From a virus: a stretch of 26,922 nucleotides of DNA. The position numbers and the translations under genes are program-made. The notes beneath the pieces were generated by a model. The model was given only the letters and a program-made list of their open reading frames with translations, did no database searches and had not been told where the DNA came from. Where the stretch lies: positions 1 through 26,922 of the IMG/VR virus record IMGVR_UViG_3300020162_000055, one strand, 5' to 3'. Below, one piece after another: positions 1 to 26,922 of this stretch; position 1 is the stretch's first letter; each line of letters begins with the position of its first letter.

Positions 1-2
1 AG

Positions 3-38
3 AAGCTCATTGACGCAAAAAGATGGAAGATTTTGTAG
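3..38 (+). CDS. C-terminal end of an upstream gene (partial)
   Basis: An open frame enters from the left edge and ends at a TAG at 36-38; the visible residues read KLIDAKRWKIL. In phages of this layout the gene before the scaffold is usually the portal or a small head protein, but eleven residues are too few to identify it. Another frame is open from base 1 to 84 and would overlap the next gene start, so the choice of frame is itself uncertain. Confidence 0.3.
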   Translation, partial: KLIDAKRWKIL

Positions 39-41
39 TCC

Positions 42-62
42 GTATAGGGCGGTTCCCTATAT
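42..62 (+). other. Short hairpin ahead of the scaffold gene
   Basis: TATAGGG at 43-49 and CCCTATA at 55-61 are perfect complements around a five-base loop, extendable by a G-T pair. No U-tract follows, so it is not a clear intrinsic terminator. It could protect or process the mRNA at the 5' side of the scaffold/capsid genes; that is inference. Confidence 0.4.
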
Positions 63-80
63 AATTATGGAAATGAAAAC

Positions 81-1055
81 ATGAGCGATACTGAAAGCAT
101 GACTCCAGAAGGAAATGCACAGTTAGATGTAAATGGTGCAGCAAACGCTATTTTGGGATTAATGGGTACTGATGACGGCTCCGATAAGGAACAACCAGAA
201 CAGCGCACAGAATCCAACGATAGCGATGCCCAATCAGAGGAATACGAGGAATCGGAAGAATCTGAGGTAGAACAAGAAGAAGCTGATGTGTCAGAGGAAC
301 ATCAAACATTCCGAGTGAAAGCTGCGGGAGAAGAACGTGATGTAACCCTTGATGAACTCATTAAGTCGTATCAACTTGGCACTGATTATACAAAGAAATC
401 GCAAGCTGTAGCGGAAGAACGTAAGGCAGTTGAAGCTGAACGCCATGCAGTTCAAGAAGCGAAGCAACTCCGAGATACTTATGCGGAGAGGTTGCAGTAT
501 ATCGAGCAAGCCTTGATGCAGCCTCAAGAAACAGAGAATCTGGAATACCTGAAAGAGACTGATCCTATTGGATACGCTGTTAAGGTTGCAGAGATGTCTC
601 AGAGGGAAAAGCAGTTAGCGCAGGTTCAGGCTGAGAGAGCGCATATAGCTCAACAGCAGGAATACGACAGACAGAATCAGTTACGTGCAAAAGTAGCACA
701 GGAAGCTGAGAAGTTAGTTAGTGCGTTACCTGAATATGCTGATCCTGTTAAGGGTGAGGTAGTCCGTAAAGAGATACGCAGCTACGGTAAACAGGCTGGA
801 TTCTCGGATGATGAATTAGCGAATGTATTTGATTCTCGTGCAGTATTAACGCTTTATAAAGCTATGCAGTACGATAAATTGAAAGCATCGCAACCTGGTA
901 TCGCTAAGAAGGTGAATGAAGCTCCTAAAGCTATGAAGCCAGGAGTATCACAGCCTAGAGATAGTGGTGCTGAGGATATTAAAAAACTGAAGGCTAGGGC
1001 TAGACAATCTGGAAAGATTAGTGATGCCGCAGCCGCTTTTGAACGATTCTTATAA
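81..1055 (+). CDS. Scaffolding / capsid assembly protein
   Basis: Encodes 324 residues directly before the major capsid gene, the usual place of a scaffold. The first ~75 residues are very acidic (Glu/Asp runs) and probably disordered. Residues ~100-215 are Glu/Gln/Lys/Ala-rich with heptad-like spacing, as expected of a long helical coiled coil, and the C-terminus is basic (KKLKARARQSGKISDAAAAF), which suits capsid-protein binding. Known scaffolds of tailed phages share this acidic, helical, capsid-adjacent profile with little sequence conservation. The assignment rests on composition and position rather than on a motif. A GGA-containing site at ~69-74 precedes the ATG. Confidence 0.7.
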   Translation: MSDTESMTPEGNAQLDVNGAANAILGLMGTDDGSDKEQPEQRTESNDSDAQSEEYEESEESEVEQEEADVSEEHQTFRVKAAGEERDVTLDELIKSYQLGTDYTKKSQAVAEERKAVEAERHAVQEAKQLRDTYAERLQYIEQALMQPQETENLEYLKETDPIGYAVKVAEMSQREKQLAQVQAERAHIAQQQEYDRQNQLRAKVAQEAEKLVSALPEYADPVKGEVVRKEIRSYGKQAGFSDDELANVFDSRAVLTLYKAMQYDKLKASQPGIAKKVNEAPKAMKPGVSQPRDSGAEDIKKLKARARQSGKISDAAAAFERFL

Positions 1056-1064
1056 GGAAATATA

Positions 1065-2009
1065 ATGCCTACATATCAGACTTTCACCGCCATCGGTATG
1101 CGTGAAGATTTATCCGATGTTATCTATAACATCAGTCCAACAGATACACCAATTATGTCCTCTATTGGTAAGACTAGCGCAACTGCTGTTTACCATGAAT
1201 GGCAGACTGATTCGCTTTCTGCTGCTACTACTGCTAACGCTGCGGTCGAGGGTGCAGATGCAACTTCTATCACTGCTTCTCCAACGACTCGTGTTGGAAA
1301 TTATACACAGATCGTACAGAAGACAATTCAGGTCAGCGGAACATTGGAAAAAGTTAACAAAGCAGGTCGTAAGTCAGAAAAGGCTTACCAATTGGCTAAG
1401 GCTTCTGCTGAAATCAAGCGTGACTTAGAAACCATTATCACTGCTAATCAAGGTAAATCAGCAGGCACATCTACCATAGCCCGCACAATGGGTTCATTGT
1501 TGTCATGGATTAAGTCCAACAGCTCACAAGGCACTAGCGGTTCTGCTCCAGCAACTTCAGGTACTTCTACTCGTACAGATGGTACACAGCGTACTGCAAC
1601 TGAAGCATTGATGAAAACTGTTATCGCTTCAATCTTTGATGCGGGCGGTTCACCAAAGGCTGTATTCGTTGGTTCAGCAGGTAAGCAGAAAGTATCTGGC
1701 TTTGCTGGTATCGCAGTTAATCGCTATCAGATCACTAAGCCTGAAGCTGGCGTGATAATTGGCGCGGCCGATATTTATCAGTCCGATTTTGGACAACTGT
1801 CAATTGTGCCTGACAGATTCATGCGTAATCGTGATATGTTAATTCTTGATCCTGAGTACGCAGCGATGGCTTATCTGCGTCCATTCATGACTAATGAATT
1901 GGCTAAGGCTGGTGACTCTGAGAAAACTCAGATTCTTGCTGAAGTAACTTTGGAAGTGAAGAACGAAGCAGCTCACGGTATCGTAGCTGACTTGGACTTC
2001 TCGCTGTAA
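1065..2009 (+). CDS. Major capsid protein (SU10/DUF5309 type)
   Basis: Encodes 314 residues. The N-terminus contains the hallmark stretch DVIYNISPTDTPIMSSIG, followed by HEWQTDSL and VEGADAT, which I recognise from the DUF5309/SU10-like major capsid family (HK97 fold). The length fits that family. A strong ribosome site (AAGGA at ~1053-1057) lies 8 bases before the ATG, and an intrinsic terminator follows the stop, in line with a very highly expressed gene. A Ser/Thr/Gly-rich stretch at residues ~150-172 probably forms a surface loop. Hexamers and pentamers of this protein would build the icosahedral head. Confidence 0.9.
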   Translation: MPTYQTFTAIGMREDLSDVIYNISPTDTPIMSSIGKTSATAVYHEWQTDSLSAATTANAAVEGADATSITASPTTRVGNYTQIVQKTIQVSGTLEKVNKAGRKSEKAYQLAKASAEIKRDLETIITANQGKSAGTSTIARTMGSLLSWIKSNSSQGTSGSAPATSGTSTRTDGTQRTATEALMKTVIASIFDAGGSPKAVFVGSAGKQKVSGFAGIAVNRYQITKPEAGVIIGAADIYQSDFGQLSIVPDRFMRNRDMLILDPEYAAMAYLRPFMTNELAKAGDSEKTQILAEVTLEVKNEAAHGIVADLDFSL

Positions 2010-2016
2010 TTTAGAT

Positions 2017-2046
2017 AGCCCTCTACTTAACGGTAGGGGGCTTTTT
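2017..2046 (+). terminator. Intrinsic terminator after the capsid gene
   Basis: A 10-bp stem (2017-2026 with 2033-2042, one G-T wobble) closes a six-base loop TTAACG and runs straight into T2042-2046. It sits 7 bases after the capsid stop and before the ribosome site of the next gene. It probably sets a step-down between capsid expression and the downstream head-tail genes, which would be transcribed by read-through. Confidence 0.85.
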
Positions 2047-2056
2047 AGAGGGATTA

Positions 2057-2356
2057 ATGGAAAACTTACGTAATCATACGGTTCATGCGGACGGTGATGG
2101 CGGCATTATCATCGAGACTAATCAAGATATATCAGACATCTTGGAGCGCAACAAAGCGTTACAGGAAGTAGATAAGGCTAGGACAGGAGCGACAGAGGAT
2201 TTACATTTAATAGGCTCAATACCTTTTACGGCTATTGATAAGCTAAATCAAATGGGAATCATGCGTGGCTTTTATATAATGGACGAGAACGCTTTTAAGA
2301 AGTGGCTCAACCATCCAGACCAAGCTCCGTTAAAGATATATCGAGGAACAGTATGA
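2057..2356 (+). CDS. Small head-region protein of unknown function
   Basis: Encodes 99 residues, preceded by GAGGG at ~2048-2052. The sequence is soluble, mixed alpha/beta, with acidic N-terminal half (GGIIIETNQDISDILERN) and a C-terminal part rich in aromatic and basic residues (RGFYIMDENAFKKWLNHPDQ). No catalytic motif or membrane segment is visible. It overlaps the next gene by ATGA, so the two are probably translationally coupled. Small proteins at this position, between capsid and adaptor, are common in phages with this capsid type, but I do not know a role. A decoration or head-completion role is possible. Confidence 0.7.
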   Translation: MENLRNHTVHADGDGGIIIETNQDISDILERNKALQEVDKARTGATEDLHLIGSIPFTAIDKLNQMGIMRGFYIMDENAFKKWLNHPDQAPLKIYRGTV

Positions 2357-3006
2357 GAGTTGGCGTTTGTATTCCATGTAGAGACGAGGTTCATACAGGA
2401 TTTGCTTTTGACTTTGCTAGGATGGCTGCACACGATGCGTCTGTTCGATGCAAGGACGGAAAGGGCGGTCTAAGCCTTTATACGATGCCTGGTACGTTGA
2501 TATTCGATCAGCGTGAGAAGTTAGTTCAGGTGGCGTTAAAAGAGGGCTGTGACGCTATTCTGTTCATTGATAGCGATATGCGTTTTCCACATGACCTGAT
2601 AACAATTATGTTATCTCGTGAAGTTGGGATTCTCGGTGTCAATGCAGTCACAAGACGTAAGCCTTGTATGCCTACGACTAAGTTGTTAGTTAAGTCAGAA
2701 GATGAGAAAGGTATTCGCCATCATTGGTCTAATGTCGATTCTCGTGGTAAAGAAGGTATTGAGAAGGTTACTGCTGTTGGTTTTGGGGCGGTAATGATTC
2801 GTAGGGAAGTGTTTGAGAAGGTTCCACAGGCTTGGTTTGATGCCGGATGGGGGCCGACTGGTGTAGTAGGTGAGGATGTTCACTTTTGCGTTAAGGCTGG
2901 TGATAATGGCTTTGATACTTACGTGGATCACGAGCTATCTATGCACATCAAACACATAGGTACGTATGAGTATGGTTGGGATGATTTCGAGCAACTAGAG
3001 GAATAA
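2353..3006 (+). CDS. Glycosyltransferase family 2-like protein
   Basis: I start the gene at the ATG at 2353, overlapping the preceding stop as ATGA; a longer in-frame start at 2302 lies inside the previous gene. The 217-residue protein begins MRVGVCIPCRDEVHTGF, a GT-A opening strand, and has FIDSDMRFP at 72-79, a DxD-type nucleotide-sugar/metal motif (D73, D75). A later GEDVHFCVKA and the terminal HIKHIG match the ED and His elements of family 2 transferases. It would move a sugar from a nucleotide donor to an unknown acceptor. Its place between capsid and adaptor genes suggests a virion protein as acceptor, but host surface glycan or DNA cannot be excluded. Confidence 0.75.
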   Translation: MRVGVCIPCRDEVHTGFAFDFARMAAHDASVRCKDGKGGLSLYTMPGTLIFDQREKLVQVALKEGCDAILFIDSDMRFPHDLITIMLSREVGILGVNAVTRRKPCMPTTKLLVKSEDEKGIRHHWSNVDSRGKEGIEKVTAVGFGAVMIRREVFEKVPQAWFDAGWGPTGVVGEDVHFCVKAGDNGFDTYVDHELSMHIKHIGTYEYGWDDFEQLEE

Positions 3007-3007
3007 T

Positions 3008-3628
3008 ATGGCGTTTACAAGCTACAGTGACTTAAAAACTACAATAGCTAGTTATTTGGCTCGTAGCGATCTAACGGCTATGATTCCTACGTTTATTCAG
3101 TTAGCTGAGTTACGTTTGCGTAGAGAAGTTAGAACTCGTCAGATGTTGGTTGTAGCTACTGCGCTAACTACTGGCGGTGACTCTACTGTTGGACTTCCTA
3201 CTGACTTCTTAGAGATGCGTGATATTCACGTTAATACGAATCCTATTACGACTCTAGCTTATCAAGCTCCTAACGCTTTCTATAATTCTTTCAGAGTTAC
3301 AGAATCAGGTAAGCCTACTGATTACACTGTCTTAGCGACTGAACTACAACTATCTCCAGTTCCAGATAGTGCTTATCAATTACAGATGCTCTACTACGCA
3401 CAGCCGTACTTTTTGAGCGATACCAATACAGGTAATGTTTTCTTGACCAACTATCCAGATGCTTTACTGTACGCAGCTTTAGGCGAGGCAGAGCCGTATC
3501 TGATGAATGATGCAAGACTACAGACTTGGGCGAGCTTGTACGATAGAGCAATATCATCAATAACAATATCTGACCAGAGTAGTGAGTACAGTGGTCAGCC
3601 AATGTCAATGTCTTATAACGTGAGGTAA
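3008..3628 (+). CDS. Head-tail adaptor protein
   Basis: Encodes 206 residues beginning MAFTSYSDLKTTIASYLARSD, then IPTFIQLAELRLRREVRTR, a helical start typical of the SU10-type adaptor (gp6-like connector) family. A beta-rich middle (GLPTDFLEMRDIHV, ELQLSPVPDSAYQLQMLYYA) and a helical C-terminal part (YPDALLYAALGEAEPYL) follow, also as in that family. Twelve copies would sit under the portal and join it to the nozzle proteins. The gene follows the transferase by one base and has AGAGGA as ribosome site. Family recognition is from pattern and position. Confidence 0.75.
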   Translation: MAFTSYSDLKTTIASYLARSDLTAMIPTFIQLAELRLRREVRTRQMLVVATALTTGGDSTVGLPTDFLEMRDIHVNTNPITTLAYQAPNAFYNSFRVTESGKPTDYTVLATELQLSPVPDSAYQLQMLYYAQPYFLSDTNTGNVFLTNYPDALLYAALGEAEPYLMNDARLQTWASLYDRAISSITISDQSSEYSGQPMSMSYNVR

Positions 3629-3633
3629 CAATT

Positions 3634-4020
3634 ATGGCTGAAATGTCAAACTATTTAGAGGGAGCTTTAATCAACGCTACCTTGCGTAACACGAGCTACA
3701 CAAGTCCTGCTGCTGTATATATCGGTTTATATACATCTGATCCTACTGATGCTAATACTGGTACTGAAGTATCAGGTGGCTCTTATACACGTACTGCGGT
3801 AACGATGGGTGCGCCTAGTAACGGTGTATCTACGAATACTGCTGCTGTAGAGTTTCCACAGGCTTCAGGTTCATGGGGTACTGTAGGTTGGATCGGTATT
3901 CTCGATGCTACTTCTAGCGGTAACTTGCTATATCACACAGCATTGGATACATCTAAAACTATATCATCTGGAGATATCTTTAAGATAGCTATTGGCGGTC
4001 TTAGCGTAACTCTGGCGTAA
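3634..4020 (+). CDS. Beta-rich virion / tail-fibre-like protein
   Basis: Encodes 128 residues. MAEMSNYLEGALINATLRNT followed by AAVYIGLYTSDPTDANTGTE and SYTRTAVTMGAP is a domain I know from many aquatic phages, where it is labelled as a tail-fibre-like or virion protein. It is Ser/Thr/Gly-rich, has no catalytic motif, and looks like a beta-sandwich. It is placed between the adaptor and nozzle genes, so a connector, decoration or fibre role are all possible. Ribosome site GAGGT lies upstream. Confidence 0.65.
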   Translation: MAEMSNYLEGALINATLRNTSYTSPAAVYIGLYTSDPTDANTGTEVSGGSYTRTAVTMGAPSNGVSTNTAAVEFPQASGSWGTVGWIGILDATSSGNLLYHTALDTSKTISSGDIFKIAIGGLSVTLA

Positions 4021-4030
4021 GGAGTAAGCG

Positions 4031-4531
4031 ATGCCACTAGTTGTCGCAGATCGTGTTAGGGAAACATCCACCACTGCTGGCACTGGTACGCTAACGCTTG
4101 CTGGTGCTGTAGCTGGATTCCAGTCTTTTTCTGTTATCGGTAACGGTAACACTACCTACTATTCTATTGTTGATAGCACCGCCAACACATGGGAAGTAGG
4201 TATCGGTACGTACACATCATCAGGTACTACGTTAGCCCGTACTACGGTATTGTCTAACAGTTCTGGTACGACTTCACCACTATCGTTTGCAGCTAATAGT
4301 AAGGATGTTTTTGTTACATATCCTGCTGCTAAGTCTGTTCATGAGGATGCTGCGAATACTGCTTATGCAGATCAAATGGCTTCTTCTAACGGTATCGTAT
4401 TAAATAGTCTTACTGTAGCTACAACATTCTCTATTCCTAGCGGATATTCAGCTATGAGTGCTGGCCCTATTACGATTAATGATGGAGTTAGCGTAACTGT
4501 ACCGAGTGGGTCTAAGTGGGTAGTATTCTAA
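4031..4531 (+). CDS. Virion protein with a WVV-ending C-terminal module
   Basis: Encodes 166 residues with a strong ribosome site (AAGGAG at ~4020-4025). The N-terminal part (residues 1-100) is beta-rich: TLTLAGAVAGFQSFSVIGNG and later WEVGIGTYTSSGTTLARTTV, a motif set seen in phage tail/fibre proteins. The C-terminal ~30 residues (SAGPITINDGVSVTVPSGS then KWVVF) recur almost unchanged at the end of the tail-fibre gene at 12520-13095, so this is a portable terminal module. The stop is followed directly by the next ATG, with no separate ribosome site. Confidence 0.65.
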   Translation: MPLVVADRVRETSTTAGTGTLTLAGAVAGFQSFSVIGNGNTTYYSIVDSTANTWEVGIGTYTSSGTTLARTTVLSNSSGTTSPLSFAANSKDVFVTYPAAKSVHEDAANTAYADQMASSNGIVLNSLTVATTFSIPSGYSAMSAGPITINDGVSVTVPSGSKWVVF

Positions 4532-5248
4532 ATGTTTGGTTTATCAGCATACTCACAAGCTCCGTACTCGTCATTAGGCGAAGCTGGTAATTTTGTATTA
4601 GCTACGGCTAGTGTAGATGCTAACGCCACAGTAGTAGCTAACGCTGTTGCTACTTATAGTGGTGCAGGAAGTATTAACGGATCAGCTACGGTTTCTGCTG
4701 TTGGCATCAGGATTCAGACTGCATCAGGTTCTATAGACGTAACTGCTGTAGTTAGTGCTGCTGGTGGGATTATTTATAGTGCTACTGGCGCAATAATTGG
4801 TACTGCTACTGTAACGGCTAACGGTGGTCTAGTAATTAACGCTACTGCGGCTATAAGTGGTACAGCTACGGTAACGGCAGAGGCTACTAGAGTCTTATTC
4901 TTTACTGGTGATGTAGCGTGTAGCGCAACGGTTACGGCTGAAGGTATTAGAGTTCAGGTTGGCTCTGCTGCGATTGATGGAACGGCTACGGTAACTTCTA
5001 GTAGTGAAGTAGATTATCAGGGTAGTGCTTCTGTAGATGCTTTAGCTGAAGTTTCATGTATAGCAATAGCAGTATGGAACGCCATAGGAAATATTAGCGG
5101 AAACGCTGACGTAACTGCTGACGGTCATGTAATTGGTGACGAGTGGGATAACGTGATAGAAGGTGCGAATAATTGGACTATCGTTTCAGCTAATGACAAT
5201 ACATGGACGGTAGTAGCTTCACAATCTGATACTTGGACAAGGCAATAA
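4532..5248 (+). CDS. Repeat-built virion protein (20-residue repeats)
   Basis: Encodes 238 residues. After an N-terminal MFGLSAYSQAPYSSLG cap, residues 27 to about 200 are eight full units and one partial of exactly 20 residues with the pattern a-I-x-G-t-A-t-V-t-A-x-g-x-x-(I/V) (for example AIIGTATVTANGG, AISGTATVTAEAT, AIDGTATVTSSSE). The C-terminal end then has Trp at 205, 215, 225 and 235, a 10-residue period with W-T pairs. No insertion breaks either register. This suggests a beta-solenoid or stacked-hairpin fibre. It lies between connector and nozzle genes and is probably a virion surface or fibre component; function otherwise unknown. Confidence 0.65.
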   Translation: MFGLSAYSQAPYSSLGEAGNFVLATASVDANATVVANAVATYSGAGSINGSATVSAVGIRIQTASGSIDVTAVVSAAGGIIYSATGAIIGTATVTANGGLVINATAAISGTATVTAEATRVLFFTGDVACSATVTAEGIRVQVGSAAIDGTATVTSSSEVDYQGSASVDALAEVSCIAIAVWNAIGNISGNADVTADGHVIGDEWDNVIEGANNWTIVSANDNTWTVVASQSDTWTRQ

Positions 5249-5250
5249 AG

Positions 5251-6672
5251 ATGGCTAAACAACGCATAATATTCGGTGAATGGCTACCAGATCAGCCTGG
5301 CGTTACAGGTGCTTTAACGGGCGCAGTTAACTGTTATCCAGTTACTAATGGCTATGCCCCAATACTGGACGAGGTTGAGTATTCTGACGATGCAAATGCT
5401 AACTTATTGACTTGTTTCGCAGGTAAATATGCTGGAACGGTATCATTATTTGGTGCTTCAGCTAGTAACCTGTACAAGTTTACTGCTGGAACTCGTGCGA
5501 TGTCTCCATTAACTACTGCCGGATACAGTGCTATCGAGTATTGGGATGTTACGCAGTACGGAACAAAGATGATTATGGCTAACGGTAGTAATAAATTGCA
5601 GTCATACACGTTAAATTCATCAACTTATGCGGGTGATTTGGCTGCTGCTGCTCCTACTGCTAAGTATGTAACGGTAGTTAAGGACTTTGTAGTCGCTGCT
5701 AACGTAGCTGGCGAAGAAAACAAGGTCTATTGGTCTGATATTAACGATGAAACAGATTGGACTCCTGGTCTTGCTAGTCAATCTGACTCTCAAGTCATGC
5801 CTGATGGCGGTGATATTACTGGTTTAGCTGGTGGCGAGTTCGGTATCGTGTTCCTAGAACGTGCAATCTACCGTATGTCTTACGCAGGTAGTCCGTATTT
5901 CTTCCAGTTTGACGCTATTAACCGTACTCTTGGCTGCATTTCTGCCGGATCAATCATTAACTTTGCAGGATTAACGTATTTTCTAGCTGATGATGGTTTT
6001 TACGTGTGTGATGGTCAGACAACCAAAGGAATCGGTACAGAAAAGATAGATAGATGGTTCTTTGATAATGCAAACTTAACAGCCATTAAGTTAGGAATGT
6101 CAGCCGCAGTAGATACAGAGAAAAGACTAATTGTTTGGTTATTCCCTGCTCAGAATGGTGACAATTTACTACTGATTTACAACATATCGTTAAACAAATG
6201 GTCTTATGCTGAGACTACTGCTGACAGTGTATCGTTTGCTCTGACTCCATCGGTAACTCTGGAGGGCTTGGACGCATTTAGCGCAAGTATTGATTCGCTA
6301 GGTATTTCTCTTGATGATCGTCAGTGGGTTGGTGGACTTCTTTTACTGAGTGCTACCAGAGGCCCTAATATCGTTACCTTTAGCGGTCAATACAAACAGG
6401 CTTCACTAACGTCAGGTGATATAGATGTAGGTCATTCAGTCATTACGTTAGGCAGACCAATTGTGGACGCTGGTAGCGGCTCTGTAGCGGTAGCAAGTCG
6501 TGAGTTGTTAGATAGTGCCATCACGTTCGGAGATGCGTCTGTAGCTGATTCTGAGGGTCGCTGTGGGCTACGTTCAGCAGGTAGGTATCACAGGGTTCAA
6601 ACTAACCCTAGTGGCAACTGGAGAACGGCTGTAGCGGTTGAGGTTGATATTAGCGGTCAGGGTACTCGATGA
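5251..6672 (+). CDS. Tail nozzle / DNA-stabilisation-like protein
   Basis: I choose the ATG at 5251 (MAKQRIIFGEWLPDQPGV), because an earlier in-frame ATG at 5233 lies inside the previous gene. The 473-residue protein has a beta-propeller-like character with repeated aromatic blades (YWDVTQYGTKMIMANG, VYWSDINDETDWTPG, IVFLERAIYRMSY, FLADDGFYVCDGQ, NKWSYAETT). This profile fits P22 gp10-like packaged-DNA stabilisation proteins and the nozzle of SU10-like phages, which sit below the adaptor and hold the DNA in. The C-terminal ~100 residues are a separate beta domain. It overlaps the next gene by ATGA. Confidence 0.7.
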   Translation: MAKQRIIFGEWLPDQPGVTGALTGAVNCYPVTNGYAPILDEVEYSDDANANLLTCFAGKYAGTVSLFGASASNLYKFTAGTRAMSPLTTAGYSAIEYWDVTQYGTKMIMANGSNKLQSYTLNSSTYAGDLAAAAPTAKYVTVVKDFVVAANVAGEENKVYWSDINDETDWTPGLASQSDSQVMPDGGDITGLAGGEFGIVFLERAIYRMSYAGSPYFFQFDAINRTLGCISAGSIINFAGLTYFLADDGFYVCDGQTTKGIGTEKIDRWFFDNANLTAIKLGMSAAVDTEKRLIVWLFPAQNGDNLLLIYNISLNKWSYAETTADSVSFALTPSVTLEGLDAFSASIDSLGISLDDRQWVGGLLLLSATRGPNIVTFSGQYKQASLTSGDIDVGHSVITLGRPIVDAGSGSVAVASRELLDSAITFGDASVADSEGRCGLRSAGRYHRVQTNPSGNWRTAVAVEVDISGQGTR

Positions 6673-7466
6673 CTAGGACTGTTCAATTCCAGACATTACC
6701 GCCTTTTGGTGGAGATCAGCGTCAGGTTGCTGAGGTTGTTCGTGGGATTATGGACGGTAAGACGAATAATTCTGGACTAGTAACTTTAGCCACAGGTAAT
6801 GTGACTACTACGACTATATACGACAGCCGTATAGGTAAAGAAAGTTTAATATTCTTGGTTCCAGTATCTAACGCTGCTGAGGCTGATTCAGCTCCTTACG
6901 GTGCGTTTCAGGATACTACAGACCAGACTGCGGCTAATACGACTACAGCTTATGCAATAACGCTAAATACAACGGATTACTCTAACGGGGTGTATCTATC
7001 AAATAGCTCTAGACTGAATGTCAGGAATTATGGCGTTTATAACATTCAGTTTTCTATTCAGTTTAAGAATTCACATAACGACTCTGAAGAAGTCGATGTC
7101 TGGTTTAGAAAGAACGGAACTAATATAGATGGGTCAAATAGTCGTTTTGGATTAACGACTCGTAAAAGTGCTGGCGATCCTAGTCACATGATTGCCGCAC
7201 TTAATTTCTTTTTGGAATTGCAAGCCAATGATTATGTTGAGATAATGTGGCGTGTTTCTAATACTGGTGTATCTATTGAGCATTACGGTACAAGCACAAG
7301 TCCTACAAGACCTGCTGTACCTAGCGTTATAGCGACAATGCAATACATAGCTCCATCAGCTACAAGTAACATCTACGTTTCTTCACAAACTCAAGGGAGT
7401 GCTACTTTGACACATTGGTCTAATAACACAGCAGATAAGACATACGGCTACATAGTGGTGGGCTAA
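6669..7466 (+). CDS. Tail protein with a C1q/TNF-like domain
   Basis: Encodes 265 residues. Residues 1-35 (LPPFGGDQRQVAEVVRGIMDGKTN) are a short helical base typical of small tail proteins in this position. Residues ~75-230 look like a C1q/TNF-type jelly roll: paired strands with NVRNYGVYNIQFSIQFKN, DVWFRKNGTNI, a central FFLELQANDYVEIMWRVS and IEHYGTS. Such jelly rolls form trimers and are used by phages as fibre heads. The gene overlaps both neighbours (ATGA at its start, TAATG at its end), so it belongs to the same translational unit as the nozzle gene. Confidence 0.6.
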   Translation: MTRTVQFQTLPPFGGDQRQVAEVVRGIMDGKTNNSGLVTLATGNVTTTTIYDSRIGKESLIFLVPVSNAAEADSAPYGAFQDTTDQTAANTTTAYAITLNTTDYSNGVYLSNSSRLNVRNYGVYNIQFSIQFKNSHNDSEEVDVWFRKNGTNIDGSNSRFGLTTRKSAGDPSHMIAALNFFLELQANDYVEIMWRVSNTGVSIEHYGTSTSPTRPAVPSVIATMQYIAPSATSNIYVSSQTQGSATLTHWSNNTADKTYGYIVVG

Positions 7467-7864
7467 TGGAATTTCGACATATTCCAGTAGCAGATATTAG
7501 AAAGTGGTGGGCTTCTATTAAAGCTCCACTAGATCAGATCAAAGGGTATAGTCCAGAGGATTGGATAGTAGAAGATGTCTATGCAGATTTAATCTCTAAT
7601 AGATCACTTCTATGGGTAGCTTTGAAGGAACAGAGGTTCGGTGGTTTCTTCATATTACAGCCATCTGGACTACATCTACACGTTTGGGCGGCATGGACGT
7701 TAGAAAATGATTATCAAATGGTTGAAGATGGGCTAAAATACATAAAAGGCTTGGCAAGTCAAGCTAATGCAAAATATGTAACTTTTTCTAGCCATCGACA
7801 AGGTTGGCAACGTAGGGCTAAGAAGCTCGGCTTCAAGCCTAAACAATGGATTTGCGAAATTTAA
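7466..7864 (+). CDS. GNAT-like protein (possible internal virion protein)
   Basis: Encodes 132 residues with the strand-helix order of a small GNAT acetyltransferase: MEFRHIPVADIRKWW, then SLLWVALKEQRFGGFFIL, LHLHVWAAW, an alpha helix (YQMVEDGLKYIKGLASQANA), and KYVTFSSHRQGWQRRAKKLG. The classical Q/RxxGxG/A acetyl-CoA loop is not obvious, so enzymatic activity is doubtful. Known T7-like phages have a GNAT-like protein at a comparable place just before the ejection proteins, and this gene likewise sits immediately before the ejection cluster. A degenerate GNAT serving as a virion or assembly factor is my reading. Confidence 0.5.
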   Translation: MEFRHIPVADIRKWWASIKAPLDQIKGYSPEDWIVEDVYADLISNRSLLWVALKEQRFGGFFILQPSGLHLHVWAAWTLENDYQMVEDGLKYIKGLASQANAKYVTFSSHRQGWQRRAKKLGFKPKQWICEI

Positions 7865-7876
7865 GGAGTAAAAAAT

Positions 7877-8599
7877 ATGGGCGGAGGCGGAGGCGGTTCA
7901 ACCACAACCAGCGGGATAGATCCCACAATTAAGCCATATGTAACGTATGGTTTAGAAGAAGCTAAACGTCAGTATGAAGCTCCTGGTGCGTCATTCTTTC
8001 CTGGTCAAACTTATGTTTCTCCTAGCGAGGCTACTCAGACAGCATTACAGGCAGCTCAAACCAGAGCTATGTCAGGCTCTCCGATTCAGCAAGCAGCACA
8101 GCAAGAATATCTCTCAACGGTTCAAGGTAGAGGCGTTAATCCATTCCTAGAGGGTGCGTTAGCTGGAACTAATCGTCAAGCTACAGAGGCTTATACTCGT
8201 GGCGTACAAGGTCTGCAATCTAAAGCATCATCAATGGGTCGTTATGGCTCTAATGCAATGGGTCAGCAGGTAGGTCAAGCTCAAGACATATTTGGTCGTA
8301 ACCTAGCGGAAAGTGCTGGTCAACTAGCGTATCAATCTGCTGAGGCAGAACGTGGCAGACAAATGGCTGCTGTACAAGGTGCGCCAGCTTATGCTCAAGC
8401 TGACTACATGGATATCCAGAAGTTACTGACAGTAGGTCAAGGTCAAGAGTCGTATCAACAGAAAGCATTGCAAGATGCTATCAATCGTTACAACTACGAA
8501 CAGACGTTGCCACAACAGAAACTTCAGCAATTTACGAATCTATTCACTAGCGTACCTTCTGGTGGTACTAGTACGACTACACAATCAGGGGGTAAATAA
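7877..8599 (+). CDS. Ejection / internal virion protein 1
   Basis: Encodes 240 residues starting MGGGGGGSTTTSG, a poly-Gly opening common in phage ejection proteins, with strong AAGGAG ribosome site. The body is Gln/Ala-rich and helical (TQTALQAAQTRAMSGSPIQQ, QQVGQAQDIFGRNLAESAGQ, QQKALQDAINRYNYEQTLPQ). It ends in a flexible Ser/Thr/Gly tail. It is the first of four adjacent genes with this composition, which together probably form the channel ejected into the host envelope ahead of the DNA. It shares its stop with the next start (TAATG). Confidence 0.65.
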   Translation: MGGGGGGSTTTSGIDPTIKPYVTYGLEEAKRQYEAPGASFFPGQTYVSPSEATQTALQAAQTRAMSGSPIQQAAQQEYLSTVQGRGVNPFLEGALAGTNRQATEAYTRGVQGLQSKASSMGRYGSNAMGQQVGQAQDIFGRNLAESAGQLAYQSAEAERGRQMAAVQGAPAYAQADYMDIQKLLTVGQGQESYQQKALQDAINRYNYEQTLPQQKLQQFTNLFTSVPSGGTSTTTQSGGK

Positions 8600-9192
8600 T
8601 GGGCGATCCGGTAATAACTCCTCAATTATTGGCTGCTGCTGGTGCAGGAGTTGGTGCATTAATGAAGCCAAGAAATCCGTTACAAGGTGCTTTGCTTGGT
8701 GGTATCGCAGGATATACAGGCGGTTCTTTATATGGTGCTTCTCAAGTGGCTGCTCCTGGAGTTGCTAGCGCAGTTACTCCCGCTCAAGGTGCATTGTTAG
8801 GAACTCAACCAGCAGTAAGCGCATCTCAGCCATCTATCGGTGCGTTATTAGGCACACAACCTACTGTTGCTAGTGCTGCTGCTGTTCCAGTTTCAGGCTC
8901 AACTCAAGCACTATTAGGTACGCAACCAATGGTAAACGCAGCATCTACTAGTGGTGTAGGTATTGGCACTGGTGGTTTTGAAGGAATGAAGAAATTTGGC
9001 TATGAAAATCCTGGTCTAATGATGACAGGACTTAGCTCGACTAAAGAATTATTAACTCCAGAACAAATGCCTTCTCCTGCTCCTTCTATGCCTTTACAAG
9101 CAGGTCGTGGAGTTAAGCCTTACGATCCAATGGCATCATTAGATCCATACAGACAATCCGTAGTTGGCGGTCAACCGATTTCACTAATTTAG
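8599..9192 (+). CDS. Ejection / internal virion protein 2 (GALLGTQP repeats)
   Basis: Encodes 197 residues. The N-terminal part holds a glycine-zipper-like hydrophobic stretch (GALLGGIAGYTGGSLYG at 30-46) that could enter a membrane. This is followed by three copies of (G/Q)ALLGTQP at about 64-71, 81-88 and 103-110 separated by Ala/Ser/Pro/Val linkers of 9-15 residues. The C-terminal part is Pro/Met-rich and low in complexity. It has no enzymatic motif. Position between two other ejection-type genes and membrane-active composition support an internal virion role. Confidence 0.6.
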   Translation: MGDPVITPQLLAAAGAGVGALMKPRNPLQGALLGGIAGYTGGSLYGASQVAAPGVASAVTPAQGALLGTQPAVSASQPSIGALLGTQPTVASAAAVPVSGSTQALLGTQPMVNAASTSGVGIGTGGFEGMKKFGYENPGLMMTGLSSTKELLTPEQMPSPAPSMPLQAGRGVKPYDPMASLDPYRQSVVGGQPISLI

Positions 9193-9199
9193 GTGATAT

Positions 9200-10600
9200 A
9201 TGGCAATTGAAGATTTAACACCATTTGGCACAGCCCCTAAATTCTATCAAGGATTATTGGGTGCTGAAGAAACTGCTGCGCTGCAAAAGAAAGCTCAGAT
9301 TCAGGGTTTGCTAGGCGCAGGTTTAGCATTGGCTAAAGGCATGAGTGCGTATGGCCCTCCACGTTCAGCATTGCAAAACATTCTAGGCTCAGTAGCAGGT
9401 GGCTTTGAGAGTGCTGGTGGTGCGTATCAGCAAGGTTTGCAGAACTTCCAGACTCAGCAGCAGATACAGCAAGCACAACTACAAAGAGATCAATTAAAAC
9501 TGCAAAGAGATCAGGCTTTAGCGTTACAACAAGATGTTCAAAAGGTTATGCAGACTCCTGAAGTAGCAAATAATCCATCATTAGTAGCGTTACTACGTGC
9601 TGATCCTAAAGAAGGATTGAAATGGATTAATGAGAATATGGCTGTTACTCAGGCTTATGCTAAGACAATGCCGCAGCAACAAACAACTAATTTAAGTCCA
9701 GAAGCACAAGCAAATACTGTAACTGCTCCAATGGATGAGAGAGCTAGATTATTTGCTGAGAATAGAATACTTGCATCAGTGCCAGGAAAATCTGCAAGAG
9801 AAAAGATTGAAAATAATTTAAAGCAAATTGAATCATACGACAAACAAGAAGAAATTATACGTAAACAACAAGACTTTACTAACGAAGCTCGTAGGGTTGC
9901 AGGTTACTTGTTCCCTAATAAAGACTTTACTCAGCCATTAACGGCAGATGAGTCTAAGCGTTTGAATGATGAGCTGCAAAAATTAAATATTGCACAGCGT
10001 AGAGCTGGTGCTACCGTAATTGATATGGGTAGTAGAGAGATGGAGAAAGAGTTTGCTAAAGGTGTTGTTGAGGACACTAGAGCATCATTTAACCAAGCTA
10101 AGTCATCCGTAAATACAATTAACGCAGTACAAAAATTACGTCCAATTTTATCGGCTGGTGTTTACGAAGGATTCCAAGCTGGAGTCCCTCGTTCTGTAGA
10201 TCAGTTTGCAGCAGCGTTAAAAGTAACTGGCAAGACAACCGAAGAAAAGTTGGCTCGTACAGCTCAGGCTATGCAGCAATTAGCTGCTCTTGAATTAGAT
10301 GCTGCTAAATCAATGGCAGGTCAGGGTGCAATTACTGACTTTGAGCGAGGCTTAATTGCTCGTGCATCTGGTGGTAACTTGCGTGATTTTACGGCAGTTG
10401 AAATCAATGCGTTATTAGATAGTTTAGATAAGGTTGCTAGAGCAAAGATTCAGTCTCATCAACAGAATTACGAAATAATGTCTAGCGATCCTACAGGTAA
10501 AAAATATTCTAAGTATTACAAAATAGATGTACCTGGCATTTCTGCCCCGTCTCCAAGTGGTGTAAGGCGTTATAACCAATCCACAGGGAGAATTGAATAA
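9200..10600 (+). CDS. Ejection / internal virion protein 3
   Basis: Encodes 466 residues. Residues ~20-75 are Gly/Ala-rich and amphipathic (AQIQGLLGAGLALAKGMSAY); residues ~76-118 are an extreme Gln-rich coiled coil (QNFQTQQQIQQAQLQRDQLK). The rest is a long helical region with charged heptads (REKIENNLKQIESYDKQEEI) and a C-terminal domain with MQQLAALELDAAKSMAGQGA and ISDFERGL-like AITDFERGLIARASGG, a motif common in phage internal proteins. No lytic transglycosylase motif is visible. Ribosome site AGGTGA; TAATG overlap with the next gene. Confidence 0.65.
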   Translation: MAIEDLTPFGTAPKFYQGLLGAEETAALQKKAQIQGLLGAGLALAKGMSAYGPPRSALQNILGSVAGGFESAGGAYQQGLQNFQTQQQIQQAQLQRDQLKLQRDQALALQQDVQKVMQTPEVANNPSLVALLRADPKEGLKWINENMAVTQAYAKTMPQQQTTNLSPEAQANTVTAPMDERARLFAENRILASVPGKSAREKIENNLKQIESYDKQEEIIRKQQDFTNEARRVAGYLFPNKDFTQPLTADESKRLNDELQKLNIAQRRAGATVIDMGSREMEKEFAKGVVEDTRASFNQAKSSVNTINAVQKLRPILSAGVYEGFQAGVPRSVDQFAAALKVTGKTTEEKLARTAQAMQQLAALELDAAKSMAGQGAITDFERGLIARASGGNLRDFTAVEINALLDSLDKVARAKIQSHQQNYEIMSSDPTGKKYSKYYKIDVPGISAPSPSGVRRYNQSTGRIE

Positions 10601-12516
10601 TGCCTAAACTAATTGAAGTGCCTGGACAAGGTATTGTTGAGTTTCCAGACTCAATGAGTGATGCACAAATATCTCAAGTTATTAAAAGCCAATTAACTAC
10701 TCCTGCAACTTCAGTTTTTCAACCTAAAGTTCCTTATTCTGGAGCATTAGAAACAACAAGAACAGCAGCTCAAGGGCTTACTTTTGGCTTTGCTGATGAG
10801 TTAGAAGCTGCATTACGTTCTGGAGCTGTTAGCGGAAAAGAGTATGAAGCTATTAGAGATAGATTAAGAGCGCAGCAAGGACAATATAATATAGATAATC
10901 CTGGCTTTGCTACACCGCTAGAATTATTAGGCGGTATTGCTATGCCATTAGGTGCGTTTAAGGCTTTAAAAGGAACTAGTGGAGCCACACAAGCTGCTGT
11001 TACTGGTGAAACTATAGGTGGTCAAATAGCTCGTGGTAGCGGTGTTGGAGCAGCTACAGGTGCTTTAACTGGCGCAGGTACAGCAGAAAAGAATACGTTA
11101 GAAAGTACTGCTATTGGTGGTGCTGTTGGTGGTGTATTGGGTGGAGCTATACCTATTGCAGCTAAAAGTGCTGGAGGCATGATTCGTAATGCGCTTAACG
11201 CTGCTGGAATTGGCGATCAAACTACTGCTGCAAACAAGATACTTGCTAATACATTAAACAAAGAGAATCTAACTCCTGATGAGGCTACTCGTGCGTTAAA
11301 TGAGCTACAAAAGCTAGGCGTTCCTCGTCCTGTATTGGCTGATTTAACTAAAGGATTACAGGACTTATCTTATGCTGCTTATGTGGTTCCTTCAGCAGAA
11401 AAGACTGCCACAGCTAGATTTTTAGAGTCTCGCATGATAGATCAGCCTAGCGATATTGTTAGTGGATTAGTAAAACGTGCAGGTCTTGGTAAAAATGTAA
11501 GTGGTTATGAATACCTTGATTTCCTAGCTAAGAATCAACAATCTGCTGCATCTGCAAAGTATCCTTTAGCTTATGAGAAGGCTGTAGATGCTCGTGATTT
11601 CCGTAAATACGTAGAGCGTCCAGTATTCCAAGACGCTTATAAAGAAGCTCAAAGACGAGCTGGTGTTTATGGTGATACGTTGCCTGACTTAGAACAGATT
11701 CGTAATGCTCAGTTCGTTCCTACTAACGTATTGCACCAGATTAAGATTGGTCTTGATCGAGTAGTAGAGAAAGAGATTGATCCTGTAACAGGAAAGATGA
11801 CTAGTTACGGTAGAGATGTTTCTAATGTTAAGCGTGAGTTTAACGACTTAATCAAAGAAAAGAATCCTATATACGCTAAAGCAAATAAAGAGTTTGCTGA
11901 TAACGAGCGTATTCGTTCTTCATTTGAGAGTGGTCAGAAATATCAAAGAATGGAATACAAGGAAGTCCTTGATGATCTGAAGAAGATGAATGATTCAGAA
12001 AAAGAGGCTTTCCGTCTAGGCATGATGTCAGACGTTAATTCTCGTCTTGAAAACTTTAAAGGCGGTGACTTTACTCGTCAGATATTTAAGAGCGACAAAC
12101 AGAAGTCATTGTTACGTTATGCCTTTACTGACAATAACCAGTACAACGACTTTGTCAGATACGTTGATGCTTTAGGTGAGCAGACTAAAACAGGTAGAGC
12201 AATCATGGGTGGCTCACAAACTGGTGAGCGTTTAGCTGGCAGTGAAAGTTTGGCAAATACTGCTGCTGTAGCTCAAAGTTTAGCTACTGGTGGATTAACT
12301 GGTGGTGCGATGCAATTGTTAAGACAAGGTGCAGCAAGAGCTAAAGGTATTAGCGGAGAGACTTCTGCTGAGTTACAGAAACGATTATTTGCTACTGATC
12401 CTATTGAGCAAGCTAGAATATTGCAAGAATTGAAATTAAGAACGCAGCGTAAGCCAGTAGGATTAGTTCCTAGTTCTGCTGCTATTGGAACAACTACAGG
12501 TCTGCTTGGAGATTAA
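10600..12516 (+). CDS. Large ejection / internal virion protein 4
   Basis: At 638 residues this is the largest protein of the window. It opens with LIEVPGQGIVEFPDSMSDAQ at 4-23, a short domain found at the start of many phage internal proteins. Residues ~55-120 hold GFADELEAALRSG and YEAIRDRLRAQQ. Residues ~110-205 are a long Gly/Ala-rich hydrophobic stretch (GVGAATGALTGAG, GGAVGGVLGGAIPIA) able to insert in a membrane. The remaining ~430 residues are charged helices. I see no lysozyme or SLT catalytic motif, so peptidoglycan cleavage is not supported. It closes the ejection cluster. Confidence 0.65.
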   Translation: MPKLIEVPGQGIVEFPDSMSDAQISQVIKSQLTTPATSVFQPKVPYSGALETTRTAAQGLTFGFADELEAALRSGAVSGKEYEAIRDRLRAQQGQYNIDNPGFATPLELLGGIAMPLGAFKALKGTSGATQAAVTGETIGGQIARGSGVGAATGALTGAGTAEKNTLESTAIGGAVGGVLGGAIPIAAKSAGGMIRNALNAAGIGDQTTAANKILANTLNKENLTPDEATRALNELQKLGVPRPVLADLTKGLQDLSYAAYVVPSAEKTATARFLESRMIDQPSDIVSGLVKRAGLGKNVSGYEYLDFLAKNQQSAASAKYPLAYEKAVDARDFRKYVERPVFQDAYKEAQRRAGVYGDTLPDLEQIRNAQFVPTNVLHQIKIGLDRVVEKEIDPVTGKMTSYGRDVSNVKREFNDLIKEKNPIYAKANKEFADNERIRSSFESGQKYQRMEYKEVLDDLKKMNDSEKEAFRLGMMSDVNSRLENFKGGDFTRQIFKSDKQKSLLRYAFTDNNQYNDFVRYVDALGEQTKTGRAIMGGSQTGERLAGSESLANTAAVAQSLATGGLTGGAMQLLRQGAARAKGISGETSAELQKRLFATDPIEQARILQELKLRTQRKPVGLVPSSAAIGTTTGLLGD

Positions 12517-12519
12517 GAA

Positions 12520-13095
12520 ATGCCAAAGACAAAAATTAGCGAATTTAGCGCAACAGCAAGCTCAAATACTGATATTGACGGTATTAACTTAGCTGAAGGC
12601 ATGGCTCCTAGCCTTGTCAATAACGCTATTCGTGAACTAATGGCGCAGTTAAAGGATCAGCAAGACGGTACTAGTGGCGATCCATTTACGGTTACTGGTA
12701 CTTTAACGGCATCAGGAACTACGGTCATAGGAAGCACTGTAACGTCCACAGTAACGATTAACGCAGCAACTATAGACGTACCTACTACCTTTGCAATAAA
12801 CAGCACAGGAGCAGTTAGAGTACCTGTAGGAACTACCGCACAAAGACCATCGTCAGCTACAGGTCAGCTAAGATATAATACAACTTTAGCAATACTAGAG
12901 ACTTATGATGGTAGTAACTGGACTCCTGTAGGTGGTGCTAACGGTGGTGGTGGAGCGATATTCGAGAACGCTAATACGGTATCCGCTAACTACACGATTA
13001 CTACGAATAAGAACGGAATGAGTGCTGGCCCGATTACGGTAGCATCTGGTGTAACAGTAACAGTACCTAGTGGGTCAAGGTGGGTTGTTGTATAG
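12520..13095 (+). CDS. Tail fibre protein
   Basis: Encodes 191 residues. The start MPKTKISEFSATASSNTDID and EGMAPSLVNNAIRELMAQLK is the well-known N-terminal virion-anchoring segment of phage fibres. A beta-repeat stretch follows (TLTASGTTVIGSTVTSTVTI). Next comes the module PVGTTAQRPSSATGQLRYNT then YDGSNWTPVG, seen again in the gene at 16087. The last ~25 residues repeat the ending of the gene at 4031-4531 (SAGPIT...VTVPSGS...WVV). Strong ribosome site GGAGA upstream. The homing endonuclease gene begins right after its stop, but the conserved ending shows the fibre is intact. Confidence 0.8.
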   Translation: MPKTKISEFSATASSNTDIDGINLAEGMAPSLVNNAIRELMAQLKDQQDGTSGDPFTVTGTLTASGTTVIGSTVTSTVTINAATIDVPTTFAINSTGAVRVPVGTTAQRPSSATGQLRYNTTLAILETYDGSNWTPVGGANGGGGAIFENANTVSANYTITTNKNGMSAGPITVASGVTVTVPSGSRWVVV

Positions 13096-13106
13096 TTGAC
13101 AATATT

Positions 13107-13853
13107 ATGGAACATATTAGACCTGCTCATTTATATAAAATTACTGATGTAACGTCAGGCAAATATTATGTTGGTAAGCACGTTGGAGTTTCCCAAAATG
13201 GATATTGGGGAAGCGGTCTAAGATGGAGAAGTTATGTTAAAAAACATGGCAAAAGTAATTTAAAATATGAAATATTGTTAATTGGTGAACATAAATATAT
13301 TCTTGATATTGAAAATAGATACGTAACTTTAGACTATATAAAAAACAATCCTAATTGTCTTAATCTTAGGCAAGGTGGTGATAGTGGGAATTTAAAATTC
13401 CCTATGTCAGAAGAAACAAGAAAAAAATTAAGCATTGCCAAAAAAGGTCAAGTTGCTTGGAACAAAGGTAAGAAGTTAACTGAAGAACATATACAGAAAT
13501 TACGAGTTCCTAAAGTTAATAAAAATGTTGAGAATAAAACTCAGTTTAAAAAAGGACAGGCTGCCTGGAATAAAGGAATAAAAGCAAGCCCTGAATCAGT
13601 GCAAAAAATGATTCTGTCTAAGATTGGCAAGCCAAGCAAAAGAAAAGGTATGAAACATACCGAAGAAGCTATACAAAAGATGAGGGAAAGCCATAAAAAT
13701 GCAAAGCCTCATACGCAAGAAACAAAAGACAAGATAAGAAATGCTCATTTAGGAAGAAAGTATCATTTAATAACCTGCCCGCACTGCAATAAAACTGGTG
13801 GTGCTGCGACAATGCCTAGATGGCATTTCAATAATTGTAAGAATAGGAGTTAA
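13107..13853 (+). CDS. GIY-YIG homing endonuclease with NUMOD3 repeats
   Basis: I start at the ATG at 13107; an in-frame GTG at 13080 would overlap the fibre gene. No clear ribosome site is present. The 248-residue protein has a GIY-YIG nuclease domain (LYKIT at 9-13, YYVGKH at 20-25, YWGSG at 33-37, catalytic-type Glu in DIENRY at 67-72). At least three NUMOD3-type DNA-binding segments follow (SEETRKKLSIAKKG, WNKGKKLTEEHIQKLR, KHTEEAIQKMRESHK), and a C-terminal zinc-finger-like end has C224, C227, H240 and C244 (CPHC and RWHFNNC). It is Lys-rich and AT-rich compared with its neighbours. This is a free-standing mobile gene sitting between two tail-fibre genes. Confidence 0.9.
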   Translation: MEHIRPAHLYKITDVTSGKYYVGKHVGVSQNGYWGSGLRWRSYVKKHGKSNLKYEILLIGEHKYILDIENRYVTLDYIKNNPNCLNLRQGGDSGNLKFPMSEETRKKLSIAKKGQVAWNKGKKLTEEHIQKLRVPKVNKNVENKTQFKKGQAAWNKGIKASPESVQKMILSKIGKPSKRKGMKHTEEAIQKMRESHKNAKPHTQETKDKIRNAHLGRKYHLITCPHCNKTGGAATMPRWHFNNCKNRS

Positions 13854-13855
13854 GA

Positions 13856-14401
13856 ATGGCCAATTCTATCGTTGCGGGGAATTCCTCGAATGGTGGCACA
13901 GCAATCACTACTGACACTAGTGGCACTTTAAATATTGTTACTGGATCAGGTTCAGGCTCTACTGCTATTAGCGTTGACGCATCACAGGCTACTACGTTTG
14001 CTGCTGGTGTTTCAGGTACTACTGGATCATTTAGCGGAAATATGTCGTTTAACTCAGGTTACGGTTCTGCTGCTGTTGCATACGGATGTCGCTCATGGGT
14101 AAACTTTAACGGAACAGGAACAGTAGCTATTAGAGCAAGCGGAAATGTAAGTTCTATTACTGATAATGGTGAAGGTGATTACACAGTTAATTTTACAACT
14201 GCGATGCCTGATGCTAATTATGCGGCACTAGCAACAGCAAACCAAAACTTATCAAGCAACCCCGCCGGAGTATCTGTTGGTTATCCTAACAATACTTCAA
14301 CAGTTCTTTATTCAACAACACAAGTTCGTTTTCTTGTTAAATTTGGCTCAGGTACATCTCAATTAGATCCAGTAAATTTTTCTGCCGCTATTTTCCGTTA
14401 A
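13856..14401 (+). CDS. Tail fibre protein
   Basis: Encodes 181 residues. The first ~70 residues are Thr/Ser/Gly-rich beta repeats (NSIVAGNSSNGGTAITTDTS, TTFAAGVSGTTGSFSGNMSF). Residues ~78-181 form a terminal domain beginning CRSWVNFNGTGTVAIRASGN, then SSITDNGEGDYTVNFTTAMP and ANYAALATA, a globular fibre-tip domain seen widely in aquatic phages. Its ribosome site (AGGAG at ~13845) lies inside the end of the homing endonuclease gene, so the inserted gene has kept or brought a translation signal for this fibre. Probably contributes to host-surface contact. Confidence 0.75.
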   Translation: MANSIVAGNSSNGGTAITTDTSGTLNIVTGSGSGSTAISVDASQATTFAAGVSGTTGSFSGNMSFNSGYGSAAVAYGCRSWVNFNGTGTVAIRASGNVSSITDNGEGDYTVNFTTAMPDANYAALATANQNLSSNPAGVSVGYPNNTSTVLYSTTQVRFLVKFGSGTSQLDPVNFSAAIFR

Positions 14402-14410
14402 GAGGACAAA

Positions 14411-14596
14411 ATGAAAAGAATTTTATACCCAACAGATGACGGTGGCGTAGCTATCGTAATTCCTGCTGCTGAATGTGGTTTAACCATTGAGCAAATTGCT
14501 GCTAAAGACGTACCAGCTGGCAAAGAATACAAGATTGTAGATGTTTCAGATATACCTACAGAACGACTTTTTAGAAATGCTTGGGAGTACGCATGA
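14411..14596 (+). CDS. Small fibre-cassette protein
   Basis: Encodes 61 residues (MKRILYPTDDGGVAIVIPAA, KDVPAGKEYKIVDVSDIPTE, ending LFRNAWEYA). Proteins of this pattern accompany tail-fibre genes in many phages of aquatic bacteria; I know of no proven role. The size and position suit a fibre chaperone or assembly factor. AGAGGA precedes the ATG and the gene overlaps the next one by ATGA, which indicates coupled translation of the pair. Confidence 0.6.
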   Translation: MKRILYPTDDGGVAIVIPAAECGLTIEQIAAKDVPAGKEYKIVDVSDIPTERLFRNAWEYA

Positions 14597-14817
14597 TTAC
14601 TATTAACGTAAACAAAGCTAAGGATATTGCTCATAATATTCGTAGAGCAAAACGATCAGAAGAATTTGCTCCTCTAGACGTTCAAGCAACTATTCCTAGT
14701 CAAGCATCTGCTGCTGAGTCAGCTAGACAAGTAATACGAGATAAATACGCAGCTATGCAAACACAGATTAATTCTGCATCTACGCCAGAAGAAATCAAAA
14801 CAGCGTTAGGAGTATAA
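14593..14817 (+). CDS. Small helical fibre-cassette protein
   Basis: I start at the ATG at 14593, overlapping the previous stop; the in-frame start 12 bases earlier is less likely. The 74-residue product (MITINVNKAKDIAHNIRRAK, later ESARQVIRDKYAAMQTQINS and STPEEIKTALGV) is helical and resembles the C-terminal part of tail-fibre assembly proteins with their RD-K-Y and TPEE-K elements. It probably works with the 61-residue partner just upstream on folding or attaching the fibres. That role is inferred from the setting only. Confidence 0.6.
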   Translation: MITINVNKAKDIAHNIRRAKRSEEFAPLDVQATIPSQASAAESARQVIRDKYAAMQTQINSASTPEEIKTALGV

Positions 14818-14819
14818 CT

Positions 14820-15923
14820 ATGGCCTATGGCTCAATTGTGGCAGACTTAATGACTACCAGTGATGGCGTAAGTTCTGCTGGTTTGTACGGAATGAAAAAT
14901 CGTCTAATCAACGGTTCAATGAGTATCTCTCAAGGTGCGGCTGGAGCTACTATTACGCCAGCAGTAACGTCTGCTTACGCTACTAATTATCCAGTAGATA
15001 GATTCCAAGTAATCGTAGGTGCTGCATCTAAATTAACCACTGCTCAGTCATCTGTTGCTGCTACAGGATTTAACTTTTCTACTTTGATTACTTCTTCCTC
15101 TGCTTACACAGTAGGTGCTAGTGAAGTGTTTGTTATTCGTCAAAATATAGAAGGCTTTAATACTGCTGATTTAGGATGGGGTGCGGCTGGAGCTGCTCCT
15201 GTTACGTTATCTTTTTGGGTGCGTAGTTCTTTAACTGGAACATTTGGTGGCTCATTGCAAAACTCAGCGTCTAATCGTTCTTATCCATTTACGTACTCTA
15301 TAGCTGCTGCAAATACTTGGGAATTAAAATCAGTAACTATTGCTGGTGATACTACTGGTACTTGGATTGGTGCAACTAACGGAATTGGTTTGAGAGTTAA
15401 TTTCGGTTTAGGAGTTGGCTCTACGTATAGCGGTACAGCAGGTGCATGGGCTGGTTCTGATTACGATTCAGCCACAGGCGCAACATCGGTCGTTGGAACC
15501 TCTGGTGCCACGTTCTATTTAACTGGTGTAATGCTTGAAAAGGGTTCTACGGCTACTTCTTATGACTATCGTCCTTATGGGACTGAGTTGAGTTTGTGTC
15601 AAAGGTATTTACCTGCTTATATTTATTCTTCTAGTTCTGGTTCTGAGTTTATTGGTTGGGTTCGTGGTCTTTCTACTGCTAGTACAGCATCAGCAGCCAT
15701 ACCATTTACGGTAACAGCAAGAGTTCCTCCAACTGGAGTTACAATTTCTGGAACATTCGCAGTAAGCGGTCTTTCTTTTAGCACACAGGCATTTAATTAC
15801 GCAAGTTTAAATGTTGGGGTATTAAGTCTTAGTGGCGGTAGTGGAATGACTGTGAATAATCTGTATGATTTTCAATGTTCAACTGCTAGTAGCAAAATCT
15901 TATTTACAGGATGTGAACTATGA
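14820..15923 (+). CDS. Receptor-binding tail protein with CBM-like jelly roll
   Basis: Encodes 367 residues. KNRLINGSMSISQGAAG and NYPVDRFQVI at 26-68 mark the start of a carbohydrate-binding-module-like domain common in phage receptor-binding proteins. PVTLSFWVRSSLTGTFGGSL, LKSVTIAGDTTGTW and FYLTGVMLEKGSTATSYDYR continue the same jelly roll. YGTELSLCQRYLPAY then joins it to a C-terminal beta domain of ~110 residues, the part most likely to vary with host. Ribosome site TAGGAG. It overlaps a small downstream gene by ATGA. It most likely binds host surface sugars. Confidence 0.75.
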   Translation: MAYGSIVADLMTTSDGVSSAGLYGMKNRLINGSMSISQGAAGATITPAVTSAYATNYPVDRFQVIVGAASKLTTAQSSVAATGFNFSTLITSSSAYTVGASEVFVIRQNIEGFNTADLGWGAAGAAPVTLSFWVRSSLTGTFGGSLQNSASNRSYPFTYSIAAANTWELKSVTIAGDTTGTWIGATNGIGLRVNFGLGVGSTYSGTAGAWAGSDYDSATGATSVVGTSGATFYLTGVMLEKGSTATSYDYRPYGTELSLCQRYLPAYIYSSSSGSEFIGWVRGLSTASTASAAIPFTVTARVPPTGVTISGTFAVSGLSFSTQAFNYASLNVGVLSLSGGSGMTVNNLYDFQCSTASSKILFTGCEL

Positions 15924-16087
15924 TTGAAGCAACTTGGAAATTACTTCCACTACAGCCTATGCAAACTACTCAAGTGGTTTGGCGTGAATGGGAAGATGGC
16001 AGACAAGAATCTTGTTTAGTAACTGCTGAAGAATACGTTAAATGGGTTCAGGCGGGTGGTCAACCATTACCTGCGGATAGTGAATAA
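15920..16087 (+). CDS. Small fibre-associated protein (55 aa)
   Basis: A 55-residue frame fills exactly the gap between two fibre genes: its ATG overlaps the preceding stop (ATGA) and its TAA overlaps the next start (TAATG). The product (MIEATWKLLPLQPMQTTQVV, WREWEDGRQESCLVTAEEYV, ending PLPADSE) is acidic with several Trp. The tight overlaps on both sides make it a real gene. Its size and its place in the fibre cassette suggest a chaperone or accessory for either neighbouring fibre. I recognise no family with certainty. Confidence 0.65.
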   Translation: MIEATWKLLPLQPMQTTQVVWREWEDGRQESCLVTAEEYVKWVQAGGQPLPADSE

Positions 16088-17076
16088 TGCCTATTACGTT
16101 AAACGGTACTAATGGCATCACTAACGCATCGTGGACTACTGCTACTCGTCCTGCGAGTCCTACTGCTGGACAGATGGGTTATAACACTACGTTAGGTTAT
16201 CCAGAATACTACGATGGAACTAATTGGTATCAATTTAATTCTGCTAAAACATTTTCAGCATCGTATTTAATAGCGGCAGGTGGCGGTGCAGGTGGTTGCA
16301 CAAATAGCAATTCATCAGGCGGTGCAGGTGGTGGTGCTGGAGGTCTTCTTACTGGAACTGCTACATTATATAGTGGCACTACTTATTCATTTGTTATTGG
16401 TGCTGGTGGATCTGGAATAGGTGGATCACCTTATGTTGGCTCTAATGGTAGTAATTCCACTGGTTTAGGATTAACTGCAATTGGTGGTGGTGGTGGCGGT
16501 GGCACTAATGCTGCAATTATTGCTGCTGCAAATGGTGGTTCAGGTGGTGGAGCTTCTAACTACCTTAGTGCAGGAACTAGTTTTGGCACAGGGACATCTG
16601 GTCAAGGTAATAATGGCGGCACTATTTCTGGTACACAAGGAGCTTCTAATTATCCTTCAGCAGGTGGCGGTGGTGCTGGTGCAGTAGGTGGAAATGTAAC
16701 ATCTTCCTCTGCTGGTGGAGTTGGCGGTGCGGGTTCTGCATCATCAATAACTGGTTCTTCTGTTACTTACTGCGGTGGTGGTGGTGGCTCTACTTATAAC
16801 GGTGGGACTCCTGGTGCTGGTGGATCTGGGGGTGGTGGGGCTGGCAATAATAGTTCAGCAAATGCAACATCTGGAACTGTTAATACAGGTGGCGGTGGTG
16901 GAGGTGCTTCATCTGCTGGCACTGCTAGAACATCTGGCTCTGGTGGTTCAGGGCTAGTAATTATTTCTATTCCAACATCAGCATATACTGGAACTGTAAC
17001 TGGATCTCCTACTATTACTACTAGTGGATCTAACACTATTATGAGTTTTACATCATCTGGATCATATACGGCTTAA
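16087..17076 (+). CDS. Glycine-rich tail fibre adhesin
   Basis: Encodes 329 residues. Residues 1-52 carry the fibre module PITLNGTNGITNASW, RPASPTAGQMGYNT, YYDGTNWYQF. From ~58 to 300 it is dominated by Gly runs (GGGAGG, GGGGGGG, GGSGGGA, GGGGGAS) broken by Ser/Asn/Thr loops. It closes with a short hydrophobic strand (GLVIISIPTSAYTGTVTG) and a beta tail. This pattern is known from polyglycine-II sandwich adhesins such as the T4-like gp38 receptor-binding tip and from related fibre ends. It most likely forms a stacked Gly-helix tip whose loops bind the host. Confidence 0.75.
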   Translation: MPITLNGTNGITNASWTTATRPASPTAGQMGYNTTLGYPEYYDGTNWYQFNSAKTFSASYLIAAGGGAGGCTNSNSSGGAGGGAGGLLTGTATLYSGTTYSFVIGAGGSGIGGSPYVGSNGSNSTGLGLTAIGGGGGGGTNAAIIAAANGGSGGGASNYLSAGTSFGTGTSGQGNNGGTISGTQGASNYPSAGGGGAGAVGGNVTSSSAGGVGGAGSASSITGSSVTYCGGGGGSTYNGGTPGAGGSGGGGAGNNSSANATSGTVNTGGGGGGASSAGTARTSGSGGSGLVIISIPTSAYTGTVTGSPTITTSGSNTIMSFTSSGSYTA

Positions 17077-17078
17077 TT

Positions 17079-17423
17079 ATGGGACATCACGCTAAGGTTG
17101 TTAACGGAATTGTTACTCAGGTTATTGTTGCTGAACCAGAGTTCTTTGATACGTTTGTAGATACAAGTCCTGGTCAATGGATACAGACTTCATACAATAC
17201 TTATGGTGGTCAGCATCCAGAAGGTCGTCCATTACGTAAGAATTATGCAGGTATCGGTTTTACTTACGATGCAGAACGTGACGCTTTTATTCCTCCTCAG
17301 CCTTTTGCTAGTTGGACATTAAATAACGATACTTGCTTATGGGAAAACACAACTCCTATGCCTACTGATGGCAAAGGTTACAATTGGGATGAAGAACAAC
17401 TCCAATGGATTGAACAGGTCTAA
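17079..17423 (+). CDS. Phage structural protein of the cyanophage-like MGH family
   Basis: Encodes 114 residues: MGHHAKVVNGIVTQVIVAEP, then WIQTSYNTYGG, RPLRKNYAGIGFTYDAERDA and FIPPQPFASWTL with CLWENTTPMPTDGK. I know this arrangement from small proteins of cyanophages and other marine phages, where it is placed with structural/fibre genes. It has no enzymatic motif; its beta-rich, Trp/Tyr-rich nature fits a virion or fibre-attached part. The stop is two bases before the next gene start. No strong ribosome site precedes it, so it may depend on coupling to the adhesin gene. Confidence 0.65.
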   Translation: MGHHAKVVNGIVTQVIVAEPEFFDTFVDTSPGQWIQTSYNTYGGQHPEGRPLRKNYAGIGFTYDAERDAFIPPQPFASWTLNNDTCLWENTTPMPTDGKGYNWDEEQLQWIEQV

Positions 17424-17425
17424 TC

Positions 17426-17611
17426 ATGTCTGACATCAACTTATCTGACGATCAAATAGAAAAGATTGCTGAACGTGCTGCTGAGGTAGCATTTAAGAAG
17501 ATTTACGAAGAAGTCGGTAAGTCGGTAGTTAAGAAGATATTCTGGATAGTTGGTGCAGGTTCTTTATTCATATTAATGTGGCTAGGTTCTAACGGACAAT
17601 TACCAAAATGA
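17426..17611 (+). CDS. Small membrane protein of the lysis cassette
   Basis: Encodes 61 residues: a charged N-terminal helix (SDDQIEKIAERAAEVAFKKI) and one membrane segment near the C-terminus (IFWIVGAGSLFILMWLG at ~38-54). Size, topology and position just before a second membrane protein, a holin and an endolysin suggest a role in lysis, for example a small holin, pinholin or antiholin. No sequence family is certain. It overlaps the next gene by ATGA. Confidence 0.55.
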   Translation: MSDINLSDDQIEKIAERAAEVAFKKIYEEVGKSVVKKIFWIVGAGSLFILMWLGSNGQLPK

Positions 17612-18129
17612 TCGAAGTTGCGGTTGCCTTTGCTGCTGCGGAGGCTGCTGTAGCTGGCGTTAAGAAAGCAATAGAACTAGGGAAAGATATACAAGAGTGT
17701 TATCACGATATCTCTACGTTCTTTGAAAAACAAGCAGAAATTAAGTCTGTCGCTGTTGTTGATTCGGTAGCTAAGAAGAATCCTAATATTACCTTATCGC
17801 AAGCCACTAAACAGGCACTAGACGCTACATTCGCATCACGTAAGTTATATCGATTAGAAGTCGAGCTACGTGAGATGCTGATCTACAATAACTCAGAAGA
17901 AACTGGTCTTTACCAAGAGATGTGCGCTCGTAGAGACGCTATCGTAGCTGCTGCTAAGGAAGAAGCAGAAGAAGAAGCTCGGATAGAACGGATGAGGTTA
18001 CGTGAGATCGCTAGGAAACGAGCAGAGCGTATTCAGTTAATTCAAAACATTATCGCTGCTGTAGTAGGTACTGCGTGTGCTACGGCTATTTTGTATTTTA
18101 TTTGGAGTATGTTTCACTGGAGAGACTAA
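17608..18129 (+). CDS. Coiled-coil membrane protein of the lysis cassette
   Basis: Encodes 173 residues. The start (MIEVAVAFAAAEAAVAGVKK) is Ala-rich and amphipathic, the middle is a charged helix with a Glu/Arg block (EEAEEEARIERMRLREIARK at ~126-145). Residues ~149-168 (IIAAVVGTACATAILYFIW) form a membrane segment close to the C-terminus. This is a tail-anchored topology with most of the protein on one side. Similar proteins stand next to holin genes in other aquatic phages. A spanin-like or holin-regulating role is possible but unproven. ATGA and TAATG overlaps tie it to both neighbours. Confidence 0.55.
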   Translation: MIEVAVAFAAAEAAVAGVKKAIELGKDIQECYHDISTFFEKQAEIKSVAVVDSVAKKNPNITLSQATKQALDATFASRKLYRLEVELREMLIYNNSEETGLYQEMCARRDAIVAAAKEEAEEEARIERMRLREIARKRAERIQLIQNIIAAVVGTACATAILYFIWSMFHWRD

Positions 18130-18533
18130 TGATAGGACTAGACGCAATTCTAAACATCGGTGGTAAGTTAATTGATAAGTTAATTCCTGATCCTGAAGCT
18201 AAGGCTAAAGCTCAGTTTGAACTAACGAAAATGGCTCAAGATGGTGAGTTAGCTAAAATGGCTAATGAGTCAAAGATGTACGAGTTAGAACAGAATAACC
18301 TGACTGAACGTATGCAAGCAGATATGGCTAGTGATTCTTGGCTATCTAAGAACATTCGTCCTATGACGTTAATTTACATTTTAGTATCGTACTTGGTACT
18401 AGCGATATTAGATGCTGCTGCTTTAGATATAGCTGATGCTTTTGTTGAGCTGCTAGGTCAATGGGGTATGCTCGTGATGAGTTTTTATTTTGGGGGTCGT
18501 ACTCTTGAGAAAATCATGGATATGAAGAAATGA
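18129..18533 (+). CDS. Holin, 3-TM type
   Basis: The start at 18129 overlaps the previous stop (TAATG) and has GGAGAG upstream. The 134-residue product begins MIGLDAILNIGGKLIDKLIP and carries DPEAKAKAQFELTKMAQDGE. A membrane segment follows at ~88-106 (PMTLIYILVSYLVLAILDAA) and a further one near GQWGMLVMSFYFGGRTLEKI. This is the pattern of the 3-TM holin family (GTA holin-like), in which the conserved GGRT(L/I)EK end is typical. It sits immediately before the endolysin, which it would release or activate by forming inner-membrane holes. Confidence 0.8.
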   Translation: MIGLDAILNIGGKLIDKLIPDPEAKAKAQFELTKMAQDGELAKMANESKMYELEQNNLTERMQADMASDSWLSKNIRPMTLIYILVSYLVLAILDAAALDIADAFVELLGQWGMLVMSFYFGGRTLEKIMDMKK

Positions 18534-18994
18534 AATTATCAGAAAACTTTAGCCTACAAGAATTAACCAAGAGCGAGACTGCTTTACGGTTTGGCATGAA
18601 GAATGATCCTACTGAGGCAGATATACAGAATCTAAAGACTTTATGCGAGAAGGTGCTACAGCCTGTTCGTGAAAACTTTAAGATGGGCGTTAAGGTGAAT
18701 TCTGGATTTCGTCATCCAGAGGTTAACGCTAAGGTTGGCGGTTCTAAGACTTCAGACCATTGCAAAGGTCAAGCTGCTGACATCGAGATACCTAGTATTG
18801 CTAACGCTGATTTAGCTAACTGGATTTCGGATAACCTAAGTTACACGCAGTTAATATTAGAGTTCTATACTCCTGGTATTCCTGATAGCGGCTGGGTTCA
18901 CGTATCCTACGATCCTAAGAACTTAAAGAAGCAGAATTTAACTGCTACATCTAAAAATGGTAAGACTGTTTATCAAGATGGGTTAATCGCATAG
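18530..18994 (+). CDS. Endolysin, M15 family D-Ala-D-Ala-type peptidase
   Basis: Encodes 154 residues. The Peptidase M15A pattern is complete: NSGFRHPEVNAKVGGSKTSD at 57-76, then H77 and D84 (zinc ligands) in HCKGQAAD, E111 in LILEF (catalytic type), and H124 in WVHVSY (third zinc ligand). The N-terminal LSENFSLQELTKSETALR is also typical. It would cut the peptide part of peptidoglycan at the end of infection. It has no signal peptide, so it depends on the holin encoded just upstream, with which it overlaps by ATGA. The length is normal for this family. Confidence 0.88.
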   Translation: MKLSENFSLQELTKSETALRFGMKNDPTEADIQNLKTLCEKVLQPVRENFKMGVKVNSGFRHPEVNAKVGGSKTSDHCKGQAADIEIPSIANADLANWISDNLSYTQLILEFYTPGIPDSGWVHVSYDPKNLKKQNLTATSKNGKTVYQDGLIA

Positions 18995-19002
18995 GAGTAA
19001 TT

Positions 19003-19209
19003 ATGAAATGGATTGCTTTATTTTTAATTGCTAGTGTTGCAACTGCTGCAAGTTTAGATGATAATGGCAATCTATTGTTATCGAAAGAAGAAGTAAACAA
19101 TACTCGTGCTTTGTATAACGAACTCAATAGAATAATTCAGTACCAGCAATATCGTATTGAAGAACTAGAAAAGGTTGTGCAAGATGTCGAAAAAAGGAAA
19201 TGCCTCTAA
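19003..19209 (+). CDS. Secreted or anchored coiled-coil protein (spanin candidate)
   Basis: Encodes 68 residues with AGGAG at ~18993-18998. Residues 1-17 (MKWIALFLIASVATAAS) are a signal peptide or signal anchor. The rest is a helical coiled coil with Leu/Ile/Tyr heptads (NNTRALYNELNRIIQYQQYR). Position after the endolysin and this topology are those of an inner-membrane spanin subunit (Rz-like) acting in the periplasm. There is no lipobox Cys after the signal, and no nested Rz1-like frame was recognised. It is therefore a candidate only. Its 3' end overlaps the following Cys-rich gene by 26 bases in another frame. Confidence 0.5.
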   Translation: MKWIALFLIASVATAASLDDNGNLLLSKEEVNNTRALYNELNRIIQYQQYRIEELEKVVQDVEKRKCL

Positions 19210-19399
19210 GATTCCTGACGATTGTATGCCACGATGCGCTACGTGTGCTTTCTTTGTGCCAGATAAAGAAGGCGACTTAGGCGAATGTCACCGACTCCCA
19301 CCTACATTACTGCCTGAAGTTGATGGCGGTGTTTCCTTTTCCTTTGCACTAACCGCATCTGACGAATGGTGTGGTGAATTCGTGCGCTACGTTTCCTAG
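19184..19399 (+). CDS. Small cysteine-rich protein (metal or Fe-S binding)
   Basis: I start at the ATG at 19184 (MSKKGNASKIPDDCMPRCAT); a TTG nine bases earlier is also in frame. The 71-residue product has Cys in the order C14, C18, C21, C35 and C63 (DDCMPRCATCAFF, GECHRLPP, EWCGEF). The CxxC-F-F ... C-x-L-P-P ... W-C-G-E-F arrangement resembles small phage and bacterial proteins compared with high-potential iron-sulfur or zinc-ribbon folds. The ligand cannot be fixed from sequence. It lies in a transcription unit between the lysis genes and the phosphoesterase. Confidence 0.6.
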   Translation: MSKKGNASKIPDDCMPRCATCAFFVPDKEGDLGECHRLPPTLLPEVDGGVSFSFALTASDEWCGEFVRYVS

Positions 19400-19406
19400 A
19401 GGACTT

Positions 19407-20369
19407 ATGAAGCCTTCTACTACCGATGATGAATTTATTGCTTTGTGGAACAAATTTACTAGTGTCCAAGCACTAGCAAACCATCTACAGATAAATGTAC
19501 GCAATATTCAAATAAGAAGAAAGCGAATAGAATCCAAGCGAGGAATTAAACTTGTAGCAACAGCTAAAAACAGCCCAGACGCTAAAATCTTTTATCCGGC
19601 TAACGGAGTTAGGGCAACCGCAGAAATCGACTCTGGAGTCGTTCTAGTGGCTTCTGACTGCCATTACTGGCCTGACGTAATCTCCACAGCTCATAGAGCT
19701 TTTGTAAAACTTGTCAAAGAGTTAAAACCTAAGATTGTAGTCATTAACGGAGATGCGTTTGATGGTGCGTCAATTTCTCGTCATCCGGCTGGCGGTACAT
19801 GGCAATCTTTACCATCGGTAAAACAGGAGCTAGAAGCGTGTCAAGATCGCTTAGAGGAGATCCAGAAGGCTGCCGGAGCTGCACAATTGACTTTTTTGTG
19901 GGGAAATCACGATCTTCGTTTTAATGCTAGGCTCCAACAACAAGTAGGGGATACGTTTAAGGGTGTGATGGGAATGAACTTACAAGAACATTTTCCGTTA
20001 TGGCGGTTCTCAATGTCTCTGATGATTAACGATCACACTATGATTAAGCATCGTTATCATAATGGCATCCATGCAATTTATAACAATATCCTAAAGTCTG
20101 GTACGTCAATGGTTACTGGTCATTTGCATAGCCTGAAAGTAACTCCATTTACAGACTATAACGGTAGTAGATACGGTGTAGATACTGGTACATTGTCACC
20201 AGTAGATGCTGATGCGTTTACGTATTCAGAAGATTCGCCTAAGAATCACAGGTCAGGATTCGCTGTCCTCACATTCCATGAAGGAAAACTAATGCCTCCA
20301 GAATTATGTGAGGTTGTGAGCGAAGAAGAAGGATTGGTATATTTCAGAGGTCAAGTTATTAGCGTTTAA
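19407..20369 (+). CDS. Calcineurin-like metallophosphoesterase
   Basis: The ATG at 19407 follows AGAGGA; an in-frame start 36 bases earlier lies in the previous gene. The 320-residue product has every motif of the superfamily: D84-x-H86, GD at 115-116, GNHD at 166-169, a metal-binding His around 215-218, and GHLH at 238-241. A two-metal phosphodiesterase or phosphatase is therefore expected to be active. Residues 8-46 (DEFIALWNKFTSVQALANHL and IQIRRKRIES) look like a helix-turn-helix, which suggests a DNA substrate or DNA targeting. It ends one base before the convergent leftward operon. Confidence 0.85.
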   Translation: MKPSTTDDEFIALWNKFTSVQALANHLQINVRNIQIRRKRIESKRGIKLVATAKNSPDAKIFYPANGVRATAEIDSGVVLVASDCHYWPDVISTAHRAFVKLVKELKPKIVVINGDAFDGASISRHPAGGTWQSLPSVKQELEACQDRLEEIQKAAGAAQLTFLWGNHDLRFNARLQQQVGDTFKGVMGMNLQEHFPLWRFSMSLMINDHTMIKHRYHNGIHAIYNNILKSGTSMVTGHLHSLKVTPFTDYNGSRYGVDTGTLSPVDADAFTYSEDSPKNHRSGFAVLTFHEGKLMPPELCEVVSEEEGLVYFRGQVISV

Positions 20370-20573
20370 TTACTTACCACAGGCTCTCTTTCTGGCAGCT
20401 TCCAGATCAGTCTGAAACCACCACTTAATACACAGATTATCTACTTGCCTTGTGTTTAACGAGTGCATACCGTCCTGATAGCCACGTTCATATTCACGTT
20501 CTATCTTGTCTTGTATGGATAACGTAATACCTAAAAGCATCAAGCTAACTCCTAGCAAAAACAGTACCCTCAT
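20370..20573 (-). CDS. Small single-pass membrane protein
   Basis: Encodes 67 residues: an N-terminal membrane anchor or signal (MRVLFLLGVSLMLLGITLSI), then a charged linker (EREYERGYQDGMHSLNTRQV) and a Cys-containing end (LCIKWWFQTDLEAARKRACG). Its start overlaps the stop of the regulator gene (ATGA), and it is the last gene of the leftward operon. The stop codon abuts that of the convergent phosphoesterase gene. I recognise no function. The two Cys in the exported part could form a disulfide. Confidence 0.6.
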   Translation of the reverse strand: MRVLFLLGVSLMLLGITLSIQDKIEREYERGYQDGMHSLNTRQVDNLCIKWWFQTDLEAARKRACGK

Positions 20574-20761
20574 AGCAACGCCTTTATATCTTTAATTGAC
20601 ATCTTAAACGTCTCGTGGATAGCGATAATCATGTCTGCGCTTACCTTGTATTTACCTGTACGAATCTTTGACAGAGTTGGTGTACTAAATCCTATTTTTA
20701 ACGCTAACTGACGATCATTTTTAATATCGTAAGTCTTTTGTAAGTAATCAAGCAATTTCAT
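20570..20761 (-). CDS. HTH transcriptional regulator (XRE/Cro-like)
   Basis: I choose the ATG at 20761 (MKLLDYLQKTYDIKND) because AAAGGA lies 5-10 bases before it; a GTG 27 bases upstream is less likely. The 63-residue protein has a Cro/C1-type helix-turn-helix at ~17-40 (DRQLALKIGFSTPTLSKIRT). A third helix region follows (SADMIIAIHETFKMSIKDIK). It is just a DNA-binding domain, with no oligomerisation or cleavage domain as in CI. An imperfect palindrome lies immediately upstream (20785-20800). It probably represses early genes of this operon or the divergent control region. Confidence 0.75.
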   Translation of the reverse strand: MKLLDYLQKTYDIKNDRQLALKIGFSTPTLSKIRTGKYKVSADMIIAIHETFKMSIKDIKALL

Positions 20762-20784
20762 TTTTATCCTTTGTAATTGCAGGG

Positions 20785-20800
20785 TCACTATCGAGAGTGA
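20785..20800. promoter_or_regulatory. Palindrome upstream of the HTH gene (possible operator)
   Basis: TCACTATCGAGAGTGA has perfect 5-bp outer arms (TCACT/AGTGA) with near-symmetry through the centre, and lies ~25 bases before the HTH start codon. Such a 16-bp site is the size that a Cro-like dimer covers. Autoregulation is inference. Confidence 0.4.
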
Positions 20801-20865
20801 TGTCGAAGGAGACAGATAGCCCCTGCTGCTAGTGTTTTAACGCCACCTCTAGCTGGGCTAAACAT
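20788..20865 (-). CDS. Possible 25-residue peptide gene
   Basis: A frame of 25 codons (MFSPARGGVKTLAAGAICLL, ending RHHSR) starts at an ATG that overlaps the stop of the SSB-like gene as TGATG, so it could be translated by reinitiation. It fills most of the gap before the HTH gene and its end overlaps the palindrome. There is no ribosome site and the length is so small that chance is likely. Confidence 0.25.
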   Translation of the reverse strand: MFSPARGGVKTLAAGAICLLRHHSR

Positions 20866-21116
20866 CAGAAGGGCGCAGAATCTAAGTCATCATCATAAAA
20901 CTTTTCTTTTTGTGCTTTAGGCTGTTCATCCTTCAACTTAAACGAGCAGCTCATAAACTTGCCTGACTTACCTTCTTTTAGCCATGCAGATACCCATATC
21001 GGATTACCTTCTATATCTTTACCATCTCCACGATAATCAGGATGTGAGTCGGTTTTCTTCTCTTGGTTCTTAAACAGTGAAAATGTGCCTGGCTTGGCTT
21101 CAAATTTAGTTTGCAT
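20865..21116 (-). CDS. Small SSB-like / DUF736-like protein
   Basis: Encodes 83 residues: MQTKFEAKPGTFSLFKNQEK, then NPIWVSAWLKEGKSGKFMSC and SFKLK, a beta-strand pattern of a small OB-like or DUF736-like fold. The tail is acidic and ends DDDLDSAPF, closely resembling the acidic C-terminal tip of single-strand DNA-binding proteins (DDDIPF type), which recruits partner proteins. Its start overlaps the stop of the ERF-like annealing protein, which needs ssDNA. I infer a recombination or replication accessory that binds ssDNA or the annealing protein. Confidence 0.6.
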   Translation of the reverse strand: MQTKFEAKPGTFSLFKNQEKKTDSHPDYRGDGKDIEGNPIWVSAWLKEGKSGKFMSCSFKLKDEQPKAQKEKFYDDDLDSAPF

Positions 21117-21763
21117 TATTTAGATTCTCCGTTGGCTTCTTTATCCATTAATTTAATTGTACTTCTACATTTACTGCTTAACTGCCCCCAAACTGCTGTT
21201 GATGCTGTTACGTCAAAAGTAGTCTGATCTCGCAAATCCCATGCTTCAAATGCTGCCCATTCATTACCTGCATCGTACTGTGCCTGAATATGGTTAGACA
21301 ACTTGTCCACTAAGGCTGCTAAACGAGCGTCTAAGGCATCTTTTGCGCCATCTGTAGCGGATATAGTCTTTTTCTCTTTCGTAGGCTCTGAAGCGTCTAC
21401 AGCATCATGTTCAGATATTGCCAAAGCCATAACTAAAAGGTAGCGAGTAATGTACGTTATGGATGCGCCTAGATTCTGTACAGGCATACAGCCTTTTAGG
21501 ATCGCTTGCTCCATTGGGCAAGTAAACTTAATTGAGTTACCTGTATCTACATCAACCACAAACATATTTGCCATATCTCGATCAAACTGTAGCGAGTAGC
21601 AAAGACCATAGATGTCAAATAAGGTGTTAATTGCTGGCAAGAAATCACGCAGCTCAAAATATTTGTAGCCTTGAAATTTGTTATGTCCAGACTTCTTGAG
21701 TTCCATGTTCTGCAACTCTACACGACACTTTTGTAACTTAGCGTAAACTTTAAAATCTTCCAT
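21116..21763 (-). CDS. ERF-family single-strand annealing protein
   Basis: Encodes 215 residues with a good ribosome site (CAGGAGATAAATAA before the ATG). Residues ~23-60 (KKSGHNKFQGYKYFELRDFL, PAINTLFDIYGL) and ~88-115 (KGCMPVQNLGASITYITRYL, LVMALAISEHDAVDA) match the core of the ERF superfamily, including the NKFQGYKY and the Y-x-x-RY-x-L-x-x-ALxI elements. The remaining ~90 residues are a helical, charged C-terminal region. ERF proteins pair complementary single strands during phage recombination. It is coupled to the SSB-like gene by a one-base overlap, a natural pairing. Confidence 0.82.
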   Translation of the reverse strand: MEDFKVYAKLQKCRVELQNMELKKSGHNKFQGYKYFELRDFLPAINTLFDIYGLCYSLQFDRDMANMFVVDVDTGNSIKFTCPMEQAILKGCMPVQNLGASITYITRYLLVMALAISEHDAVDASEPTKEKKTISATDGAKDALDARLAALVDKLSNHIQAQYDAGNEWAAFEAWDLRDQTTFDVTASTAVWGQLSSKCRSTIKLMDKEANGESK

Positions 21764-21779
21764 TTATTTATCTCCTGAA

Positions 21780-21863
21780 TTAATCAAAACTTGAACATAC
21801 TACCCATAAAAAAAACAAGACTGCGATTATAACCAACTGATGCTCATCTAACCATTTAATCAT
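21780..21863 (-). CDS. Micro membrane protein (27 aa)
   Basis: A 27-residue frame MIKWLDEHQLVIIAVLFFLW VVCSSFD (split here for length) starts with an ATGA overlap on the previous gene and ends 17 bases before the annealing-protein gene. Residues ~10-23 are one hydrophobic segment. The overlap and the clean fit into an otherwise empty gap support it. The role is unknown. Confidence 0.5.
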   Translation of the reverse strand: MIKWLDEHQLVIIAVLFFLWVVCSSFD

Positions 21864-22039
21864 TCAAAGTCCTCCATCATATTAGCCATCTCGTGAACTT
21901 CACGACTTGGTATTCTTAGTGCTTCATATGCCATCATTAGTACGTTTTGTTCATCTGCTGATAATGTCCTGCGCTCAAATTTATCTACCATTAATCGGAG
22001 AACATAAGTCATCTCAGCCATCTTCCATTTATCAATCAT
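21860..22039 (-). CDS. Small helical protein (59 aa)
   Basis: A 59-residue frame (MIDKWKMAEMTYVLRLMVDK, then FERRTLSADEQNVLMMAYEA and a Met-rich end) starts inside the end of the preceding gene as ATGA. A strong AAAGGAG sits 7-8 bases before its ATG, and it overlaps the next micro-gene by ATGA. It is helical, Met-rich and soluble. No known family is recognised. The ribosome site makes translation very likely. Confidence 0.6.
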   Translation of the reverse strand: MIDKWKMAEMTYVLRLMVDKFERRTLSADEQNVLMMAYEALRIPSREVHEMANMMEDFE

Positions 22040-22251
22040 AATATACTCCTTTTAAGTTTGAACTCACGTAAGTCACGTTGATACTGCGCTTCTGATTCTT
22101 GCTCATCTTCTATTTCTTGGCGTATCTGCATTTGCTCGGCACACTCATAATCTTCTGCTGGTCTGCCTAGTAACGTATCGTCTAGGTCATCAAGAAAGTC
22201 TATGTCTGCGTTTGGTAGATCAGGCATTTGCTTGTATGTACTTAAATCCAT
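22036..22251 (-). CDS. Small acidic protein, first gene of the leftward operon
   Basis: Encodes 71 residues, very acidic (DLPNADIDFLDDLDDTLLGR, later EIEDEQESEAQYQRDLREFK) with a basic last segment. GGGAGC lies before the ATG and a good leftward promoter ends ~28 bases upstream, so it is the promoter-proximal early gene. DNA-mimic or host-takeover roles are typical of acidic early phage proteins, but nothing here proves that. Confidence 0.6.
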   Translation of the reverse strand: MDLSTYKQMPDLPNADIDFLDDLDDTLLGRPAEDYECAEQMQIRQEIEDEQESEAQYQRDLREFKLKRSIL

Positions 22252-22285
22252 GTTTTTGCTCCCTCAGTTGTTTGTCGATGGATGA

Positions 22286-22314
22286 ATCATAGTTCTTTCA
22301 GTAAACATGGTCAA
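22286..22314 (-). promoter_or_regulatory. Leftward sigma70-type promoter
   Basis: Reading leftward: TTGACC (complement of 22309-22314), a 17-base spacer, then TATGAT (complement of 22286-22291). Both boxes differ from consensus by one base. A start near 22279 gives a ~28-base leader to the acidic gene at 22251. This drives the leftward recombination/regulator operon. Confidence 0.75.
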
Positions 22315-22329
22315 CAACTATTTATTAAT

Positions 22330-22373
22330 AGAAATACAGAAATCAATAGAAATAATTTATAAGCAGAAATACA
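22330..22373. repeat. Four AGAAAT direct repeats in the control region
   Basis: AGAAAT occurs at 22330, 22338, 22348 and 22365; the first and last copies extend to AGAAATACA. They lie between the two divergent promoters in a very AT-rich stretch. They could be operator half-sites for the HTH protein or iterons of a replication origin. Low complexity makes chance repetition possible. Confidence 0.4.
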
Positions 22374-22389
22374 AAAAGTGTGTAAATAT

Positions 22390-22418
22390 TTGACTTGGCA
22401 ATCTTAGGTATTTTTAGA
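22390..22418 (+). promoter_or_regulatory. Probable rightward promoter
   Basis: TTGACT at 22390-22395, a 17-base spacer and TTTAGA at 22413-22418 give a moderate sigma70-like match ahead of the rightward early genes. The -10 is weak, which suggests activation or that the true -10 is one base further on. The right and left arms of an inverted repeat (22395-22431) flank it. Confidence 0.45.
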
Positions 22419-22431
22419 TCAACATTGCCAA
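22395..22431. repeat. Inverted repeat TTGGCAAT / ATTGCCAA at the rightward promoter
   Basis: TTGGCAAT at 22395-22402 and ATTGCCAA at 22424-22431 are perfect 8-bp inverted copies separated by 21 bases. The left arm touches the -35 box and the right arm ends just before the GGGAG ribosome site of the first rightward gene. It looks like a two-site operator or an RNA stem over the ribosome site. Confidence 0.5.
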
Positions 22432-22443
22432 TGGGAGACGAAA

Positions 22444-22551
22444 ATGATTAAGAAAATGCTAATTTTTCTGTATTTGTCAGTATGTTTAGGGGTATTTTTT
22501 GCTGTAATCATCTTTGGTACAGTAGCAATTTTGCAAACAATCTTTGGATAG
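22444..22551 (+). CDS. Micro membrane protein (35 aa), first rightward gene
   Basis: A 35-residue frame (MIKKMLIFLYLSVCLGVFFA, VIIFGTVAILQTIFG) is preceded by GGGAG at 22433-22437 with ideal spacing and followed 9 bases later by the next start. Almost the whole product is one long hydrophobic segment after a short basic start. It is the promoter-proximal gene of the rightward early unit. A small inner-membrane protein, possibly for superinfection exclusion or host inhibition; unproven. Confidence 0.6.
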   Translation: MIKKMLIFLYLSVCLGVFFAVIIFGTVAILQTIFG

Positions 22552-22560
22552 GAGATAAAA

Positions 22561-22752
22561 ATGAGAGATCCAGTATGGTTTAAAGAGTTTGAGCGTGAAT
22601 ATAACGAGCGTGAAGATCGCTTAGACGAGATACGTGAGAAAACTAAGGAGTTTAAAGAGCAGTTAGCTAAGTCAGAGTCACTATGGAAAAAACGGAATAT
22701 TCCTAATAAGGAGATGGAATATTCCAAAAATCTGGAGAAAGATAATGGGTGA
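22561..22752 (+). CDS. Small charged coiled-coil protein
   Basis: Encodes 63 residues with TAGGAGATAAAA before the ATG. The sequence is almost entirely charged helix (WFKEFEREYNEREDRLDEIR, EKTKEFKEQLAKSESLWKKR), a probable dimeric coiled coil. It overlaps the next gene by 8 bases. No family is recognised; an early regulatory or adaptor role is possible. Confidence 0.6.
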   Translation: MRDPVWFKEFEREYNEREDRLDEIREKTKEFKEQLAKSESLWKKRNIPNKEMEYSKNLEKDNG

Positions 22753-23203
22753 CATCTTTCAGGAGATTCCTAAAAGTAACACTAGGAAGTACCAGATTTG
22801 CGTGAATTTCCTCAAGAATTATCCGTTAAATTCGGAACAATACGCTGAGGAATTCGGAATGATGAGCTTTAAGTCTTTAGCTTTAATGCGCTGTGAGTTT
22901 GATGATATGTGTGAGGAGGGCTTGCTAAAGAAATATCAAGGCAGTTATAGTCCTAGTCCACGTTTGAAGAACTCGTTAAAACTGGATGAGATTGAGTACG
23001 TAAAGCCTAGAGAGCCTAAGCCATTTACGCCATTATCGAGCAAGTATTTTTTGCCTAAAGTATCACCAAGAGGTCAGGTTTTACGAGACTTCTGCCACAT
23101 AGGATTAAGCAATGGAGCAAAAGAAGAAGCAAGAAACGACTTATCAGTTCTTAACGAAGTCATGTCCGATTTGCAAGCGGAGCAGGTCGATAATCCAGTT
23201 TAA
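22745..23203 (+). CDS. Hypothetical early protein, winged-helix-like
   Basis: Encodes 152 residues with GGAGA upstream. Residues 1-75 look like a small winged-helix domain: helices in SNTRKYQICVNFLKNYPLNS and EEFGMMSFKSLALMRCEFDD, followed by EEGLLKKYQGSYSPSPRL as a possible wing. A Pro/Lys-rich linker (VKPREPKPFTPLSS) follows, then a short end. I do not recognise a family. Its position before the replication genes suits a DNA-binding early protein. Its last 92 bases overlap a zinc-ribbon frame in another reading frame. Confidence 0.6.
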   Translation: MGDIFQEIPKSNTRKYQICVNFLKNYPLNSEQYAEEFGMMSFKSLALMRCEFDDMCEEGLLKKYQGSYSPSPRLKNSLKLDEIEYVKPREPKPFTPLSSKYFLPKVSPRGQVLRDFCHIGLSNGAKEEARNDLSVLNEVMSDLQAEQVDNPV

Positions 23204-23252
23204 GAATAGTGATATTTGTAAGACTTGCAGGATCAGGAACAAAAGCGTATAG
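23112..23252 (+). CDS. Zinc-ribbon micro protein (46 aa), overlapping
   Basis: A 46-residue frame (MEQKKKQETTYQFLTKSCPI, CKRSRSIIQFKNSD, ICKTCRIRNKSV) has CPIC at 18-21 and CKTC at 36-39, i.e. CxxC-x14-CxxC in a basic setting, a classical zinc ribbon. AGGA lies 7 bases before its ATG. It overlaps the 3' end of the preceding gene by 92 bases, more than the other overlaps in this genome, but a chance frame carrying a clean four-Cys ribbon and a ribosome site is unlikely. Likely a small nucleic-acid-binding protein. Confidence 0.55.
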   Translation: MEQKKKQETTYQFLTKSCPICKRSRSIIQFKNSDICKTCRIRNKSV

Positions 23253-23253
23253 T
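23225..23253 (+). promoter_or_regulatory. Possible promoter for the structured RNA
   Basis: TATAGT at 23248-23253 is a good -10 box; TTGCAG at 23225-23230, exactly 17 bases upstream, is a weak -35. Transcription would start near 23260, just before the first hairpin of the structured RNA. The -10 overlaps the stop codon of the zinc-ribbon frame. Confidence 0.4.
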
Positions 23254-23259
23254 TATAGC

Positions 23260-23369
23260 AGTAGTACACGCTTGGAGGCGTGTTTTAGTAAGCCTTAGAT
23301 GGGACTCTGCTGGTACTAACCAGTCCTCCAACATCAGAAATGATGAGAGTCTCACCTAAGGCTTTTTTT
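23260..23369 (+). ncRNA. Structured phage RNA with pseudoknot and terminator
   Basis: Read directly: hairpin P0, ACACGC 23266-23271 with GCGTGT 23278-23283, loop TTGGAG. Outer stem P1, 23290-23298 with 23356-23364 (9 bp). After an A-C mismatch, P2, 23300-23308 with 23346-23354 (9 bp, one G-U). P2 opens into a three-way junction with P3 (CTGGT/ACCAG, 23310-23323, loop ACTA) and P4 (CATCA/TGATG, 23332-23345, GAAA loop). The joining strand CTCCAA (23326-23331) is the exact complement of the P0 loop (23272-23277). T23363-23369 gives a U-tract. It may be a trans-acting RNA or a leader/attenuator of the replication gene starting at 23382. I know no named family that it matches. Confidence 0.7.
23290..23369 (+). 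terminator. Rho-independent terminator formed by the RNA's closing stem
   Basis: The P1 stem AAGCCTTAG/CTAAGGCTT closes the branched structure and is followed directly by seven T. This would end transcripts from upstream unless the long stem is prevented from forming, leaving the replication genes dependent on read-through or anti-termination. Confidence 0.65.
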
Positions 23370-23381
23370 ATTGGAAAAGTC

Positions 23382-24017
23382 ATGCACTATTATCAATTCA
23401 ATATCGGTGATTACATAAGCCATACTTCTCATTTAACTAACGATGAGGATTTAACTTATAGAAGATTGCTCGACTTGTATTATCAAACTGAAAAGTCTTT
23501 TGACGTTATAGACTTACCTAAAGTAGCTAGAAAAGTTAAATCAAACGAAGAAACTGTAATGCTTATTTTGCATGAATTTTTTGAGTTTAATGTTGACGAT
23601 AATAGCTGGCACAACAAACGAGCGGATTCTGAAATCAAGGCTTATCAGAGCAAAGCGGATAGCGCACGTAAAGCGAATCAGATACGTTGGGGTTCTGAAA
23701 GGCATCTGAAATCAGATACGGCTCAGATCCTAAACAATAAACAAGAAACAATAAACAATATAAAGGATATACGTCCTTCAGACGTTGATGTATTAATTTG
23801 GCAAGATTTCGTTAAACATCGTAAAGCTAAGAAGTCACCAATAACTGAGACAGCATTAAACATGATTAGGACTGAGGCAAACAAAGCTAATTGGAAACTT
23901 CAGGATGCTCTAACGGAAATATGTTCTAGAGGATGGACTGGATTTAAAGCTGATTGGGTAAACAAAACTCAGGACTCAAAACCTGCATTTGATGGCAGAC
24001 TGCGAGGTGCAAAATGA
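23382..24017 (+). CDS. DUF1376 (YdaU-like) replication protein
   Basis: I start at the ATG at 23382 (MHYYQFNIGDYISHTSHLTN), the position where family members start; an earlier in-frame ATG at 23340 falls inside the structured RNA stem. The 211-residue protein has the DUF1376 core (EDLTYRRLLDLYYQTEKSFD and HNKRADSEIKAYQSKADSAR KANQIRW). A C-terminal half resembles replication-initiator helices (VDVLIWQDFVKHRKAKKSPI, GWTGFKADWVNK). Such proteins sit beside primase/helicase genes in phages and are thought to load helicase or bind the origin. Only a weak GGAAAAG ribosome site precedes it. Overlaps the next gene by ATGA. Confidence 0.75.
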   Translation: MHYYQFNIGDYISHTSHLTNDEDLTYRRLLDLYYQTEKSFDVIDLPKVARKVKSNEETVMLILHEFFEFNVDDNSWHNKRADSEIKAYQSKADSARKANQIRWGSERHLKSDTAQILNNKQETINNIKDIRPSDVDVLIWQDFVKHRKAKKSPITETALNMIRTEANKANWKLQDALTEICSRGWTGFKADWVNKTQDSKPAFDGRLRGAK

Positions 24018-24430
24018 GTGTAGATACATTGCTACAGCGTCTAACGAAAGTAAAGGGTGGCAAAGGTAGGTGGACTGCTTGTTGTCCTAGCCATGAAGAT
24101 CGTAGTCCTTCCTTAGCGATAAGAGAAACAGAAGATGGTCGAATCCTGCTGAAATGTTTTGGTGGTTGCTCAGTTCAGGAGATAGTCGGTTCTATCGGTA
24201 TGGATATAGGTGAGCTGTTTCCACCTGACGATAAGTTATCGCATCACAAGCCTAGAGTTAAAAATGCTTTTTACGCAACAGACTTACTTAGGGTTATTGA
24301 GTTCGAGTCCGTACTGGTATCTGTAGCTGCAAGTAACCTAGCTAACGGAATTAAATTAACTGATAATGACAGATCACGTTTAAGACAAGCACAAGAACGG
24401 ATCATTGAAGCAGCGAGGCACATAAGATGA
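24014..24430 (+). CDS. CHC2-type zinc-binding primase domain protein
   Basis: Encodes 138 residues. RWTACCPSHEDRSPSLAI at 19-36 and DGRILLKCFGGCSVQEIVGS at 41-60 give the CHC2 zinc finger (C24, H27, C48, C52), which recognises template in DnaG-type primases; GMDIGELFPP follows as usual. The ~75 residues after it are helical (LLRVIEFESVLVSVAASNLA, RSRLRQAQERIIEAARHIR). No TOPRIM or other polymerising domain is visible. Either the catalytic part is encoded elsewhere or the protein only assists the adjacent helicase. GAGGTG precedes it; ATGA overlap with the helicase gene. Confidence 0.8.
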   Translation: MSVDTLLQRLTKVKGGKGRWTACCPSHEDRSPSLAIRETEDGRILLKCFGGCSVQEIVGSIGMDIGELFPPDDKLSHHKPRVKNAFYATDLLRVIEFESVLVSVAASNLANGIKLTDNDRSRLRQAQERIIEAARHIR

Positions 24431-25434
24431 CTACAAACTTAGAATTAGTAGCAGTACAACTAGACGATGAGCGTAAAGCACGATTAGTTAAGTCACAGGA
24501 TATTGACGTAGAAAAGTATCTGAAGAATAACGATGTAGGTCAGAAGGTTCGCATAGTTTCAGATTGGCTAGATGAGATTACTGAGAACTACATTAATCCA
24601 CCTATTAACGATAATGCGACTATGCCGTTTACTAAGACGCATGGTGACTTTGCTTTCAGGTTAGGTGAGGTGACTTTATACGCTGGTGGTAACGGTGGCG
24701 GTAAGTCTCTGATAACTGGTCAGATAGCGTTGCACTTGATTAAACAGAAGCGCAAGTGTGTAGTGGCATCATTTGAGATGAAACCTACTAGCACTATCCA
24801 TAGGATGCTCAGACAGTTTGCGGGTGAGTTTATTGACGATCCGTTAACTAACGATAAAGAAAAGTACATCAAGGGATTAACTAAGCGATTTAACCAGTTC
24901 GCAGGAGAGCATCTGTACATCTACGATCAGCAAGGTTCCACTACGCCTAATCAAACGATAGCGATGGCTAGATACTGCGCTGTTGAGTTAGGAGTTGAGC
25001 ATATTTTTATTGACTCGTTAATGAAGGTCTGTAATGCTGAGGATAATTTCAACGAGCAGAAATACTTTGTAGATGAGCTAACCGCATTAGCAAGAGACCA
25101 TAACGTACACGTTCATTTGATCCACCATATCCGCAAGTTACAGTCTGAGGAAGTGCAGCCTAACAAGAACGACATCAAAGGTACTGGAGCAATAACGGAT
25201 CAGGTTGATAACGTATTCTTAATGTGGCGCAACAAGCAGAAAGAGAATCGTAGGCGTAACGGAGACAAGTACGAGGAAGATTTACCTGACGCTTACCTGA
25301 TGTGCGAGAAACAAAGAAATGGTGAAGCTCAGGAATCATACGGACTTTATTACCATTCAGGTAGTCAGCAGTTTATTGATACTTTCGGTGGTGCGACTAT
25401 GGACTTTGATAACAAAGGAAAGTTTCGTGGATAA
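24427..25434 (+). CDS. Replicative DNA helicase (DnaB/RecA-like)
   Basis: Encodes 335 residues. The Walker A motif AGGNGGGKS lies at 86-94 within GEVTLYAGG, a sensor strand VVASFEMKPTSTIHRM at 112-127 matches the DnaB-type motif, and Walker B HIFIDSLMK is at 192-200. HLIHHIRKL (230-238), KGTGAITDQVDNVFLMWRNK (251-270) and basic DNA-loop residues complete the RecA-like core of superfamily 4 helicases. The usual N-terminal primase-binding domain is replaced by ~75 residues, so it probably works with the small zinc-finger protein upstream as a split primase-helicase. GAGGCACATAAG ribosome site. Confidence 0.85.
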   Translation: MTTNLELVAVQLDDERKARLVKSQDIDVEKYLKNNDVGQKVRIVSDWLDEITENYINPPINDNATMPFTKTHGDFAFRLGEVTLYAGGNGGGKSLITGQIALHLIKQKRKCVVASFEMKPTSTIHRMLRQFAGEFIDDPLTNDKEKYIKGLTKRFNQFAGEHLYIYDQQGSTTPNQTIAMARYCAVELGVEHIFIDSLMKVCNAEDNFNEQKYFVDELTALARDHNVHVHLIHHIRKLQSEEVQPNKNDIKGTGAITDQVDNVFLMWRNKQKENRRRNGDKYEEDLPDAYLMCEKQRNGEAQESYGLYYHSGSQQFIDTFGGATMDFDNKGKFRG

Positions 25435-26329
25435 AATTGAATTCGGTGACTGCCGAGAAATAATGAAGAAATGGGCATCTCAAGGTATCAAAGCACAGAC
25501 TTGCGTTACTAGCCCACCTTATTATGGATTGCGTGATTATGGGCATGATGGACAAATAGGATTAGAAGAAACTCCTGCCGCTTACATTGAAGCTATGGTA
25601 GAAGTATTTAGATGTGTATGGGATGTATTAGAAGATGACGGTACATTATGGGTAAACATTGGTGATAGCTATTGTGGGACAGGGAGCAAGGGAGATTTTG
25701 TTGATCCTAAAAATCCTAATGGAAGAAATGGTCAATCTGTTAGCAAAACACAAAAGATAGAAGGCTACAAATCTAAAGACTTAATAGGCATACCGTTTAT
25801 GCTTGCATTTGCTTTAAGAAATGATGGATGGTATTTACGGCAAGATATTATTTGGCATAAACCTAATCCAATGCCTGAGTCTGTGCAAGATAGATGTACT
25901 AAATCACATGAGTACATATTTTTATTAAGCAAAAAACAAAAGTATTATTACGATATAAGCGCAATGCAAGAGCCAGCTATCTACGCAGGAGATGATAGGG
26001 GTGCGAGAGGAGACTCTAGGAGAGGAACTGAAGCTAACTCAATGTCAGGAAAAACTGGAGATACAAGAAACAAACGCAGTGTATGGACAGTAACAACTAA
26101 GCCTTATTCTGGAGCGCATTTCGCAGTATTCCCGCCAGATTTAATTGAGCCTTGCATAATGGCTGGTGCGCCTGTTGGAGGTATTGTTCTCGATCCTTTT
26201 ATGGGTAGTGGCACAACAGCTCAAGTAGCGCAAAACTTAGGAAGAAAATATTTAGGATGTGAATTAAATACAGAATATGAGATATTGCAACGTGAACGAT
26301 TAAAACAACAATCTTTAGAATTGATATGA
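25427..26329 (+). CDS. DNA methyltransferase (beta class, N4-C/N6-A)
   Basis: I choose the GTG at 25427 (VDKIEFGDCREIMKKW), just after GGAAAG and overlapping the helicase stop; open frame upstream lies within the helicase gene. The 300-residue protein has motif IV TSPPYYGLRDY at 28-38 before motif I DPFMGSGTT at 256-264. It also has SKDLIGIPFMLAFALR and WYLRQDIIWHKPNPMPESV. The IV-before-I order places it in the beta class; SPPY favours N4-cytosine, but N6-adenine members exist. No restriction gene is near, so it probably protects the phage DNA. Arg is often AGA and the middle is AT-rich, unlike its neighbours. Confidence 0.88.
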   Translation: MDKIEFGDCREIMKKWASQGIKAQTCVTSPPYYGLRDYGHDGQIGLEETPAAYIEAMVEVFRCVWDVLEDDGTLWVNIGDSYCGTGSKGDFVDPKNPNGRNGQSVSKTQKIEGYKSKDLIGIPFMLAFALRNDGWYLRQDIIWHKPNPMPESVQDRCTKSHEYIFLLSKKQKYYYDISAMQEPAIYAGDDRGARGDSRRGTEANSMSGKTGDTRNKRSVWTVTTKPYSGAHFAVFPPDLIEPCIMAGAPVGGIVLDPFMGSGTTAQVAQNLGRKYLGCELNTEYEILQRERLKQQSLELI

Positions 26330-26544
26330 ATGAGTTAATTGATACAGATAGCGAAGAATACAGACATCGCTGTGAAGTTTTAGTTGTATTACGATGGAGA
26401 GCATTAGACAGAAACAAGTCATCAGAATACCTACAGTTAGTTCGCAAGATGCGAGGTAATAACGCAGCAGATAAGCTAGAGAAGGACTGTAGAGAGCAGT
26501 GGGAGCGTGGCAATAAAGGCTTAAAAGGAGATTGGCGTGAATAA
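26326..26544 (+). CDS. Small charged protein (DUF7696-like)
   Basis: Encodes 72 residues, coupled to the methyltransferase by an ATGA overlap. The sequence (DTDSEEYRHRCEVLVVLRWR, YLQLVRKMRGNNAADKLEKD and EQWERG) is helical and charged. The Y-R-H-x-C-E-V ... V-R-x-x-R-G ... A-x-x-L-x-x-D ... E-Q-W pattern resembles a family of small phage proteins I associate with DUF7696, of unknown role. It sits between methyltransferase and nuclease genes in the replication module. Confidence 0.55.
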   Translation: MNELIDTDSEEYRHRCEVLVVLRWRALDRNKSSEYLQLVRKMRGNNAADKLEKDCREQWERGNKGLKGDWRE

Positions 26545-26758
26545 AGCAGACGTAATACGAATGGCTGATGAGTGTCAATTATTTGATGGTATTTGGAGTC
26601 ATCCAGAATTAAAAGAATTAAAGGCAGATAAATTCATTGAATTTGCTAATTTAGTTGCAGCAGCAGAGCGTGAAGCGTGTGCGAAGGTGTGTATTGATTC
26701 TGATAGGTATAGGGGCGATTATTTTGCTGCGGTTATCCGAGCAAGGGGGCAGGAATGA
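26537..26758 (+). CDS. Small conserved phage protein
   Basis: Starts at a GTG at 26537 with AAAGGAG 6-7 bases upstream; overlaps the previous gene by 8 bases. The 73-residue product ends with FANLVAAAEREACAKVCIDS and YFAAVIRARGQ, a helix (FA-x-LVAAAERE-x-CAK-x-C) that appears in many phage early proteins of unknown function. The double Cys (CAKVC) could bind metal. It overlaps the next gene by ATGA. Confidence 0.6.
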   Translation: MNKADVIRMADECQLFDGIWSHPELKELKADKFIEFANLVAAAEREACAKVCIDSDRYRGDYFAAVIRARGQE

Positions 26759-26922
26759 CTTATAAACGTGTGGATGATAATCAAGCGCAAGTCGTTAAGG
26801 CATTACGAGCTGAGGGTTGGACTGTTACACATCTACACGCAGTAGGCAAAGGCTGTCCTGACTTATTGGTAGGAGTAACTAGATTTAATGTTAAATACAA
26901 TTTCCTGCTCGAAGTCAAAGAC
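26755..26922 (+). CDS. VRR-NUC-like PD-(D/E)XK nuclease (partial at window end)
   Basis: The frame starts at the ATG at 26755, overlapping the previous stop, and runs off the right edge after 56 codons. It begins MTYKRVDDNQAQVVKALRAE, with GWTVTHLHAVGKGCPDLLVG and FLLEVKD. The order helix - strand - G-x-G-x-PDL-x-V - strand - ExK is the VRR-NUC / Holliday-junction-resolvase-like nuclease core with catalytic PD and EVK present. It would cut branched or linear DNA during replication or packaging. Only the N-terminal part is visible. Confidence 0.75.
   Translation, partial: MTYKRVDDNQAQVVKALRAEGWTVTHLHAVGKGCPDLLVGVTRFNVKYNFLLEVKD

Follow-up and report, generated by a model that had tools for sequence, protein, structure and literature searches.

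A double-pseudoknot RNA upstream of the gene that starts DNA replication in many phages, mostly uncultured and aquatic

To our knowledge, structured RNAs have rarely been described in the control of phage replication. Two phage RNAs offer a comparison, namely, phi29 pRNA, which has covarying loop pairs, and c4 antisense RNA, which belongs to an early regulatory region. In the IncI-alpha/IncB rep leader and Inc RNA system (ColIb-P9), the partner strand of the replication-control loop is CGCCAA; the pseudoknot strand lies beside the repZ ribosome-binding site, with an antisense RNA competing. The ColIb-P9 loop hexamer is UUGGCG, as given by Asano et al. 1998, cited in PMC10724649, and c4 antisense RNA has been described as a small structured phage RNA (PMC2864571). 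Here, we describe an RNA with two pseudoknots that resembles each of these systems in part. Most of its relatives carry the pair UUGGCG/CGCCAA, and it stands before a replication initiator gene; unlike ColIb-P9, it holds the partner strand inside a three-way junction, possesses a U tract and another pseudoknot, and is not known to have an antisense RNA. Control of the ColIb-P9 type was rejected because the partner strand lies in the junction and not by the ribosome-binding site, and the shared hexamer probably represents a common U-turn loop solution rather than homology. Like c4 antisense RNA, the RNA is small and structured and, like phi29 pRNA, it has covarying loop pairs, but it does not lie beside packaging genes and has no Rfam match. 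With riboswitches built on translational or terminator platforms, it shares a pseudoknotted core and a closing helix, P1, that may compete with one covering the ribosome-binding site, although no ligand is known and the downstream genes are initiators of several families, homing endonucleases and small genes, not those of a metabolic pathway. Present in more than 100 viral contigs, with strong covariation and no Rfam entry, this RNA makes the timing of phage replication genes a testable RNA question.

The stretch of DNA analysed (hereafter, the window) is an IMG/VR virus record of 26,922 bases, which carries virion, endolysin and tail-fibre genes along with an ERF recombination gene. The double-pseudoknot RNA occupies positions 23266-23369 on the (+) strand, and its transcript (~110 nt) probably starts at ~23260 and ends at ~23369, which corrects the wider limits of the preliminary description of this locus. 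The genes on its 3′ side encode a DUF1376 protein, a zinc-ribbon protein, a DnaB-like helicase and a DNA methylase. The product of the DUF1376 gene (23382-24017, + strand) is a primosomal-type replication protein that matches Pfam PF07120 (6.7e-18), the PHROGs category 'primosomal protein' (5e-28) and also 'replication initiation O-like'. Inside this gene, at 23731-23760, lies an AT-rich tandem repeat (AAACAATAAACAA), which may serve as a replication-origin element or as a linker. Upstream of the RNA, an ORF of 46 aa (23112-23252), absent from the 60-aa ORF scan, shows the zinc-ribbon pattern CxxC...CxxC, and its stop codon overlaps with the −10 box from which the RNA would be transcribed.

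Five stems had been proposed from the sequence, and all five were located in the window. The 110-nt stretch containing them has a minimum free energy of −47.0 kcal/mol, compared with −25.2 ± 3.6 kcal/mol for 200 dinucleotide shuffles, none of which reached the native value (z −6.15). Covariation in homologues, whose absence had been named in advance as the argument against the structure, was looked for and is present. In an alignment of 27 sequences (A1), 97.9% of cells are paired and 18 pairs change on both sides; in an alignment of 84 sequences (A4), 93.7% of pair cells are standard and both-side changes occur in 38 of the 44 pairs. The A4 covariation score is 0.516, against 0.188 ± 0.006 with shuffled and at most 0.083 with slid partners, the shuffles being made irrespective of kinship. 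Thus, the proposed selection on RNA structure is backed both by the fold energy and by the covariation of all stems.

The P0 hairpin (ACACGC/GCGTGT; 23266-23283, + strand) closes the loop TTGGAG; A4 shows both-side changes in 5 of its 6 pairs and a loop of 6 nt in 84/84 sequences. P1 is formed, on the + strand, by AGCCTTAG (23291-23298) and CTAAGGCT (23356-23363), the latter serving also as the base of the putative terminator and as the 5′ strand of a competing helix, P5, discussed below. P2 is formed by TGGGACTCT (23300-23308) and AGAGTCTCA (23346-23354), likewise on the + strand. Together, P1 and P2 have 98.1% of their cells paired and both-side changes in 16 of 17 A4 pairs, and their joint length is 18 levels in 83 A4 sequences and 19 in the remaining one. 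P3 (CTGG/CCAG with the loop TACTAA; 23310-23323, + strand) is paired in 100% of cells, its variants among relatives being GG/CC, AG/CT and TG/CA. P4 (CATCA/TGATG; 23332-23345, + strand) has both-side changes in each of its 5 pairs. The P4 loop, GAAA in the window, ranges from 2 to 17 nt in relatives and varies in sequence as well, so that the suggested docking of a GAAA tetraloop is unlikely. The strand joining P3 to P4 (J3/4) is 8 nt long in 83/84 A4 sequences. Near-invariant unpaired bases are the G of J2/3 and the UC of J3/4; UUG in the P0 loop is likewise invariant. The constancy of helix and loop lengths points to a rigid tertiary core. The conserved G-U pairs on the + strand and the + strand orientation of the promoter and U tract argue for an RNA rather than structured DNA, and variable loop lengths argue against a coding role for the region.

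The preliminary description had noted that the P0 loop, TTGGAG (23272-23277, + strand), is complementary to CTCCAA of J3/4 (23326-23331, + strand). This complementarity is present and covaries, with 99.4% of cells paired. The P0 loop is TTGGCG in 55 sequences of A4, TTGACG in 14, TTGGCA in 8, TTGGAG in 6 and TTGGTC in 1, and the complement follows each version. The resemblance to Shine-Dalgarno and anti-Shine-Dalgarno sequences (GGAGG/CCTCC), from which a translational role had been considered, is limited to the sub-clade of the window, most relatives having TTGGCG/CGCCAA, and mimicry of these signals was dropped for want of conservation. A second pseudoknot, overlooked earlier, covaries in the alignments even more than the first: here, the P0-P1 linker TTAGTA (23285-23290, + strand) pairs with TACTAA, the P3 loop (23314-23319, + strand). 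The 64 unique linker/loop combinations have a mean pairing score of 6.15, compared with 3.77 ± 0.11 for shuffled partners. In GC-rich members, the pairing persists with changed sequences, for example, TGTGGTG/CACCACA and TCATGTA/TACATGA. The covariance models were built without the pseudoknot pairs, and therefore the alignments are unbiased towards either pseudoknot. One locus (L052:943-1057) combines the P0 loop TTGGCA with the junction CCGTCAA, leaving a single A-C mismatch in pseudoknot 1; this hybrid probably arose by recombination inside the RNA.

The earlier statement that no named family fits holds for the comparison with Rfam 15, in which the window yielded no match at gathering score. 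Up to E 10, only chance-level matches to MIR405 and Histone3 appeared in the window (E 2.7-3.3), and c4 antisense RNA (RF01695) gave none. At 8 loci with divergent members, nothing corresponded to the double-pseudoknot RNA up to E 1, and self-cleaving ribozymes in Rfam matched neither the window nor these loci. The open-access literature searched yielded no report of this RNA.

A 16-base pattern taken from P1 and P2 matched 71 viral contigs, the majority of which hold true copies, and a search with the DUF1376 protein combined with a looser pattern brought in many further loci. With two covariance models, one without pseudoknots (R1) and a broader one (R2), the RNA was found at more than 100 viral loci, a lower bound; the IMG/VR contigs are often fragments. 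The cellular genomes with a copy are one of Polynucleobacter, one betaproteobacterial MAG and two others that were sampled from the same family and order as the Polynucleobacter genome; among 369 genomes sampled from its class and 398 from its phylum, there was no additional copy. Polynucleobacter strain UK-Kesae-W10 is a carrier of the RNA. The many viral loci, the few Burkholderiales-type genomes and the lack of copies in the wider samples identify the RNA as mainly a phage element, whose hosts so far are Burkholderiales or close kin. A DNA search with the window matched no named phage, searches with divergent members returned only the uncultured Manatee Spring records MW202462 and MW202544, to which R2 added MW202520, and the plasmid search found no match. 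R2 also found nothing in the cultured DUF1376 phages compared (of Vibrio, Acinetobacter, Thalassomonas, Pseudomonas, Chlorobiaceae and Limnohabitans) or in the EBPR podovirus record. The Inoviridae are filamentous ssDNA phages. Limnohabitans phage DC33 (PQ492659.1; L290) has 39 kb and numerous early genes, along with a match to a replication protein; its record places it in that family, an assignment that looks wrong.

The position of the RNA is conserved with respect to the replication genes. In most loci, 10-16 nt separate the end of the RNA model from a same-strand start codon, and the first or second ORF bears a replication-initiator signature in 74/89 loci, where, by this signature, the RNA lies as a replication-control leader does, on the same strand and directly before the initiator gene. 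The initiators behind it belong to several families, including DUF1376, the KRPSFQFYP, KNWxxFQH and ARIRTIKPEF types, DUF4373-like proteins and others; among 50 divergent downstream proteins compared with PHROGs, 'primosomal protein' and 'replication initiation' predominate. Thus, of the roles listed in the preliminary description, that of a replication-gene attenuator comes closest to the evidence, given that the RNA heads replication genes in most relatives while the initiator family varies. Some loci have an insertion between the RNA and the initiator, either an endonuclease gene of the GIY-YIG or HNH type or a gene of ~70 aa. Homing-endonuclease-like genes directly behind the RNA are of the GIY-YIG type in L169, L204, L208 and L310 and of the HNH/AP2 type in L117, L232, L307 and L319. 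In the clade that lacks the U tract and in L305 and L311, an endonuclease-type gene follows and an adjoining initiator was not recognised. The Polynucleobacter copy has a CI-like repressor gene ~430 nt upstream on the opposite strand, which fits an early lytic operon.

Both signals said to frame the RNA, a −10 box TATAGT (23248-23253) and seven T (23363-23369), are there in the sequence. The −10 box belongs to a sigma70-like promoter read from the sequence, TTGCAG - 17 nt - TATAGT (23225-23253, + strand). In 83 unique upstream 60-mers scored with a sigma70 matrix, the best promoter score averages 8.89, compared with 3.97 at random genomic places, and the distance from the end of the −10 box to P0 is 4-8 nt in 71 of them (12 nt in the window). 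The terminator-like U tract follows P1 directly (23363-23369, + strand), with T at five model positions in 99-100% of A4; it is imperfect in GC-rich members and absent from one clade (L303/L307/L312/L316). Nearly all A4 members therefore present the arrangement of an intrinsic terminator, that is, a GC-containing stem, P1, followed by a U tract. An alternative antiterminator pairing upstream of the U tract was looked for and none was found, so that ligand-controlled termination is not evident; P1 and P2 look stable enough for constant termination. Both points weigh against the leader reading proposed below.

Also missed in the preliminary description is a helix, P5, predicted from complementarity between the 3′ strand of P1 with the U tract and the ribosome-binding region of the next gene. 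In the window, this hairpin (23360-23381, + strand) would join GGCTTTTTT (23360-23368) to GGAAAAGTC (23373-23381), with a folding energy, for the hairpin alone, of about −7.5 kcal/mol (about −6 to −9 kcal/mol across the members folded). In a swapped-strand test with one locus per distinct P1 strand, P5 scored 13.87 against 10.65 ± 0.74, and 0/1000 swaps scored as high, with kinship ignored. The versions of P5 include GGCTT/AAGCC, AGCCC/GGGCT, GGTTT/AAACC, CCCTT/AAGGG and GGTCT/AGACC, the last of which is retained in the clade without the U tract. In some members (L320, L199 and L218), a good P5 is missing. The statistics for P5 are weaker than those for both pseudoknots and are due, in part, to complementarity between the U tract and purines. 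Because P5 shares a strand with the base of P1, the two helices would be mutually exclusive.

The sequences themselves show the fold with its two pseudoknots, a promoter-like site and a U tract, the place of the RNA and the P1/P5 complementarity; from these we infer termination, hiding of the start signal, sensing by the core and the direction of the switch. That the RNA represents a new family of phage leader RNA gating replication-gene expression is, in our judgement, an evenly balanced proposal. Host RNA polymerase would start at the promoter just 5′ of P0, and the transcript would fold into a compact core in which P0 stacks on pseudoknot 1 and P3 on pseudoknot 2, both lying back along the 18-level P1/P2. 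A rough length estimate (~12 bp for P0 with pseudoknot 1 and ~10-11 bp for P3 with pseudoknot 2) suggests that such folding back is plausible but tight. P1 and the U tract would act as an intrinsic terminator and, because of this termination, the default product would be an RNA of ~105-110 nt, with the replication gene left untranscribed. After escape of the polymerase, the base of P1 and P5 would compete for the same strand, P5 covering the ribosome-binding site, so that the state of the core would select either P1, with the start signal free, or P5, with the start signal hidden. Pseudoknot 2 directly adjoins the base of P1, and hence the core could be in a position to make this choice. The trigger is presumably a common factor and not the protein encoded downstream; an initiator protein is unlikely in this role because it changes family while the RNA stays. 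More tentatively still, the double pseudoknot may be a sensor of a host or infection signal, with the closing helix setting both transcription and translation of the replication gene, in a module that would pass between phages independently of the initiator family and be interchangeable with int-alpA RNA; we consider this fuller picture possible and doubtful.

The main rival, which we hold to be unlikely, is a trans-acting small RNA, that is, an autonomous transcript of ~110 nt that binds a host or phage protein, or pairs with other RNAs, and merely adjoins the replication gene. A promoter of its own at a fixed distance, a U tract missing from only one clade and a compact fold of its own all speak for such an RNA, and having an independent promoter and terminator would be just as typical of it. 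Yet most of the divergent lineages keep the RNA 10-16 nt before a start codon, usually that of a replication gene, no second copies were seen among the loci examined, and one clade does without the U tract. Moreover, no conserved free seed is apparent, since covarying internal pseudoknots take up loops L0 and L3, and L4 varies. Complements of a phage's own P0 loop elsewhere in its contig show no clear enrichment, which counts against trans-acting or antisense function; antisense action through the P0 loop was dropped for this reason.

An origin-associated RNA, such as a primer or a transcriptional activator for the phage replication origin, would account for an element that heads replication genes and persists while these vary. 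We nonetheless regard it as very improbable: no convincing iterons lie nearby, the initiator gene holding just some weak AT-rich repeats, and some relatives precede homing-endonuclease genes, with no adjoining initiator recognised. No more credible is an elaborate intrinsic terminator that insulates the replication genes from upstream transcription and senses nothing, as the U tract, the stable P1/P2 and the intergenic position would permit; termination, however, needs neither a pair of covarying pseudoknots nor rigid lengths nor invariant junction bases. The least probable reading, to which we give almost no weight, is a packaging-RNA-like or multimeric RNA in which loop/strand pairs join different molecules, as in phi29 pRNA: loop-strand covariation is common to intramolecular and intermolecular pairing, but the RNA is associated with replication rather than packaging genes, Rfam, pRNA included, gives no match, and the lengths of P0 and P3 with their pseudoknots seem compatible with folding back along P1/P2.

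A different kind of evidence bears on the leader proposal. At DUF1376 loci without the double-pseudoknot RNA, another small conserved element often lies just before the ATG. This element is the Rfam int-alpA RNA (RF02996), of which a 2017 study of 224 candidate RNAs is said to be the likely source, and which thereby gains a new context, in the same place before the same gene. The Rfam covariance model places it above the cut-off in three loci (L155:2348-2416, L148:2911-2978 and L123:2909-2977) and below it elsewhere (L086, L088, L104, L110, L112, L113 and L134). Like the double-pseudoknot RNA, it is small, apparently pseudoknotted on inspection and, in several loci, preceded by a good promoter just upstream; in contrast, it has another sequence and fold, is unalignable with our RNA and mostly lacks a U tract. 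The RF02996 model gave no match to the double-pseudoknot RNA itself, and one locus (L198) has both, the int-alpA-like element being at another place. That two unrelated structured RNAs share one place, one of them mostly without a U tract, favours the role of a leader acting in cis.

The int-alpA elements show an apparent pseudoknot between a loop and a downstream strand, for example, TCGTTAC/GTAACGA and TTATCAC/GTGATAA, and at the ribosome-binding site of these loci there is a hairpin, either AACC/GGTT or AGCC/GGCT. A third conserved sequence, for which L096 gave no Rfam match, lies ~150 nt before the DUF1376 ATG in L096, L097 and L099 and contains inverted repeats (GGTCAGATA...TATCTGACC).
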